Shown here piece after piece: positions 1-64,000 of a DNA stretch of 64,000 nt (its first letter is position 1; each line of letters starts with the position of its first letter). The notes under the pieces are model-generated. The model saw only the letters and a list, made by a program, of their open reading frames with translations, had not been told where the DNA came from and ran no database searches. The position numbers were made by a program, and so were the translations under genes. The stretch comes from Gloeocapsa sp. PCC 7428 (GTDB lineage: Bacteria; Cyanobacteriota; Cyanobacteriia; Cyanobacteriales; Chroococcidiopsidaceae), in NCBI RefSeq assembly GCF_000317555.1, contig NC_019745.1, forward strand, positions 558,001 to 622,000, in the 5' to 3' direction.

Positions 1-589
1 TCGGTGCGGATACATCGACGTTTTGTGCGCCAAACCAAGGTTTTGTAACGGCTAATTGATACGTATCAGCGAGGAATCTACCAGCAGCGATCGCAATTCC
101 CAACGATAATGGTAATAATGCGGCGACGAACCATTTACGCTGAGGACTTTGACGGCGATTTAATATCCACAAACCACCAAAAAATAACAAACAAAAGATT
201 CCTATCCCGATTACCAAAACCCAATTTACACTGCGTACAAACTGCTGCAAAATTAAACTCACGCCCCAAGTTGCTAGCAGTGTTTCTAAAGGTCGTCCGT
301 AGAGATAACGAATGACTCCACGTTCGAGAATCAATCCCACTCCCGCCGTGACCAAAAATGCCAAGATGAGCGCAAAAAAGATATAAATATCAAAAAAAGG
401 TTCAGCGAACTGTCGAAAGCCATTTTGGACGACAAACGTAGTGTATGCGCCAAGCATCATCAACTCACCATGTGCTAAATTGATGACTCCCATCAGTCCA
501 AAAACAATCGCGAGTCCTAGCGCTGCAATCAGTAAAACAGCACCAATACTAATCCCATTAAATAAGCCGTCAAACAATCCTATTAGCAC
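1..589 (-). CDS. urtB: Urea ABC transporter permease UrtB (5' part, runs off the window)
   Basis: This is the first 196 codons of a branched-chain-amino-acid-type permease that forms the membrane channel of the high-affinity urea importer. I read a GTG start at 589, giving MLIGLFDGLFNGISIGAV followed by LGLAIVFGLMGVINLAHGEL, the hallmark of LivH/UrtB permeases. Several hydrophobic segments follow. The reading frame stays open to the window edge, so the 3' part is missing. It lies 98 bp downstream of urtA on the same strand, the normal urtA-urtB order. The gap contains a repeat hairpin that could lower readthrough. The identification rests on family motifs and on the adjacent urtA. Confidence 0.88.
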   Translation of the reverse strand, partial: MLIGLFDGLFNGISIGAVLLIAALGLAIVFGLMGVINLAHGELMMLGAYTTFVVQNGFRQFAEPFFDIYIFFALILAFLVTAGVGLILERGVIRYLYGRPLETLLATWGVSLILQQFVRSVNWVLVIGIGIFCLLFFGGLWILNRRQSPQRKWFVAALLPLSLGIAIAAGRFLADTYQLAVTKPWFGAQNVDVSAP

Positions 590-619
590 TTATCTTCTCC
601 CACTACGGAGTTAAAGAAC

Positions 620-683
620 AGGTAATAGGTAATTGCTAATTGGTAAGTAAGAATTTATATAGACCAATTACCCATTACCACTC
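620..683. repeat. Degenerate tandem repeat / hairpin between urtA and urtB
   Basis: A run of GGTAATAGGTAATTG units is followed about 30 bp later by its inverse (CCAATTACCCATTACC), so the transcript could fold into an AT-rich hairpin. The same unit family recurs in this window at 3,696-3,832, 9,749-9,822, 36,024-36,130 and 41,272-41,387. Confidence 0.7.
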
Positions 684-687
684 ATCT

Positions 688-2007
688 TTAAGTCATTTTG
701 AATCTGCCACCTTTGTTAGGATCAGACCAATCACAAGCATATCCTTTTGTTTCTTTCACGAATTGATTCCAAGGAATTGGTTCAACGGCTGAATCAGTAG
801 AATTAATGATTTCAAACATTCCATCATCTCTGACTTCGCCGATACGCACCACCTTAGAAATATGGTGGTTAGGCTGCATTGTAACTGTACCTTCTGGAGC
901 ATCTAAAGTTTGCCCATAAGCCGCCGCACGTACCTTTGCTAAATCCTCCGCTGTACCTGCTTTTTCTACCGCTTGCTTCCACAAATAAACGGCAATATAA
1001 GCAGCTTCCATCGGATCGTTCGTGACGCGGTCTTGTCCATATTTTTGCTTGAAAGCTTGGACAAATCTTTGGTTTGCTGGTGTCTCTACTGTCTGGAAAT
1101 AGTTCCACGCAGCGTAATGACCTTTAAGATAATCAGCACCAATGGCTCTTACTTCTTCTTCAGCGATACTCACTGACATCGAAGGATAGCGATCGGGTGT
1201 CAATCCTGCGCCTTGTAACTGCTTAAAGAATGCTACATTACTATCACCATTTAAAGTGTTATAAATGACACCGCCATTGGGTAATGCTTGACGAATTTTA
1301 GTGATAATTGGTGTAACTTCGGTGTTACCTAAAGGTAGATAGTCTTCGCCAACAATTCTGCCGCCCTTTTCTGCGACTTGCGCTTTAATGATAGTATTGG
1401 CAGTACGCGGAAAAACGTAATCTGAACCTACTAGAAAGAAGTCTTTGCCTTTATTTTGCAACAACCAATCGACTGATGGTTCAATTTGTTGATTCGGCGC
1501 TGCACCAGTATAAAAGATATTTTTAGAACATTCTTGTCCTTCATATTGCACTGGATACCAGAGCATATGATCTCTTTGTTCAAAAACAGGTAGAACATTC
1601 TTACGACTTGCCGAAGTCCAACACCCAAAAACCGCAACAACTCGATCTTGGTCAATTAATTTAGTTGCTTTTTCTCTAAAAGTATCCCAGTTGGAAGCAC
1701 CATCTTCTACGATCGCTTCGATGCGTCTACCAAGAACGCCACCAGCATTATTAATTTCTTCAATCGCTAGCTGTTCTGCATCGACAACGCTTTGTTCGCT
1801 AATTGCCATTGTGCCACTGAGCGAGTGCAAGATTCCTACTTTAATCGTGTCTCCACCACTCGCAGTCGTTGTTGTACTAGCTGGCGATGACGCATTCGTT
1901 GCACTCGTTGTTGTTTGGTTATTGGTACAAGCCTTTAAAAAAAGACTAGAACCAAGAGTTGCGGAACCATATACAAGAAATTTACGCCTATTAAATCTGC
2001 TTACCAT
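688..2007 (-). CDS. urtA: Urea ABC transporter substrate-binding lipoprotein UrtA
   Basis: This 439-residue periplasmic binding protein captures urea for the Urt importer. The N terminus has a twin-arginine motif (RRKF, residues 7-10), a short hydrophobic stretch and a lipobox ending at Cys27. This implies Tat export and membrane anchoring. From residue 54 it matches the Periplas_BP_6 fold, beginning [17 protein letters not shown], which is typical of UrtA. The length is normal for the family. It is the first gene of the visible urt unit, with urtB downstream. An NtcA site and -10 box sit just upstream (separate entry), so nitrogen-starvation induction is expected. Similar amide-binding proteins exist (AmiC, FmdD), but the urtB neighbour favours urea. 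Confidence 0.93.
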
Positions 2008-2061
2008 TGGCTATTGAGTACTAATATCTGAGAGTGACATCTATCTAGAGACAAGTCTGTT

Positions 2062-2103
2062 ATATTAATGCCATACTGGTAGGGTTTTTGTATCTAAGAA
2101 TAC
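2062..2103 (-). promoter_or_regulatory. NtcA-activated promoter of urtA
   Basis: On the minus strand the sequence GTA-TTCTTAGA-TAC (2,103 to 2,090) is a perfect GTA-N8-TAC NtcA box. It is followed after exactly 22 bases by TAATAT (2,067 to 2,062), which fits the TAN3T -10 box of class II NtcA promoters. Known NtcA-activated promoters use a 20-24 base spacing. The urtA start codon lies 55 bases further on. Binding by NtcA is inferred from this geometry. Confidence 0.82.
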
Positions 2104-2243
2104 TAAACTTATTCGCTACCCGTCGCCACACCGATTAAGCCTTACAGTGCAATTACGTACTGAATTTAAATATTTGTAATGAAATCGCCTCAATATCGCA
2201 GTTGCATAATAGAAATCAAGAGGAAAGCTGTGAGGTTATAGTT

Positions 2244-2630
2244 ATGTCGGAAGCAGCAAAATCTTCACCGCTCGTTGGTGCTGTAGCGACACTCCTAGAA
2301 AATTATGCAGCAGGAAAACGGAACTTCAGTAACGCAAATCTAGGTAACGCTCAACTTCAAGGCGAAAACTTAAAAGGCGTTGACTTGAGTTATGCCGATT
2401 TGAGTCAAGCAAAGTTGAGCAACGCAAATCTAAGAGGTGCTGATCTAAGTTATGCCGATTTGAGCCAAGCTGATTTAACTGGTACTGATTTACGAGGCAG
2501 TTTACTCCTTGGAGCAAATCTACGTCAAGCTGAACTCAAAAGTGCAAAGTTAGAAGGCGCAGATTACGATCGCAATACGCATTTTCCGGAAAATTTTGAC
2601 GCTGTGAGTGTGGGGATGAAGCAGAGATAA
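2244..2630 (+). CDS. Pentapeptide-repeat protein
   Basis: This protein of 128 residues is built mostly of A(D/N)LXX pentapeptides (for example NANLGNAQLQGENLKG and ADLSYADLSQ), covering roughly residues 28-110. Such repeats fold into a right-handed quadrilateral beta-helix. Cyanobacteria have many of these proteins, usually of unknown function. I chose the ATG at 2,244 because GAGG lies 8 bases upstream. An in-frame ATG at 2,202 would add 14 residues that do not resemble the family. It is divergent from urtA and probably independent of it. No signal peptide or membrane segment is visible. Confidence 0.85.
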   Translation: MSEAAKSSPLVGAVATLLENYAAGKRNFSNANLGNAQLQGENLKGVDLSYADLSQAKLSNANLRGADLSYADLSQADLTGTDLRGSLLLGANLRQAELKSAKLEGADYDRNTHFPENFDAVSVGMKQR

Positions 2631-2644
2631 GAGGTAGTTGGAGG

Positions 2645-3319
2645 TCAGATACTGCCAAATGCTTGCATAACATTAGCAGCGGTTGCTGTCCAGCCAACGA
2701 TTCCACCTTGGGCGCGAATCATTTCTAAGGTAGATTCTTTAAACTCTGGGAAGTAGCTTGCTGTTGCATCTTCAACAAGTAAACATTCAAAGCCGCGATC
2801 GTTGGCTTCGCGCATTGTTGTTTGGACGCAGACTTCGGTAGTCACTCCGGTGATAATCAGGTGTGTAATGCCTTGTTTGTGTAGATAGGATTCGAGAGAA
2901 GTTTGGTAAAAAGCACCTTTACCTGGTTTAGAAATCACGATTTCGCCTGTCATTGGCTGTAGTTCAGGAATAATCGCATTCCCTAATTCACCTAAAATAA
3001 GTATGCGTCCCATTGGTCCTGGATCGCCAATTTTTAACTGACCGTTTCCGCGACGCAACTTTGACGGCGGACAGTCGGATAAATCCGGTTGATGTCCTTC
3101 AACGGTGTGAAATACGGGTAATTGACGTTTGCGAAAGATTTCGAGTAAGCTCTTAAGAGTGGGGATAATTGCGCTTAAGTGACGCACATCATTACCTAAT
3201 GCTTCCCCAAATCCACCAGGTTCTAAAAAGTCACGCTGCATATCGATAATTAACAGTGCTACTTTCTGCAATTCTGAGGGAAGTTCGTAATCGTAGGGTT
3301 GTGCAGCAATTAAGACCAT
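2645..3319 (-). CDS. Isochorismatase-fold amidohydrolase (biuret/ureide hydrolase type)
   Basis: This 224-residue cysteine hydrolase is predicted to cleave a C-N amide bond of a small ureide. The catalytic triad is intact: Asp26 (DMQRDF), Lys131 (SKPGKGAF) and Cys164 (TTEVCVQTT). Gln204 (RAQGGIVG) sits at the same spacing as the substrate-binding Gln of the biuret-hydrolase-like protein at 5,435-6,148, a close paralogue. The ATG at 3,319 lies inside the last codons of the cupin gene (10-bp overlap), indicating translational coupling. It is the last gene of the ureide operon. Substrate is unknown; a second ureide such as triuret, or the same biuret, are possibilities by analogy only. Confidence 0.8.
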
Positions 3320-3657
3320 AGCACTACAGGTTTTTCCCAAATTGCTAAGACAATACAGCCAGTTTCACTTGTAACAGTGTGACTCGTACCAGGAGGATTA
3401 ATCACCAAAGTTCCGGTTTGGTGTTCGCCATTGCGATCGCTTTGCGAACCAGATAGTATAAAAATATGTTCAAACCCAACGTGTTCGTGTTTCGGGACAA
3501 CTGCACCAGGTTGATACCGTAATAGTGCCGCTGTTGCCCCCTGTTCGCCGTCTTGATAAAAGCGATAAATATCTACCCCAGGGCGAAAAGGTTCCCACGG
3601 TAGATCGTCATGCCAAGCAGCAATATTGAATAAGTTCTTAAGTGTCAAAACTTTCAT
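3310..3657 (-). CDS. Small cupin-domain protein (ChrR-like cupin)
   Basis: This 115-residue single-domain cupin carries a metal-binding pattern, [10 protein letters not shown] (residues about 56-65), followed by a proline- and glycine-rich strand and a third histidine in NPPGTSHTV. This resembles the C-terminal cupin of ChrR anti-sigma factors. It lies between the ABC ATPase and a hydrolase gene in the ureide operon and overlaps the hydrolase start. It could be a small metalloenzyme, a ligand sensor or a stabilising partner; the sequence does not decide between them. No ribosome-binding site is obvious before the ATG. Confidence 0.78.
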
Positions 3658-3695
3658 AGTTGTTTGTAATTAAGTGAACTAGTAAAAATAAAGGA

Positions 3696-3832
3696 TGGTC
3701 ATTGGTAACTGGTAATTGGTCATTGGTAACTGGAAAAATACTTATTAAGAATTCCCTATTACCCATTACCCATCACCACTAATTAGTCATTGGAAAAATA
3801 CTGATGAAGAATTACCGATTACCTACTACCAA
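3696..3832. repeat. Degenerate tandem repeats (TTGGTAACTGGTAATTGG family)
   Basis: Two related blocks, each containing GTCATTGG and then GAAAAATACT followed by (G/A)AAGAATT, are each followed by runs of ATTACC. The block fills the gap between the ATPase and the cupin and belongs to the same family as 620-683 and 9,749-9,822. Confidence 0.75.
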
Positions 3833-3850
3833 CTTCAACAAGTGTGGTAT

Positions 3851-5419
3851 TTAATCATGTCCTGCCATACGTTGACCAATGGTAGTAATATCAGCATCAG
3901 CGATCGCACTTTCATAAACAAATTTGCCTTCGCTGATGACAACAATGCGATCGGCGAGTGTGAGAAGTTCGTCCAAATCTTCACTGACTAACAGTACCGC
4001 AACACCACGATTGCGGGCAGCAACGATTTGGGTGTGAATATATTCAACAGCAGCGAAATCTAAACCGAAACAGGGATTAGCGGCAATGAGTAAATTGATG
4101 CACGAACTTGATAATTCGCGGGCTAATACAGTACGCTGGACGTTACCACCAGAAAGATTGCCTACCGGTGCATCGACTGAAGGGGTTTTGATCGAAAAGC
4201 TACTTACCAAACTTTTAGCTGCTTCGCGCATTGCTTTGAGAACGAGTAACCAACCGAATGACGCTTGTGGGGGACGATCGAATGTGCGTAATGCTAGATT
4301 TTTTGCCACACTCATGTGCGGAACGCACGCATTGCGTAAAGGTTCTTCGGGAAGTGCAAAGACGCGATGACGAAACATCTGTGCGCGAGTAGCGGTGTAT
4401 GTTTCGCCGTTAACTAATATTTGCCCTGCTGTCGCCGGACGTTGACCTGCTAAAACTTCGACTAATTCGCGTTGACCGTTACCAGAAACCCCCGCAATTC
4501 CAACAATTTCGCCACTGCGAACAGTTAAATTAACACCATTGACAGCGGCTAAACCATTGTCTTTATGGGCGTGAATGTTTTTGAGTTCTAAAACTGGAGT
4601 TGTTGCAACTGATGTTATTTTATCAAGCTGCTGCGTTTCGCGACGTTCTCCTAGCATCATTGTTGCTAAGTCAGCTAGTGATAAATCTTTGACCAACCCA
4701 TGACCAGCTTTCTTTCCTTTGCGCAGTACCGTCACTTCATCGACAAATGCCATCACTTCGCGGAATTTGTGACTAATCATCAATACGCTTAAGTTTCCCG
4801 CTTGCACTTCATTGCGGAGTAACCCCAAGACTTCATCAGCTTCCTGGGGAGTTAACACCGATGTTGGTTCATCTAAAATCAGAATCCGGCTTTGTAAATA
4901 GAGTTGTTTGAGAATTTCTAGCTTTTGCTTTTGTCCCGCAGCCAATTGCACCACTGGAGTATCAAGATCAACTTGAAACGGTGCGCTTTGCATAAATGCT
5001 TTGAGTTGTGCATACTCGTTTTTCCAGTTAATTACGTTGCGATCGCCGTATCGTGACAGCACTAAATTTTCCGCAACAGTCATGGCGGGGACAGAAGTAA
5101 AGTGCTGATATACCATACCAATGCCATATTTATGCGCATCGCGAGGACTGGAAATATTACGCGATCGCTTATCGACTAACACATCGCCTTTATCAGGAGT
5201 GTAAAAACCCATGATGCACTTGACTAACGTACTTTTTCCCGCGCCATTTTCGCCTAAAAGTGCGTGAAACGTTCCAGGTTTGAGGTGTAGCGAAACATTA
5301 TCTAGCGCTATCATTGCGCCAAATCGTTTGGTCATGTTCACCACTTCTAAATCGGGTGGTAAAGTTAACTTTTCGCTAATAGTTTGTTGCTTTTCAATTG
5401 CATCTGTTAATCCTGACAT
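3851..5419 (-). CDS. BMP-type ABC transporter ATPase (two fused ATP-binding domains)
   Basis: This 522-residue protein contains two tandem ABC domains and powers the importer formed with the permeases at 7,727-8,647 and 8,666-9,742 and the lipoprotein at 9,826-11,001. Domain 1 has a full Walker A (GENGAGKS, near residue 57) and Walker B ILILDEPTSVLT, but an atypical signature (LAAGQKQKLEIL). Domain 2 has a degenerate Walker A (GVSGNGQREL) with a good signature (LSGGNVQRTVLA). This asymmetry is normal in the RbsA/YufO sugar and nucleoside ATPases. An AAGGAAAA ribosome-binding site precedes the ATG. The gene lies among amidohydrolases rather than beside its permeases, so transport and catabolism appear co-regulated. 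Confidence 0.9.
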   Translation of the reverse strand: MSGLTDAIEKQQTISEKLTLPPDLEVVNMTKRFGAMIALDNVSLHLKPGTFHALLGENGAGKSTLVKCIMGFYTPDKGDVLVDKRSRNISSPRDAHKYGIGMVYQHFTSVPAMTVAENLVLSRYGDRNVINWKNEYAQLKAFMQSAPFQVDLDTPVVQLAAGQKQKLEILKQLYLQSRILILDEPTSVLTPQEADEVLGLLRNEVQAGNLSVLMISHKFREVMAFVDEVTVLRKGKKAGHGLVKDLSLADLATMMLGERRETQQLDKITSVATTPVLELKNIHAHKDNGLAAVNGVNLTVRSGEIVGIAGVSGNGQRELVEVLAGQRPATAGQILVNGETYTATRAQMFRHRVFALPEEPLRNACVPHMSVAKNLALRTFDRPPQASFGWLLVLKAMREAAKSLVSSFSIKTPSVDAPVGNLSGGNVQRTVLARELSSSCINLLIAANPCFGLDFAAVEYIHTQIVAARNRGVAVLLVSEDLDELLTLADRIVVISEGKFVYESAIADADITTIGQRMAGHD

Positions 5420-5434
5420 TGGTTTTCCTTGGTT

Positions 5435-6148
5435 CTAATGAACACTTACCTCTGTTTGAACTTTCATAGGCGCGATCGCCTCAATAAATGCTTGCGAATC
5501 AGCAACCGCACCAAAGACACCACCTTGCATTTTGATCATTTTTAACGCCGCTAAGTAGTTACCGTAATCGGTTGCGCCTGTGCAGTCGGAGAGTAGCAAA
5601 CATTCATAACCGCGATCGTTCGCATCGCGCATTGTCGTATGAACGCAGACATCAGTTGTAATTCCGCTAAGAATGATATTTTGAATGCCTTTGCGGTTTA
5701 AAATCAAATCTAAATCAGTTGCATAGAATGACCCTTTTCCTGGCTTATCGATAATCACTTCGCCTGGAAGCGGTGCAAGTTCGGGAATAATTTCCCAGCC
5801 TGGTTCGCCACGAACGAGAATTTTGCCACAAGGACCAGGATCGCCAATTCCCGCACCAATTTGTTGCGATCGCCAGCGTTTATTTTCTGGTAAATCAGAT
5901 AAATCTGGTCGATGTCCCTCGCGCGTATGAATGACATGAAAACCTTTTGCCCGTGCAACTTCTAGAACTTTCCGAATTGGTTCAATCGGTGCGCGAGTCA
6001 ACGACAAATCGTATCCCATGCGATCGACATAGCCGCCAATTCCGCAAAAATCCGTCTGCATATCAATAATTAGCAGTGCCGTATTTTCAGGACGCAAATC
6101 GCCATTAAAAGGATAGGGATACGGATCAGCTTCAACAAAGTGTACCAT
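5435..6148 (-). CDS. biuH: Biuret amidohydrolase-like cysteine hydrolase
   Basis: This 237-residue isochorismatase-fold enzyme is predicted to convert biuret to allophanate and ammonia in the cytoplasm. The visible triad is Asp29 (DMQTDFCG), Lys135 (DKPGKGSF) and Cys168 (TTDVCVHTT), with Gln208 (KMQGG) as a likely substrate contact. From memory, the Rhizobium leguminosarum BiuH residues are D36, K142, C175 and Q215. All four would then be shifted by exactly seven, a strong sign of orthology, though I could not align the sequences. It sits between the ABC ATPase and the formamidase genes, and the operon also has an allophanate-hydrolase-type domain. N-carbamoyl amino acid or ureidoacrylate hydrolysis is the main alternative. 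Confidence 0.75.
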
Positions 6149-6181
6149 AGTAAATTTAGATTATTGGCAAAAGAACACTAT

Positions 6182-7216
6182 CTAACTCTTTTCAACCTTC
6201 CCTCGCTCCTCGCTCCTTACTCCTCGCTCCTCATAAGTGCGTGTCGGAGGTGGAAAACCGCAAGCAGTTCCATCTTTGTGAATCACCGCGTCTTCCCACG
6301 GGAGGCGATAGCAGCCGTTAACTAAATCTTGCATATAGGTGTAAGGACAATCTTGCGCGCCACCTTTAACGGCAACATAACCGCGATGTCCAAATTGATA
6401 AATATTATTTTCTACACCCCAGTGAATACGGGCTTCGCGGACGAGATCGGGGCGTACCTCGGCAGTGATAATTTCATCAGGGCGATCGCTTCCCTTCACT
6501 AACGGCGTACCGTCAAAATTAACGATCATACCTTCGCCCATCGAGTCAAACGTGCCATCGCTACCGCACATACACACTGATGCAGTGTACATCAGATTAC
6601 AAAACGCATTGGCTTGATTCGTGATTTGCCAACTATGCCGAATTGGTGCAGTGTAACCCGCCGTCCGAATCATAATTTCTGCACCTTTGTAGGCACATTC
6701 GCGTGCCATTTCGGGAAACATTCCGTCATGACAGATGATGAGTGCGATCGTGCTACCGTTAGGACCAACGCATACGGGAATTCCTAAATTACCTGGTTCC
6801 CACGGTTCGACAGGTATCCACGGATGCAATTTGCGGTAGTAAAGTTTTAATTCTCCGGTATCATCAATAATAATGCCGCTATTGTAGGGATTTCCGTGCG
6901 GATTGTATTCCACGATCGAGAAACAGCCCCAAATGCGGTGATCTCGACAAGCTTTTTGAAACGCAGCAACTTCTGGTCCATCCAAGCGGCACATAATTTC
7001 CGGATTCGTATCCATCGATAAGCCGTGAAGTGAATATTCCGGAAACACAACTAAATCCATCGCGGGCAAATTGCGGCGGGCTTTGGCGACCATCTGACAA
7101 ATGCGATCGCACTGTACAGTTAAATCATCGGGAGTCACAATGTTGGGAAGTTGTAGCTGCACAAGACCAATAACGACTCCGTTAGGTGATTTGTTGAGTC
7201 CACCGAGTCCACTCAT
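6182..7216 (-). CDS. amiF: Formamidase / aliphatic amidase (nitrilase superfamily)
   Basis: This 344-residue nitrilase-fold enzyme hydrolyses a small aliphatic amide, most likely formamide, to ammonia and formate. The triad is Glu60 (FPEYS), Lys129 (YYRKLHPW) and Cys162 (ICHDGMFPE). The ICHDGM sequence around the cysteine is typical of AmiF rather than AmiE. The Lys-Cys spacing of 33 matches what I recall for Helicobacter AmiF. AAGGAGAT precedes the ATG. The last 15 or so residues (ERGVRSEERGKVEKS) are encoded by a CGCTCCT-type tandem repeat (6,201-6,232) and look like an acquired tail. The gene lies between the allophanate-hydrolase-domain and biuret-hydrolase-like genes. Confidence 0.85.
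   Translation of the reverse strand: MSGLGGLNKSPNGVVIGLVQLQLPNIVTPDDLTVQCDRICQMVAKARRNLPAMDLVVFPEYSLHGLSMDTNPEIMCRLDGPEVAAFQKACRDHRIWGCFSIVEYNPHGNPYNSGIIIDDTGELKLYYRKLHPWIPVEPWEPGNLGIPVCVGPNGSTIALIICHDGMFPEMARECAYKGAEIMIRTAGYTAPIRHSWQITNQANAFCNLMYTASVCMCGSDGTFDSMGEGMIVNFDGTPLVKGSDRPDEIITAEVRPDLVREARIHWGVENNIYQFGHRGYVAVKGGAQDCPYTYMQDLVNGCYRLPWEDAVIHKDGTACGFPPPTRTYEERGVRSEERGKVEKS
6201..6232. repeat. CGCTCCT heptamer repeats forming the formamidase C-terminal tail
   Basis: Degenerate seven-base units (CGCTCCT, CGCTCCT, TACTCCT, CGCTCCT) run through the last codons of the formamidase gene. A similar block at 7,700-7,735 lies between the next two genes upstream. Confidence 0.8.
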
Positions 7217-7288
7217 GAAAGATCTCCTTTATTTGCAATGTAGGATGAGGACATTAAAAAAGCTCAAAACTATTGCCCCAACTCACGT

Positions 7289-7690
7289 TTAATCCTGTCC
7301 GATCTCCGACCTCTGATCCCTGATATAGTTGCGCCAACCACCCCAAGAGGTAATTTCGCGCTGGTTTTCACATAAGATTGGTTCGCCTAAAACGCCGAGA
7401 ACTTCGCTACCGTCTTCGAGGACGACTTTACCGATGCAAAGTCCAGGGGGTTCTTGGAGTAAGACTTGTACAAGTCCGCTGGGGGGGATTTGCCAAATTT
7501 CCAGGGCGATCGCATTTCCACCACTGGCGACGCGCAGCATCGCGGGGTGTTTATCGTTGATTGACCAGAGGCGATACACTGGTGCGGTTTTGGCTTCGCG
7601 TACGAAGGTGGCGTTGACGGCTAAGAGATTAGGGTTGAGTTCTAAGCCGCGCATTAATGTGCCGTTGACTGCTAAGAGTAAATGTTGCAT
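7289..7690 (-). CDS. Stand-alone allophanate hydrolase C-terminal-like domain
   Basis: This 133-residue protein resembles the C-terminal domain of allophanate hydrolase (AtzF/DUR1 type), which in full enzymes follows the amidase domain and removes carbon dioxide and ammonia from allophanate breakdown. The visible pattern is LAVNGTLMRGL, TAPVYRLWSI, MLRVASGGNAIALEIW, GLCIGKVVLEDG and ITSWGGWRNYI. No amidase domain with a Ser-Ser-Lys triad is present here or elsewhere in the window. It could act with an amidase encoded elsewhere or directly on a ureide. The last residues (RDQRSEIGQD) come from another tandem-repeat stretch. Its place between the permease and formamidase genes supports a role in ureide use. 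Confidence 0.75.
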   Translation of the reverse strand: MQHLLLAVNGTLMRGLELNPNLLAVNATFVREAKTAPVYRLWSINDKHPAMLRVASGGNAIALEIWQIPPSGLVQVLLQEPPGLCIGKVVLEDGSEVLGVLGEPILCENQREITSWGGWRNYIRDQRSEIGQD

Positions 7691-7699
7691 TCTTTATCT

Positions 7700-7735
7700 C
7701 GCTCCTCGCCCCTCGCTCCTAACCCCTCATTGCCC
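7700..7735. repeat. CGCTCCT-type degenerate heptamer repeats
   Basis: Units such as CGCTCCT, CGCCCCT, CGCTCCT and AACCCCT fill the gap between the allophanate-hydrolase-domain gene and the permease gene. The GGAGCGAG they make on the minus strand probably serves as ribosome-binding site for the downstream ATG at 7,690. Confidence 0.72.
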
Positions 7736-8647
7736 TAATGCCCCTGGTGCGCCATTGAGTGTGCGTTTGGGCGAACAGGTGAGGATCATGATGAGGAGGG
7801 TGAGAATGTAGGGGGAGGCGTTGAAGAGGTAGTAGTAGGAATCGATACCAACGGATTGTAGCGCGGGACCGATCGCTTGCGCACCTCCAAAGAGGAGCGA
7901 GGCGTATAAGCATTGCATTGGTTGCCAACGCGCGAAGATGACGAGGGCGACTGCCATTAAACCTTGACCGCCGGAAATACGTTCGTTCCAGCTACCAGGA
8001 TAGTAGAGGGATAAATAAGCACCGCCGATTCCTGCGAGAAAGCTACCGACGATGATGCATAGCATTCGGACTTTGAAAATTGAGATTCCCATTGCTTTGG
8101 CGGCGTCGGGGCTATCACCAACCGCGCGGATGTAGAGTCCCCAGCGTGTGGCGCGAAAGAACCATTGCATTAAGGGTGCGATCGCAACTCCAATTAAAAA
8201 TAATGGGCTAATCTGCAATGCTGATTGCACTTGTGGTAAACTGCTCCATGCCCCAAATGGCAGCGCGGGGAGTGGTGGCGCGGAAGGTTGAATAAAGGGT
8301 TTACCTAAGAAAAAGGCAATTCCGCTACCAAAGATGATCATCGCGATGCCTACTGCGACATCGTTGACTCTGGGTTGTTGCGATAGCCACCCGTGAATCA
8401 CACCTAACATCATGCCGGCGACTCCTGCCATAATAACGCCTAGCCACGGCGAACCTGTAAGGTATGACATTGCATACGCACTCATTGCACCTGTGAGAAG
8501 GGTTCCTTCAAGTCCTAAGTTGATTTTGCCGCTTTTTTCGGTGAGGCATTCGCCTAAACTGACAAATAGAAATGGGGCGCTACCGCGTAGTGTTCCGGCG
8601 GCGATCGCTAGGGGAACTCCCCACCAGCCTAATGCTTGAGTTTCCAT
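7727..8647 (-). CDS. BMP-type ABC transporter permease (second permease)
   Basis: This 306-residue integral membrane protein has the BPD_transp_2 fold of sugar and nucleoside importers. The N-terminal signature FVSLGECLTEKSGKINLGLEG (near residues 28-48) is typical of YufQ/RbsC-like subunits. About eight hydrophobic segments are visible, with the conserved cytoplasmic EAA-like loop RAVGDSPDAAKAMGIS near residue 190. AGGAGAAAGGAA precedes the ATG. It lies immediately downstream of the first permease gene and should form a heterodimeric channel with it. The substrate is not revealed by sequence; the hydrolase neighbours suggest a small amide or ureide. Confidence 0.88.
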   Translation of the reverse strand: METQALGWWGVPLAIAAGTLRGSAPFLFVSLGECLTEKSGKINLGLEGTLLTGAMSAYAMSYLTGSPWLGVIMAGVAGMMLGVIHGWLSQQPRVNDVAVGIAMIIFGSGIAFFLGKPFIQPSAPPLPALPFGAWSSLPQVQSALQISPLFLIGVAIAPLMQWFFRATRWGLYIRAVGDSPDAAKAMGISIFKVRMLCIIVGSFLAGIGGAYLSLYYPGSWNERISGGQGLMAVALVIFARWQPMQCLYASLLFGGAQAIGPALQSVGIDSYYYLFNASPYILTLLIMILTCSPKRTLNGAPGALGQ

Positions 8648-8665
8648 TTCCTTTCTCCTACAATG

Positions 8666-9742
8666 CTACGTAGTAACCGCTGAACCCTGACCGCTGACCG
8701 CTGACCGCTCCTTAAAAAACCTGCCGTAGAGCGATTCGCTAAACAGAACGACTAAGAATACTAAACCTTGAAAAACAAGAACTGTGGCATCAGGGAGGTT
8801 ATGCGATCGCTGTAAACTTCCACCACTTGCTAAAATTCCACCAAGTAAAATGGCGACTAAGGTTGCCGCTAAGGGATTATGTCGGGCAATAAATGCAACT
8901 AAAATACCGCTATAGCCGTAATTTGCATTCAAAGATTCATTCGCACGTCCATGCACAGCGGCAACTTCAACCATACCGGCTAATCCGGCACAAGAACCGG
9001 CTAAAAAGCAAATCATCATGGTGAGTTTACCCACAGGAAGTCCGGCAATCCTCGCAGCGCGGATATTTCCACCCGCAACGCGCGCCGCAAAGCCGAACGT
9101 TGTGCGTTGAATCAGGAAATAAGCGATAACACACGCAACAAGTCCGTAAATCAAACCATAGTGAACGCGAGTTCCAGGGATATCGCCTAACATATTAATT
9201 TCTGCGATCGGGTAACTCGAAGGCTTGTTGAGCGAACTTGGATCGCGCATGGGTCCACCGACAAGGTGATTGAGGAGCGCGATCGCAATATAATTTAGGA
9301 GCAAGCTACTAATCGTTTCATTTACGCCGCGATAATGCCGTAACGCACCCACAGCCCCAATCCACAATCCACCACAAACAATTGAGGCGATCGCCATCGC
9401 AATTTGTACTACCGTCGGTGGCGCGGATGATAACGCTAGCCCTGCGGCAACAGCCCCCAAACCCCCAACAACAATCGCGCCTTCGTTTCCAATAATCACC
9501 AAACCGAGACGTGCAGGAAGCGCAGTACACAACGAACTTAGCATCAATGGTGCAGCGCGTAGTAACGTATTCTGAAACGCCCGCCAACTACCAAACGCGG
9601 AGCGATAAATTGAAGCATAAACACCAAAAGGATCAGCACCAGCAAACGCACAAAAAATGCCAAATAGTAGCAACGAAAACAGCAACGCCGCTAAAGGTAT
9701 GCAAAGTGCTTCAATGCTTCGCGAGTTGTAACGATTAATCAT
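8666..9742 (-). CDS. BMP-type ABC transporter permease (first permease)
   Basis: This is the partner permease, about 358 residues, with eight or more hydrophobic segments and BPD_transp_2 features such as LRAAPLMLSSLCTALPARLG, VIIGNEGAIVVGGLGA and NETISSLLLNYIAIALLNH. I chose the ATG at 9,742 (MINRYNSR). The upstream in-frame codons translate the 21-bp tandem repeat at 9,749-9,790 and are unlikely to be real protein. The C-terminal tail (SAVSGQGSAVTT) is likewise encoded by TGACCGC tandem repeats at 8,676-8,710. The gene lies between the binding lipoprotein gene and the second permease gene in one operon. Confidence 0.87.
   Translation of the reverse strand: MINRYNSRSIEALCIPLAALLFSLLLFGIFCAFAGADPFGVYASIYRSAFGSWRAFQNTLLRAAPLMLSSLCTALPARLGLVIIGNEGAIVVGGLGAVAAGLALSSAPPTVVQIAMAIASIVCGGLWIGAVGALRHYRGVNETISSLLLNYIAIALLNHLVGGPMRDPSSLNKPSSYPIAEINMLGDIPGTRVHYGLIYGLVACVIAYFLIQRTTFGFAARVAGGNIRAARIAGLPVGKLTMMICFLAGSCAGLAGMVEVAAVHGRANESLNANYGYSGILVAFIARHNPLAATLVAILLGGILASGGSLQRSHNLPDATVLVFQGLVFLVVLFSESLYGRFFKERSAVSGQGSAVTT
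8676..8710. repeat. TGACCGC tandem repeats in a permease 3' end
   Basis: Three near-perfect TGACCGC heptamers plus one degenerate unit overlap the stop region of the first permease gene and encode its last dozen residues. Confidence 0.78.
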
Positions 9743-9748
9743 AATTTT

Positions 9749-9822
9749 GGTAACTGGTAATTGGTCATTGGTAACTGGTAATTGGTCATTGGAAAAATAC
9801 CCATTACTCATTACCCTTTACC
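9749..9822. repeat. 21-bp perfect tandem duplication within a TTGGTAACTGG repeat block
   Basis: The 21-bp unit at 9,749-9,769 is repeated exactly at 9,770-9,790, then GGAAAAATAC and ATTACC-type units follow. The block separates the binding lipoprotein gene from the permease gene. The exact duplication implies recent slippage. Confidence 0.85.
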
Positions 9823-9825
9823 GCA

Positions 9826-11001
9826 TTAACTACTTACATTCCCCACAACACCTGTAACTAACCAATTCATCTTTTCCAATTCTTGATCTTGCTGCTGAAA
9901 ATCTTTACCAGCCGGAATCACAACTTTTCCAGTGTTATCTTTCAGTTCGCCTCGGTAAACAATCATGCTACCATCCATAAACTTTGCTTTAGCAGCATCC
10001 GCAGTTTGCCTAGCATCTGCACTCACCGCAGTACCATAAGGCGATAACTTCAAAAAGCCATCTTTCAAACCACCACGTACTAGATGGGGAATTCCGCCAT
10101 TCATCAATGTTTGACCTGCACGAATCATTTCGACATAATTCGTATAAACTTGCGTCCAATCCCACTCTGCACCTGTAAGATATCCCTTGGGTGCAAGTGC
10201 AGCTTGATTAGCATGGTAGCCACTACAGAAAATTCCGCGTTTCTCTGCGGTTTCCATCACCACTTTAGGACTATCTACATGACAGGTAATAACGTCAATA
10301 CCTTGATCTGCCATGCTGTTGGCTGCTTCAGCTTCTTTAACTGGTAATGCCCAGTCGCCTGTAAAAATAACTTGTGTTGTAATTTCAGGTTTAACACTAC
10401 GCGCGCCCAACGTGAAGCTATTGATGTTACGCAGTACCTGCGGAATAGGTTTAGCAGCAATAAAGCCTAATTTACCTGTTTTAGACGTTTGACCAGCAAC
10501 AACGCCAGCTACATACTGTGCTTCATCGATGTAACCGAAGTAACTGCCAACGTTTTGCGGATGTACGCCATCTTGGTAAAGTCCACCGCAGTGAAAAAAC
10601 TGGACTTCAGGATACTCTTGGGCAATTTTGAGGATATGCGGGTCATAATAGCCAAAAGAAGTAGGAAACAAGATAGTCGCGCCATCTTCTTCAATCATAT
10701 TCCGCATTGTTTCTTCGACTGCGGTTGTTTCAGGAACATTCGCTTCTTCAACAATTCTGACACCTAGGAGTTTAGCAATTCCTGCTGCACCTTCTGCATG
10801 AGCTTGATTGTAGCCGTAGTCATCTTTAGGACCAACGTAAATAAAACCAATCACAAGCGGATTATCTCCACCACCCGCAGTATTCGCTTGCGTTTCTTGA
10901 GTGGAAGCACATCCACCTAACTTGGCGGTTACTCCAAATGCAGTCGTTGCTAAAAGCCCACGAACAACTTGACGACGAGATAAATAGATTCTTTTACTCA
11001 C
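9826..11001 (-). CDS. BMP-family ABC transporter substrate-binding lipoprotein
   Basis: This 391-residue binding protein of the BMP/Med/PnrA family is the capture component of the importer. I chose a GTG start at 11,001 because AAGGAG lies 7 bases upstream. It gives MSKRIYLSRRQVVRG with a twin-arginine motif (Arg9-Arg10) and a lipobox ending at Cys31. The mature part begins near PLVIGFIYVGPKDDYGYNQAHAEG, a pattern I associate with BMP proteins near urea-cycle-type amidases. Classical BMP proteins bind nucleosides, but operon context here points to a ureide or amide. It is the first gene of the 11,001-2,645 operon. No perfect NtcA box was found upstream. Confidence 0.87.
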   Translation of the reverse strand: MSKRIYLSRRQVVRGLLATTAFGVTAKLGGCASTQETQANTAGGGDNPLVIGFIYVGPKDDYGYNQAHAEGAAGIAKLLGVRIVEEANVPETTAVEETMRNMIEEDGATILFPTSFGYYDPHILKIAQEYPEVQFFHCGGLYQDGVHPQNVGSYFGYIDEAQYVAGVVAGQTSKTGKLGFIAAKPIPQVLRNINSFTLGARSVKPEITTQVIFTGDWALPVKEAEAANSMADQGIDVITCHVDSPKVVMETAEKRGIFCSGYHANQAALAPKGYLTGAEWDWTQVYTNYVEMIRAGQTLMNGGIPHLVRGGLKDGFLKLSPYGTAVSADARQTADAAKAKFMDGSMIVYRGELKDNTGKVVIPAGKDFQQQDQELEKMNWLVTGVVGNVSS

Positions 11002-11019
11002 TCTAACTCTCCTTAACAC

Positions 11020-11407
11020 AAGGATCGTTGCGGAAAATTGCTTTCTTTGTTAAGTGAGCTTATCAGTCTTACTCAACAATGAAAATGCAAAAAAGTTCGC
11101 TAAAGGTGCGTTAAAAGTGCGAGGAATGTTGCCCAAGTAACAAAGAGCAAGTCAAGAAAACTCTAAAATCTGCATTGATCAAGCTGCTGTAAGTATTACC
11201 AGGGATAGATGCTGGCAATTTGTAGGTGTGAGCAAGGTGCAAATTACACAACTGTTCATTTAAATGCTTCAGCCTAGCTAGAAACACTATACCTGCATAT
11301 TGCTCAAATTAAAACTGCATTAAAAATTACTTTCTTCTTCGTGTCCTTTGTGACTACCCTGCGGGAAGGCTACGCCAATGTGGTTCGTTGTTTCATAATT
11401 TTGCGTA
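11020..11407. other. Intergenic region between the divergent transport operon and WD40 gene
   Basis: About 400 bp with no convincing coding sequence. Promoters for both flanking units must lie here, but I see no perfect GTA-N8-TAC site (only GTA-N5-TAC near 11,190). CCCTGCGGGAAGGCTACGCCAA near 11,358 is a dispersed cyanobacterial repeat. Confidence 0.6.
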
Positions 11408-14400
11408 ATGAATAGTGAAGAAGCACTAGCGATTGTCCAAACTTTAGCTGAAGAACCTTTAAGTAAGCTGCAAGCTTCTGTATTTCGTTATGCATGGGAA
11501 GAACAGCCGTATCAAGAAATTGCCAAACAACTTGGTTATGAAGTTGGTTATCTCAAGCAAACCGGTTCGCAGTTATGGCAAGTTCTCAGTCGTGCTTTTG
11601 GGGAAAAAGTTTCTAAAAGTAACGTGCAGTTAGTTCTCAAGCGCAAAGCCAGAGAGTTGACTGCTGAATGCGTAGGCGATTCCATCTCAAATCTCAAATG
11701 CGATTGGGGTAACGCTCCTGATGTTTCAGTTTTTTATGGTAGAAATGCAGAATTAGCAACACTCGAACAATGGATTATGCGCGATCGCTGTCGTTGGGTT
11801 GGCTTGTATGGGATGGGTGGAATTGGTAAAACCTGTCTCGCAGTCAAGTTAGCGCGCGAAATTCAAAGTGATTTCGAGTACATCATCTGGCGCAGTTTGC
11901 GGAATGCACCACCGATTTTAGACTTATTGGCAGATTTAATCCAATTTCTGTCACAGCAACGCGAAACGGATTTACCAAATACGCTTGATAGTTGCATTTT
12001 ACAGTTATTGCAATACTTACGCGCGCATCGCTGTTTATTGATTCTCGATAATGGCGAGACAATCCTGCGATCGCCTTCTACTGACGAAGCGTACACTCAG
12101 TTATTCAAATCTATTGCCCAAACTCACCATCAAAGTACACTAGTCCTCACAAGTCGCGAAAAGCCTAACTCAATTGCGGTGGAAGAAGGAGAAAATTTAC
12201 CCGTGCGATCGCTACGACTTTCAGGTTTAAATGAAAGTGCGATCAAAAAAATCTTTGATACTAAAGGTTTTTTCACTGCATCGCATCCCGAATGGAAGCT
12301 ACTCATCGAGCATTATGCCGGTAATCCTTTAGCTTTAAAAATTGTTGCTGCGGGTATTCAGAATTTTTTTGATAGTAGTATCAGCAACTTTTTAGAAGTT
12401 CTACCTCAAGGTGCTATCGTTTTTGGTGATATCCGAGATTTACTTGCAAGTCAAATCAATCACTTACCAGAATTAGAATTACATATTCTGTACTGGTTAG
12501 CAATTAACCGAGAACCTGTAACTTTATCTGAACTCAAAACAGATATTAGTTCACAGATAGCTTTAGGTGAATTATTAGATGCGATCGCTGGTTTAGAAAG
12601 AAAATGCCTCGTTGATAAAGTTGCACCTACGCTAAGCGAAAATGGCAAGTTTACACTACAACCTGTCGTTATGGAATATGTTACCGATCGCTTAATTCAT
12701 CAAATCTATGAAGAAATTAATCATAAAACCATACATTTGTTTAATTCACACGCGCTGATTAAAGCAACGACAAAAGATTACATACGCGAAACACAAAAGC
12801 GTTTAATACTCCAACCAATTACAGATAAATTAATTAATAATAATAGTAAAGCCAACCTAGAAACAAAATTTCAACAAATTCTCTGCAACTTGCGTAACAA
12901 ACCTCAACGAGTAGCTGGGTACGCAGGCGGCAATATACTGAATATACTTTGCTATCTACAAACCGATCTAAGCAGTTGGGATTTTTCGCAAATCAGTATT
13001 TGGCAAGCATACTTGTGTTGCAGCAATTTACAACAAGTTAATTTCACCTCAGCCCACTTTGCTAAATCTGTTTTTACTGATACTTTTAGTCAAGTTTTAT
13101 CGGTTGCTTTTAGTCCTGATGGTAAGTTACTTGCAACAGGCGATGTCAACCATGAAATTCACGTCTGGCAAGTCACTGACGGAAAACAAGTACTTACTTG
13201 TAAAGTCGATGCAGGTTGGTTGTGGTGTGTTGCTTTTAGTCCTAATGGTCGCCACTTAGCAAGTAGCGCTAACTGTACCGTGAATTTGTGGGATGTCCAG
13301 ACAGGAGAATGCATTAAATCATTTCCAGGGTACACCGACCGCGTATTTTCTGTTGCGTTTAGTCCTGATGGTCGAATGCTAGCAAGTGGTAGTGAAGATC
13401 GCTTAGTACGAGTTTGGGATATTAAAACGGGTGAATTGTTGCATACTTTTGCTGGACATACGGATGAAGTGCGTTCAGTTGCTTTTGCACCGCAACACTA
13501 TGCACATAGCCATCACGGAGGATTGTTAGCAAGTGGTAGTTTTGACGGTACTGTGCGCGTTTGGAATATAGATACAGGCGAGTGTTTGAAACTTGCGGAA
13601 CATCAACAGAAAGTGTGGTCTGTAGCGTTTAGTCCTGATGGTAGTATCATTGCGAGTGGCAGTAGCGATCGCACAATCAAACTTTGGGATGTTCGCACAG
13701 GAACAAGTATTAAAACCATTACTGCACACTCGCAGCAAATTCGCACCGTTGCGTTTAGCGGTGATGGGCAAACGCTAGCAAGCGGTAGTGACGATCAATC
13801 GGTCAGGATCTGGAATTATCATACAGGTGAGGTTTTACGAGTTCTTAAAGGACATACGAGTTGGATATCGACAGTTGCATTTAGTCCCAATCATTACTTA
13901 TTGGCTAGTAGCAGTGAAGATCGATCCGTGCGTTTGTGGGATAGCCGCAATAACTTTTGTCTGAAGACTTTGCAAGGGCATAGTAATGGTGTTTGGTGCG
14001 TTGCTTTTAGTCCCGATGGTACGCAGCTTGCGAGTGGTTCTCAGGATCGCTTGATTCGCTTGTGGGATACAACAACAGGTAAGCATTTGGGTAGCTTACA
14101 AGGACATACTAGCTGGATTTGGTCGGTAGCTTTCCATCCTGAGGGAAATGTCTTAGCAAGTGGTAGCGAAGACCGCACAATTAGATTATGGGATACTCAG
14201 ACACGACAACATTTAACAACGCTCAAAGGACACGCTGATGCAGTGTTTGCTGTGATATTTAGCCCTGATGGTAAAACACTGTTTAGCGGTAGTCTCGACG
14301 GAACGATTAGACTTTGGAACATACAACAACAAACGTGTCATCCTTGGCAAGGACATCGCGGCGGTGTTTGGTCAATTGCTTTAAGCTTAGATGGAACGCT

Positions 14401-15031
14401 ACTAGCAAGTGGTAGTCAAGATCAAACGATTAAACTTTGGGATGTTCAAACAGGTTGCTGCATTAAGACGCTATCCGGACATACGAGTTGGATTCGTGCG
14501 TGTGCCATAAGTTGCGATCGCCAATATCTTGTCAGTGGTAGTGCTGACGGCGTGATTAAAGTTTGGCAAATCGAAACAGGGCAATGCATTCAAACGCTAC
14601 AAGCGCATCAGGGTCCAGTATTATCAATTGTTTTTGATCCTAGTGGCGAGAACTTTGCAACGTGTGGCACTGATGCAGTCATCAAACTTTGGCAATGGCA
14701 TCCTACCTGTACAATCTCAAAGACTCTACACGGACATAGTAAATGGGTCAGGTTTTTAGCTTATAATTCGGATGGACTTCTTGCAAGTTGTAGTCAAGAC
14801 GAAACAATCAAACTTTGGAATTTTAATGGCGATCGCAATCTCACTCACAAAACGCTACAAGTTCCTAGACCTTACGAAGGCATGAATATTACTGATGCTC
14901 AAGGCTTGACAGAAGCGACTATGACTACACTAAAAACATTGGGTGCTATCGATTCAAATACTTTAGCAGGCGTCAGAGAGCAGGGTCAACAACTAGTTGG
15001 CGTCATGCTTCTATCCTCTACAGTGTCCTAA
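11408..15031 (+). CDS. NB-ARC (STAND) NTPase with fourteen WD40 repeats
   Basis: This 1,207-residue STAND-class signalling ATPase has three parts. Residues 1-90 form a helix-turn-helix-like domain common at the N terminus of cyanobacterial NB-ARC proteins. Residues about 105-430 form the NTPase, with Walker A GMGGIGKT and Walker B CLLILDNGE. Residues about 560-1,160 hold fourteen WD40 repeats, each ending in a form of LWD or VWD, enough for two seven-bladed propellers. Such proteins oligomerise on ligand recognition, and relatives act in stress signalling and phage defence. No effector domain is visible. It is monocistronic, with no signal peptide. Confidence 0.9.
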   Translation: MNSEEALAIVQTLAEEPLSKLQASVFRYAWEEQPYQEIAKQLGYEVGYLKQTGSQLWQVLSRAFGEKVSKSNVQLVLKRKARELTAECVGDSISNLKCDWGNAPDVSVFYGRNAELATLEQWIMRDRCRWVGLYGMGGIGKTCLAVKLAREIQSDFEYIIWRSLRNAPPILDLLADLIQFLSQQRETDLPNTLDSCILQLLQYLRAHRCLLILDNGETILRSPSTDEAYTQLFKSIAQTHHQSTLVLTSREKPNSIAVEEGENLPVRSLRLSGLNESAIKKIFDTKGFFTASHPEWKLLIEHYAGNPLALKIVAAGIQNFFDSSISNFLEVLPQGAIVFGDIRDLLASQINHLPELELHILYWLAINREPVTLSELKTDISSQIALGELLDAIAGLERKCLVDKVAPTLSENGKFTLQPVVMEYVTDRLIHQIYEEINHKTIHLFNSHALIKATTKDYIRETQKRLILQPITDKLINNNSKANLETKFQQILCNLRNKPQRVAGYAGGNILNILCYLQTDLSSWDFSQISIWQAYLCCSNLQQVNFTSAHFAKSVFTDTFSQVLSVAFSPDGKLLATGDVNHEIHVWQVTDGKQVLTCKVDAGWLWCVAFSPNGRHLASSANCTVNLWDVQTGECIKSFPGYTDRVFSVAFSPDGRMLASGSEDRLVRVWDIKTGELLHTFAGHTDEVRSVAFAPQHYAHSHHGGLLASGSFDGTVRVWNIDTGECLKLAEHQQKVWSVAFSPDGSIIASGSSDRTIKLWDVRTGTSIKTITAHSQQIRTVAFSGDGQTLASGSDDQSVRIWNYHTGEVLRVLKGHTSWISTVAFSPNHYLLASSSEDRSVRLWDSRNNFCLKTLQGHSNGVWCVAFSPDGTQLASGSQDRLIRLWDTTTGKHLGSLQGHTSWIWSVAFHPEGNVLASGSEDRTIRLWDTQTRQHLTTLKGHADAVFAVIFSPDGKTLFSGSLDGTIRLWNIQQQTCHPWQGHRGGVWSIALSLDGTLLASGSQDQTIKLWDVQTGCCIKTLSGHTSWIRACAISCDRQYLVSGSADGVIKVWQIETGQCIQTLQAHQGPVLSIVFDPSGENFATCGTDAVIKLWQWHPTCTISKTLHGHSKWVRFLAYNSDGLLASCSQDETIKLWNFNGDRNLTHKTLQVPRPYEGMNITDAQGLTEATMTTLKTLGAIDSNTLAGVREQGQQLVGVMLLSSTVS

Positions 15032-15068
15032 CTCTATTGACTATTGTTACAGATTAATAGAATTAAAA

Positions 15069-15584
15069 TTATATTCTATCTATCCAATCTTTTCCACCAG
15101 GAAGCTGACTTAAAATCTTATTAATGACTGTAGATAACTCTTTTTGTGAATAATCGTATGTAAGTAATAGCAACTTGCACGCATCTGCTATTATCTGCTT
15201 TTTATTAACGATTGTGCCAAGCTGGGAAGGACTATAATTTCCCTCCATTACTTCTTCACTAGCAAGGTAGATGACTTCTTCCAATTCATCTTCCAACATT
15301 GTCTCCCACTCATCAGGCTTGACGTAATAGGAAGACTTATTGTCTTGTGAATTCAACTTTTTAATTTCTCTAATTGAGCTACGAATTGAATTTGCTCAAG
15401 AATTAGTTAACCGTTGTTCTACCTGATTTTTTATTAAGTGAATTAGTAACCGCAGTAGACATGACTGAATATTACGCAGAATGGCTTATCTACTCATTCC
15501 CTCAAGCTCATCGACAATCGCCAAAGCATCTGCGTAGCGTCCTTCTAAAATACTCTTTCTGAGGTCTATAAGTTCCTGCGTCAT
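15069..15584 (-). pseudogene. DUF29-family protein gene broken by two in-frame stops
   Basis: Read on the minus strand from ATG at 15,584, one frame gives MTQELIDLRKSILEGRYADA, then TAA at 15,488-15,486 (after EGMSR). It continues AILRNIQSCLLRLLIHLIKNQ, then TGA at 15,398-15,396 (after LTNS, where the family has Trp), and runs on to the stop at 15,069. The whole frame is about 171 codons, the normal length for DUF29 proteins of unknown function. Nothing has shifted frame, so only two point mutations have disabled it. The distal part (15,356-15,069) could still be read from TTG as a 95-residue fragment. The loss looks recent. Confidence 0.8.
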
Positions 15585-15680
15585 GTTGTTGACTGCCTGT
15601 AAAACTCACAGCCTATTGCCTGAAAGTATTTTCATTGTATTTCATTTTAACTTGGCAAATAAATTCGTTGCTAAACAAAC

Positions 15681-15783
15681 AAAGCCCACCGACCTGGTCT
15701 ACGAATAAGACCTTACCCACTCAAAACTCTTACTGAAAGCGTCACACTTCGCTTATGTAGCCCCGAAGGGAGTCGGAGGCTAT
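15681..15783. repeat. Dispersed repeat (GTAGCCCCGAAGG type), copy A
   Basis: The block contains GTAGCCCCGAAGGGAGTCGG at about 15,758-15,777 and a preceding CACACTT segment. A related block occurs at 23,187-23,279, so this is a dispersed intergenic element just upstream of the SPFH gene. Confidence 0.65.
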
Positions 15784-15856
15784 CTTCAAATTTTTTTATC
15801 ATTTTAATATAATCATGATATCATTGCGATAACAATTACAGCTATAGAGGTAACTC

Positions 15857-16795
15857 ATGGAACCAATAAGAGAAGTTCCGGCGTTTAAGGTTAGTGGATT
15901 TGTTGCCTTGGGCGTGGTTTTAGCCGTAGCGATCGCCAGCGTATGGCAACTGTGGTCAGGAATACATGGGTTAACCGCCGCTGTGGGTAGAGATCTCAGA
16001 ATTAGTGACTTTCTTGGTTTTGATGATTCCTTAGCTGAATTAGGAGCATGGCTAGGAGCGATACTGATAGCAGTTGTCATTCCGACAATTTCGGGCTTTT
16101 TTACCGTTGAGCCAAACCAAGCGGTAGTACTTGTCTTTTTCGGTCGTTATGTCGGTACTGTCAAAGATGCAGGCTTTTGGTGGACTAACCCATTTACAAA
16201 TAAATACAAGGTTTCCTTGCGAGTACGAAACTTTAACAGCAAGCTTCTCAAGGTGAATGATGCTCAAGGTAGTCCAATAGAAATTGCGGCGGTGGTGGTG
16301 TGGCAAGTGGTAGATTCAGCGAAATCGCAATTTGGCGTTGATGATTATGTCCAGTTTGTGGCGCTGCAAAGTGAAACTGCATTAAGAGCCTTAGCGATAC
16401 GCTACCCTTATGATGCTCCTGATGAAACTGCGATTCCTTCTTTGCGAGGAACTCCTGATGAAATTGCTCATGCATTGCAAAAGGAACTGCAAATGCGCTT
16501 AGAAGTGACAGGAGTTGAAGTATTAGAAGCAAGACTATCACATCTAGCTTATGCTCCTGAAATCGCGCAAATGATGCTACGTCGCCAACAAGCCAGCGCA
16601 ATTATTGATGCACGCAGACAACTAGTCGAAGGTGCAGTGGGAATGGTAAACGAAGCCCTCAAGCGATTGAGCGAACAGCAAATTATAGAATTAGACGAAG
16701 AACGCAAAGCGAGTATGATCAACAATTTACTCGTGGTTCTAACCTCGGATCAAAATGCTCAACCTGTGGTGAACACTGGTAGTTTGTATACATGA
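15857..16795 (+). CDS. SPFH/Band 7 membrane scaffold protein
   Basis: This 312-residue stomatin/prohibitin-type protein is probably a membrane microdomain scaffold. Two hydrophobic segments lie near residues 13-35 and 62-85. The SPFH domain follows, opening with [23 protein letters not shown] and containing [29 protein letters not shown]-like strands. The C-terminal part from about 230 is helical ([18 protein letters not shown]) and suits oligomer formation. GAGG lies 8 bases before the ATG. The stop overlaps the start of the ribbon-helix-helix gene (ATGA), so the two are translationally coupled. Exact function is unknown. Confidence 0.87.
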
Positions 16796-16989
16796 GCCAG
16801 AAGAAAAGGTTTTTACTGCGATTAGACCACAGGCTTTATGAGGTCATGGAAAAATGGTCTGCTGACGAGCTAAGAAGTGTCAATGCTCAGATCGAGTATC
16901 TGCTGACAGAAGCAGCACGTAAGGCGGGGAGATGGCAAGAAGGTAAGCAGCGTAAATCTCACAATTCTCAAGAGGAAGAAGATGAGTAA
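16792..16989 (+). CDS. Arc-like ribbon-helix-helix protein coupled to the SPFH gene
   Basis: This 65-residue protein starts with [21 protein letters not shown], continues [18 protein letters not shown], and ends in an acidic tail. This is the Arc/MetJ ribbon-helix-helix pattern: one beta strand (FLLRLD) followed by two helices, with the NAQIEYLL core typical of Arc. It would dimerise and bind DNA or act as a small adaptor. Its ATG overlaps the SPFH stop by four bases (ATGA), so equal expression is expected. No toxin gene accompanies it, so an antitoxin role is not supported. Confidence 0.82.
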
Positions 16990-17319
16990 GGTTTCTTCCT
17001 CTTTTTCTTGCGTTTTTGTCGATGATACAGAGTATACTTATTTAATAATTTTTCTCAACAGCAACTGTAGAGCACGTGAAAAATTCTAGTACTAAGATCA
17101 ATTGTTAAACCTTGTAAAGGTAATCCAGAAAAATATGCAGCACCAACCTACACTTAAAACCATAAGATGCGCTACGCTAGCGCGTATAGCCACTGATAGC
17201 AGTAGCTAGAGCCTTGCAAAATTGTGAAATTGTCTTCGTCAAGCAGAATAATACAATTGATAAAGATATATTGTTAAACTTAGTAACAAAGCTGAAAACA
17301 CTGGGGTATTGTAACGGCT
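16990..17319. other. Intergenic region upstream of hemH
   Basis: No convincing gene. It contains a palindromic repeat near 17,167 (GCGCTACGCTAGCGCG) related to dispersed cyanobacterial GCTACGC repeats. The hemH promoter is expected here, but I cannot place it. Confidence 0.55.
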
Positions 17320-18483
17320 ATGGGTCGAATTGGGGTACTACTACTCAATCTAGGTGGACCGGATCAACTAGAAGATGTCGGACCGTTTCTGTTTAATTTG
17401 TTTTCTGACCCAGAAATCATTCGTCTTCCTTTTCCTTGGTTACAAAAACCCCTAGCTTGGTTTATTTCGACTCGACGGACGAAGCTGTCGCAAGAAAATT
17501 ATCGCCAAATCGGAGGCGGTTCACCGCTACGTCAGATTACCGAAGAACAAGCCGAAGCGCTGGAAAAACAGCTACGCAAAAAAGGACACGAAGCAAAAGT
17601 ATACATCGGGATGCGTTATTGGCATCCATTTACGGAAGAGGCGATCGCCGGCATCAAACGCGATAACATCGAACGCTTAGTGATTCTACCTTTGTACCCG
17701 CAATTCTCAATCAGTACAAGTGGTTCCAGCTTCCGGTTACTGCAAAGACTGTGGCAAGAAGACCCAAAGCTTGAAAAAATTGAATACACCGTGATTCCTT
17801 CTTGGTATAAGCAGCCAAGCTATTTGCAAGCAATGGCGCAGTTAATTGCCCAAGAACTTGACAAGTTTCCTAACCCTGACGCAGTTCACATCTTTTTCAG
17901 CGCGCATGGCGTACCAAAAAGCTACGTTGAAGAAGCAGGCGATCCGTATCAACAGGAAATTGAAGAGTGTACTGCACTCATTATGCAGACACTCAATCGA
18001 CCCAATGCTCATACGCTAGCTTATCAGAGTCGTGTTGGTCCTGTAGAGTGGTTGCAACCTTATACTGAGGATGCACTCAAAGAACTTGGTGCGCAAGGTG
18101 TAGAAAATATCGCAGTTGTTCCAATTAGCTTTGTTTCTGAACACATCGAGACACTACAAGAAATCGATATTGAGTACCGCGAAGTAGCTGAAGAAGCAGG
18201 AATTCACCACTTTTGCCGCGTTCCAGCATTGAACACTCACCCAGTCTTTATTCAAGCGATGGTTGACTTGGTAGAAGAAGCGGTGCGAAACCCCAGCCTG
18301 AAGCTATCGCAAGTGACTCAAATGAAGAAAAAAGTCAGAATGTACCCGCAAGAACGTTGGGAGTGGGGTATGACGACAACAGCAGAAGTCTGGAACGGTC
18401 GCTTGGCAATGTTAGGCTTTTTAGCGTTAGTGATCGAGTTAATTACAGGACGCGGGTTACTACACTTTGTCGGAATTTTATAA
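17320..18483 (+). CDS. hemH: Ferrochelatase with C-terminal chlorophyll-binding domain
   Basis: This 387-residue enzyme inserts ferrous iron into protoporphyrin IX, the last step of protoheme synthesis. The ferrochelatase core (residues 1-320) contains the catalytic histidine in [11 protein letters not shown] and the metal-path glutamate in [12 protein letters not shown] linker leads to a CAB/LHC-like transmembrane helix ([19 protein letters not shown]), which cyanobacterial ferrochelatases share with high-light-inducible proteins; it can bind chlorophyll and carotenoid. Start ATG gives [16 protein letters not shown], the usual N terminus. The final 20 codons recur as a truncated fragment at 42,796-42,860. 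Confidence 0.95.
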
Positions 18484-18627
18484 GATATGTTGGATCGCTA
18501 ATATCAGGCTATTTCATTCTCAGCAGATAGTTGATAAGCAAGTCAGCTGAGATTCAACATATTACTACTGTTCAACCATAAGCACGCCTGCTATTGAGGC
18601 GCATGGTAAAAGCATAATCTAGCCTGT

Positions 18628-18758
18628 TTACTCTGGTAGCAAGATGTCGAGGGTTTCTAGCGATTGGTGCAAGTAGCGGAAGTCTTTTGTTAGAGCGTAG
18701 TTGGCAGATTGTTGGTAGGGTGCGATCGCACTACGTAAATTGTAGTGTGTATAAGTTT
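18628..18758 (-). pseudogene. 3' remnant of an unidentified gene cut by the IS
   Basis: On the minus strand a frame ending with TAA at 18,630-18,628 reads back through ILLPE, LHQSLETLD, ALTKDFRY and APYQQSAN to THYNLRS, meeting the IS end with no start codon. It looks like the last 40 or so codons of a protein whose 5' part was removed when the adjacent IS inserted or recombined. I do not recognise the family. Confidence 0.5.
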
Positions 18759-19043
18759 AACCTGAGTTCGGGTTAAACATATGAAGGTAAAAGCCATTCA
18801 AGTTGAAGGCTAGGTTTCTGAGGTTGATGACAATAAGCGATTAAGCCGCAAAGAACGTTAACGCAAAAATTAACGGGGCTTCGATGCCTTGAATGAACAA
18901 TTGTGAGAAATATTCTTGAGTTGGTCGTTAATGGTTTCAATAAGGCAGCGTTGACGCGACAAAAGCTTGTCATGAAGACGCATAAGCTGATTGTTCATGT
19001 TGCGACGAGGTTTAGCAAAAAATTCAATCCCAAAATCTTTACC

Positions 19044-19086
19044 GGACACTTGCTTTAAGCGCGGTCTCCCCGCCACCGCAGTGTCC
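19044..19086. repeat. 43-bp hairpin element inside IS copy 1
   Basis: Arms GGACACT and AGTGTCC enclose GCGGTCTCCCCGC. The element has the same 43-bp length, arms and core type as the one in the mysA 3' end (26,607-26,649). It adds codons in frame to the transposase between LFED and FGIEF. Confidence 0.8.
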
Positions 19087-19632
19087 TCAAACAGTCGAGA
19101 AGTCAGTTTTTGAGAGACATCACCTCTATCAGCAAAGATTTTGCCAAATAGACCACGCTCGTAAATCAGGCACGGGTTGACGGTCATCAATATTACCTGC
19201 ACTCACAGTCACATTTAAGAGTTGCCCAAACGCATTGACATGGCAGCGGTTGCAAAGGACACCGCCGCAACATTAGCTGACGACCAGATGAAGTTTGAAA
19301 CCAAAAACCAATCTACAGAAGTTTTGCCACGGGCGGCTAAACCTTTAAACACCTGATGATTAGAAATCCGACGATTCTGGCAAACTTTTAAGCTTGTGGA
19401 ATCGATAAAACTGATACCCGTACAAGTGCCAAAACAATGCTTCAGATAGACAAGCCACTGCGTTGGGCGGCTTTGCCGACTTGTAGCAAGTGGCGCGCAC
19501 TACGGTATCAAGGTTGATGCTATCCATTCAACAAATCGTTGCTCACTCGGTAACCCAGGAAATGCGCAACTCCATTGCTGTTTGACCTGATTCAACTAAA
19601 AATGCTTGAAATTTCGCGAGTGATTTTGATAT

Positions 19633-19672
19633 ATCAACGGGCGGCGAGGTTTCCTCGCCGGTATTAGTTGAT
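19633..19672. repeat. 40-bp nested hairpin element inside IS copy 1
   Basis: ATCAAC and GTTGAT flank a strong inner hairpin, CGGCGAGG-TTT-CCTCGCCG. It interrupts the conserved transposase segment after IVIAFHQ. Copy 2 carries the same element at 43,736-43,775. Confidence 0.8.
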
Positions 19673-20127
19673 GGAACGCAATCACAATCGTGATGATTTC
19701 ACTCAAACATAAACGAGTTGCACGAATACGCTTTATCCCTCCGTGTTTTAATTGCTGTTTATGCCATTGAGCTTCAAATGCTTGACAAAAATCATCTACG
19801 TGGCAAAACAAAACATCTAAACTAATCATAGGGCAGGTTGCTCGATTTGTCGTTATTTTCAGCTTACTACCTGTCCCTTTCCTTATCCCGTACTCAGGTT
19901 AAGTAATGAGTGACTAGTGATTCTAGTGAGTAGTGATGAGTTCACTTTTCCAGTGTTTATCTACTAGCCAAAGCGCCACTATCAATTGAAACTTTTTATA
20001 ACACTTTGTTGCGTTTTGTATAGTTTTCCTTCGGTTTTCGTAAATTCCCTGCGGATCTCTATCTAAAGGGGAATGCTATAGAGAGAGATTTTTGTATTGT
20101 ACGATACCCCAGCGAGATGAGCGAGTC

Positions 20128-23085
20128 ATGGACTACAGCGGTTGGAATATTTTTGAAACTCAGTTCGATCCAGCAGAATTGCACCACAAGGAGACACTTT
20201 TTACTTTAGGCAACGGTTATCTTGGTACGCGCGGGAGCTTTGAAGAGGGCTACCCAAATGCCAGCGCGGCAACTATGATTAACGGCGTATACGATGACGT
20301 TCCCGTGATGCATACGGAACTTGTCAACTGTCCTGATTGGTTGCCGTTAACAGTATACATAGGAAGCGATCGCTTTTGTTTGAATCAAGGCGAGATATTA
20401 GAATATCAGCGCCAGCTAGACTTACGCTGGGGGATCGTAAGCCGTGACGTCTTGTGGCGTAGTCCAAGTGGGCATACTGTCAAATTCCACTTTGAGCGGA
20501 TGATTAGTATGGCAGACGATCACGCCTTAGTATTGTACTGCCAGATAACACCCATCGACTTTACTGGTGCGATCGCCCTCGAAGCAAGCATCAATGGCAA
20601 CATTGATAACCACGGTGTCAAGCATTGGGATTGGCTCGAACAAGGCGGTAGCAACAATCAAGCGTGGTTACACCAGCGCTGTATTCATTCGGAAATTGAG
20701 CTAGGGATGGCGTTTCAACTCGCGTGTTCGGAAGCAACCCCTGTTAAATTTACCGGCAACCCAGGCACCCCGACATTAACGACATCATTTCAGGCACAAC
20801 CAGGGAAAACTGTCACTTTAGAAAAAATTGTTACAGTTTTTACTTCGCTGGAAGTGAATCAACCCGTAGCTGCTGCGCAAGAACGGTTAGCGAGTTTACC
20901 GAGTTATTCAACTTTACTCGCAGCCCATGGCGCGGTATGGGATGAGTTATGGCAAGACTGCGATATTGCTATTGCTGGTGACTCCACCGCTCAAGTTGCA
21001 GTTCGTTACAATTTATTTCAACTGCTTGCAGCAGCACCAAGACACAACAACCGCGTGAGTATTCCAGCAAAAACGCTGTCTGGATTTGCGTATCGCGGAC
21101 ACGTCTTTTGGGATACCGAAGTCTTTATCGTTCCTTTCTTTACTTTCACGCAACCGCAAATCGCGCGCAACTTACTGTCTTATCGCTACCACACGCTAGA
21201 AGGCGCAAGACGTAAGGCACAAGCCGCAGGATATGAAGGCGCAATGTTTGCGTGGGAAAGCGCGAATACAGGCGATGAAGTGACTCCACGTTGGGTGTTT
21301 GGTCCTGATGGCGAACCTGTACGTATCTGGTGTGGTGATATTGAAGTTCATATCAATTCGGATATCGCTTACGCGGTTTGGCATTACTGGCAAGCAACAC
21401 GCGATGATGATTGGATGCAGCGCGAGGGAGCAGAAATTATCCTTGATACCGCAGTATTTTGGGGTAGCCGCGTCGAATGGAACAGCGATCGCCAGCGTTA
21501 TGAAATTCGCGATGTCATCGGTCCTGATGAAAACCACGAGCGCGTCGATAATAATACCTTTACCAACCGCATGGCGCAGTGGCACTTGGAAATTGCGTTA
21601 ACGGTATATGATTGGTTACAGCAACACTATCCAGAAAAGGCAACAGAGTTAGCGCAAAAGTTGGATATTCGACCGGAACGAATCAAGCGTTGGTCGCATA
21701 TTATCCGATATATGCTTGTGGCTCAACCTACAGACACAGAAGTTATCGAGCAATTTGAAGGCTTCTTTGACTTAGAAGATATCGACTGGCAAGATTATCA
21801 GTGGCGTACGCAGTCGATGCAGGCGATTCTCGGCGTTGAAGGAACAAACGAAAAGCAAATTCTTAAACAGCCCGATATCTTGATGCTGTTATACCTGCTA
21901 CGAGATCAGCCATTGCGAACTGAGATGAGTGCCCAGCAGCGGCGTCAGCTATTGCAAGCAAATTGGAATTACTATACCCCCCGCACCGATCACACTTACG
22001 GTTCTTCGTTAGGACCGGCGATTCATGCGATCTTAGCGTGTGAATTAGACGATCCGGCTGCTGCTTACGAACATTTTATGCGAGCAGCGCTGGTAGATAT
22101 CAAGGATGTTCGCGGTAATGCCGCCGAAGGCGTTCACGCAGCTTCCGCAGGTGGAGTATGGCAAGCGGTTATTGCTGGTTTTGCAGGCGTGCGTTTAACC
22201 GAAGCAGGACCTGTTGTTGAGCGATCGCATTTACCATCGAACTGGACGCGTTTGCAGTTTCAGCTGCAATGGCAACAACAGTGGTACAAGTTTGACATCT
22301 CACCCGATGCCGTACTTATGACAACACACAAACCGGAAGCCTCAGAAACGTATTCTGAGGAGTTAAATCAAGTCAGACCCAATCGCACACTCAGCGATCG
22401 CTGTCCCATAACTCCGTTGCGGGGTGTCATTTTTGACTTAGATGGTGTGTTAACCGACACGTCTGAGTATCATTACTTAGCCTGGAAGCAACTTGCCGAT
22501 GAAATTGGGATTGCCTTCGATCGTCAAGCTAACGAGCAAATGCGGGGCTTGTCACGCCGCGATTCACTGTTACATATGTTAGGCGATCGCGCCGTGAGTG
22601 AAGCCCAACTTCAGGAAATGATGGTACGCAAAAACAGCTACTACGAGCAGTTAATTCACAATCTCACACCAGCAGATTTACTTCCAGGGGCGCTTGACTT
22701 ATTAGATGAATTGCAAGCAGCGGATATCAAAGTTGCGATCGGTTCATCGAGTAAAAATGCTCGTCTTGTGTGTCAACGCTTGGGGATTGCGGAACGCTTG
22801 AATGCGATCGCTGATGGCTATAGTGTTGAACATCATAAACCAGCCCCCGATGTCTTTCTGTACGCAGCCCAACAGTTAGGCTTGCAGCCTCACGAGTGCC
22901 TCGTTGTTGAAGACGCGGGTTCAGGAGTTGCAGCCGGATTAGCCGCCGGAATGTGGGTTTTGGGACTTGGACCCGTTGAACGCGTTGGTCATGCTCATCT
23001 AGTCCGCGATAACTTAGCTGGGCTAGAGTGGCAACAACTTGTAGTAGATCTAGAGCAATCTCAAATGCTTGTTTGTCGTGACTAG
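20128..23085 (+). CDS. GH65 disaccharide phosphorylase fused to beta-phosphoglucomutase
   Basis: This 985-residue fusion has two enzymes. The N-terminal 760 or so residues form a glycoside hydrolase family 65 (alpha/alpha)6 phosphorylase for an alpha-glucobiose (maltose, trehalose, kojibiose or nigerose), with the general-acid Glu in GPDENHERVDNN. The C-terminal 220 residues are a HAD-family beta-phosphoglucomutase (GVIFDLDGVLTDTSEYH, then IGSSSKN and VVEDAGSG). Together they would turn a disaccharide and phosphate into glucose and glucose-6-phosphate without releasing beta-glucose-1-phosphate. I prefer the ATG at 20,128 (MDYSGWNIFETQFD); an in-frame TTG lies 36 bases upstream. Substrate cannot be set from sequence. 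Confidence 0.9.
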   Translation: MDYSGWNIFETQFDPAELHHKETLFTLGNGYLGTRGSFEEGYPNASAATMINGVYDDVPVMHTELVNCPDWLPLTVYIGSDRFCLNQGEILEYQRQLDLRWGIVSRDVLWRSPSGHTVKFHFERMISMADDHALVLYCQITPIDFTGAIALEASINGNIDNHGVKHWDWLEQGGSNNQAWLHQRCIHSEIELGMAFQLACSEATPVKFTGNPGTPTLTTSFQAQPGKTVTLEKIVTVFTSLEVNQPVAAAQERLASLPSYSTLLAAHGAVWDELWQDCDIAIAGDSTAQVAVRYNLFQLLAAAPRHNNRVSIPAKTLSGFAYRGHVFWDTEVFIVPFFTFTQPQIARNLLSYRYHTLEGARRKAQAAGYEGAMFAWESANTGDEVTPRWVFGPDGEPVRIWCGDIEVHINSDIAYAVWHYWQATRDDDWMQREGAEIILDTAVFWGSRVEWNSDRQRYEIRDVIGPDENHERVDNNTFTNRMAQWHLEIALTVYDWLQQHYPEKATELAQKLDIRPERIKRWSHIIRYMLVAQPTDTEVIEQFEGFFDLEDIDWQDYQWRTQSMQAILGVEGTNEKQILKQPDILMLLYLLRDQPLRTEMSAQQRRQLLQANWNYYTPRTDHTYGSSLGPAIHAILACELDDPAAAYEHFMRAALVDIKDVRGNAAEGVHAASAGGVWQAVIAGFAGVRLTEAGPVVERSHLPSNWTRLQFQLQWQQQWYKFDISPDAVLMTTHKPEASETYSEELNQVRPNRTLSDRCPITPLRGVIFDLDGVLTDTSEYHYLAWKQLADEIGIAFDRQANEQMRGLSRRDSLLHMLGDRAVSEAQLQEMMVRKNSYYEQLIHNLTPADLLPGALDLLDELQAADIKVAIGSSSKNARLVCQRLGIAERLNAIADGYSVEHHKPAPDVFLYAAQQLGLQPHECLVVEDAGSGVAAGLAAGMWVLGLGPVERVGHAHLVRDNLAGLEWQQLVVDLEQSQMLVCRD

Positions 23086-23100
23086 TATGAATAAACTTGT

Positions 23101-23121
23101 GGGTAGACATCTTGCCTACCC
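23101..23121. repeat. GGGTAG...CTACCC hairpin downstream of the GH65 gene
   Basis: The hairpin arms GGGTAG and CTACCC enclose ACATCTTGC. A near-inverse copy (GTAGGTAAGATGTCTAC) lies at 24,467-24,483 on the other side of the methyltransferase gene. It could also act as a weak terminator. Confidence 0.6.
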
Positions 23122-23186
23122 TATTTCTATCGGTAAAAACTACTTGCATCGATGCGACTGCGAATAAATTCACCGCCATTACAAAC

Positions 23187-23279
23187 AAAGTCCACGGAAG
23201 TGGACTTTCTCATCAAACTCTTAATCTTAGTGTGCGGAGGCACACTTTGTTTAGGTAGCCCCGAAGGAAGTCGGAAGGC
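23187..23279. repeat. Dispersed hairpin block, copy B
   Basis: It contains a perfect 9-bp hairpin (AAAGTCCAC-GGAA-GTGGACTTT, 23,187-23,208), a 7-bp hairpin (AGTGTGC-GGAG-GCACACT, 23,229-23,246) and GTAGCCCCGAAGGAAGTCGG. The last part matches 15,758-15,777 and the first hairpin type recurs at 32,714-32,731. It may also terminate the convergent genes on either side. Confidence 0.75.
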
Positions 23280-23301
23280 ATCTACGATTTCTACAAAAGA
23301 T

Positions 23302-24357
23302 TTAATCAACTAAACCAAATTCCAGTGCTGAGAGATTCGTTCCCGTACGCACGACATTCTCTAGCTGAAAACCACTCGCTGTAAACAAGCGTTCATATTC
23401 CTTCTGAGTACGCCACGCGCCGCCAGGAACTGCCACCATAATTTGTGTTGCAAACAGTGATGGAATAATACCATCAGGACAAACTGTTGGCTCGCCTAAA
23501 TCGGGAACAATACATTGTAATAAAACGACCTTGCCGTGTTTTGGCAGTGCTTCTCGACAATACCGTAGTATCGTCAGAGCATCCTCATCTTTCCACGAAG
23601 ATAGAAAATACTTCATCACGATCGCATCCGCCCCAGTCGGCAACCCTTCAAAGACATCCCCTGTGACGATTTGGACAGCATCAGCCGCAACACCTTGTTT
23701 TTGTATATATGCAGGTGCTGTTTCTGTCACATACGGCAAATCAAATAACATACCTTTACAGCCAAAGCGCTTGACAATTTTAGAAATTAACCCGCCTTGA
23801 CCGCCACCAACATCCATTACTGTACCAAAGCGGCTAAAGTCAAAAACATCGAGCAAGGCATCAACAGCATGATCGGTTAAGAAACTCATCGCTTTGATGA
23901 AAACATCGCCACTCCAGTCCTCATCCCGCGTAAACTCATAAACCGTTTTGCCATTAGCACGCTCAAACGGCACTTCACCAGTGTGTAAACACGTTTCTAA
24001 CTCCTTCCAAGCATCCCACTGTGCTGGTTCAATAATATGCATTGCAAAATGCCCAATCGAAGGTCCGGCGTTTGTCACAAGCAGATTGGACACTTCAGTA
24101 GCAGCAAAAATTTTTCCTGGCTGTTCTTCTAAAACGCCTAAATGCCCTAAAGCACGCAGAATAACGTAGAGTTTGTCTGCTTTAGTTGCAGTTTTTTCCG
24201 CTAGCGTTTCAATATTTTGTGAACCTTCAGACAATATATTAAAAATATCTAGGCGTGTGGCTACGTATAAACACTGGCTTTCCCAGAAAGCTTGAATCAT
24301 GCCAAAAACTTTCTTTTTGGCTTCCATGTTGTTTTTTTGAGCAAGTGTTGTTGTCAT
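23302..24357 (-). CDS. Methyltransferase-fold protein (plant-type OMT family, catalytic His replaced)
   Basis: This 351-residue protein has the two-part layout of plant-type O-methyltransferases. A winged-helix dimerisation domain (residues about 15-110) is followed by a SAM-binding Rossmann domain with VMDVGGGQGGLISKIVKRF (motif I), MLFDLPYV and IVTGDVFEGLPTGAD. Where family members have LHDW with a catalytic histidine, this one reads KYFLSSWKDEDA, so the usual base is a serine. It may methylate by another mechanism, or catalyse a different SAM-supported reaction as RdmB-like relatives do. GGAG precedes the ATG. It lies 156 bp downstream of mysC on the same strand, so a link to mycosporine synthesis is likely but unproven. 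Confidence 0.8.
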   Translation of the reverse strand: MTTTLAQKNNMEAKKKVFGMIQAFWESQCLYVATRLDIFNILSEGSQNIETLAEKTATKADKLYVILRALGHLGVLEEQPGKIFAATEVSNLLVTNAGPSIGHFAMHIIEPAQWDAWKELETCLHTGEVPFERANGKTVYEFTRDEDWSGDVFIKAMSFLTDHAVDALLDVFDFSRFGTVMDVGGGQGGLISKIVKRFGCKGMLFDLPYVTETAPAYIQKQGVAADAVQIVTGDVFEGLPTGADAIVMKYFLSSWKDEDALTILRYCREALPKHGKVVLLQCIVPDLGEPTVCPDGIIPSLFATQIMVAVPGGAWRTQKEYERLFTASGFQLENVVRTGTNLSALEFGLVD

Positions 24358-24466
24358 TGAAACTCCGCTATGAATTAAATGTTTCAGGATTTAGGCGAAA
24401 TTATGAAAGAACCACAAAGAACACAAAGGTAATAGAGGGTTCTTGCGTAGGTTCGATATTTGAGAG

Positions 24467-24483
24467 GTAGGTAAGATGTCTAC
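24467..24483. repeat. GTAG...CTAC repeat, inverted partner of 23,101-23,121
   Basis: GTAGGTAAGATGTCTAC is the inverse of the core at 23,104-23,120 with one mismatch, so the methyltransferase-fold gene is bracketed by inverted copies. Confidence 0.6.
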
Positions 24484-24513
24484 TCTACAAGCTGCTAGTT
24501 TTTTATTGATGAA

Positions 24514-25881
24514 TCAATCGCCTCCCAACTGCACCAGCTTGCCAATATTAAAGTCAATGCGTTCCCAGCCTTTCAGTTGACGTACATTGTTGAGAATGAG
24601 CAGGGGAATTTGCCAGTGGTTGACTCCGAGAAATGGTAGGGGATCGCGCGGATGAAATACTGGATCTACGCCATTGAAAATAATACCGAGCCGATACTGT
24701 AGATCTTTCCAAGATTTGACTTTTGTTAGTAACCGCCAAAGCTCGTGAAATGTCCAATACGTCGGCTTACTCTCAGGTAATGGCTGCACAGGTTCTTTTG
24801 GTGCTTGCGCACTACTACTGAGGTAAGCATCTGCCACTACTTTTGGCTGGTCGTGGAACATCGTAATACAAGTACTCGTTCGCGGATTGCATTCAATCGG
24901 ATACACCGTGCCATCTTCTGCTTGAATGAAATCCAAGCAAATTTGCCCCGTCAAGTTAAGTTCTTTAACAAAGCGCGTCACCCAATCGAGAATCGCTGGA
25001 TTGTAGTCATGTTCGTAGTTGACTAAAAAGTCGCAGGATTTAGAACACGCGTAAAGCAGCAACTTTCCATCTCGAACAACAGCATGAGTACAGTACTCTT
25101 GCCCTTTGAGAAATTCCTGCATAATCCAGGGATTTTCCGCACTGATTGGCAAACTGTGAACGTACTCTGCCATTTTTTCGGGCGCGCAGGGCAACTTGAG
25201 CAATGCTAAGCGGTTAATTGAGTCGTAAGCAATGCTTTTGAGAATATACTGGCTACCGTCAGCGGCGAAGTCGAAGTTGAGGACTTGTTCTGGGTTTGTA
25301 ATCAGGAAGGTTTTCGGTGCAGACAACCCGACAGAATGCGCTTTTTGGTTGAAAGTGAACTTGTTGTCTAGTAACTTTGTTGTTTCAGCGTCAAAAGCAA
25401 ACACCTCGCAGTAAGGCGACAATGCTGGTTTTGCTAAGGAGTCGTAATAGCTAGCAACTGGGCTAGATACGGGAATGAACATATCAATTTTTTCTTGTTT
25501 GACAATGTTCAATAATCCTTGAATGTAGCCTTCAGCGTCGTGTTGTGGTGCGGGAACTGTGTATAAAGCTTCTACGCAGTTAGAAAACTGATTGCCTGAT
25601 AACCAGTACTTTTTGGTTTCTACCATGAAAACCTGATGCCCAGCCGCATGAAACGATCGCGCCAAGGTTAAGCACTTTGTCATTTTGGCACCAGTCAGTA
25701 AAATCCGTTTGGGTTCCACCTGCACGCGGCGCTTTTGAAATAAGCTTGTCAGCGAACTCCAAAGCAGCGCACCAACAACAACGCTCAAAGAAAATGGAAA
25801 AGCCAATAAAAGTAAAGTCAAAGTACCGAGGCTTTTGAGCAAAGCAAAAGTTCGCTCGCTGGTAGTTTGTCCTGATTGCAT
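24514..25881 (-). CDS. mysC: MysC: ATP-grasp mycosporine-glycine synthase
   Basis: This 455-residue ATP-grasp ligase is predicted to join 4-deoxygadusol with glycine to make mycosporine-glycine. The N terminus has a hydrophobic anchor (residues about 15-36). The remainder matches the MysC pattern: ILLTGAKMTKCLTLARSFHAAGH, KYWLSGNQFSN, SSPVASYYDSLAKPALS, ATP-grasp QEFLKGQEYCTHAVV, metal-binding IECNPRTSTCITMF, and the terminal WERIDFNIGKLVQLGGD. Length agrees with the Anabaena enzyme as I recall it. Only 24 bp separate it from mysB upstream. No MysD ligase or NRPS-like MysE is present nearby, so a mono-substituted mycosporine is the simplest product. Glycine is assumed by homology. Confidence 0.9.
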   Translation of the reverse strand: MQSGQTTSERTFALLKSLGTLTLLLLAFPFSLSVVVGALLWSSLTSLFQKRRVQVEPKRILLTGAKMTKCLTLARSFHAAGHQVFMVETKKYWLSGNQFSNCVEALYTVPAPQHDAEGYIQGLLNIVKQEKIDMFIPVSSPVASYYDSLAKPALSPYCEVFAFDAETTKLLDNKFTFNQKAHSVGLSAPKTFLITNPEQVLNFDFAADGSQYILKSIAYDSINRLALLKLPCAPEKMAEYVHSLPISAENPWIMQEFLKGQEYCTHAVVRDGKLLLYACSKSCDFLVNYEHDYNPAILDWVTRFVKELNLTGQICLDFIQAEDGTVYPIECNPRTSTCITMFHDQPKVVADAYLSSSAQAPKEPVQPLPESKPTYWTFHELWRLLTKVKSWKDLQYRLGIIFNGVDPVFHPRDPLPFLGVNHWQIPLLILNNVRQLKGWERIDFNIGKLVQLGGD

Positions 25882-25905
25882 GATTACACGCCTTAGAAAA
25901 CGGAT

Positions 25906-26565
25906 TTAGGCAGTTACCGCTACAAGCGTTCCATCTCCAGCCGGAAATACGGTACTCATGACACGCTTAGAAGTAGCAACGTGTTTGTGGAACATTTGCA
26001 TCGCTTTTACTCCTTCATCGGTTGTATCCGCATCAAGGATAGTACGGTGGAGGAATACATTATGAGCAACGATAAACCCGCCAGGACGAGTATTTTCTAA
26101 TGCCCAATCAAAGTAATCGATGTAGCCCGTTTTTTCGGCATCGATGAATACAAAATCAAAAGGTCCTTGTGCAGCAATCGAATCAACTAATACGTGCGCA
26201 TCGCCACAAAGAATCTCGATTTGGTGAGCAACATTGGCTTTGGCAAAATTGTCTTTAGCAATGTCCGCGCACATCGGTTCTTTCTCGAAGGTAAACAGTT
26301 TACCTCCTGGTGCTAAGCCACGCGCAATCCAAATACTGCTATATCCGACAAGTGTGCCAAATTCTACTGCGGATTTGGCATTGCTGGCGCGGACGAGTAG
26401 TTGCAGAAAGCGCCCTTCCTCTGGATTGATATCGTGGGGAGGTAAGCCTTCTTTGGGTGGGCGATCGCGAATTTGTTGTAAGGTTTCATCTTCAACAATG
26501 AACAAGTTGCGAATATATTGACTGAGTTGCTCGTTGTATTCAATCGTCTCGTTGACTGTAGTCAT
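25906..26565 (-). CDS. mysB: MysB-like SAM-dependent O-methyltransferase
   Basis: This 219-residue cation-dependent O-methyltransferase (caffeoyl-CoA OMT type) probably makes 4-deoxygadusol from the cyclitol produced by the next gene upstream. Visible motifs are SAVEFGTLVGYSSIWIARGL (SAM-binding motif I), FTFEKEPMCADIAK, and the metal-site region DFVFIDAEKTGYIDYFDW. I chose the ATG at 26,565 (MTTVNETIEYNEQ) because longer readings run into mysA. It is about 60 residues shorter at the N terminus than the Nostoc MysB I remember. It lies 32 bp after mysA and 24 bp before mysC, a tight operon. Confidence 0.85.
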   Translation of the reverse strand: MTTVNETIEYNEQLSQYIRNLFIVEDETLQQIRDRPPKEGLPPHDINPEEGRFLQLLVRASNAKSAVEFGTLVGYSSIWIARGLAPGGKLFTFEKEPMCADIAKDNFAKANVAHQIEILCGDAHVLVDSIAAQGPFDFVFIDAEKTGYIDYFDWALENTRPGGFIVAHNVFLHRTILDADTTDEGVKAMQMFHKHVATSKRVMSTVFPAGDGTLVAVTA

Positions 26566-26597
26566 GGTGGCAATAAAAGCGACAAAGTTAATTTGAA

Positions 26598-27791
26598 TTA
26601 CAAAGAGGACACTTGCGTGCGGGGGTCTCCCCCGTTGAGCAAAGTGTCCGGTGAAGTTTGCATGGCGGCGTCGGGTTCTAATTGCGCGATCGCTTTTACG
26701 GCTGTTTTGATCTCCTCGTAGGTAATATCGTGGAAAAATTGTGCTGCACCAATTCCTACGGTTAACGGAAAGCGCTGTAATCCATTGCGGTGTTTTGTTG
26801 TACTTTGCAATGCTGCGTACAGCAATTCGGGAGTACAAATCGGATGCAGTAACGGTAAACGCACGCTGCGCATAAAGTTATAAATGCGTTCGACTTCTTG
26901 ATAAGTGACTAAACTTCTTTGATAGGCAAGCATCACCGAGATTGCCATATCAACCGCTACAGCTTCCCCGTGTAAGAGTTTTGGGACTGCTTTTAACTCT
27001 AGCGTCGGACAGAATGTGTGACCGTAATCGACAAGTCTTTCAAGTTTCTCTTCCCAGAGATTTGATTCTAGATCTTCCAGCATTCCTTGCACTGATCGCC
27101 GAATAATAGGGACAGCTTCGGGATTTTGGCACTTGCTACTTAGCATGGCTGCGCCGTAATTTTCTAATAGCTCAAATAATTCTGCATCTTTAACGAGGGC
27201 AATTTTGAGAATCTCTGCAATACCGTTACTAATTTGTCTGTCACTGAGTGTTTCTAACAGCGTTGTATCTAGGATTGCGGCAAGTGGCGGATAAAATGTG
27301 CCGATTCGGTTTTTATGACCTTGGAAATTTACCGCTGTTTTGGCACCGATCGCCGCATCAACGACGCCTAGTAATGTTGTCGGAACGCGAATATAGGGAA
27401 TTCCCCGTCGAAAAAGGTTAGCCGCTAAGCCAACAATATCCATCAATACGCCACCACCGATCGCAATCACGGGTTCGGATCGTCGCGAAACTTCAAACGC
27501 ATTCAGTTCTTCAATCACCTGAAAAACTGTATCCATCGACTTATTGTCTTCTGACACCGAAAGCGAAATAAGACGATATTCGATTTCGTGATACTGAAAA
27601 TACTGGCGAATGCGTTCTCCATGCAGACGTTCAACATAGTCATCTACGATAACGACCCGACGCAAAGACTTTTGACTCGAATTTTGCCCATCGAACAACA
27701 GCGCGTTGTTTTCCGGATTGAACAGGTCGAAACTCTCAAATACAGTGTAATGAACTGGTAATTGTGTCTTGACTGACCACTTGGCACTCAT
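26598..27791 (-). CDS. mysA: C7-cyclitol synthase of the DDGS/EEVS type
   Basis: This 397-residue sugar-phosphate cyclase converts sedoheptulose-7-phosphate to a C7 cyclitol, the first step toward gadusols and mycosporines. The NAD-binding and active-site signatures are present: VIAIGGGVLMDIVG, IRVPTTLLGVVDAAIGAKTAVN, ISNGIAEILKIALV and YGHTFCPTLELKAVP followed by LLHGEAVAVDMA. Proline in HTFCP, where 3-dehydroquinate synthase has a second metal histidine (HTFGH), places it with DDGS/EEVS. The Nostoc DDGS motif I remember is HTWSPTLE, so this is a diverged variant. ATG at 27,791 is preceded by GAAGAGG. The last residues (LNGGDPRTQVSSL) derive from a 43-bp hairpin element. Confidence 0.85.
   Translation of the reverse strand: MSAKWSVKTQLPVHYTVFESFDLFNPENNALLFDGQNSSQKSLRRVVIVDDYVERLHGERIRQYFQYHEIEYRLISLSVSEDNKSMDTVFQVIEELNAFEVSRRSEPVIAIGGGVLMDIVGLAANLFRRGIPYIRVPTTLLGVVDAAIGAKTAVNFQGHKNRIGTFYPPLAAILDTTLLETLSDRQISNGIAEILKIALVKDAELFELLENYGAAMLSSKCQNPEAVPIIRRSVQGMLEDLESNLWEEKLERLVDYGHTFCPTLELKAVPKLLHGEAVAVDMAISVMLAYQRSLVTYQEVERIYNFMRSVRLPLLHPICTPELLYAALQSTTKHRNGLQRFPLTVGIGAAQFFHDITYEEIKTAVKAIAQLEPDAAMQTSPDTLLNGGDPRTQVSSL
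26607..26649. repeat. 43-bp hairpin element in the mysA 3' end
   Basis: Arms GGACACT and AGTGTCC enclose GCGGGGGTCTCCCCC. It supplies the last codons and the region just before the stop of mysA, and is the same element type as those inside both IS copies. Confidence 0.82.
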
Positions 27792-28499
27792 AACCCTCTT
27801 CAATCCTCTTGACTCAACAAGTTGTGTGATTCGGAAATTAAAGACCTCTGCTGGCAATTTGGTTGTCGTGACTGCGATATATAGCAGGGGTCAGGATTCA
27901 GGGGTGAGAGGTTAGAAATCAAGGTTAAAACAATGATTCTGGGCGCCTCTACAATGTCCTAACCGTATTGACCCTTGCGGGAACACCACACGGCACTCAA
28001 CCGCTTAAGCTTAGGCAACAGCTTCGCCGAACGGGGAAAGCAAAGGCTTGGTACGTAGAAGGACTTCATTACTGCGATCGCACTTGCAGACAAAGAAATC
28101 CTCTCGTTATACACTTATCGCTGCCAATGGCTTGATATTCGAGGAAATTGATTCTTGTGCTGAATTTTGTCTCGGTTGGGTTCCGTACAGAAATTCAAAT
28201 CAAGATTGCAATATACTCAGGAAATAACTGTTCGTTATTGTTCAGGTGGCGTCTTCGTTCCAACAACTTTGATTATTGTGATGGAATTGACTACGACCTG
28301 CAAATTAGTACAGAGGCATATACACAAAAAGCACATTTGTTTTGCTAATAATTCAGCCCCTACCGTGTCAGTCACTATTTATACTAGCGATAGGACACAT
28401 CAACGCAGCTGGCAATTTTTGTTAGCTGAGTTTTCATTGGTGGAGACCGTGCTAATAGCAACCCAATATAAATGTATATCATTTTGATAACACAAGATC
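27792..28499. other. Intergenic region upstream of the mycosporine operon
   Basis: About 700 bp without a convincing gene. A 27-bp repeat (27,946-27,972, CCTCTACAATGTCCTAACC...) matches 15,015-15,041 at about 24 of 27 positions. The mysA promoter should lie here but I cannot place it. Open frames at 28,148-28,487 lack family resemblance and ribosome-binding sites. Confidence 0.55.
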
Positions 28500-28727
28500 A
28501 TGAAAAAAGGACTGTTTGTTAGGCTTTCCGATGAGGAGATAGAAATACTTAGGCAGTATTGTATGCAAGTTGAACGGACGCAGTCAGATGTCATTCGCGA
28601 ATTCGTCCGCAGACTTAAAAAGAAAATTCCCGATGCTTCCATGGATGATTCGCAAAACCATGTAGCACTTTCTTTGCTTAACTTGCGGCAACAACACAGT
28701 GATTCAAATAAAAGTTCTAGACAATAG
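28500..28727 (+). CDS. CopG/Arc-type ribbon-helix-helix protein
   Basis: This 75-residue protein begins KKGLFVRLSDEEIEILRQYC and continues RTQSDVIREFVRRLKKKIP, a classic ribbon-helix-helix fold: strand GLFVRLS, helix 1 DEEIEILRQYCMQ, turn and helix 2 SDVIREFVRRL. It is expected to dimerise and bind DNA. The rest is a polar tail. It lies alone, divergent from the mycosporine operon and convergent with the IolE-like gene. No toxin-like partner is next to it. It could regulate a neighbour, but nothing in the sequence shows which. Confidence 0.72.
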   Translation: MKKGLFVRLSDEEIEILRQYCMQVERTQSDVIREFVRRLKKKIPDASMDDSQNHVALSLLNLRQQHSDSNKSSRQ

Positions 28728-28808
28728 ACTTTCTCTAACAAAAGAGAGATGCTATATATCTCAAAATAGTATTAAGTTCAGCATCACCTAAAGTGTGGTG
28801 CTCACTTT

Positions 28809-29750
28809 TTACAATCCTAATTGTTTTAAATATTCTCGGTTGCGTTGAGCACTTTCTTTCGGAGTTCCCATTCCAGGAAGCACATCTTGTTCGACAACAA
28901 TCCAACCGTTGTAATCATGTTCGCGCAGCCAAGAAACAACCCCTGGAAAATCTACCCCGCCTTGACCAAGTTCGCAGAATAGCCCGCGACGCACAGCCTC
29001 GAAATAGTCCCAGCCTTGATTGCGGGCTGCTTGTGCTATTTTCAAGTCACAGTCTTTAAAGTGTACGTGCCAAATGCGATCGCCAAAACGCTCAAAAGCT
29101 TCTAACACGCACTGTCCATCATCAGTCGCCGCGCCATAAGCATAGTGTCCTGTATCCAAAGTTAATCCAATTAAGTTTGGGTCAGTTTGCTCTAAAAAGC
29201 GACTAATTTCTTTCGGTGTTTCCAAATAAGAAGCACAATGATGGTGGAACGTCGTTCGCATTCCTGTTTCATCCCTAATGACGCGGGCAATTTGTTCTGC
29301 ACCCTCAATGCAAGTACGCCACTCCTTTTCACTCAACTCCATGTTTGGTTCAACTCTTCCTGCATTTTGTGTTCGTACAGGAACAGCACCAATTTCATCC
29401 ATCACGACCATAAAAGGACGTACAGTTTGAGTGGTACTCGTCTGTGCAACCGTTGATAGCAATCGGGCAATTTTGAGGGCTTGTGCTTCAGCTTGTCGAT
29501 GCGATTCTGGATTTTTTAATGCTACAGGTACGTAGCCACTTACGATCGTAAGATTGCGGCGCTCAAGTTCAGTTCTTAATTTCTCTGGATCTGTAGGCAT
29601 ATATCCCCAGTCACCCAAATCAGTACCGATATAGCCAGTTTCCACTAGCTCATCTAACATTTGTTGATAACCAATACTTTCACCCTCAAGCCCTTGCACT
29701 CCCAAATCACCCCAAGAACAAGGGGCATTAGCAACCCGAATTCCCTGCAT
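28809..29750 (-). CDS. IolE-like TIM-barrel protein (inosose dehydratase/sugar isomerase family)
   Basis: This 313-residue protein belongs to the xylose-isomerase-like TIM-barrel family, closest in pattern to inosose dehydratase IolE. It begins IRVANAPCSWGDLGVQGLEG, and the metal-binding residues appear in FHHHCASYLETP, GLTLDTGHYAYG, WHVHFKDCD and WIVVEQDV. IolE dehydrates scyllo-inosose, but no other iol gene is present here, so it may act on a different cyclitol or keto-sugar. GAGGAG precedes the ATG. It is about 1 kb upstream of the C7-cyclitol operon on the same strand; a shared cyclitol role is possible but speculative. Confidence 0.82.
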   Translation of the reverse strand: MQGIRVANAPCSWGDLGVQGLEGESIGYQQMLDELVETGYIGTDLGDWGYMPTDPEKLRTELERRNLTIVSGYVPVALKNPESHRQAEAQALKIARLLSTVAQTSTTQTVRPFMVVMDEIGAVPVRTQNAGRVEPNMELSEKEWRTCIEGAEQIARVIRDETGMRTTFHHHCASYLETPKEISRFLEQTDPNLIGLTLDTGHYAYGAATDDGQCVLEAFERFGDRIWHVHFKDCDLKIAQAARNQGWDYFEAVRRGLFCELGQGGVDFPGVVSWLREHDYNGWIVVEQDVLPGMGTPKESAQRNREYLKQLGL

Positions 29751-30076
29751 TATTTCTCCTCGTGGCGTGGGTGAATCATGAGAATTTCTTTACAATTATT
29801 TATGTTTAGCTGAAGAACCATAATAACGCCTCCCCCTTTAGATAGGCGACAAATATTGTCAAATACTCTGTATAACTAGATATTCAGCAAAAGATATCAG
29901 TTCAAGATAAATTGAGAAAATTGTAAATGTTTCATACAAGTCTTAACGTAGACCATAATCATGAGGAAACACGAATATCAACAGGTTTTCCTCTATCTCT
30001 CGTTAGATTTGCGCGCTAATTCTTTTCATCAAGAATGAATATGCCTATTTTTAATCCAAGATGACCGAAAAACAGT
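29751..30076. other. Divergent intergenic region
   Basis: A 326-bp AT-rich stretch between the divergent IolE-like and glycosyltransferase genes. I see no gene; promoters for both must be here. A short hairpin CGCC...GGCG lies near 29,827-29,848. Confidence 0.5.
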
Positions 30077-31300
30077 ATGCGAATTACAATCTTAGCGATT
30101 GGTAGTCGAGGTGATGTGCAGCCCTACATAGCATTGGGGCTAGGTTTACAAGCTGCTGGTCATCAAGTGCAACTTGCATCTTATGCGCGATTTGCAGAAT
30201 TCGTAGGCAGTTACGGAATCGAGTTTGCCGCAGTCGGCGCTAATCCTCAAGAATACATCCAAGCTTTGGCAAAAAATGTTGATTATTGGCGAATTTTTAG
30301 CGATAACTTAGAACAACTTCTAGAAGATTGCTGGAATTGCTGTCAAGGTACTCAAGCAATTATGTATTCTCAAGTCGCCTTACCTGGCTATCACATCGCT
30401 GAAAAGTTAAACATACCCTGCTTTGCGGCGTTTACAAATCCCTTAACTCGCACGCGGGCATTTCCTCACCCACTTTACACAAGTTCTGCTAACTTTGGTG
30501 GCACTTACAACTGGTTAACGTATGTCGTTCACGAACAATTGCGTTGGCAATCGGTGCGACAAAAAATCAATCGCTGGCGACAAGATTTAGGCTTATCACC
30601 TGTACCTTTCGCGGGTCTTTACTCTCGATTACAACAGCAGCAAATACCGATTCTTCATTGTTTTAGCCCGACTGTTATTCCCAAGCCGAAAGATTGGTCA
30701 GACTGGGCTTATGTCACTGGCTATTGGTTTTTGGAACACTTGCCAGAATGGAAACCACCAACTGATTTAGTTAATTTTATTAATTCAGGAATGCCGCCAA
30801 TTTACATTGGTTTCGGTAGCATGAGCGAACGAAATTCAGAAACGGTAATAAATTTAGTGCTAGATAGTTTGGTGCAGACAAAACAGCGCGGTATCTTGTT
30901 TTCTCATTGGGGCGGTTTACAAAATGTTGACTTACCGGATAATGTATTTTTGATGACGAGCAGCGTTCCTCATGATTGGTTGTTTCCGTTGTGTCGTGCT
31001 GTTGTTCATCATGGTGGTGCGGGAACAACTGCCGCAGCTTTACGTGCAGGTGTTCCTTCGGTTGTTATTCCTTTTGGTGTCGATCAACCGTTTTGGGGAC
31101 AGCGTGTTGCAGATTTAGGCGTGGGAACCTTGCCGATTCGACAACAAGAACTGACACAAGATAAGTTAATTGCGGCAATTCACGACGTTATTGACAATAA
31201 AATCATGATTGATCGCGCCCGTGTGTTAAGCGATCGCATTTGTGCTGAAGATGGAGTAAAACGGGCGGTTGAAATTATTCAAAGTTATCTACACGCTTAA
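30077..31300 (+). CDS. UGT-type glycosyltransferase (GT1/GT28, sterol-glucosyltransferase-like)
   Basis: This 407-residue GT-B glycosyltransferase transfers a sugar from a nucleotide sugar to a lipid or small molecule. The N terminus, MRITILAIGSRGDVQPYIALG, with the GSRGDVQPY signature, is typical of sterol 3-beta-glucosyltransferase-like and macrolide-type enzymes. The C-terminal donor site reads VHHGGAGTTAAALRAGVP followed by PFGVDQPFWGQRV. It is convergent with the GH1 beta-glucosidase gene (4 bp between stops). The acceptor is unknown; a hopanoid, carotenoid or, given the neighbourhood, a mycosporine are all conceivable. Confidence 0.85.
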   Translation: MRITILAIGSRGDVQPYIALGLGLQAAGHQVQLASYARFAEFVGSYGIEFAAVGANPQEYIQALAKNVDYWRIFSDNLEQLLEDCWNCCQGTQAIMYSQVALPGYHIAEKLNIPCFAAFTNPLTRTRAFPHPLYTSSANFGGTYNWLTYVVHEQLRWQSVRQKINRWRQDLGLSPVPFAGLYSRLQQQQIPILHCFSPTVIPKPKDWSDWAYVTGYWFLEHLPEWKPPTDLVNFINSGMPPIYIGFGSMSERNSETVINLVLDSLVQTKQRGILFSHWGGLQNVDLPDNVFLMTSSVPHDWLFPLCRAVVHHGGAGTTAAALRAGVPSVVIPFGVDQPFWGQRVADLGVGTLPIRQQELTQDKLIAAIHDVIDNKIMIDRARVLSDRICAEDGVKRAVEIIQSYLHA

Positions 31301-31303
31301 GCG

Positions 31304-32650
<1,347 letters not shown>

Positions 32651-32685
32651 TTATTGGTTTAATATCATTACTGGTCGATAGCCTA

Positions 32686-32731
32686 GCGACTTTAGTCGCG
32701 GCTAATCAGACAAAGTCCACCTGCGTGGACT
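32686..32731. repeat. Paired hairpin repeat (GCGAC/GTCGC and AGTCCAC/GTGGACT)
   Basis: Two small perfect hairpins, GCGAC-TTTA-GTCGC (32,686-32,699) and AGTCCAC-CTGC-GTGGACT (32,714-32,731), lie between the GH1 and DUF2973 genes. The second hairpin type recurs at 23,187-23,208. Confidence 0.75.
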
Positions 32732-32790
32732 AGGACTCATTGAGAATCAATGCTATAAAAACGTAGGAAGGTCGGTTTTGATAGCTTTAG

Positions 32791-33117
32791 TTATACCTCT
32801 TCTTGATTTTCTCCTTTGTATCCAGGAGAGGAGTCATAGAGGGCGTCAAGTTGTTGACGCGCGTCTTCAACGCTAATCGAACGAATGACTAAAAGCGGAT
32901 CTTTGATGATATTTCCTGAAGTGTCTAGTAATTCTGGGTGTGGTACAGATCGCGACGTTCCGGCAAAAGCTGAATAGCTGCTTTGACCGTTTTGCGGCGA
33001 TCGCACTGAATAAGCTTTGTCGCGTTCCCGACTAAACATCAGTAGATTGCGAATTAAATTACTGACGGCAATTAAGGCAAGAATTGTAAAAGCTAAAATG
33101 TAAAGCAGGTGTAACAT
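32791..33117 (-). CDS. DUF2973 membrane protein
   Basis: This 108-residue protein begins MLHLLYILAFTILALIAVSNLIRNLLMF, a single N-terminal membrane helix, followed by a polar cytoplasmic tail with HPELLDTSGNI and DPLLVIRSISVEDARQQLDALY. This is the DUF2973 pattern, restricted to cyanobacteria and of unknown function. I chose the ATG at 33,117, with GGAG 9 bases upstream; an upstream TTG would add five residues. It lies 130 bp downstream of the DUF2605 gene, and I recall these two families as frequent neighbours. Confidence 0.85.
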   Translation of the reverse strand: MLHLLYILAFTILALIAVSNLIRNLLMFSRERDKAYSVRSPQNGQSSYSAFAGTSRSVPHPELLDTSGNIIKDPLLVIRSISVEDARQQLDALYDSSPGYKGENQEEV

Positions 33118-33247
33118 TGCATTATTCTCCAAGGCAGCCAGCGGATTTATTATTGGTTTGATTGTCTAGAGGGTTGATTGTGCAGGGAAGCATTTTAGCC
33201 GATCAACCGTTATTTAAATGAGTATCTCAGAAATTCTAAAGCTTATT

Positions 33248-33580
33248 TTATATTCCTTCATTTTGATGCGATCGCTCTGCGCGAAACCGCATTCCGACTT
33301 TCCAACATTCTGTCAGCAAATGATGCCAAGGCATTATTGCTGCCATATCGATACCTACTTGTCCCCCTGTGACTTGAAACAACATTTGGGCTGAATTGAC
33401 CTCCTGCTGTGCTTGCTTCACGCGCTCAAGCAAGTCAAACTGCTGCTGCTGATCCAGAAAAGCGATTTGTTCGGTTTCTAGAAGATGGCGCGATCGCTCA
33501 AACCAATACTGAAAATCCTCAAGCAGGGGCTGCAATATCGTTTTGAGCAATTCAGGCTCCGGTAGATTGGAGTTAAGCAT
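33248..33580 (-). CDS. DUF2605 protein
   Basis: This 110-residue all-helical protein begins NSNLPEPELLKTILQPLLEDFQYWFERS and contains MPWHHLLTECWKVG, the DUF2605 pattern found in cyanobacteria. No catalytic motif or membrane segment is visible. It precedes the DUF2973 gene on the same strand, so the two may be co-transcribed. It is divergent from thrS. Function is unknown. Confidence 0.85.
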   Translation of the reverse strand: MLNSNLPEPELLKTILQPLLEDFQYWFERSRHLLETEQIAFLDQQQQFDLLERVKQAQQEVNSAQMLFQVTGGQVGIDMAAIMPWHHLLTECWKVGMRFRAERSHQNEGI

Positions 33581-33837
33581 AAAGCAAACCTTAAATTACT
33601 CTCCTATTTCTTAATCTTAACTTTATTTACAATTGTTCACATTACGCCAAGAGATGTAATTTTGAGGAATGAGTGGCTAGTGGGAGAGACGAAAATGCTA
33701 TTGTTCTCTCTTACCTACCCTATTACCCAACAACCCCAGCTTGCTAAACCCTAATTCCCGAATTGCTGCGAGTTGATGGAAAGTACCGATAAGATAGAAG
33801 CAGTGATAATTGCGATCGCTTAATTTACTTACCGCCA

Positions 33838-35661
33838 ATGGTTCAACAAATGTCTGCCCCTCAATCTCCCGCACAGCAGCAGCCTAAGGTTCAATTGCCG
33901 CGTACCAGTGAATCGGAGACTTTGAAAAAAATTCGTCATACTGCGTCTCATGTCATGGCGATGGCAGTGCAGAAGTTGTTTCCTAAAGCGCAAGTGACGA
34001 TCGGTCCTTGGATTGAAAATGGATTTTATTACGACTTTGACAATCCAGAATCATTTACCGAAAAAGATTTAAAAGCCATTCAAAAAGAGATGGCGAAAAT
34101 TATCAATCGTAAATTGCCCGTCATTCGCGAAGAAGTCAGCCGCGAAGAAGCCGAACGTAGAATTAAAGCAATTAACGAGCCTTATAAATTAGAAATTCTT
34201 GAGGATATTCAGCAAGAACCGATTACAATTTATCACCTAGGAGATGAGTGGTGGGATTTGTGCGCAGGTCCTCACGTTGAGAATACAAGTGAACTTAACC
34301 CCAAAGCAATTGAATTAGAAAGTGTTGCTGGGGCGTACTGGCGTGGTGATGAAACTAAAGCACAGTTACAACGTATTTATGCTACAGCATGGGAAACGCC
34401 AGAACAACTTGCTGAGTATAAACGTCGCAAAGAAGAAGCGCTAAGACGCGATCACCGCAAGCTAGGGAAAGAATTAGGACTCTTTGTTTTTAGCGATGAC
34501 GTTGGTCCTGGTTTACCATTGTGGACGCCCAAAGGAACAATCCTACGTAGTGTTTTAGAAGACTTCCTCAAGCAAGAACAAGTGAACCGAGGCTATCAGC
34601 CTGTTGTTACCCCACACATTGGACGGGTGGAATTGTTCAAAATATCAGGTCACTGGCAAAAGTATAAAGATGACTTGTTCCCGATGATGGGTGAGAAGGA
34701 AGAAGAAGGCTTTGTGTTAAAAGCAATGAACTGTCCCTTCCACATCCAAATTTATAAGAGTGAGTTACGTTCGTACCGCGAATTACCGTTTCGTTTAGCA
34801 GAATTTGGTACGGTATATCGTTACGAGCAATCAGGCGAACTTGGAGGACTAACGCGAGTACGGGGCTTTACGCAAGACGATGCGCACTTGTTTGTCACAC
34901 CCGAACAGTTAGATAGCGAATTTCTCAATGTTGTTGATTTAATTTTGTCTGTGATTAAGAGTCTACGACTCGACCAAAACTTTAAAGCCCGACTGAGTTT
35001 TCGCGATCCAACTTCAGATAAGTACATTGGTTCTGATGACGCGTGGAACAAAGCTGAAAATGCCATCCGCCGCGCAGTAGAAACCTTAGGAATGGATCAC
35101 TTTGAAGGTATCGGAGAAGCCGCGTTTTACGGTCCTAAGCTTGATTTTATTGTCAAAGACGCGCTAGACCGCGAGTGGCAACTTGGTACAGTACAAGTCG
35201 ATTACAATTTACCAGAGCGCTTTGATCTAGAGTACGTCGCTGAGGATGGTACGCGCAAGCGCCCAGTTATGATTCACCGCGCGCCTTTCGGTTCGTTGGA
35301 ACGATTAATCGGAATTTTGATTGAAGAGTATGCGGGAGATTTTCCGCTATGGTTAGCGCCAGTACAAGTGCGGTTGTTACCCGTTGGTGAAGCACAACGC
35401 GACTTCGCGATCGCTGTCGCAGCCAAAATGCGCGCTGCGGGTATTCGTGCGGAAGCCGATAAAAGTAATGAGCGTCTTGGTAAACTGATTCGCAATGCTG
35501 AAAAAGAAAAAATTCCTGTCATGGCGGTTGTAGGCGCGAAGGAAGTTGAAGCAAATAGCCTGAGTATTCGGACGCGCGCTGCGGGAGAGTTAGGCGTGAT
35601 GAGCGTGGATGATGTCTTGGATAAAATTAAAAATGCGATCGCTAACCACGACACTTTTTAA
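33838..35661 (+). CDS. thrS: Threonyl-tRNA synthetase
   Basis: This 607-residue class II synthetase charges tRNA-Thr. After a proline/glutamine-rich start it enters the editing (SAD) domain (HTASHVMAMAVQKLFP, then DLCAGPHVENTSELNP). The catalytic core follows with zinc ligands in MNCPFHIQIY and PVMIHRAPFGSLERLIGI, and then the anticodon-binding domain (WLAPVQVRLLPVGEAQ). It lacks the N-terminal TGS domain of E. coli ThrRS, so it is about 35 residues shorter; I recall this as common in cyanobacteria. The ATG at 33,838 is the only sensible start. No T-box or other leader element was recognised. Confidence 0.95.
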   Translation: MVQQMSAPQSPAQQQPKVQLPRTSESETLKKIRHTASHVMAMAVQKLFPKAQVTIGPWIENGFYYDFDNPESFTEKDLKAIQKEMAKIINRKLPVIREEVSREEAERRIKAINEPYKLEILEDIQQEPITIYHLGDEWWDLCAGPHVENTSELNPKAIELESVAGAYWRGDETKAQLQRIYATAWETPEQLAEYKRRKEEALRRDHRKLGKELGLFVFSDDVGPGLPLWTPKGTILRSVLEDFLKQEQVNRGYQPVVTPHIGRVELFKISGHWQKYKDDLFPMMGEKEEEGFVLKAMNCPFHIQIYKSELRSYRELPFRLAEFGTVYRYEQSGELGGLTRVRGFTQDDAHLFVTPEQLDSEFLNVVDLILSVIKSLRLDQNFKARLSFRDPTSDKYIGSDDAWNKAENAIRRAVETLGMDHFEGIGEAAFYGPKLDFIVKDALDREWQLGTVQVDYNLPERFDLEYVAEDGTRKRPVMIHRAPFGSLERLIGILIEEYAGDFPLWLAPVQVRLLPVGEAQRDFAIAVAAKMRAAGIRAEADKSNERLGKLIRNAEKEKIPVMAVVGAKEVEANSLSIRTRAAGELGVMSVDDVLDKIKNAIANHDTF

Positions 35662-36427
35662 GTACGTACCGACGCTTGTAAATAAGTAGAAACCACCAGT
35701 CAACCAACCATAAGTGTTTAGTAAATCGCTATTCGCTTATGGTTAACTACCCTACAATTGAACTAGAACGCAGTACGGCAAAAGACGCGATCGCGCGACC
35801 TCTGCTGAGATTAAAACAGCAGTAAAGTACTATCTCGTAATTGAAGTAGCGAAAAGTTGCTTGCAGAGGTTTTCTGCTTCAAGCCAACTTTACAAGACAA
35901 TGGTTTTGCGATTGACCATTGCAATAATATATCTTGATTTTACTTAGAGTTAATTAAAATTTAAAATTGCAGTCATATTATTAATTAAGTAGGTGGACAT
36001 AATTAAGTATTACACTTGTTGAGGTCGGTAATCGGTAATCGACGAAAAGCTTTTAGGGCATAGCAATTAGCGTTTGGCAAGCAGAAAACGGCTAATAGCT
36101 ATTGAATTACCAGTTACCAATGACCAATTCAAGTACGTTTATTTTCACCCACTTACTTAGATAACAGAACTTTCTAAATAATTAAAATAATAAACAGGCA
36201 CTTAATAGTTAGTTTTCTTACAAGTTTCACTTACTAATACTAAGATGTTTTTTTCGTCAAAGCTCCAAGTTTTTTTGACAAAATATCTTAAGTTAAATGA
36301 TTTACTAATAAACCTCGCGCTCTGTAATTCTATCTAAGTTTGTAGACATAAATTTTATATTGTCAAACTTCAGAGAGATGATTTCACTACGCAACTTTGG
36401 CAATCTATAAATCTGCATACTAATACT
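35662..36427. other. Long AT-rich intergenic region downstream of thrS
   Basis: A 766-bp stretch without a convincing gene. It holds a tandem-repeat block (36,024-36,130: TCGGTAATCGGTAATCG, later ATTACCAGTTACCAATGACC). AT-rich DNA before 36,428 probably contains the promoter of the repeat-protein gene. I see no tRNA or obvious small RNA. Confidence 0.55.
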
Positions 36428-39400
36428 ATGCTAAAGACGCAATATCTAAATGATTGGGTGCGTCGAACTTTTGATGAGGTAAATATTATGCTTCAAGGTG
36501 CAGCGATCGCAATTGGAAGGGAAATAGCTCAATTCGGGTTAGCACAAATACCTATAGTAACAGAGGAAATCCTAACTCCAGAAGAAGCGTCTGTTATGTT
36601 TTCTGGCCCGCAATTTTTAGTTGCATTAGTAGCAGGTGTCGTTATGGCATTTGCATTTCAACTGCTACTCACAAACTTTTCTGTAGCGTTTGGAATTTCT
36701 TCTTTGGGAGGAGGTACAGACTCAGACGAATCAGACTCAGGCGGGATGCGTAAAATAGGAGGTGCAGTAGGACTTTGGACTTTAGTTACAGTCACTGTTG
36801 CGCTATTTGTTGCCTGTTTCCTTGCAGTTAAGTTGAGCCTAGTTGAAAGTTCTGCACTCGGCGCAATTATTGGCGTAGTGATCTGGGCAACATTCTTTTC
36901 ACTACTCGTTTGGCTTGGTTCTACAGCAGTTGGTTCTTTGATCGGTTCAGTCGTGAGTACAGCGACTTCCGGTTTGCAAGGAATTATGGGAACCGCAGCA
37001 ACTGCTATTGGTGCTAATGCTGCTAGAAATCAAGCAGTATCGACCGCAGAAGAAATTACAGCCGCAGTCCGCCGAGAATTAACTTCGGGATTTGACCCTA
37101 GTGCGATTCAAAACACATTGCAAAGTTCTTTGGCTAATTTGCAGTTACCGCAGTTGGATGTCAAAGAAATTGGCAATCAGTTTCAAAAGATCCTTCAAGA
37201 TTCAGATTTACAATCAATCGTTGACAGCGATTTACTTCAAAATATTGACCGTCAAACTTTTGTAGATTTAGTAAGCAGTCGCACAGACTTGTCAAAACAA
37301 GACATTAATGCGATCGCCGATCAACTAGAAGGTGTTTGGAAAAATACTGTAGGTCAGCAAGGGGCTAATCCTCAAGCTCAACTGCTCAAATTCTTGCAAA
37401 ACGCGACAGCAGAACAACTACGTTCGAGCGACCTAGGGAATACGCTACAACAACTTGTCGGTTCAGACCAGAAATCTGAGCAACCGCAAAAAGAACAAAG
37501 CGGTGTCATGGGTAGAACCATGCAGCTTGGTGTAGAAGCCTTAGTCGGCGCACTGCTAACGCGCACCGATCTTTCAGATTTAGATATCGAAAAAATTTCA
37601 GCGCAATTACAAAAAGTTATTGGTCAAACAACCGAGAAAGCAACCGAGAAAGCCAAAGAAGTTGGTACTCAAGTTGCAGAGAAACCGCAAGCAGCATTTA
37701 GTGCAATTCGTAATGATTTAGACAACTACCTATTGAATTCTTATGCTTGGCATCTAAACCGCGAAACAATTAAACAAGAATTCAAAGATGTTATTTACGA
37801 TCCAGAAGCTGCACCAGGAAAAGTCCGCCGTGAATTAGAACAAATTGACCGCGATTATGTTGTACAAAAGCTGCAACAACGCGGAGATTTGCTCGAATCT
37901 CAAATTAATGATATTGCTGAGCAGCTAGAAAGTATTCGTCAAGAAGTACTCAGTACAGTCCAACAAACCGAGTCACAAGAACAATCACAAGATCTGCGAT
38001 CGCGCGTAGAAAATTACTTACGTTCTACAGGTAAAGAAGAACTCAACCCAGAAGCAATCGAACAAGAGTTTAAGACACTGTTGGAAGATCCCGAAGCAGG
38101 CTTTGAGGCTTTAAGCGATCGCTTATCACAATTTGACCGCGACACCTTAGTTCAACTGCTCAAACAACGCGACGATATCAGCGAGGAAGAAGCAAATAAT
38201 CTTGTCGGTCAACTCGAAAGCACCCGTGACTCGGTTCTCAATCGGGCGAAAGAAGCCCAAGAACAAGCGCAAGCTAAAGCTGACGAAGTACGGCAAAAAG
38301 TTGAAGATTATCTGCGCAATACCAACAAGGAAGAATTAAATCCTGATGGCATCAAACGCGATTTCCAAAAACTTGTAGAAGATCCACAAGCAGGATTCAG
38401 TGCTTTAAGATCGAGGTTGTCACAGTTTGACCGCGATACACTTGTACAATTGCTGTCGCAACGCGGCGACTTGAGCGAAGAACAAATCAATCAAACTATC
38501 GATCAAATCGAGTCAGCACGCAAGAGCATTCTGCAAGCACCGCAAAAAGCAGCAGATAAAGCAAAAGAACAGTACGAGCAAACAACCGCAAAACTTGCTG
38601 AATACTTACGCAATACCAATTTAGAGGAACTTGACCCTGAAGGTATCCAGCGTGATTTGACAAAATTACTTGACGATCCAAGAGAAGGCGCTTTAGCGTT
38701 ACGCGATCGCCTAGCACAAGTCGATCGGGAAACGTTGGTTAAATTACTCAGTCAACGCGAAGACTTGAGCGAAGAACAAGTTAATCAAGCAATTGACCAG
38801 GTGCAAGCAAGTATCAGTAATATTGTCAAAGCACCGCGTCGTTTGGCAACCCGCGCGCAAAAGCAAGCGCAAGATTTTGGGGCGAGTTTAGAAAGCTACC
38901 TCAAAAATACTAACAAAGAAGAACTTAATCCTGAAGGAATCAAACGCGATTTACAAGTATTGCTCAACGATCCGCGTGCAGGTTTAGGCAATATTGGCGA
39001 TCGCTTACAGCAATTTGACCGAGAAACACTCGTTGCTTTGTTGGCTCAACGCGAAGACATTTCCGAAGAAGAAGCAAACCGAATTGTAGATCAAGTAGAG
39101 TCTGTCCGAAATCAACTTGTTGAGCAAGTGCAAAAAGTTCAACAAACGGTGCAATCTACGATTGATGGGGCTTTTGGTAAAATTCGGGATTATCTCAATT
39201 CGCTAGAACGCCCTGAACTCAATTACGAAGGTATCAAAGCCGACTTCCAAAAAGTGTTTGACGATCCTCAAGCAGGATTTGAAGCACTACAAAATCGCTT
39301 GAGTCAATTTGACCGCGAAACATTAGTTTCCGTTTTGAGTTCCCGCGAGGATATCTCAGAAGCGGATGCAAATCGCATTATCGCTCAAGTTGAAGAAGCC

Positions 39401-39616
39401 CGCAATAGTGTGATTCAAAGAGCGCAAGCGGTTCAAGAAGAAGTTCAACGTCGTTTAGTCTTGGTGAAAGAGCAAGCCCAAAAGCAAGCCGAAGCCACCA
39501 AGAAAGCTGCTGCAAGTGCTGCTTGGTGGTTGTTTAGCGCCGCTGCGACTTCGTTAGCTGCTTCTGCAATCGCTGGTGCGATCGCTGTTGTTGGAATTCG
39601 AGGTTTGATTGGCTAA
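36428..39616 (+). CDS. 1,062-residue membrane-tethered protein with six copies of an acidic helical repeat
   Basis: I do not recognise a named family. Three hydrophobic segments lie near residues 55-90, 112-136 and 142-172, and a fourth at the C terminus (about 1,030-1,062). Between residues about 423 and 1,014 there are six units of roughly 95 residues. Each reads approximately YLRNTNKEELNPEGI, then a DDP(Q/R)AG turn, RLSQFDRETLVQLL, QREDISEEEAN and a Q(V/I)E helix. Two half-repeats (TDLSKQDINAIADQLE, TDLSDLDIEKISAQLQ) precede them. Linkers rich in Gln, Ala and Lys suggest coiled coil. A strong terminator follows the gene. Annotation as a transporter would be doubtful; a long envelope-tethered scaffold is more plausible. 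Confidence 0.75.
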   Translation: MLKTQYLNDWVRRTFDEVNIMLQGAAIAIGREIAQFGLAQIPIVTEEILTPEEASVMFSGPQFLVALVAGVVMAFAFQLLLTNFSVAFGISSLGGGTDSDESDSGGMRKIGGAVGLWTLVTVTVALFVACFLAVKLSLVESSALGAIIGVVIWATFFSLLVWLGSTAVGSLIGSVVSTATSGLQGIMGTAATAIGANAARNQAVSTAEEITAAVRRELTSGFDPSAIQNTLQSSLANLQLPQLDVKEIGNQFQKILQDSDLQSIVDSDLLQNIDRQTFVDLVSSRTDLSKQDINAIADQLEGVWKNTVGQQGANPQAQLLKFLQNATAEQLRSSDLGNTLQQLVGSDQKSEQPQKEQSGVMGRTMQLGVEALVGALLTRTDLSDLDIEKISAQLQKVIGQTTEKATEKAKEVGTQVAEKPQAAFSAIRNDLDNYLLNSYAWHLNRETIKQEFKDVIYDPEAAPGKVRRELEQIDRDYVVQKLQQRGDLLESQINDIAEQLESIRQEVLSTVQQTESQEQSQDLRSRVENYLRSTGKEELNPEAIEQEFKTLLEDPEAGFEALSDRLSQFDRDTLVQLLKQRDDISEEEANNLVGQLESTRDSVLNRAKEAQEQAQAKADEVRQKVEDYLRNTNKEELNPDGIKRDFQKLVEDPQAGFSALRSRLSQFDRDTLVQLLSQRGDLSEEQINQTIDQIESARKSILQAPQKAADKAKEQYEQTTAKLAEYLRNTNLEELDPEGIQRDLTKLLDDPREGALALRDRLAQVDRETLVKLLSQREDLSEEQVNQAIDQVQASISNIVKAPRRLATRAQKQAQDFGASLESYLKNTNKEELNPEGIKRDLQVLLNDPRAGLGNIGDRLQQFDRETLVALLAQREDISEEEANRIVDQVESVRNQLVEQVQKVQQTVQSTIDGAFGKIRDYLNSLERPELNYEGIKADFQKVFDDPQAGFEALQNRLSQFDRETLVSVLSSREDISEADANRIIAQVEEARNSVIQRAQAVQEEVQRRLVLVKEQAQKQAEATKKAAASAAWWLFSAAATSLAASAIAGAIAVVGIRGLIG

Positions 39617-39653
39617 ATTGCTAACCCTTTAAAAGTTTAACTGCGAAAACACC

Positions 39654-39677
39654 GCCTCCTTCACCGGAGGCTTTTTT
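39654..39677 (+). terminator. Rho-independent terminator of the repeat-protein gene
   Basis: A perfect GCCTCC-TTCACC-GGAGGC hairpin is followed by six T residues, 37 bp after the stop codon. Confidence 0.88.
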
Positions 39678-39764
39678 CTATACTTATAGCGGATAGCTAA
39701 CAGCTAATTGCTTTTTTAAAAGCTTTCGCTGAGCTTGTTTAAACCTCTTGACTCATTTGTTTAG

Positions 39765-39857
39765 TTATACCATTTCACCAAATAAAAACTACAAATCATT
39801 TCTCCTCTGCCCCTCTGCTGCCTATTTGTAGTAAATTCAAAGTGACATGGTATTAGA
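39765..39857. repeat. MITE-like element with inverted ends
   Basis: The left end TTATACCATTTCACC and the inverse of the right end (TAATACCATGTCAC) form terminal inverted repeats around about 90 bp. The left 46 bp recur with two mismatches at 50,319-50,364, upstream of psaD. Confidence 0.6.
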
Positions 39858-39960
39858 CATATCAAAGGCGATCGCACCTCAGTATTAGACACGACATTAG
39901 CCGACAAGGTTTGCGATTTAAACGGTAAAATATGACGGTTGTATTTATTGTGGCGGACAC

Positions 39961-41256
39961 GTGATCGAGCGTTATACTCTGCCCGAAATGGGCAAATTGT
40001 GGACGGAAACATATAAGTTAGAGACTTGGTTACAGGTAGAAATTGCTGTTTGTGAAGCACAAGCGGAACTTGGTTATATCCCAACCGATGCAGTAGCAGA
40101 AATTAAAGCCAAGGCAAATTTTGACCCGCAGCGCGTTTTAGAAATTGAAGCGGAAGTCCGCCACGATGTGATTGCTTTCTTGACAAATGTCAACGAGTAT
40201 GTAGGTGATGCAGGACGCTATATTCATCTAGGCTTAACAAGTTCGGATGTCTTAGATACGGCTTTAGCACTTCAACTTGTGGCGAGTCTTGACGTGATTT
40301 TGCAGCGCGTGCAAGATTTAATCGGCGCGATTCGTACCCAAGCGCAAAAACATCGTTATACCGTTATGGTAGGGCGATCGCACGGCATTCATGCCGAACC
40401 AATTACTTTCGGGTTTAAACTCGCAGGCTGGCTTGCAGAAGTTATCCGCCATCAACAACGCCTGATGCGGTTACGCCAAGATATTGCGGTAGGAAAAATT
40501 TCGGGTGCTGTCGGCACATACGCTAATATTGACCCGCAAGTAGAAGCGATCGCCTGTGAAAAACTCGGCTTAAAACCCGACACCGCATCAACACAAGTGA
40601 TTTCTCGCGATATTCACGCTGATTACGTTCAACAATTAGCCCTACTAGCCGCGTCAATCGAACGCTTCGCCGTAGAAATTCGCAACCTCCAGCGCACAGA
40701 CGTTTTAGAAGTTGAAGAATTCTTCGCTAAAGGGCAAAAAGGCTCATCAGCAATGCCACACAAGCGCAATCCAATTCGTTCTGAACGTTTAACCGGAATG
40801 GCAAGGATAATTCGCTCTCATGCTGTCGCAGCAATAGAAAATGTCGCACTATGGCACGAACGCGATATTTCACATAGCTCAGTAGAACGAGTGATTTTAC
40901 CAGATGCTTGCATTTTGACGCATTTTATGCTGAAGGAAATTACGGACTTAGTGCAAAACCTCCTCGTCTATCCGCAAAACATGGAACGGAATATGAATTG
41001 CTATGGCGGAGTCATTTTTAGTCAGAAAGTTCTACTCGCACTTGTAGACAAGGGTATGAGTCGCGAAGAGGCTTATGCTGTTGTTCAATCGTGCGCGCAT
41101 CAAGCCTGGAATCAACCGCAAGGCGACTTTCATAACTTAATTGTCAATGATGCGCGGGTAACTCAGTTGCTATCTCCAGAAGAAATCGAAAAATGCTTCG
41201 ATCCTCAGCAACATTTGAAACACCTAGAGCAAATTTATCAACGGCTTGATATTTAA
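39961..41256 (+). CDS. purB: Adenylosuccinate lyase
   Basis: This 431-residue enzyme splits SAICAR and adenylosuccinate in purine synthesis. The fumarase/aspartase signature GSSAMPHKRNP is present near residue 262, with catalytic-region motifs VGRSHGIHAEP and LGLTSSDVLDTAL. The start is GTG at 39,961, giving MIERYTLPEMGKLW, the normal N terminus. Length is typical. The 344-bp upstream gap contains a terminator and the MITE-like repeat. Tandem repeats follow the gene. No regulation is evident. Confidence 0.95.
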   Translation: MIERYTLPEMGKLWTETYKLETWLQVEIAVCEAQAELGYIPTDAVAEIKAKANFDPQRVLEIEAEVRHDVIAFLTNVNEYVGDAGRYIHLGLTSSDVLDTALALQLVASLDVILQRVQDLIGAIRTQAQKHRYTVMVGRSHGIHAEPITFGFKLAGWLAEVIRHQQRLMRLRQDIAVGKISGAVGTYANIDPQVEAIACEKLGLKPDTASTQVISRDIHADYVQQLALLAASIERFAVEIRNLQRTDVLEVEEFFAKGQKGSSAMPHKRNPIRSERLTGMARIIRSHAVAAIENVALWHERDISHSSVERVILPDACILTHFMLKEITDLVQNLLVYPQNMERNMNCYGGVIFSQKVLLALVDKGMSREEAYAVVQSCAHQAWNQPQGDFHNLIVNDARVTQLLSPEEIEKCFDPQQHLKHLEQIYQRLDI

Positions 41257-41271
41257 GCCAGCGGGCATGAT

Positions 41272-41387
41272 TATAGGTCATAGGTAATAGAAAAGCCTTT
41301 AGCACTTGGTATTTAGCTACATAGACGCTAATCGCTAACAGCTACATCGCTATTTAATAACCAATTACCAGTTACCAATTACCACTT
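41272..41387. repeat. Degenerate tandem repeats between purB and the DUF4126 gene
   Basis: Units of AGGTCATAGGTAATAG, GCTAATCGCTAACAGCTA and CCAATTACCAGTTACC fill the gap. They belong to the same family as 620-683 and 36,024-36,130. Confidence 0.7.
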
Positions 41388-41399
41388 GCGTTTATCCTC

Positions 41400-41933
41400 A
41401 TGCTTGAACTTTTAGCCGCACTATCTGCGGCGGCGGCAGCTAGTATGCGTATTGCCGTACCCTTATTTATTGTGGGTATCTTGCATGATGATTTTTCCTT
41501 AGGCTTACCACTACTCGCTTATGTTCCTTCCGTTGCGATCGCGAGTCTATTGATTAGTGGTTCCTTATTGGAACTAGTCGGTAGCAAACAACGGTTAAGT
41601 CAGCGGTTTTTACAATTAGTTCAACTCGTATTGAGTCCGATTGCTGGTGCAATCTTAAGTATGAGTGTAACAGTTGGCACGACGCTTCCCAGTTGGTTAC
41701 TTGGTGTTGTTGGCGCGTTATTTGCCTTTGTTCTACAACTTGTACAAGCTGGTTGGTTTTATCGCCTACGCGGTTTTCCTTTTTGGGTTGCTTTTGTGCA
41801 AGATGCTTTGTGTATTCTCCTCATCTTCTTAGCAGTGAATGCACCTCAAGTTGGAGGCTTGGTGGCTCTTATATTGTTATTGATAGCAGTGCGTAGTATG
41901 AGAAATCTACACCGCTGGTACAAACAACAATGA
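41400..41933 (+). CDS. DUF4126 integral membrane protein
   Basis: This 177-residue protein is almost wholly hydrophobic, with four to six membrane segments: LAALSAAAAASMRIAVPLF, LLAYVPSVAIASLLISGSL, LVLSPIAGAILSMSV, WLLGVVGALFAFVLQLVQAG and QVGGLVALILLLIAVRSM. This is the DUF4126 pattern, of unknown function. Its stop overlaps the ATG of the next gene (ATGA at 41,930-41,933), so the two are translationally coupled. Confidence 0.8.
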   Translation: MLELLAALSAAAAASMRIAVPLFIVGILHDDFSLGLPLLAYVPSVAIASLLISGSLLELVGSKQRLSQRFLQLVQLVLSPIAGAILSMSVTVGTTLPSWLLGVVGALFAFVLQLVQAGWFYRLRGFPFWVAFVQDALCILLIFLAVNAPQVGGLVALILLLIAVRSMRNLHRWYKQQ

Positions 41934-42781
41934 ATCGTCAAATTTTAGTCACAGGCGCAACGGGTAATGTCGGTCGTGAAGTTGTGCGCTTACTCTATGA
42001 TGAAGGGTATCACATTAAAGCTGCGGTACGGAACTTAAAAAATATCGATGATGCGTTAACTCCTCAAGTCGAGTACGTCGTTTTTGACTTTCAGCAGTAC
42101 AACACATTTAGTGCTGCATTACAAGGTGTCAGCAAACTTTTTCTGGTACGCCCTCCAGCGATCGCCCAAGTCAAACGCTATATTCATCCTGTAATTGATG
42201 CAGCGGTAGCAGCCGGTGTACAACATATCGTCTTTTTATCTTTGCTAGGCGCAGAGAATAACCCGATTATTCCTCACGCAAAGATTGAGTCATATATCAA
42301 ATCAGTCGGCATATCCTACACATTTTTGCGTGCTAGTTTCTTTATGCAAAACCTCAGCACAACGCACCAAGAGGACATCAAGCATCACGAGATCTTCATT
42401 CCCGCAGGTAAAGGTAAGACAAGCTTTATTGATGTGCGCGATATCGCCGCTGTCGCGGTAAAAGCATTAACTGAATCTGGGCACGAAAACCAAGCGTATG
42501 CACTAACTGGAGATGAGGCACTAGACTACTATCAAGTCGCGGATCTTTTTACGCAGATCCTTGGCAAGCCAGTCGTTTATACTAACCCGTCTATTCTCCA
42601 ATTTTTTATCAGAATGTCTCAACGAGGTTTAACCCTTCCGTTTATTGCTGTCATGATTGCCATCTACACAACAGCGCGGTTAGGACTTGCAGCAACAGTT
42701 ACTAAAGATGTCGAGCAGATTTTACATCGTAAACCGATTCGGATGCAGCAATTTATCGCAGATTATCGAGAATGTTGGTAA
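41930..42781 (+). CDS. NmrA-type NAD(P)-binding oxidoreductase
   Basis: This 283-residue atypical short-chain dehydrogenase has the N-terminal dinucleotide motif ILVTGATGNVGREVVRLL and later NmrA-family strands (HIVFLSLLGAENNPIIPHAKIE, SFIDVRDIAAVAVKAL, YALTGDEALDYYQVADL). Relatives act as NAD(P)H:quinone reductases or redox sensors. Coupling to the DUF4126 membrane gene suggests joint action at a membrane. Its TAA lies only 14 bp from the stop of the convergent CAB fragment at 42,796, next to the second IS. Confidence 0.85.
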   Translation: MNRQILVTGATGNVGREVVRLLYDEGYHIKAAVRNLKNIDDALTPQVEYVVFDFQQYNTFSAALQGVSKLFLVRPPAIAQVKRYIHPVIDAAVAAGVQHIVFLSLLGAENNPIIPHAKIESYIKSVGISYTFLRASFFMQNLSTTHQEDIKHHEIFIPAGKGKTSFIDVRDIAAVAVKALTESGHENQAYALTGDEALDYYQVADLFTQILGKPVVYTNPSILQFFIRMSQRGLTLPFIAVMIAIYTTARLGLAATVTKDVEQILHRKPIRMQQFIADYRECW

Positions 42782-42795
42782 TACAACACAAAGTC

Positions 42796-42860
42796 TTATA
42801 GAATTCCGACAAAATGTAGTAACCCGCGTCCTGTAATTAACTCAATCACTAACGCTAAAA
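42796..42860 (-). pseudogene. IS-truncated CAB-domain fragment (hemH tail or hli-like)
   Basis: On the minus strand, codons ending at TAA (42,798-42,796) encode [12 protein letters not shown] then LLHFVGIL, identical to the last 20 residues of the ferrochelatase at 17,320-18,483. The DNA differs at three positions, all synonymous (ATC/ATT, CAC/CAT, TTA/CTA). The sequence stops exactly at the IS end. This is the 3' end of a second CAB-containing gene, either a high-light-inducible protein or another ferrochelatase, whose 5' part is missing beyond the IS. Confidence 0.8.
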
Positions 42861-43145
42861 AACCTGAGTTCGGGTTAAACATATGAAGGTAAAAGCCATT
42901 CAAGTTGAAGGCTAGGTTTCTGAGGTTGATGACAATAAGCGATTAAGCCGCAAAGAACGTTAACGCAAAAATTAACGGGGCTTCGATGCCTTGAATGAAC
43001 AATTGTGAGAAATATTCTTGAGTTGGTCGTTAATGGTTTCAATAAGGCAGCGTTGACGCGACAAAAGCTTGTCATGAAGACGCATAAGCTGATTGTTCAT
43101 GTTGCGACGAGGTTTAGCAAAAAATTCAATCCCAAAATCTTTACC

Positions 43146-43188
43146 GGACACTTGCTTTAAGCGCGGTCTCCCCGCCACCGCAGTGTCC
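43146..43188. repeat. 43-bp hairpin element inside IS copy 2
   Basis: It is the same as the copy at 19,044-19,086, with arms GGACACT and AGTGTCC. Confidence 0.8.
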
Positions 43189-43735
43189 TCAAACAGTCGA
43201 GAAGTCAGTTTTTGAGAGACATCACCTCTATCAGCAAAGATTTTGCCAAATAGACCACGCTCGTAAATCAGGCACGGGTTGACGGTCATCAATATTACCT
43301 GCACTCACAGTCACATTTAAGAGTTGCCCAAACGCATTGACATGGCAGCGGTTGCAAAGGACACCGCCGCAACATTAGCTGACGACCAGATGAAGTTTGA
43401 AACCAAAAAACCAATCTACAGAAGTTTTGCCACGGGCGGCTAAACCTTTAAACACCTGATGATTAGAAATCCGACGATTCTGGCAAACTTTTAAGCTTGT
43501 GGAATCGATAAAACTGATACCCGTACAAGTGCCAAAACAATGCTTCAGATAGACAAGCCACTGCGTTGGGCGGCTTTGCCGACTTGTAGCAAGTGGCGCG
43601 CACTACGGTATCAAGGTTGATGCTATCCATTCAACAAATCGTTGCTCACTCGGTAACCCAGGAAATGCGCAACTCCATTGCTGTTTGACCTGATTCAACT
43701 AAAAATGCTTGAAATTTCGCGAGTGATTTTGATAT

Positions 43736-43775
43736 ATCAACGGGCGGCGAGGTTTCCTCGCCGGTATTAGTTGAT
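43736..43775. repeat. 40-bp nested hairpin element inside IS copy 2
   Basis: It is the same as the copy at 19,633-19,672, with outer arms ATCAAC/GTTGAT and inner arms CGGCGAGG/CCTCGCCG. Confidence 0.8.
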
Positions 43776-44005
43776 GGAACGCAATCACAATCGTGATGAT
43801 TTCACTCAAACATAAACGAGTTGCACGAATACGCTTTATCCCTCCGTGTTTTAATTGCTGTTTATGCCATTGAGCTTCAAATGCTTGACAAAAATCATCT
43901 ACGTGGCAAAACAAAACATCTAAACTAATCATAGGGCAGGTTGCTCGATTTGTCGTTATTTTCAGCTTACTACCTGTCCCTTTCCTTATCCCGTACTCAG
44001 GTTAC

Positions 44006-46303
44006 TTAAGCTTCAATCACAACTCGCAAATTACCGCGTTTCTTAGCGACGCGACACGCAGTTGTATTGCCCGATCGCTCAAATTCTAAATCGAGTAAAG
44101 TAGGACCAACGCGCAAATTGTGTATTGATAAAGTATTAATCGATTCGGGTAAAGCAGGGTCAATGATCCGTAAGCAATTGTTTTTAGCATCAGGAACAAG
44201 GTTGACCATCATTTGTAGTAACTGAAAAATACTACCTGTTGCCCAAGCCTGCGGCGAACACGCGACTGGATACTGTACGGGATCGTTATCGTTTGTGCGT
44301 TCGTAGCCGCAAAACAGTTCAGGTGGACGTTGATACGGTTGACGTTGGGTCATCTCAAGAATACTTTGAGAAAGTTCGAGCGCTTGATCGATTAATCCGA
44401 GCGATCGCACGCCCATCGCAATCATCGAATTATCATGCGGCCAAACTGAACCGATGTGATACCCCATCGGATTATAGGCTGGCGACAAACTGCTCAAAGT
44501 GCGAATGCCCCATCCATTAAACATATCCGGTGCGCGTAAGCGTTCGGCTACGCTATACGCTTTTTCAGGGGTGAGAATTCCCAGGTGCAGACAATGACCA
44601 GGATTAGATGTAATACTGTCAACTTGCTTGCCTTCGCCGTCTAAAGCTAAAGCACAGAAATCTTGATCAACCATCCAAAAGTCACGGTTAAATCGCTCTT
44701 TCAAGCGATTTGCATCTTCTTGCCAGCGATCTGCTAAGTCGATCCGCTTTTTCATGCGGGCAATTTCTGCCAAGCGGACTTTTGCTGCATAAACATAAGC
44801 TTGCACTTCGCAAAGGGCAATTGGTCCGGTTGCTAAGTGTCCATGACGGTCTACAATACAGTCACCCGAATCTTTCCAGCCTTGGTTAACTAAACCGCGT
44901 CGGGAAGTTCGGAAGTAGCTGAGGTATCCGGTTTTTTGACAATTGCGGTCGATCCACTCCATCGCGGCTAGCGCATTCGACCACAGTTGCTCTAGCGTTT
45001 CATTGTCGTGCGTCCAAGCGTAGTATTCTGCGTAGAGCATCAACCACAAAGGAGTTGCATCGATTGTGCCGTAGTACGGTGTATGAGGAACTTCTTGGCA
45101 GCGTGCCATTTCGCCCATACGTAGCTCGTGCAAAATCTTACCTGGTTCTTCTTCGCGCCACTCGTCTTCTATTTTACCTTGGTAAGCTGCGAGAATTACG
45201 AGTGTTTCGCGGGCGATCGCTGGATTCAACATCAATGTTTGAGACGCTGTAATCAGCGAGTCACGCCCAAATAATGCCGAAAACCAAGGAACTCCAGCTG
45301 AAACAACTTTGCACGTACCAAAATCTTTTCCGATTGACTGTCGTAAGAGATATAGATCTTGTTCTGCGCGTTCGATGGTACGGTTAAAAATAACTTTGTC
45401 CGACCGAATTTGCGTAATGTGTTGTCGCCAATTTTGCTCTTCTAATAATTCAGCCGCTTTTGCCTGCACTAGCGTTGTCGGCGCGCTGACTGTAGAAGCT
45501 GGTTGGTGATGGGTAAGCATTTGTAGCCGATAGCCGATCTTCTGCGTTTGATGCGAAGCTAATTCCATCTGCCAAACCGCAGTGTAACCTTTGAAAAACT
45601 TTGGCTTGAGATGCTGGAACTGAATGCGCGATTCCATCAACAGCCCATCTAAGCCTTGATACGCTAAAGTCAGTTCTTCTTGTTGACTCAAACGGTAAGC
45701 AGCCGCACCGTCACGCGAGGCTTCAAAGTCGCGATCGCTAACCGGTAGCGCCAGACGTAGCAATTGACCGCGTTTTTCCCGCCGAAACCCCCGAATTTCA
45801 AATAAATCAATAAAATCAGCGTCAAAGCTGAGACTCAGTTCAAAGCTTACCGAACTGGTACTGTAATTTGTGATTTCGATTTCTTCAAACAGTGCGCCTC
45901 CCAGCGCAATTTCGCGGCGAATTCCTAGTGCATCAGCGTTTAGACGGTCTTCAATTGTCGGATTAGTACACAAGATGGAAAGCAAAAAGCCTTTATCAGC
46001 GGTGCTGCTGAGAAGAACAGGCGATCGCCCTTCGATTTGCATCTCTAACCGACTGAGAAAGCGAGTATCGTTGCAAAATAGCCCCATACTAGCTTTTTGC
46101 TCATCAACGACACCCACACAGCCAGAAATATTTCCGAGCGTATCAGTAACTAGAAATAAATCGTCATCTTTGACTGTAAGCGTTGGTTGCGGTCGTTCAC
46201 TTAATACACAAGGCCACTCAGGAATAGGTAACTGGTGTGCTGGAACAAAAATTCTTCCGTCCAGATCGAGTCTATCGGTTGTCATCAGCGTATCTGGTGT
46301 CAT
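44006..46303 (-). CDS. Glycogen-debranching-type (amylo-alpha-1,6-glucosidase) protein
   Basis: This protein of about 765 residues has an N-terminal GDE_N_bis beta-domain (DDDLFLVTDTLGNISGC, then LFCNDTRFLSRLEMQ). An (alpha/alpha)6 catalytic-type domain follows (SAGVPWFSALFGRDSLITA, DATPLWLMLYAEYY, GYHIGSVWPHDNSMIA). Relatives are called amylo-alpha-1,6-glucosidases, but many act on other glycans. I prefer the ATG at 46,303 (MTPDTLMTTDRL); a GTG at 46,324 would add seven residues. It sits upstream of a GT4 glycosyltransferase gene on the map, with 426 bp between. The IS copy 2 end lies two bases after its stop, so the gene itself is intact. Confidence 0.85.
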   Translation of the reverse strand: MTPDTLMTTDRLDLDGRIFVPAHQLPIPEWPCVLSERPQPTLTVKDDDLFLVTDTLGNISGCVGVVDEQKASMGLFCNDTRFLSRLEMQIEGRSPVLLSSTADKGFLLSILCTNPTIEDRLNADALGIRREIALGGALFEEIEITNYSTSSVSFELSLSFDADFIDLFEIRGFRREKRGQLLRLALPVSDRDFEASRDGAAAYRLSQQEELTLAYQGLDGLLMESRIQFQHLKPKFFKGYTAVWQMELASHQTQKIGYRLQMLTHHQPASTVSAPTTLVQAKAAELLEEQNWRQHITQIRSDKVIFNRTIERAEQDLYLLRQSIGKDFGTCKVVSAGVPWFSALFGRDSLITASQTLMLNPAIARETLVILAAYQGKIEDEWREEEPGKILHELRMGEMARCQEVPHTPYYGTIDATPLWLMLYAEYYAWTHDNETLEQLWSNALAAMEWIDRNCQKTGYLSYFRTSRRGLVNQGWKDSGDCIVDRHGHLATGPIALCEVQAYVYAAKVRLAEIARMKKRIDLADRWQEDANRLKERFNRDFWMVDQDFCALALDGEGKQVDSITSNPGHCLHLGILTPEKAYSVAERLRAPDMFNGWGIRTLSSLSPAYNPMGYHIGSVWPHDNSMIAMGVRSLGLIDQALELSQSILEMTQRQPYQRPPELFCGYERTNDNDPVQYPVACSPQAWATGSIFQLLQMMVNLVPDAKNNCLRIIDPALPESINTLSIHNLRVGPTLLDLEFERSGNTTACRVAKKRGNLRVVIEA

Positions 46304-46729
46304 GCCAAATATTTCCGCTTTCACAATGATGATGTATACTTCTCGCGCTATTACTTGCCTTCACAGTGTCTGACCTGCCAAACAACCGCGTTGAGCAATC
46401 CTCACACGATTTCCGACAAAGATAAGTATTAAACCTGATATTTGAGAACAATAGAATAAAAACTTAATATATTAGTTCATATTACTATGTCTCGCTTTTG
46501 CAGAGTTAATGCTAGCAATTGCTAAAGTAATTGAGGATTTGTTGAGTTTTCAACTTTACTCAATTTCTAAAATGTAACAGATATTTATAAACTCTTGTAA
46601 ACATATTTCATAATTTCATCTGATATTGCGTCAAATTTATTTGACCGTAAGCACGGAGTCAAAAGTCATTGTTAGTATTATTGACTTTTGACTTTAATAA
46701 ATTACATTTTGGCTAGCGCGCTGCGATTG
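46304..46729. other. AT-rich intergenic region
   Basis: No convincing gene is visible. It presumably holds the promoter of the debranching-type gene, and the end of the glycosyltransferase transcript. Confidence 0.5.
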
Positions 46730-47755
46730 TCAAGACAATACCATTTGAAACGCTTTTTCGTACTCATCCGTCATGGACTGAACGCTAAAGTGGTTGACAA
46801 CATAATCGCGGCAAGTTTGGCGATCGAGTTTCATTGCCGCTGGAATCGCCTCAATCATTTTTTCCATAGAGTGGCAGACGAAGCCAGTTTTTCCATGCGC
46901 GATCACTTCAGGTACCGAACCAAGTCCCATACCAATGACTGGCGTCCCTGTTGCCATAGACTCGATCATTACCAAGCCAAAAGGTTCGCGCCAGGTGATC
47001 GGAAATAGCGTTACGGTAGCTCCACGTAGCAATTCTACTTTCTGTTCGTGGGAAACCTCACCTAAATACTGAATCTGCTCGCCATCAATTTCTGATTCTA
47101 TTTTTTCCTGATAAAAATCGCGGTCAACAGCATCAATCTTGCCCGCCATTTTTAACGGTAAACCAGCGGCACGCGCAATTTGAATCGCTTGCAGTGGTCC
47201 TTTTTCTGGCGAAAGTCTGCCGACAAACGCAAGATATGCGGGTTGTGTGGGTGTAGGTTGAAAGGGATAAGCAGCGGTATCAATGCCGTTATAAACCGTG
47301 TGAATGTAGTTTAAACCTAAGCGAGGTTCGCGTTGTGCCTCACTGATACTAATGTACGGTTGCCAAGCAAATCGCCGAAACATTTTTTCATTGTCAGGCG
47401 TAAAGATACCGTGCATTGTGTGTACAGTCGGCGTTTTGACAAAATGAGTATACGGCAGCGCTGCACAGCCTACGTGTGAATGAATGATATCAAAGTGATG
47501 CGCCGAGCTATAAACGTCAGACAACATCAGTTGTTCATAAATTCCTGGCTCTCGAATACTTGGATCAAGCCGCAAAGCTTGCTCATGCACTGACATTAAA
47601 TGTGCCGTTGTAATCGAGTCACCAGAGGCAAACAAAGTTACTTCATGACCACGGCGAACCAACTCATCAGTCAATAAACTGACAATGAGTTCGATACCAC
47701 CATAGCGAAAGGGCGGAACGCGCTCCCATAAAGGAGCAACTTGGGCAATTTTCAT
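46730..47755 (-). CDS. GT4 glycosyltransferase
   Basis: This 341-residue GT-B retaining glycosyltransferase starts at ATG 47,755 (KIAQVAPLWERVPPFRYGGIE), a typical GT4 N terminus with the glycine-rich acceptor loop. An upstream frame extension lacks similarity. The C-terminal donor site includes FVGRLSPEKGPLQAIQIA and the E-x7-E motif in REPFGLVMIESMATGTPV. It probably builds an exopolysaccharide or glycolipid. It is divergent from the histidine kinase gene. The donor and acceptor cannot be named from sequence. Confidence 0.9.
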   Translation of the reverse strand: MKIAQVAPLWERVPPFRYGGIELIVSLLTDELVRRGHEVTLFASGDSITTAHLMSVHEQALRLDPSIREPGIYEQLMLSDVYSSAHHFDIIHSHVGCAALPYTHFVKTPTVHTMHGIFTPDNEKMFRRFAWQPYISISEAQREPRLGLNYIHTVYNGIDTAAYPFQPTPTQPAYLAFVGRLSPEKGPLQAIQIARAAGLPLKMAGKIDAVDRDFYQEKIESEIDGEQIQYLGEVSHEQKVELLRGATVTLFPITWREPFGLVMIESMATGTPVIGMGLGSVPEVIAHGKTGFVCHSMEKMIEAIPAAMKLDRQTCRDYVVNHFSVQSMTDEYEKAFQMVLS

Positions 47756-48211
47756 TACTAGGTATGCACCAATAACAGGATCATTAACTGAACTGGCATT
47801 AAACTTAACGCCAGTATAATTTGCTTGTACTTGACAAAGCACTACCTTCTTTATGCAGATATACCACTAGAGGGATGCAGCCTGTACAAGTTTTTTAAGT
47901 AACAATGTAAATTTTCAGAATTGTAACTTGAGTTATGCCACTTTGACAGTAGTCTGGCGATGGATCAACCAGAGTGAGGGAAGAAAGTTAAATTTTTTGC
48001 TGACTTCTCAAAAGAAATCACGATTGTAAGCAACGCAGCAAGCACTAAGCTCGGTAGGATAAGTTGATAGAGAACTCTTAATTTAAGCCAAGAATGGTTA
48101 CGCTTCCGCTACAAAAACTTACAGAGATTGGAAAATAAATATGTTGGCGGATAGCTATGATGGCACAAGAGAGCGGTGGGAGATTCAGGTGCAGTGAGAG
48201 AGAAAGACCGC
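47756..48211. other. Divergent promoter region of glycosyltransferase and histidine kinase
   Basis: A 456-bp AT-rich stretch with no convincing gene. Promoters for both divergent genes are expected here, but no regulator site is recognised. Confidence 0.5.
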
Positions 48212-50263
48212 ATGAGTATTAAGACTTCGGTAGTGAGCGAGTTACTGCAAGCCTTGCCTCAACTGCGAACTCAAATTTATTTCAAATCTTCTTTAACGGC
48301 GCTGTCGCACGCGATGGAAGATCAAGTACTAGCTGCGATGACGCAGAACTCATTGCTCATCGCTAGTTTCCAACGGGAAAGTTTTTATCGCCAGGAAGCA
48401 AATCGTTACCGCCGACTCGCGCAAAAAAGCAATCAAGTTTATGTTTTAGCGGCAGCCGAAACTGATTTTTCTAACGCATCAGAAGAATATGAGACAGTAG
48501 CTTTTGATCCCTATCAAGATGCGTTACGTCATGAATGGCATTTAGTCGTTATTTCACAACACTACACAACGTGTCTCGTATGCCGCGAACGACAAAATCC
48601 AGCACTGGAGCTATATTCAGCTGAATTACCCGTCAGTTTTGACATGGACCCAGCGCGCCAATTTGAGGGAATTTGGACATCAGACCGCGAAGCGAGTCAT
48701 ATTGCCGCCGATATTTTGCTACAACGGATTTTGACGTATCGACCGGAATTACGCACTAAAATTAACCAAGCGCAGCGCGACTTTGGTTTGTTACGTTTTT
48801 CGAGTCGTGCATCTTCGTCAACATCGACGCGCAAGGTAGTCGGGAAGCAACAACGCTCATCACAGCGCGTTGATTCAGATCCTTTTGTGCAGCGCTTAGT
48901 CACGTATCTGCAAGCGAGTCAATACAAGTTACTTAAAGCATACGGTTCGATCGCATTACAAGAGCGCAAAGAACGTTTGGTGAACTCGATTACTGCGGCG
49001 ATTCGTCGGGGTAGCAATAGCGGTCAGCCGCTGCATCCACAAGAAATTTTGAAGGTAGCCGTACAGCAGTTAGGCAAAGCAGTTTATGCGAGTCGCTGCT
49101 TAATTTATCGCGCGCAATCAACAGATGCTACGGCGACAATTAGCCATGAGTTTGTGAGTTCCGCAGAAGTCTCATCGCTCATTGGAAAAACGCTACCTTT
49201 AAGGCAAAATCCTTTATTTCAAGAAGTTGTACGGCAGCAAGAGCGCGTTTATGTTGCTGATACTCACAGCGATCAACGAATTGGCACCTCTCAAGTTTTA
49301 GCAGCTTTTGTTGAGCAATGGGCAATTTGCTCTTGGTTGGTGGTGCCGATATTCTATCAAGGCAAATTGTTAGGAATAATTGAGTTACATCATTGTGGTG
49401 AGACGACTTATCAATGGCAAAAAGATGATACGGCGTTGGTAGAAGCGATCGCAACCCAAATCGGTGCTACCTTAATCCAAGCTGAAGCTTATGCTAACTT
49501 AGAAGATCTCAATCAGCAGCTAGAGGCATTAGACCGTACTCGTAGCAATTTAATCGCGATCACAGGTCACGAATTACGCACGCCGCTTTCAACGATCCAA
49601 GTATGTTTAGAAAGCCTTGCAAGTGAACCTGATATGCCGCTCGAACTACAGCAAGTTATGCTTAATACTGCGTTAGCAGACTCAGAGCGGATGCGCAAGT
49701 TAATTCAAGACTTCTTGACGCTCTCTAACTTAGAAAGTGGTCGTATCCAATGGCATCTTGAGTCTTTACCGCTAGAAGAGTGCATCAGCTTAGCGATTAG
49801 CCGCACGCGTACGCGGACAAGCACGGAAGATTTGCCAGAAATTGTGATTCAAATTCCTCAAGAATTACCGTTAGTGCGAGTTGATGGCGATTGGCTCGTT
49901 GAGGTAATTTCCAAACTCCTGGATAATGCTTGTAAATTTACACCAGCCGACGGTCAAATTACGATCGCAGCGCGCTGTAATGGCAGCCAAATGCTCGAAG
50001 TGATCGTCGCTGACACAGGTCGCGGTATCGAACCTAACCGCTTAGAAGTCGTCTTTGACCGCTTTTATCAAGAAGAAGGAGCGCTACGCCGTACCGCAGG
50101 TGGCACAGGTTTAGGACTAGCAATTTGTCGTCAAATTGTCAATAGCTGGGGCGGTCAAATTTGGGCAGAATCTGCGGGAAAAGATCGAGGAAGCCAGTTT
50201 CACTTTACAGTTCCAATTAGTGAAAATCGTCACGAGCAAATGTCATTAGTGACGAGTGGCTAG
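48212..50263 (+). CDS. DICT-GAF sensor histidine kinase
   Basis: This 683-residue kinase has an N-terminal DICT sensor domain (residues about 1-170, often found in light- and nucleotide-responsive regulators). A GAF domain (about 260-440) follows, then HisKA with the phosphorylated histidine in ITGHELRTPLSTIQ. The HATPase domain has N-box LLDNACKFTPADGQ, G1 VADTGRGIEP and G2 GGTGLGLAI. No membrane segment is visible, so it is soluble. I chose the ATG at 48,212 (MSIKTSVVSELL), with GAGAGAAAG upstream. No response regulator is adjacent, so its partner is elsewhere. The GAF lacks the obvious bilin-binding cysteine of phytochromes. Confidence 0.88.
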   Translation: MSIKTSVVSELLQALPQLRTQIYFKSSLTALSHAMEDQVLAAMTQNSLLIASFQRESFYRQEANRYRRLAQKSNQVYVLAAAETDFSNASEEYETVAFDPYQDALRHEWHLVVISQHYTTCLVCRERQNPALELYSAELPVSFDMDPARQFEGIWTSDREASHIAADILLQRILTYRPELRTKINQAQRDFGLLRFSSRASSSTSTRKVVGKQQRSSQRVDSDPFVQRLVTYLQASQYKLLKAYGSIALQERKERLVNSITAAIRRGSNSGQPLHPQEILKVAVQQLGKAVYASRCLIYRAQSTDATATISHEFVSSAEVSSLIGKTLPLRQNPLFQEVVRQQERVYVADTHSDQRIGTSQVLAAFVEQWAICSWLVVPIFYQGKLLGIIELHHCGETTYQWQKDDTALVEAIATQIGATLIQAEAYANLEDLNQQLEALDRTRSNLIAITGHELRTPLSTIQVCLESLASEPDMPLELQQVMLNTALADSERMRKLIQDFLTLSNLESGRIQWHLESLPLEECISLAISRTRTRTSTEDLPEIVIQIPQELPLVRVDGDWLVEVISKLLDNACKFTPADGQITIAARCNGSQMLEVIVADTGRGIEPNRLEVVFDRFYQEEGALRRTAGGTGLGLAICRQIVNSWGGQIWAESAGKDRGSQFHFTVPISENRHEQMSLVTSG

Positions 50264-50318
50264 TGAAAGTGTCGGAGTGTGGGGCGTTTGGCAGAGCCGA
50301 AAATACTACTTTTCCCTC

Positions 50319-50364
50319 TTATACCATTTCACCCAATAAAAACTACAAATCATTTCCCCTCTGC
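50319..50364. repeat. MITE-type 46-bp repeat upstream of psaD
   Basis: It matches 39,765-39,810 with two mismatches (TTATACCATTTCACC...). The right-hand inverted end seen at 39,857 is not present here, so this is a half element, about 90 bp before psaD. Confidence 0.65.
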
Positions 50365-50450
50365 TCCAACTGTAACAGTTCCTAACATAGTAGTGAGACA
50401 AGGGCGATCGCGGTGCTACGATGCCCTAAAAACCTCAAGGAAGTTAACTT

Positions 50451-50957
50451 ATGGCAGAAGAACTTTCGGGTCAAACACCAATTTTCGGTGGTAGCACCGG
50501 CGGATTATTAACAAAAGCATTTCGAGAAGAAAAGTACGTCATTACTTGGACTAGCCCTAAACAGCAAGTATTTGAAATGCCCACTGGTGGTACTGCGATT
50601 ATGCAGCAAGGTCCCAACAAGCTGGAACTTGCGCGTAAAGAGTACTGCATTGCGTTAGGAGGTCAACAATTACGCACCAAATTCAGAATCACGGACTATA
50701 AAATTTACCGTGTTTATCCCAATGGCGAAGTTCAATACCTCCACCCAAGTGATGGCGTCTTCCCTGAAAAAGTCAATGAAGGTCGTCAAAAAGTTGGATA
50801 CGTTGACCGTAATATTGGGAAGAATCCCGATCCAGCTAAATTGAAGTTTAGTGGAATGACCACTTACAACGCGCCAGGACCAAAATCTAGTGAAGCTGGA
50901 AAAGGTTCTCAGGATACAAAATCTGGCTCGCTTCCTCGGCAAGGTATTGAGATGTAA
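50451..50957 (+). CDS. psaD: Photosystem I subunit II, PsaD, with a C-terminal extension
   Basis: This 168-residue stromal subunit docks ferredoxin on photosystem I. The core (residues 1 to about 142) is classic Psa[74 protein letters not shown] and [19 protein letters not shown] precedes the ATG. Cyanobacterial PsaD normally ends near 140 residues; here an added polar tail of about 25 residues ([17 protein letters not shown]...) follows YNAPG. The tail is disordered-looking and unlike known PsaD. A terminator lies after the gene at 51,053. Confidence 0.95.
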
Positions 50958-51052
50958 GCTATTTTTGTCCAATTCAGGATAGGGCTTCCTTGATTAAACT
51001 CCTTTGGGGTAAATTCAAGAACCCTAAACCTCACCTTTTAATTATGAGTCAG

Positions 51053-51100
51053 AGCCAGAAGCTAGAGTCATTAAAAGCGACACTCTGCCTTCTGGCTTTT
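51053..51100 (+). terminator. Rho-independent terminator after psaD
   Basis: AGCCAGAAG...CTTCTGGCT arms (51,053-51,061 and 51,089-51,097) with an inner AGAGT/ACTCT pair are followed by TTTT. It separates psaD from trpE. Confidence 0.82.
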
Positions 51101-51155
51101 ATGCTTCTAATATTCATGGACAGCTAAAGTCTTGGCTGACAACTTATAGTTTGTT

Positions 51156-52670
51156 ATGGTTTTCCCTAATTTTTCCGAGTTCTCAGCCTTAGCGCAGCAA
51201 GGCAATTTCGTGCCAGTGTACCAAGAATGGGTCGCTGATTTAGACACGCCTGTTTCTGCTTGGTACAAGGTTTGTTGGAATCAACCGTATAGCTTTTTGT
51301 TGGAATCGGTAGAAGGTGGCGAGAACATCGGGCGCTATAGCTTCGTTGGCTGCGATCCGCTGTGGATTTTAGAAGCTAGGGGAAATCGCACAACACAACG
51401 CCATCGAGATGGTTCGGAAATTGTCTTTGAGGGCGATCCGTTTACAGTTTTAGCCGAATGTTTAGCCCCTTATCATCCTGTGAAGTTGCCGCAACTTCCT
51501 CCAGGAATTGGTGGCTTGTTTGGGTTTTGGGGATATGAATTAATTCGTTGGATCGAACCGCGCGTTCCAGTTCATGAAGCCAGTGATACAGATTTACCTG
51601 ATGGATTGTGGATGCAGGTCGATCATCTCTTGATTTTTGACCAAGTTAAGCGCAAAATCTGGGCGGTTGCTTATGCCGATCTACGCGAGGCGCAAGGCGA
51701 TTTGCAGCAAGCATATCAAAAGGCCGAAAACCGCGTGACTCAAATGGTTAGCAAGCTACAGCTATCTTTGTCGTCTAAAGATACTGTTTTAGAATGGACT
51801 CCGCCTATTAGTAATACTCCCAAGCTAGACTATACGAGCAACACGTCGCGCGCCGCCTTTTGTGCTAATGTCCAAAAAGCAAAAGAATATATTCATGCTG
51901 GCGATATTTTCCAAGTTGTTCTCTCGCAGCGACTGTCTACTAAGTACTCAGGCGATCCGTTTTCGCTGTATCGTTCTTTACGCTTAATCAATCCTTCGCC
52001 ATACATGGCTTATTTTCACTTCCATGATTGGCAGATCATTGGTTCGAGTCCCGAAGTGATGGTCAAGGCGGAACGCGATGAAAATAATCGCCTGATAGCA
52101 ACAGTACGACCGATCGCCGGAACGCGCCCGCGAGGTAAAACACCGCAAGAAGATGCGGCTTTAGCAGAAGATTTATTACAAGACCCAAAAGAAGTCGCAG
52201 AACACGTGATGCTTGTTGATTTGGGACGCAACGATCTCGGACGTGTTTGCCGAAGCGGTACGGTCAAAGTTGACGAATTGATGGTAATTGAGCGATATTC
52301 GCACGTGATGCATATCGTCAGCAATGTCGTAGGAGAACTTGCGCCTGGACAAAGTGCTTGGAATTTACTCAAAGCTTGCTTTCCCGCAGGGACTGTCAGT
52401 GGTGCGCCAAAAATTCGAGCGATGGAAATTATTTATGAATTGGAAAAATGCCGTCGCGGACCTTATTCGGGTGCGTATGGTTATTACGATTTTGAAGGAC
52501 AACTCAATAGCGCGATCGCAATTCGCACCATGATTGTCCGCAACCAAACGGTAAGTGTGCAAGCTGGGGCGGGTTTAGTTGCGGATTCTGACCCTGATAA
52601 AGAATACGAAGAAACCCTGAACAAAGCCAGGGGTCTTTTAGAAGCGATTCGCTGTTTACGTCCGAGTTAA
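51156..52670 (+). CDS. trpE: Anthranilate synthase component I
   Basis: This 504-residue chorismate-utilising enzyme makes anthranilate for tryptophan synthesis together with TrpG. Signature regions are QVVLSQRLSTKYSGDPFSLY, MAYFHFHDWQIIGSSPEV, VRPIAGTRPRGKTPQED and LGRNDLGRVCRSGTVKV, as in the chorismate-binding domain. The N-terminal feedback domain includes LLESVEGGENIGRYSFVG, the tryptophan-sensing LLES motif. No leader peptide or trpG is nearby, so regulation is probably allosteric. The ATG at 51,156 fits the usual N terminus. Confidence 0.95.
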   Translation: MVFPNFSEFSALAQQGNFVPVYQEWVADLDTPVSAWYKVCWNQPYSFLLESVEGGENIGRYSFVGCDPLWILEARGNRTTQRHRDGSEIVFEGDPFTVLAECLAPYHPVKLPQLPPGIGGLFGFWGYELIRWIEPRVPVHEASDTDLPDGLWMQVDHLLIFDQVKRKIWAVAYADLREAQGDLQQAYQKAENRVTQMVSKLQLSLSSKDTVLEWTPPISNTPKLDYTSNTSRAAFCANVQKAKEYIHAGDIFQVVLSQRLSTKYSGDPFSLYRSLRLINPSPYMAYFHFHDWQIIGSSPEVMVKAERDENNRLIATVRPIAGTRPRGKTPQEDAALAEDLLQDPKEVAEHVMLVDLGRNDLGRVCRSGTVKVDELMVIERYSHVMHIVSNVVGELAPGQSAWNLLKACFPAGTVSGAPKIRAMEIIYELEKCRRGPYSGAYGYYDFEGQLNSAIAIRTMIVRNQTVSVQAGAGLVADSDPDKEYEETLNKARGLLEAIRCLRPS

Positions 52671-52686
52671 AATCTTTAAGGCTCAA

Positions 52687-53451
52687 CTAATAATCTCGCA
52701 TACCGTATTCTCTACCAGCCTTGTCGGAGGTAATAGCCAAGGTTGCACCTAAGATGAGAAACGTGAAGCAAGCGACGTAGAATGCTAGGGAGCTATTATT
52801 AATCGTTGCACTCTCGACATAGCGTTCGTAATCTTCGGTAAATCTTGCGGCTGCCATGCCAGTATAGTGCAGCGAGAGAATACCCGCACCCATAATGAGT
52901 GCGCTAATAATCAACTGTGGCTTTTTGCTGACATTCTGAGTTTGACGCCGAAATTTGATTGACAGTTTTAATGCGACCAACGACACAACAACCGCAAGCG
53001 CTACTGAAAGCAAAAATAAAATCGGATCGTAACGAATGACTGCGGTCATTTGCATGGCTGCCATTCCTAGATAATGCATCGCCCCAATCCCAACACCCAT
53101 CAAAATGGCACTCGTTAATAAAGTTGGTAAACCAACGCGAGGACGGCTAACGAGTGATAGGGATAAGCCAGCAGCAAATATAGCTGCTAATAGGGAAATT
53201 ATTGTTATTGGTAAATTGTAACCAACAGGAATTTGTTGTGCTGAGCTATGTAATGAGAAGGCAAGCATCCCAATAAAGTGCATCGACCAAATGCCTGTTC
53301 CCATTGCGATCGCACCTCCTACTAACCACACTTTGCGGTCAGCGCCTTGAGAAGTTGCTACTCGACCAGCCAAATCGAGTGCAGTGTAAGAAGCAAGTAC
53401 AGCAATAAATGCTGAGACAATAACTAAATAAGGATTGTATATAACTGTCAT
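52687..53451 (-). CDS. MHYT-domain membrane sensor protein
   Basis: This 254-residue protein has about seven hydrophobic segments carrying three MHYT motifs: GTGIWSMHFIGMLAF, GVGIGAMHYLGMAAM and GAGILSLHYTGMAAA (the last degenerate, LHYT). MHYT domains are proposed to bind copper and sense oxygen, CO or NO. No GGDEF, kinase or other output domain is attached, so it may signal through a partner. It is convergent with trpE and divergent from the PhzF gene. Confidence 0.88.
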   Translation of the reverse strand: MTVIYNPYLVIVSAFIAVLASYTALDLAGRVATSQGADRKVWLVGGAIAMGTGIWSMHFIGMLAFSLHSSAQQIPVGYNLPITIISLLAAIFAAGLSLSLVSRPRVGLPTLLTSAILMGVGIGAMHYLGMAAMQMTAVIRYDPILFLLSVALAVVVSLVALKLSIKFRRQTQNVSKKPQLIISALIMGAGILSLHYTGMAAARFTEDYERYVESATINNSSLAFYVACFTFLILGATLAITSDKAGREYGMRDY

Positions 53452-53715
53452 GTTTCTTTATCGTCTTGCGCCAAAAATGTATGATGTTCTCTATTCCACA
53501 ACTATTTCAAAACTTTAAGCCTTACTATTAATTACAGTTGACACCGTTACCTGTATCTACAAAATATGCACTCAATTTAGCTACTATTTGCTTGCAATTC
53601 TAGGTGAGTTTCACTGATTTTTACTTGCGTTTTCTACTCGTAGCGAGCATTGTTAAGTAGATTCACGTAAAAACCTCAAAGTCAATTTATTATTTTTGAA
53701 TGTTGAGATAAAACT

Positions 53716-54591
53716 ATGAAATTTTACATTGTAGATGTATTTGCTGAAGAAAAATATGCAGGTAATCAACTCGCAGTTTTTATAGAATTAGGTGTCCTCT
53801 CAACACAGCAGATGCAGAAAATTGCTAAGGAAATGAACTATTCGGAAACCACTTTTATTACCTCTTTAGAACTGCAAGAAGGAGGTTACGCTGTACGAAT
53901 ATTCACGCCAGAACAAGAATTGCCTTTTGCAGGACATCCGACTTTAGGCACAGCTTACATCCTACAAAAAGAAATTAATCTTCCTGTCGAGCAGATTATC
54001 TTAAACTTACAAGTTGGACAGATACCTGTAACTCTTCATTATTTAGATGAAAGTATAGAAGAATTGTGGATGCAGCAAAAGCCACCAACATTTCATCAAA
54101 CTTTTACAGCAGAAACCATAGCCCCAATTTTGAATTTAGACTTAGATGAAATAGATTCAAGTTATCCTATTCAAGAGGTATCTACAGGAATACCATTTAT
54201 TATTGTTCCTTTGAAAAAGCTCTCAAGTCTAAAACGTATTAAAATTAATCGAGATAAATATTTTGAATTAGTAGAACAAACACAAGCAAAAGCAATTCTT
54301 ACTTTCTGCCCAGAAACAAATAAAGCTGAGAATGACTTAGCTGTTAGGATGTTTGCTGATGCTGTTGGTGTTCCAGAAGATCCCGCAACAGGCAGTGCAA
54401 ATGGTTGTCTAGCGGGGTATTTAGTCAAATATTCCTATTTTAATACTGATTCAATCGACGTGCGCGTTGAGCAAGGATATGAAATAGGAAGACCTTCATT
54501 GCTATTACTGAAAGCCGAGAAAAATGAGGCAGAAATAAAAGTTTTTGTCGGTGGTAAAGTAATTATGGTGGCGCAGGGTGAGTTTGTTTAA
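53716..54591 (+). CDS. PhzF-family protein
   Basis: This 291-residue protein belongs to the PhzF/diaminopimelate-epimerase-like fold. It begins KFYIVDVFAEEKYAGNQLAVF, with conserved MNYSETTFI (the catalytic-Glu region), FAGHPTLGTAY, and the second-domain glycine loop DPATGSANGCLAGYL. Most members are isomerases of unknown substrate, so a phenazine role is not implied (no other phz gene). It is 15 bp before the M28 peptidase gene and probably co-transcribed. Confidence 0.88.
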   Translation: MKFYIVDVFAEEKYAGNQLAVFIELGVLSTQQMQKIAKEMNYSETTFITSLELQEGGYAVRIFTPEQELPFAGHPTLGTAYILQKEINLPVEQIILNLQVGQIPVTLHYLDESIEELWMQQKPPTFHQTFTAETIAPILNLDLDEIDSSYPIQEVSTGIPFIIVPLKKLSSLKRIKINRDKYFELVEQTQAKAILTFCPETNKAENDLAVRMFADAVGVPEDPATGSANGCLAGYLVKYSYFNTDSIDVRVEQGYEIGRPSLLLLKAEKNEAEIKVFVGGKVIMVAQGEFV

Positions 54592-54606
54592 CCACACTAG
54601 AAGTCA

Positions 54607-55458
54607 ATGTCACTTGAGTTAAAAGAACGCTTATTTGCTCATCTGCAACAAATTGCCTGCGATCGCGACCCTTATTTAGCGACAGCAGGGCATTTTTTTG
54701 TTCAACACTACATCTATCAAGAGCTAGAAAAATATGGAAGTGTAGAAAGTTTTGAATTTACTGTTAGAGGTAAAACGCATCAAAATTTAATTCTCAATCT
54801 ACCAGGTAAACAGCAGGGCTTTCCGATTTTAGTCGGCGCACATTATGATGCTGTACCAGGAACGCCAGGCGCAGACGACAATGCAACAGGTGTTGCTGTT
54901 TTATTAGAATTAGCGCGAATTTTTGCAAGCAATCCTGCAAAACATCCTTTACGCTTAGTTGCTTTCGATCTTGAAGAGTATGGCTTACTCGGTGGATCTG
55001 GTGCTTCTGAGTACGCAGTTCACTTACGCCAACAAAATCAACCACTGCGTTTAATGATTTCCCTGGAAATGTTAGGTTATTGCGATTCTACTCCAGGGTC
55101 ACAACAATATCCAATTCGCTTACTAGAACGGTTATATCCGAATTGTGGTAATTTTATCGGTCTAATTGGTAATCTACCGACAATTTTAGACTTGGTTTAC
55201 CTTAGCCGTAGCATTCGTCAAGCGGGAGTATCAAGCGAATGGCTACCGGTATTCAATAAAGGTTTAATTGTTCCACAAACTCGACTTAGCGATCACGCTC
55301 ATTTTTGGGATCAAGGCTATCCAGCAATGATGATTACAGATACTGCTATGTTACGCAATCCACACTATCATAAAGCAAGTGATACGATTGAAACTCTTAA
55401 CTTAGATTTTCTTGCAGGTGTTTGTCTAGGATTAGTGCAAGGATTACAATCTTTATGA
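54607..55458 (+). CDS. M28-family aminopeptidase
   Basis: This 283-residue zinc peptidase has the M28 pattern with metal ligands in GAHYDAVPGTPGADDNATG (His and bridging Asp) and FDLEEYGLLGGSGASEY (catalytic and metal Glu), and further ligands in LSDHAHFWDQGYPAM and HKASDTIETL. There is no signal peptide, so it is probably cytoplasmic or leaderless. It follows the PhzF gene by 15 bp on the same strand. Glutaminyl cyclase-like activity is a less likely alternative. Confidence 0.88.
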   Translation: MSLELKERLFAHLQQIACDRDPYLATAGHFFVQHYIYQELEKYGSVESFEFTVRGKTHQNLILNLPGKQQGFPILVGAHYDAVPGTPGADDNATGVAVLLELARIFASNPAKHPLRLVAFDLEEYGLLGGSGASEYAVHLRQQNQPLRLMISLEMLGYCDSTPGSQQYPIRLLERLYPNCGNFIGLIGNLPTILDLVYLSRSIRQAGVSSEWLPVFNKGLIVPQTRLSDHAHFWDQGYPAMMITDTAMLRNPHYHKASDTIETLNLDFLAGVCLGLVQGLQSL

Positions 55459-55506
55459 GCTTGCTGCTTTCAAATTTCAAAAGTGTCAAAGCTAATTGCT
55501 TATCTA

Positions 55507-56436
55507 TCAAAAATCTAACTCATCTTGATTGTCTATATTTTCAACCTGCTTTGTAGACAATCGCCAGCTAGTTGTTGTTTCTACCTGGAGTGAAAGTTCA
55601 GTCATAAGTTCTTTCAGTTCCTTTTGCAGCTTTTGGGTTAAAGTTACCGGAAAATTCAAGGATAATCCATGTTGTTGAGCTACTGTGGCTAATTGCGAGA
55701 ATTCGACTTTTGTTGTTTGGCGCTGCGATCGCGACAATTTTAAATAATCAGTTTCAGAAATTCTCTGAGTTTGCATTGCTGCTTTTAATCGTGTTTCAAT
55801 ATGCTCAACTTCTGAACTTAGTAGCTGTAGCTGTTGCTTAAGTTGCAAATATCGTGCAGCTAAAGAGGTTAAATCTTCTGTCTCAGGATTCGGATACACC
55901 ACTGCTTGCAATTGCAAGAGTTTTTGATGCACCATTGCTAGATAAACAGGGTCCATTTTAGCGTAATTAAGTTGTATATCGCTTAAAGGTCGCTGTCCCC
56001 AATCGCTTGTTTGCTCAGTTTTATCAACGTTTATATGGTACAAAGCTTCTACTAAAGTTTTTAAGGAAAAATTGGGTAATGGCAAAAGGTAATATGGAAT
56101 ATTTTTTGCCATTTCTAAAGTGCAAGTTACATTTTTTGCCTTATTTTTACCAAGAAACTTTAAGTCGTAACTAGCTTGATGAAACACCTTTTCAATTGTA
56201 GGACTACACATGATACTATCGATAAAATTTTCAACAATTTCAGGCTGATCAATTACATCTAAAATAACGACTGTTTTTCCTATTGTGTCACTAGGATCGC
56301 CTAAAACTTGAATCAAAGATAGGCGGGGATTATGAGTATTAAAATCGGCTATTTCTGTATCAACCCATAGAGTTTTTTTATGAGTATATTGCGCAATCAA
56401 AGCATTAATTTCGCTTGCATCTCTTAAATAAAGCAT
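55507..56436 (-). CDS. RNase D-like 3'-5' exonuclease
   Basis: This 309-residue DEDD exonuclease shows the four acidic positions in LWVDTEIADFN (Exo I), VFHQASYDLKFLG (Exo II) and NYAKMDPVYLAMV (Exo III, Tyr-type). It resembles RNase D. The C-terminal 100 residues form a Gln- and Leu-rich coiled coil rather than clear HRDC domains. I chose the ATG at 56,436 (MLYLRDASEI). It is convergent with the M28 peptidase gene. Confidence 0.85.
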   Translation of the reverse strand: MLYLRDASEINALIAQYTHKKTLWVDTEIADFNTHNPRLSLIQVLGDPSDTIGKTVVILDVIDQPEIVENFIDSIMCSPTIEKVFHQASYDLKFLGKNKAKNVTCTLEMAKNIPYYLLPLPNFSLKTLVEALYHINVDKTEQTSDWGQRPLSDIQLNYAKMDPVYLAMVHQKLLQLQAVVYPNPETEDLTSLAARYLQLKQQLQLLSSEVEHIETRLKAAMQTQRISETDYLKLSRSQRQTTKVEFSQLATVAQQHGLSLNFPVTLTQKLQKELKELMTELSLQVETTTSWRLSTKQVENIDNQDELDF

Positions 56437-56624
56437 TAGTAAAATATTAGGCAAAATCAATTATTGTTTTGATTAAATTTATAAAAATAAGTCATTTAAT
56501 CTAAGCGAACCTTACTTTTTTAAAATATGTGTTTAAAATATTTGCGAATACATAAGTATTTGCCCTATTATTAAGTGCATAATTTTCTTCATCATAGCCG
56601 AGTTGTGAAGCTGAATAGCTAATC

Positions 56625-56710
56625 GCCCGTAGGACGTTGAACTCACGGCGTTTCTCACTACCGTGAGTCTGGAGGTGGTTTCCACGTTCCTCTAGGATGT
56701 TTACCAAAAT
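56625..56710 (-). other. Structured relic resembling an IS200/IS605 right end
   Basis: On the minus strand GAGGAACGTGG...CCACCTCC forms one stem. ACTCACGG (56,668-56,661) pairs with CCGTGAGT (56,648-56,641) as a perfect 8-bp hairpin, followed directly by TCAACG. A hairpin just before a TCAA cleavage-like site is how IS200/IS605 right ends and TnpB guide RNAs look. No transposase or tnpB gene is near, so this is at best a relic. The frame 56,501-56,713 over it is not convincing as protein. Confidence 0.35.
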
Positions 56711-56781
56711 CATGCTGGACTACTTGAGCATGAGGGTATGCGCGAAGAATGTACAACCGCTGTGCTACGCCTTAACTTGTT

Positions 56782-57558
56782 TTAGTAAGCACCATTGTTT
56801 TTTGGCATGATGACGACTCCGATTGTTTTCATGATGACCCACAAATCAAGCCAAAAGTTGTGGAATTTGACGTAGTAAAGGTCTATTTGAATTCTGCGAC
56901 TGTACGGAATGTCATTGCGTCCTGAAACTTGCCACAGCCCTGTAATTCCTGGCTTAATCGTCAAAACTTTGTCGATATGGGAGCCATACATATACAGTTC
57001 TTGGGCTACGAGAGGGCGAGGACCAACAACACTCATGTCTCCTTTGAGAACATTCCAAAATTGGGGAAACTCATCGAGACTCGTTAATCGTAAGAAGCGA
57101 CCTATTTTTGTAATTCTTGGGTCTTGCTTTAGCTTGAAATTATCGGCAAATTCTTGCCGAAGATGAGGTGATGTTTCCATCAACTCTACTAACATCTCGT
57201 CGGCGTTCGTTACCATTGTACGGAATTTGATGCATCCAAATGGCTTGTAGTTTTTTCCGACTCGTTCCTGGACGTAAAAAATTGGTCCTTCGGAACTGTA
57301 AGCAATGAGTAATGCTAATAAGAGGTAAACCGGAGAAAACAAAATTAGAACTGATAGCGAGAAGACAATGTCAAATAGCCTTTTAATAAACTCTCGACTG
57401 ACAAAATCAAGCGGTATTTTGATCAACAATTGCTTGGCAAACGTCAAAGCTAACAGCGATCGCAATAACTTGTTTTTATCACTGGGCGATCGCTTCTGAA
57501 GACCAGATTGCACAAAAGCCCGTATTTTTTTGCCTGAGAGGAGCGAATGGGCAGTCAT
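56782..57558 (-). CDS. Polyprenyl-phosphate sugar-1-phosphate transferase (WcaJ/CpsE type)
   Basis: This 258-residue initiating transferase links a sugar phosphate to the lipid carrier for exopolysaccharide assembly. The C-terminal catalytic domain shows the membrane hairpin KRLFDIVFSLSVLILFSPVYL, then CIKFRTMVTNADEM, DPRITKIGRFLRLTSLDEFPQFWNV and GDMSVVGPRP, with GITGLWQVSGRNDIPY near the end. It lacks the long N-terminal membrane region of WcaJ. AAGGAG precedes the ATG at 57,558. A GT4 gene follows upstream on the map, and a second sugar transferase lies at 60,840. Confidence 0.9.
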   Translation of the reverse strand: MTAHSLLSGKKIRAFVQSGLQKRSPSDKNKLLRSLLALTFAKQLLIKIPLDFVSREFIKRLFDIVFSLSVLILFSPVYLLLALLIAYSSEGPIFYVQERVGKNYKPFGCIKFRTMVTNADEMLVELMETSPHLRQEFADNFKLKQDPRITKIGRFLRLTSLDEFPQFWNVLKGDMSVVGPRPLVAQELYMYGSHIDKVLTIKPGITGLWQVSGRNDIPYSRRIQIDLYYVKFHNFWLDLWVIMKTIGVVIMPKNNGAY

Positions 57559-57734
57559 TTTACTCCTTAACAATCCACACCACACTTAGTCCCGATTTTA
57601 AAGCCTGACGACGCCAGATATCGTGAATTTGATCCCAGAATCTTAAATAGGGTTTAAAGATCGGGGATCGGAAAAAAGCAAAAATCCAAAAAAAGTTAAA
57701 CTGAATGGAGCATACGCATAGCTAAGACACTGCG

Positions 57735-58892
57735 TCAACCCGAAACGTGCTGATTTTTTGTACTGTAATCTTGCCATGAGTTTTGTAGAAATGCGAGAAA
57801 CTTCTCGCGAAAGACAGGCGCAGCGAACTGAGTCGCGTGAGTGCGAATCCACTCTGGCTGAAACACTCTTTGATAAGCTTCAAATTTTTCTATTGCTTCC
57901 ATTAACGCTGCTTCGGTTTGGGTTGCAAAAAATATACCAGTTCCTGTATCAGAATATTGCCCAATTGAACGCACTGTTTCTAACGCGCCTCCTGCACCAT
58001 AAGCAATAACTGGAGTACCGCAAGCTTGGGCTTCTACAGGTGCAATGCCAAAATCCTCGCAAGCTGCATAAACGAATGCTTTTGCCGCAGCCATGTACTT
58101 TTCCACAACTTCATTCGGCTGTTCTCCTAGAACTTGAACGTTCGATTGTGCTAATGTGCGAATTTGTTTGAGTTCGGGTCCTGTACCAATCACGACTAAA
58201 GGTTTTTTGAGTTGGTTAAAAGCACGCACAATTAACGATACTTGCTTGTAACTCACCAAACGGGAAACGGTTAAATAAAAGTCTTGCTTTGTCGTTATTA
58301 ACGGAAACCGTTCGATGTTTACTGGTGGGTAAATTACGGTTGCTGGGCGGCGGTAGCAGCGCCAAATGCGGCGTGCGGTGTTTTGTGAATTAGCAACGAA
58401 GTAATCGACGCGATTTGCGCTTAGTGTATCCCACTGGCGCATTCGGTGGAGGAGGTATCGCGTCAAAATTCCAGGTAATCCGCGACCACTACGGCTATTG
58501 CGAAGGTAATCGAAAGTCAGTTCCCAAGCAAAGCGCATGGGAGTATGACAATAGCACACGTGCATTTGATCTGGACTTGTCAAAACTCCTTTAGCAACCG
58601 TATGCGAAGATGAAACAATGACATCGTAGGCACGTAGATCTAACTGTTCAATTGCCAGTGGTAACAGTGGTAAATACTTCTGTACGCCATTGCGGGCAAA
58701 GGGCAAATGCTGCAAGAATGTTGTTCCAATTGCGCGTTGAAACAGATAGCTGTCGGGATTAGTTGATTCAAAGTCGATCAATGCATACAAATCAGCATCA
58801 ATATGCTTGAGGATTTCTTGGACTACGAGTTCTGACCCACCAGTAGCTTTAGGCGTTAGCCACTCATGGACAAGTGCATATTTTAAAGCCAC
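57735..58892 (-). CDS. GT4 glycosyltransferase (exopolysaccharide type)
   Basis: This 385-residue GT-B glycosyltransferase begins ALKYALVHEWLTPKATGGSELVV (GTG start at 58,892), with the glycine-rich acceptor loop of GT4. The donor-binding region includes YLTVSRLVSYKQVSLIVRAFN, VIGTGPELKQI and the EDFGIAPVEAQACGTPVIAYG segment with the E-x7-E motif. It is 176 bp upstream of the sugar-transferase gene on the same strand and probably adds the next sugar of the same polymer. It is divergent from the epimerase gene at 59,072. Confidence 0.9.
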   Translation of the reverse strand: MALKYALVHEWLTPKATGGSELVVQEILKHIDADLYALIDFESTNPDSYLFQRAIGTTFLQHLPFARNGVQKYLPLLPLAIEQLDLRAYDVIVSSSHTVAKGVLTSPDQMHVCYCHTPMRFAWELTFDYLRNSRSGRGLPGILTRYLLHRMRQWDTLSANRVDYFVANSQNTARRIWRCYRRPATVIYPPVNIERFPLITTKQDFYLTVSRLVSYKQVSLIVRAFNQLKKPLVVIGTGPELKQIRTLAQSNVQVLGEQPNEVVEKYMAAAKAFVYAACEDFGIAPVEAQACGTPVIAYGAGGALETVRSIGQYSDTGTGIFFATQTEAALMEAIEKFEAYQRVFQPEWIRTHATQFAAPVFREKFLAFLQNSWQDYSTKNQHVSG

Positions 58893-59071
58893 AGCTATAT
58901 AACTAAAAGTTTGAGATTTGGATAGGCGTTTTGTCGTTGAGTCAAGCTTTTACATATTTTTGCTTAGCAATCGAAGGCATGACGCCATTGCTGAAAAATA
59001 AGTTCCATGCTGATAGCGCAACCTGATAATCTCATAGAAAATGACTTTTGCAGCACAAGGAAGCGAAAACA

Positions 59072-60016
59072 ATGCGAATTTTGGTTATGGGTGGTACGCG
59101 ATTTATTGGCGTGTACCTGACACGAAAACTTGTTGCCCAAGGGCATGAAGTTGTATTGTTTAATCGGGGTAATCGACCGCTTCCCGTCGCAGGCGTCGCG
59201 CAAATTACAGGCGATCGCACCCACGCTGACGATCTCAAAGAAAAACTATCTTCACAAAACTTTGACGTTATTTTTGATAATAACGGGCGGGAACTCAGCG
59301 ATACCCAACCCTTGGCGGAAATCTTTAAAGATCGCGTTCAACATTTTGTTTATATGAGTTCGGCGGGAGTGTATTTACCTTCTGACCAAATGCCACATCA
59401 AGAAGGCGATGCTGTAGACCCCAAAAGCCGCCATCGTGGTAAGCACGAAACGGAAGCTTTTCTTGCTCAACTCGGTATCCCTTTTACGGCGATTCGTCCG
59501 ACTTATATTTATGGTCCGCAAAATTACAATGAGCTAGAAAGCTGGTTTTTTGATCGCATCGTTCGCGATCGCCCGATGCCAATTCCTGGTAATGGATTAC
59601 ATATCACACAATTTGGTCACGTAGACGATCTGGCGCAAGCGATGTGTCAAGTTTTAGGTTCTGCGCAAGCCGTCGGCGAAATTTATAACGTGTCGGGCGA
59701 TCGCTATGTCACATTTGATGGATTAGCCCGTGCGTGTGCTGTGGCGGCTGGCAAATCACCAGAAGCATTAGAAATTGTACATTACGACCCCAAAAAGTTT
59801 GATTTTGGCAAGCGTAAAGCTTTCCCCATGCGCGTACAGCACTTCTTTGCAGCAGTAGATAAAGCAAAAACTCAACTCAACTGGCAACCAAGATACGATC
59901 TCATTTCGGGCTTAAAAGACTCGTTCCACAACGATTATCTCGCATCAGGTCGCGACGCCGCCGATGTTGACTTTTCAACGGATGACGAAATTTTATCGGT
60001 TGCAGGCAATAAATAA
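59072..60016 (+). CDS. NAD-dependent epimerase/dehydratase of the CSP41 type
   Basis: This 314-residue Rossmann protein begins RILVMGGTRFIGVYLTRKLV and matches CSP41-like atypical epimerases, which in chloroplasts bind RNA and in bacteria are often sugar epimerases. Further motifs are FVYMSSAGVYLPSDQ and IRPTYIYGPQNYNE; the usual YxxxK pair is not in canonical form. AAGGAAG precedes the ATG at 59,072. The last 82 bp overlap the 3' end of pgsA on the opposite strand. Confidence 0.85.
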   Translation: MRILVMGGTRFIGVYLTRKLVAQGHEVVLFNRGNRPLPVAGVAQITGDRTHADDLKEKLSSQNFDVIFDNNGRELSDTQPLAEIFKDRVQHFVYMSSAGVYLPSDQMPHQEGDAVDPKSRHRGKHETEAFLAQLGIPFTAIRPTYIYGPQNYNELESWFFDRIVRDRPMPIPGNGLHITQFGHVDDLAQAMCQVLGSAQAVGEIYNVSGDRYVTFDGLARACAVAAGKSPEALEIVHYDPKKFDFGKRKAFPMRVQHFFAAVDKAKTQLNWQPRYDLISGLKDSFHNDYLASGRDAADVDFSTDDEILSVAGNK

Positions 60017-60513
60017 ACCGCACCAGAAATCAGCGTGAGGGCGACAGCAAGCCAAAACGCAATCAGCGAAAGAAATTGCCAAGTAACGGGTAAGGGAGCA
60101 ATCAAAAGTGCGATCGCAGCTATCTGACTCACCGTTTTGAGTTTGCCCCAAAAGTTAGCGCCAGTAATTGCGGTAGTCCCCGTTAAACTAGGAGTCACGC
60201 GCCAGCCTGCTACAGTTAACTCCCGCGCCAAAATCAGAAAGACGCCCCATGCGGGCACTTGTTCTAGTTTAATCAAAGGTAGTAATGGCGCAAGAATGAG
60301 TAGTTTATCGACTAAAGGATCGAGAAATTTACCTAATTCAGTAATTTGATTGAGTCGGCGGGCAAGGTACCCATCAACCCAATCGGTCATTGCTGCGATT
60401 AAAAAAATGCCGACACTCAACCAACGCGTTTGGGGTGTAGGATTTTCTAAGTAATAAAGTAATATTGGCAGTGCTAGTAGGCGCGACAGTGTCACCCAAT
60501 TGGGCAAGGTCAT
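59935..60513 (-). CDS. pgsA: CDP-diacylglycerol-glycerol-3-phosphate phosphatidyltransferase
   Basis: This 192-residue membrane enzyme makes phosphatidylglycerolphosphate, the precursor of phosphatidylglycerol, which is essential for cyanobacterial photosystems. The CDP-alcohol transferase signature DWVDGYLARRLNQITELGKFLDPLVDKLL is present near residues 43-71, with the D-G-x2-A-R-x8-G-x3-D-x3-D spacing. About five hydrophobic segments follow. Its 3' end overlaps the convergent epimerase gene by 82 bp; the overlapping tail (KISSSVEKSTSAASRPDAR) is outside the conserved domain. Confidence 0.92.
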   Translation of the reverse strand: MTLPNWVTLSRLLALPILLYYLENPTPQTRWLSVGIFLIAAMTDWVDGYLARRLNQITELGKFLDPLVDKLLILAPLLPLIKLEQVPAWGVFLILARELTVAGWRVTPSLTGTTAITGANFWGKLKTVSQIAAIALLIAPLPVTWQFLSLIAFWLAVALTLISGAVYLLPATDKISSSVEKSTSAASRPDAR

Positions 60514-60839
60514 GAGCGGGGTAAGGAATTAACGGTCAGGAGTTAGGGTAATATAAAATCCTTGACGATCGCTAGTCAACTAGCGCGTATTGTTACCATA
60601 AAGAACGCGATCGCACATCACAGATTAAGGTCGTTGGTTGTTTTCTCGCCAGATGGAAACTTAAGCTAAATTCCAGAAGCACAACTTTATATAAAGTTTA
60701 TACCTAGTGAATTTACTTGAGTCCTTGATGAAGATTCACTGAAACATCGCTAAAAATGAGGCTACACAAGCTTTGAGCAACTATATTGAAAAGTAGCTTC
60801 CGTAATTCTACTGAAATAGAGTGCAAAGTAATTGTGACG
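60514..60839. other. Divergent intergenic region with small palindrome
   Basis: A 326-bp region between pgsA and a sugar-transferase gene. It contains CGCTAG-TCAA-CTAGCG at 60,570-60,585, which could be a regulator site or a transcript hairpin. No gene is visible. Confidence 0.5.
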
Positions 60840-61493
60840 ATGTTTCAAGCCCAGTCTCCAACAACTAATCTGTTAACATCAGAAATCCACCCTTCCGTTA
60901 ACTCAGTATTTAAACGTTTATTAGATATTACTGGCAGCTTAGTAGGGCTGCTTATTTTAACACTTATATTTATACCCGTGGCGATCGCAATTAAGTTAGA
61001 TAGTCCAGGACCTATTTTCTTTCGCCAAGAACGCTACGGACTCCACGGACGCAAGTTCTACATTCGTAAGTTTCGTTCAATGGTGGTCAATGCTGAACAG
61101 CTAAAATCGCTAGTGAGTAACGAAGCTTCAGGACTGATATTTAAAAACGAACGCGACCCCAGAATAACGCGTGTAGGACGTTTCTTAAGAAGTTCCAGCT
61201 TGGATGAACTACCACAATTTTGGAATGTCTTAGTCGGTGAAATGAGCTTAGTAGGAACTCGACCACCGACAGGTGATGAAGTAGCGCAATACAACGAACG
61301 TCACTGGCAACGATTAAATGTCAGACCTGGTTTAACCGGTGAATGGCAAGTCAGCGGTCGTTCGAGTATCAAGGATTTTGAACAAGTCGTCGATCTCGAT
61401 CTGCGCTACCAAAAGCAATGGCATCCTTTGTACGATCTAGCGATCATTGCTAAAACGATATACGTGATCTTTGCCAAGGTAGGAGCTTGTTAG
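60840..61493 (+). CDS. Sugar transferase (exopolysaccharide initiation)
   Basis: This 217-residue polyprenyl-phosphate sugar-1-phosphate transferase has the membrane hairpin FKRLLDITGSLVGLLILTLIF, then FYIRKFRSMVVNAEQL, DPRITRVGRFLRSSSLDELPQFWNVL, GEMSLVGTRPPTGDEV and GLTGEWQVSGRSSIKDFE. It would start a polysaccharide on undecaprenyl phosphate. I take the ATG at 60,840 (MFQAQSPTT); an upstream TTG at 60,786 would add 18 residues. It is a different paralogue from the one at 56,782, so two polymer systems or specificities may exist. Confidence 0.88.
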   Translation: MFQAQSPTTNLLTSEIHPSVNSVFKRLLDITGSLVGLLILTLIFIPVAIAIKLDSPGPIFFRQERYGLHGRKFYIRKFRSMVVNAEQLKSLVSNEASGLIFKNERDPRITRVGRFLRSSSLDELPQFWNVLVGEMSLVGTRPPTGDEVAQYNERHWQRLNVRPGLTGEWQVSGRSSIKDFEQVVDLDLRYQKQWHPLYDLAIIAKTIYVIFAKVGAC

Positions 61494-61506
61494 AAAGACA
61501 ACACTT

Positions 61507-62502
61507 CTATCCGTGTCGCTGCTGATGCCAACGCCAAGCATGGCTAATGATATCTTTTAAGTCAGAATATTGCGGTTTCCAACCTAAAATTTTCCTCGCT
61601 TTCTCGCTACTACCAACGAGAATTGGAGGATCTCCAGGGCGGCGATCGCTACTTTCAACTTTAATATCTTTACCAGTAACAGTTTTAGCCGTATCAATAA
61701 CCTCTTTCACGGAAAAACCACTACCGTTTCCTAAATTAAAGACTGTCGTCTCCCCTCCTTGCAGTAAATATTCCAAACCTAGGATATGCGCATCGGCAAG
61801 GTCCATGACATGAATATAGTCTCTAATACAAGTTCCATCACTAGTAGGATAATCTGTGCCATAAATTGACACAAATTGGCGTTGACCCAGAGCAGTTTGT
61901 AATACAAGTGGAATCAAGTGCGTCTCTGGGTTATGGTCTTCTCCTAGCAAACCATCCGGATCGGCACCAGCAGCATTGAAGTAGCGAAAACACACCGACT
62001 TTAAACTGTAAGCATGACTAAAGTCACTGAGAATTCTTTCTACCATTAATTTAGTAGCGCCATAAGGATTTATGGGATTTTGCGGATGATCCTCGGTAAT
62101 CGGAATTTGGTGTGGTACACCATAGGTAGCACAAGTAGAGGAAAAAACGAACTTATCTACAGAGGCTGCCAGCATGGCTTCTAGTAGAGTTAAAGTACCG
62201 ATGACATTGTTGCGATAGTATTTCGCCGGTTCGGTTACTGACTCTCCTACATAAGCGTAAGCAGAAAAATGCATCACTGCTGCGATTTTTTTTGTGGCAA
62301 AGAGTTCATCGAGTAGCGCGCGATCGTTCGTATCTCCAACGATTAGCTCTACCTGCAATTTTTCTACCAAATCTTGATGCCCATACACCAAGTTATCAAG
62401 CACTACTACTTCATATCCAGCACGTTGCAGTGCCATTACTGCGTGGGAGCCGATGTAGCCTGCTCCTCCAGTAACTAAAATCGTCTGCTTAACTGGCAGC
62501 AT
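61507..62502 (-). CDS. galE: UDP-glucose 4-epimerase
   Basis: This 331-residue SDR enzyme interconverts UDP-glucose and UDP-galactose. It has TILVTGGAGYIGSHAVMAL at the N terminus, SSTCATYGVP, the catalytic YxxxK in INPYGATKLMVER, and IRDYIHVMDLADAH. Length is typical of bacterial GalE. It is convergent with the sugar-transferase gene, 13 bp between stops, so it likely supplies UDP-galactose for nearby exopolysaccharide genes. The ATG at 62,502 is clear. Confidence 0.93.
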   Translation of the reverse strand: MLPVKQTILVTGGAGYIGSHAVMALQRAGYEVVVLDNLVYGHQDLVEKLQVELIVGDTNDRALLDELFATKKIAAVMHFSAYAYVGESVTEPAKYYRNNVIGTLTLLEAMLAASVDKFVFSSTCATYGVPHQIPITEDHPQNPINPYGATKLMVERILSDFSHAYSLKSVCFRYFNAAGADPDGLLGEDHNPETHLIPLVLQTALGQRQFVSIYGTDYPTSDGTCIRDYIHVMDLADAHILGLEYLLQGGETTVFNLGNGSGFSVKEVIDTAKTVTGKDIKVESSDRRPGDPPILVGSSEKARKILGWKPQYSDLKDIISHAWRWHQQRHG

Positions 62503-62838
62503 TTGTTTTTTGACTTAGCAACTACTCACTACTGGTGCTAAGTATACCTGATACAGTAGTAGCACCTTCTACATTGTACTGAAAGTTGCAAGTTGACTAA
62601 CTGGCTACCAATTTGTAACGCTTCTAACGTTCACGCAATTCAAGCAGAAATTTCAGATAACCTCCGTCGAAGTAGTCCACTGAGGTAAATAAGGTTAATT
62701 TAGCAACCAATACGCTTGCGATTCGCACTCAGATAAGCAGTTGATCGCAGTCAAATTTACTATCCAAAGACAAAGACTACGTCTTTAAAAGTAAATTCTC
62801 TATCTTGTATTAACTATCAGCGTTCAACTGATTGACTT
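62503..62838. other. Intergenic region upstream of galE
   Basis: No gene is visible in about 336 bp. GGTGCTA...TAGCACC arms near 62,533-62,565 could form a hairpin near the galE start. Confidence 0.45.
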
Positions 62839-63360
62839 TCAATATTTTGCTGTAGCTGTTGATTCGTATTGGGTTGCAATAAAGTTTTGCACCACATTTA
62901 ACTCTAAGTACTTACGTTTTACATGAGATGGTAAATGTTTAAAATCTTTAATAACTCTTCTACAATGTGTACTTCCACAACCACATTGCATAACCCAATA
63001 ATCTTCATCCATAGTTGTAGAATAGTCGAAGTATATCTCTTCGCCTGCGCGGATCTGTTTCAACGCTACTAGTTCTACATCATTTTTAATACCAGCATTA
63101 GGATCGCAAGAATGATTGACAAAACGACCTGGAGGTTCTAAATTGACATACAGATTTTTGCCTATTTGTAGTGGATCGCCTTCATATTTCGGAGCTTTTA
63201 AAACCGCTTTATCGAAATCGATAATATCCCCAGTAAATTCTAAGATTTTTTCTCCTAAAGCAATATTTTTTCTGGCGAAAAGTCCTTGACCAAATCTACT
63301 TTTAGCTATGTAGAACTTTTCATTTTTTGCCAAGCGGAAAATTTCAGATAATACTACCAT
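62839..63360 (-). CDS. SET-domain protein (lysine methyltransferase type)
   Basis: This 173-residue protein carries a complete SET domain: SRFGQGLFARKNIALGEKIL, GRFVNHSCDPNAGIKND (the knot-forming NHSC) and EEIYFDYSTT. A cysteine-rich post-SET loop follows (CGCGSTHCRRVI). It therefore probably transfers a methyl group from SAM to a protein lysine. SET proteins are sporadic in bacteria and their targets in cyanobacteria are unknown to me. There is no neighbouring partner, and the gene stands alone. Confidence 0.85.
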   Translation of the reverse strand: MVVLSEIFRLAKNEKFYIAKSRFGQGLFARKNIALGEKILEFTGDIIDFDKAVLKAPKYEGDPLQIGKNLYVNLEPPGRFVNHSCDPNAGIKNDVELVALKQIRAGEEIYFDYSTTMDEDYWVMQCGCGSTHCRRVIKDFKHLPSHVKRKYLELNVVQNFIATQYESTATAKY

Positions 63361-64000
63361 TTTTTATCCAAAAACTATGCTAGTTAGTGTGCAAATTGTT
63401 TTTCAGTCAGCAATGAAAACCTACTTTTCTGTCTTATCTCGGAAATGCCTTATTGATGAATCTATTACAGCTAATAAGTATGCTTTTCGTTTGCATATAC
63501 GGTTTTAAATATCAAAACATACTATTTTTTAAGAATTAATAACATCTAAGAATCTTGAAGATTAAACAAATTATTTCATGCTAATAAAAAATTAGCAGGC
63601 TCGTGTTTCAGCTTTAACAATGTGCTTGACAAAGTATTTTTCGCTGAACAAGGTCAATTTAACGCTATCTTTATTGAGATACAATCGTGAATTCACTGAT
63701 AGGGATTGAACTAAGTAAAAGCTTCGTTCAGTGTATTTACTGTCATTAATAAATATTTATACAAAATACTTAAGAAAACAATCGGCTAAATAAGTGTTTT
63801 GTCTACTTAATCGAGAGCTTATAAGCCAAAATAAACTATTACTATAGATTAGATATCAAAAAAATATTATATAAATTAAAATTAGTAAGTTTCAGATTTT
63901 AACAAATATGCCCCACGTAAAAACAATCGTAATTCTACGGATATCATAATAGTATCAATTACGCATTGTATGAAATTACCGTAAATGTACGGTAGTGAAA
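63361..64000. other. AT-rich terminal region
   Basis: About 640 bp without a convincing gene on either strand. It contains the inverted repeat TACCGTA-AATG-TACGGTA (63,977-63,994), which could be an operator for a gene beyond the window. It is otherwise featureless to me. Confidence 0.5.

Follow-up and report, generated by a model that had tools for sequence, protein, structure and literature searches.

A putative cyanobacterial operon for import and breakdown of small ureides with a stand-alone allophanate hydrolase C-terminal domain

In the window (the whole stretch of DNA analysed, 64,000 nucleotides), nine minus-strand genes at 2645-11001 probably form a nitrogen-scavenging operon for small ureides, coupling an importer to the breakdown of triuret and biuret and ending through urea and urease. 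We give this reading, in which all substrates are predicted from sequence, a probability of roughly 0.6. In the proposed scheme, an ABC importer of the BMP class, its pocket changed from the purine type, would take up a flat ureide, most likely biuret and/or triuret. A TrtA-like hydrolase would convert triuret to carboxybiuret, which would lose CO2 by itself or with help from a cupin or from AH_C, a stand-alone allophanate hydrolase C-terminal domain. BiuH would convert biuret to allophanate and ammonia, allophanate would yield urea and CO2 either spontaneously or by AH_C acting as a decarboxylase, and urease would produce ammonia from urea. The formamidase would be an optional extra, with its substrate left unassigned.

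All nine genes were present and intact, as the sequence-only reading had claimed, and profile searches gave each a clear family match. In gene order, they encode a BMP-type substrate-binding lipoprotein (9826-11001), two ABC permeases (A, 8666-9811; B, 7727-8647; both PF02653), AH_C (7289-7690), a formamidase of the FmdA/AmiF type (6182-7216), the biuret hydrolase BiuH (5435-6148), an ABC ATPase with two nucleotide-binding domains (3851-5419; PF00005 twice), a small ChrR-like cupin (3310-3657; PF12973, 82 bits) and a TrtA-like isochorismatase, a triuret hydrolase candidate (2645-3340; PF00857). The successive gaps are 14, 18, 36, 72, 33, 15, 193 and -31 bases; because of the 193-base gap ahead of the cupin gene, a single transcript for the whole set is predicted only as likely. 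The BMP gene most likely starts, as had been proposed, at the GTG at 11001, preceded by AAGGAG. The true start of permease A is probably downstream of 9811; most of its relatives have 356-376 amino acids. Outside the set, on the same strand, are the gene for UrtA, the binding protein of a urea ABC transporter (688-2007; TIGR03407, 600 bits, cut-off 493), and, after it, the start of UrtB (2-589), a frame named by eye.

No strict NtcA-type site (GTAN8TAC) was found upstream of the window operon, and the whole window had 8 such sites against 9.4 expected. We rejected NtcA-type control through a strict site for this operon, though the motif was commoner upstream of BMP genes in relatives (10 of 27 such regions, and 14 of 101 controls, the latter taken from 16 of 26 loci). 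A promoter and terminator scan gave fewer sites than in shuffles, and an Rfam search gave no match.

BiuH is identified by its curated profile (NF050097, 421 bits, cut-off 370) and its catalytic triad, and it matched the solved chain 6azo with E=8e-127; biuret activity is predicted. The Asp/Lys/Cys triad of TrtA (PMC7948467), transferred to BiuH by alignment, was found in both isochorismatases, and its columns were invariant in the BiuH alignment. The second isochorismatase, for which only a hydrolase fold had been claimed, does have that fold and could be placed more precisely. It is closest to the triuret hydrolase TrtA (6xix, E=1e-86, 294 bits; best biuret hydrolase chain, 2e-57, 198 bits), it fell below the cut-off of the BiuH profile (246 versus 370), and the aligned triad and Gln202 of TrtA are present, with residue numbers shifted by 3, an offset derived manually. 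A tree of isochorismatases, from which rows with stops or short matches were excluded, also placed it with TrtA, and triuret activity is predicted. The formamidase scored 580 bits with NF009803 (cut-off 406) and matched the formamidases 5g3o and 2dyu. Its FPEYS, RKLHPW and CHDGM motifs, which we take to be the Glu/Lys/Cys sites, are visible; the catalytic triads were intact, as claimed. The cupin, in which HxH, E and H presumably serve as metal ligands, adjoins TrtA-like or AH_C genes in relatives and is a candidate decarboxylase or helper.

Among 386 cyanobacterial genomes, a sample drawn by the search tool, BiuH was found in 14, and each of these is among the 15 with a close BMP (Fisher 1e-24, kinship ignored). 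In three of the co-occurring genomes the two genes are far apart. The gene-set search that the sequence-only reading had proposed thus found BiuH and the BMP together, in support of its claim of one functional unit. Every one of the 14 also had a TrtA-like match; one genome (G174) had a TrtA-like gene and neither BiuH nor a close BMP. At 17 named cyanobacterial BiuH loci, viewed with 5 kb on each side (loci with less than 5 kb on a side were left out), 9 were without a nearby BMP and 11 without AH_C. The relatives kept for the locus survey were the best 80 of 546. Beyond the cyanobacteria, two verrucomicrobial loci had the gene block within or beside urease genes. Locus L108 carries ureC, a ureF-like gene, a TrtA-like gene, a membrane protein gene, BiuH, cupin, AH_C and ureG, and L115 carries ureC, ureG, BMP, permeases, BiuH, ATPase, cupin and AH_C. 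In L132, cupin and AH_C are joined in one open frame.

The BMP lipoprotein has a Bmp domain above the curated cut-off (PF02608, 137 bits, cut-off 24.1), and its SRRQVVRG and LGGC are presumably a Tat-type motif and a lipobox. NCBIfam includes putative B6 importers of this class. The closest solved chain was AtzT (6pi5, E=1e-63), whose reported ligands are guanine and 2-hydroxyatrazine (PMC6834077), so the premise of the sequence-only reading, that BMP importers serve nucleosides only, was too narrow. Its proposal of a ligand other than a purine is supported by the pocket, made up of Y70, S121, F122, Q194, W223, H247 and D249 (numbering from the GTG at 11019). Gln194 occupies the position of the purine-contacting Glu165 of AtzT. 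This Glu was kept in none of 74 BMPs of these loci and their paralogues, and 68 of them had Gln; the 74 are frames of at least 300 amino acids and include duplicates (L045/L097 and L145/L176) and close Rhizobium kin. It was kept in all 8 distant BMPs from cyanobacteria, whose genomes have no BiuH, and in 3 of 5 more distant BMPs of the same loci; since the other two are without it, its loss is not unique to the clade of the window BMP. The replacement of Glu165, mostly by Gln, makes a flat ureide a likelier ligand than a purine, and the transporter, presumably working as an importer, probably brings in biuret, triuret or similar small compounds of the urea-chain type.

The importer might instead take up purine nucleobases as AtzT does, with the hydrolases handling ureides from purine oxidation inside the cell. 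AtzT is reported to bind guanine at 110 nM and to retain it through purification (PMC6834077), its Tyr/Trp aromatic sandwich and Ser-Phe are kept in the clade, and the transporter of nitrifiers has been named a nucleoside importer (PMC12625717). We consider this unlikely, as the guanine-contact Glu is missing throughout the clade but largely kept outside it. More improbable still is a role in the use of s-triazines, cyanuric acid among them, like that of the locus in R. johnstonii 3841. AtzD is part of the rhizobial operon, and of 36 loci from neither cyanobacteria nor Verrucomicrobia, again counted with 5 kb on each side, 9 had it inside or close by, but it was absent from the nine genes of the window and from the 17 cyanobacterial loci counted, with only an AtzD-like stretch of 57 residues at another cyanobacterial locus (L039). 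Least probable, to the point of being hard to credit, is formamide or another simple amide as the main substrate, with BiuH and TrtA as side activities. A formamidase at least 83% identical was found in 6 of the 14 cyanobacteria that carry BiuH, whereas none of the 372 others had one this close, and three others had one at 46-47% identity, but at E 1e-60 the enzyme was missing from 8 of the 14. It thus appears optional, in contrast to BiuH and TrtA.

The proposed ureide pathway needs an end point. The AH_C domain of the sequence-only reading was confirmed (PF21986, 139 bits; closest solved chain 5c5z, E=2e-43), and we can add that it stands where other bacteria have the fused allophanate hydrolase AtzF. 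The protein has 133 amino acids and no amidase domain, and the genome had no AtzF match (TIGR02713) over the cut-off. Nor was a fused enzyme found in any of the 14 BiuH-bearing cyanobacteria, 12 of which had an intact stand-alone AH_C of the operon type (at least 133 bits; at least 64% identity where compared). In G212 both AH_C and BiuH are broken, and in G057 an amidase gene beside an AtzF-like AH_C replaces the operon type. Among the 372 genomes without BiuH, one had an operon-type AH_C (G230, 127 bits); AH_C frames longer than 600 amino acids occurred only in G096 and G333, both without BiuH. In a search of 25 of 26 selected BiuH-bearing non-cyanobacterial genomes (all but L166), 20 had an AtzF-length frame, 3 a stand-alone AH_C, 1 a split form and 1 none. 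AtzF is here defined by frame length; three genomes (G388, G402 and G408) were compared with an AtzF, and the G388 frame ends at a contig end. Stand-alone AH_C and fused AtzF have their conserved polar residues in common (25 and 26 sequences, 88-100% each, with matches of at least 300 bases and each distinct domain counted once).

Urease was found in all 15 close-BMP genomes. It occurs in 168 of the 386 genomes overall and is common in this class, and 18 of the 20 genomes that have an AtzF-length frame carry it too; its presence therefore says little by itself. Urease genes were local at two of the three non-cyanobacterial stand-alone AH_C loci (the third contig is short) and at none of the cyanobacterial BiuH loci scanned. 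Allophanate is reported to decay to urea unaided (PMC6219798), which might make AH_C dispensable for this step. In place of the usual enzyme, the pathway seems to end by way of urea, and AH_C may be an allophanate decarboxylase. Only tentatively do we extend this to AH_C replacing AtzF in cyanobacteria and some Verrucomicrobia in a urease-dependent way, together with a BMP pocket retuned from purines to linear ureides.

It is rather doubtful that AH_C is a carboxybiuret decarboxylase for TrtA, like TrtB, with allophanate decaying unaided, or that it is part of a split AtzF with its amidase in trans. E. coli CFT073 has an AH_C 60% identical to that of the window, with a TrtA-like gene and no BiuH nearby; this case and G230 suggest that AH_C may act on another carboxylated ureide. 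The pattern above is rather that AH_C takes the place of AtzF and not that of a helper for TrtA, and in the 24 non-cyanobacterial BiuH genomes with AH_C, an AtzF-length frame and a stand-alone AH_C never occurred together. Split AtzF seems to exist in G057 and a SAR324 genome, but the BiuH-bearing G293 (150 contigs) and G343 (one contig) each have a single match to the amidase signature, scoring as GatA-like, which makes an amidase in trans unlikely as a general partner. Replacement of AtzF by the formamidase was rejected: both occur together in 8 of the 36 loci outside cyanobacteria and Verrucomicrobia, and also in L177 and L178, and 8 of the 14 BiuH-bearing cyanobacteria are without formamidase.

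Biuret and triuret are fertiliser impurities and products of uric-acid oxidation. If the scavenging pathway is correct, phototrophs would have a complete route from these compounds to ammonia, the orphan stand-alone AH_C domain, present also in a uropathogenic E. coli, would gain a function, and one binding-site change might turn a purine importer class to ureides. The loss of Glu165 across the clade and the stand-alone AH_C in place of fused AtzF were less expected than the link between a BMP importer and a biuret hydrolase. The sequence-only reading had taken that pairing as new, but it is already present on pRL10 and reported in nitrifiers (PMC12625717).

Several known systems share parts of the set. 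The atzRSTUVW system of pADP-1, which includes AtzT, has a BMP-class importer like that of the window, but in the order BMP-ATPase-permease-permease and with the AtzEG/AtzH pathway; AtzT keeps Glu165 and is reported to bind guanine (PMC6834077), where the window BMP has Gln. A cluster of E. coli CFT073, which we take to be the one named c4763, shares the stand-alone AH_C (60% identical) and the TrtA-like hydrolase (57%). It has fdrA, DUF1116, DUF2877, carbamate kinase and cytosine permease, and no BMP importer, BiuH or AtzF within 49 kb. In ammonia oxidisers, a 2025 paper described bmpA-nupABC beside biuH and trtA, with atzF in bacteria or a GatA-like amidase in archaea where the window has AH_C; its main text does not contain the words cupin or formamid... 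(PMC12625717). The closest likeness is to pRL10 of Rhizobium johnstonii (leguminosarum) 3841, whose characterised BiuH (PMC5806882) is presumably that of the pRL10 operon. The two operons share eight genes with little change of order, namely those for BMP, both permeases, the formamidase, BiuH, the ATPase, the TrtA-like hydrolase and the cupin. The rhizobial locus adds AtzD and a GntR regulator, with an AtzF elsewhere in the genome, whereas the window operon carries AH_C in place of AtzF, has its cupin and TrtA-like genes in exchanged positions, and includes neither AtzD nor a regulator gene. The window operon is the cyanobacterial form of this known kind of locus.

All nine genes at 2645-11001 (minus strand) were found intact by gene calls and family profile matches, as the sequence-only reading had observed. 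From the first gene, the order is the BMP substrate-binding lipoprotein of the importer, two permeases, the C-terminal domain of allophanate hydrolase alone (AH_C), formamidase, biuret hydrolase (BiuH), ATPase, cupin and a gene resembling triuret hydrolase (TrtA). Intergenic gaps are short throughout, with the single exception of 193 bases ahead of the cupin gene. Downstream on the same strand, a urea importer begins with urtA and then urtB (the latter named by eye). Elsewhere in the window, at 23302-27857 (minus strand), a sugar-phosphate cyclase, an O-methyltransferase, an ATP-grasp ligase and a further methyltransferase were read from the sequence; together these genes resemble a mycosporine-type set.

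The BiuH gene (5435-6148, minus strand) scored 421 bits on the curated BiuH model (cut-off 370), and the formamidase gene was above its model's cut-off. The last gene (2645-3340, minus strand) stayed below the BiuH cut-off with 246 bits. Its nearest chains were 6xix and 6xj4, with 294 bits versus 198 to the best biuret hydrolase chain. We take 6xix, listed among structures as a cysteine hydrolase, to be TrtA of Herbaspirillum; trtB was reportedly the subject of Aukema 2020. A quickly built tree (174 rows) placed the gene in a clade with 72 TrtA-like members, all drawn from loci of this kind (SH-aLRT 100). The Asp, Lys, Cys and Gln202 positions of TrtA, as given in the available text of PMC7948467, were matched in the alignment.

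The gene set, which the sequence-only reading proposed to seek in other cyanobacteria, does occur there. Among 386 sampled cyanobacterial genomes, 15 carried a close BMP (at least 59% identity; 17 copies). BiuH was present in 14, every one among these 15 and each with a TrtA-like match. In eight further genomes, which lacked BiuH, the sole BMP was a distant one (32-36%). In three genomes (G167, G190 and G343), BMP, BiuH and AH_C were all present at separate places; in G167 the TrtA-like gene was likewise separate and no permease genes were located for the importer. AH_C was the sole separated member in G011. In G212 (locus L082), BiuH and AH_C were both broken, by decay or sequence errors; formamidase, ATPase and the TrtA-like gene were apparently intact. 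Cyanobacterial TrtA rows clustered together, joined by a single row from SAR324 (34 rows, support 96), and cyanobacterial BiuH rows formed one group with four verrucomicrobial or acidobacterial rows inside (44 rows, support 85). The set is thus distributed across the phylum, and some transfer has taken place.

Among the best 80 of 546 named BiuH loci, we counted only those with 5 kb on both sides. The 36 such loci outside cyanobacteria and Verrucomicrobia had BMP in 34, ATPase in 34, a TrtA-like gene in 30, AtzF (an amidase domain fused to AH_C) in 20, formamidase in 19, cupin in 15 and cyanuric acid hydrolase (AtzD) in 9. The 17 cyanobacterial loci had TrtA in 13, ATPase in 12, BMP in 8, AH_C in 6, cupin in 6 and formamidase in 5; AtzF and AtzD were found in none of them.

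AtzT, the guanine-binding BMP protein of pADP-1, is the closest solved relative of the window BMP. The residues around its guanine are Tyr45, Ser97, Phe98, Glu165, Trp194, Asn218 and Asn220 (PMC6834077, available text). Using the AtzT sequence from pADP-1, we transferred these positions by alignment to 74 BMPs, namely those of BiuH-type loci plus paralogues from cyanobacteria. At position 165, 68 had Gln, 6 had Pro, Thr, Ser or Leu, and none had Glu; the window BMP has Gln, and in G283, the sole close-BMP genome that lacks BiuH, the residue is Leu. His at 218 and Asp at 220 were seen in all 74. Glu at 165 was kept by AtzT and all eight distant cyanobacterial BMPs; among five distant BMPs of other loci, it was present in three (one being a second BMP from a rhizobium) and absent in two (25-27% identity). 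Brucella chain 3s99, modelled with adenine according to the same available text, has Glu together with His and Asp in our alignment. Because Glu was absent from all 74 BMPs yet present in AtzT and 3s99, its loss sets this clade apart from its nearest solved kin. We infer that the pocket fits a flat ureide.

Of 27 cyanobacterial regions lying upstream of a BMP gene, 10 contained GTAN8TAC, the NtcA motif of nitrogen-controlled genes; of 101 control regions, 14 did (p 0.009; two of the ten share a genus). None was found upstream of the window's BMP gene. A perfect palindrome lies at 2090-2103, about 80 bases before urtA; the whole window has 8 sites versus 9.4 by chance.

Urease was found in all 15 close-BMP cyanobacteria (a short frame in G212) and in the three BiuH-bearing genomes with stand-alone AH_C outside cyanobacteria. 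Of 25 BiuH-bearing genomes outside cyanobacteria, two lacked urease, both with AtzF-type frames. Among the best 80 of 546 loci, ureC or ureG was seen only at L108, L115 and L135, the last with AtzF. The order at L108 (Verrucomicrobia) is ureC, a ureF-like gene and genes for regulators (these and the ureF-like gene were named by eye), a TrtA-like gene, a membrane protein lacking any Pfam match, BiuH, cupin, AH_C and ureG (a CobW/HypB/UreG domain); the open frames of cupin and AH_C overlap by 8 bases. At L115 (Pedosphaera), it is ureC, ureG, BMP, two permeases, BiuH, ATPase, cupin and AH_C. On a verrucomicrobial contig (L132, 1450-2205), cupin and AH_C occupy a single open frame that contains an internal Met, suggesting fusion or close coupling.

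The window genome (5.88 Mb, five contigs) is cyanobacterial, to judge from its relatives. A profile search across this genome found no AtzF over cut-off and two stand-alone AH_C genes, the operon copy and one of another kind (C1:1399355-1399714, L033). The latter, with several conserved residues changed, lies between a GNAT gene and a gene for a GntR/FCD regulator; many cyanobacteria without BiuH carry one, judged by score. By the same measure, the operon kind was intact in 12 of the 14 BiuH-bearing cyanobacteria and present in one of the 372 others (G230). It was broken together with BiuH in G212, and in G057 an amidase gene adjoins an AtzF-like AH_C away from BiuH. G293 and G343 each had one amidase-signature match, GatA-like by score. 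The 25 BiuH-bearing non-cyanobacterial genomes comprised 20 with AtzF-length frames, 3 with stand-alone AH_C, 1 split and 1 with none; no genome had both an AtzF-length frame and a stand-alone AH_C. In E. coli CFT073, a uropathogenic strain, AH_C and a TrtA-like hydrolase flank fdrA, DUF1116, DUF2877 and carbamate kinase (L090, 4439-10403), and a cytosine permease adjoins AH_C in this ureide-type cluster.

The C-terminal domain of AtzF takes CO2 off N-carboxycarbamate, and stand-alone AH_C carries the same polar residues that fused AtzF proteins conserve (25 and 26 sequences). Allophanate yields urea and CO2 spontaneously (PMC6219798, available text). Given that decay, the related reaction, the shared residues and the urease link, we propose that stand-alone AH_C would remove CO2 from allophanate.

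The sequence-only reading's functional unit and ureide theme held, and its presumed novelty of a BMP importer paired with biuret hydrolase did not: plasmid pRL10 of R. johnstonii 3841 carries the same operon, with AtzD added. An AtzF of that strain sits on another contig (L219). In three rhizobial records, the small cupin is labelled 'allophanate hydrolase' (L179 11907-12224, L094 20223-20576 and L092 18178-18531), which may mislead as to AtzF within the operon. In the open-access papers searched, we found no account of the set as it occurs in cyanobacteria, of the pocket change common to these BMPs or of a stand-alone AH_C replacing AtzF. The archaeal nitrifiers, in the available text of PMC12625717, mirror the cyanobacterial puzzle: a GatA-like amidase adjoins their biuH, and atzF is absent at that place.
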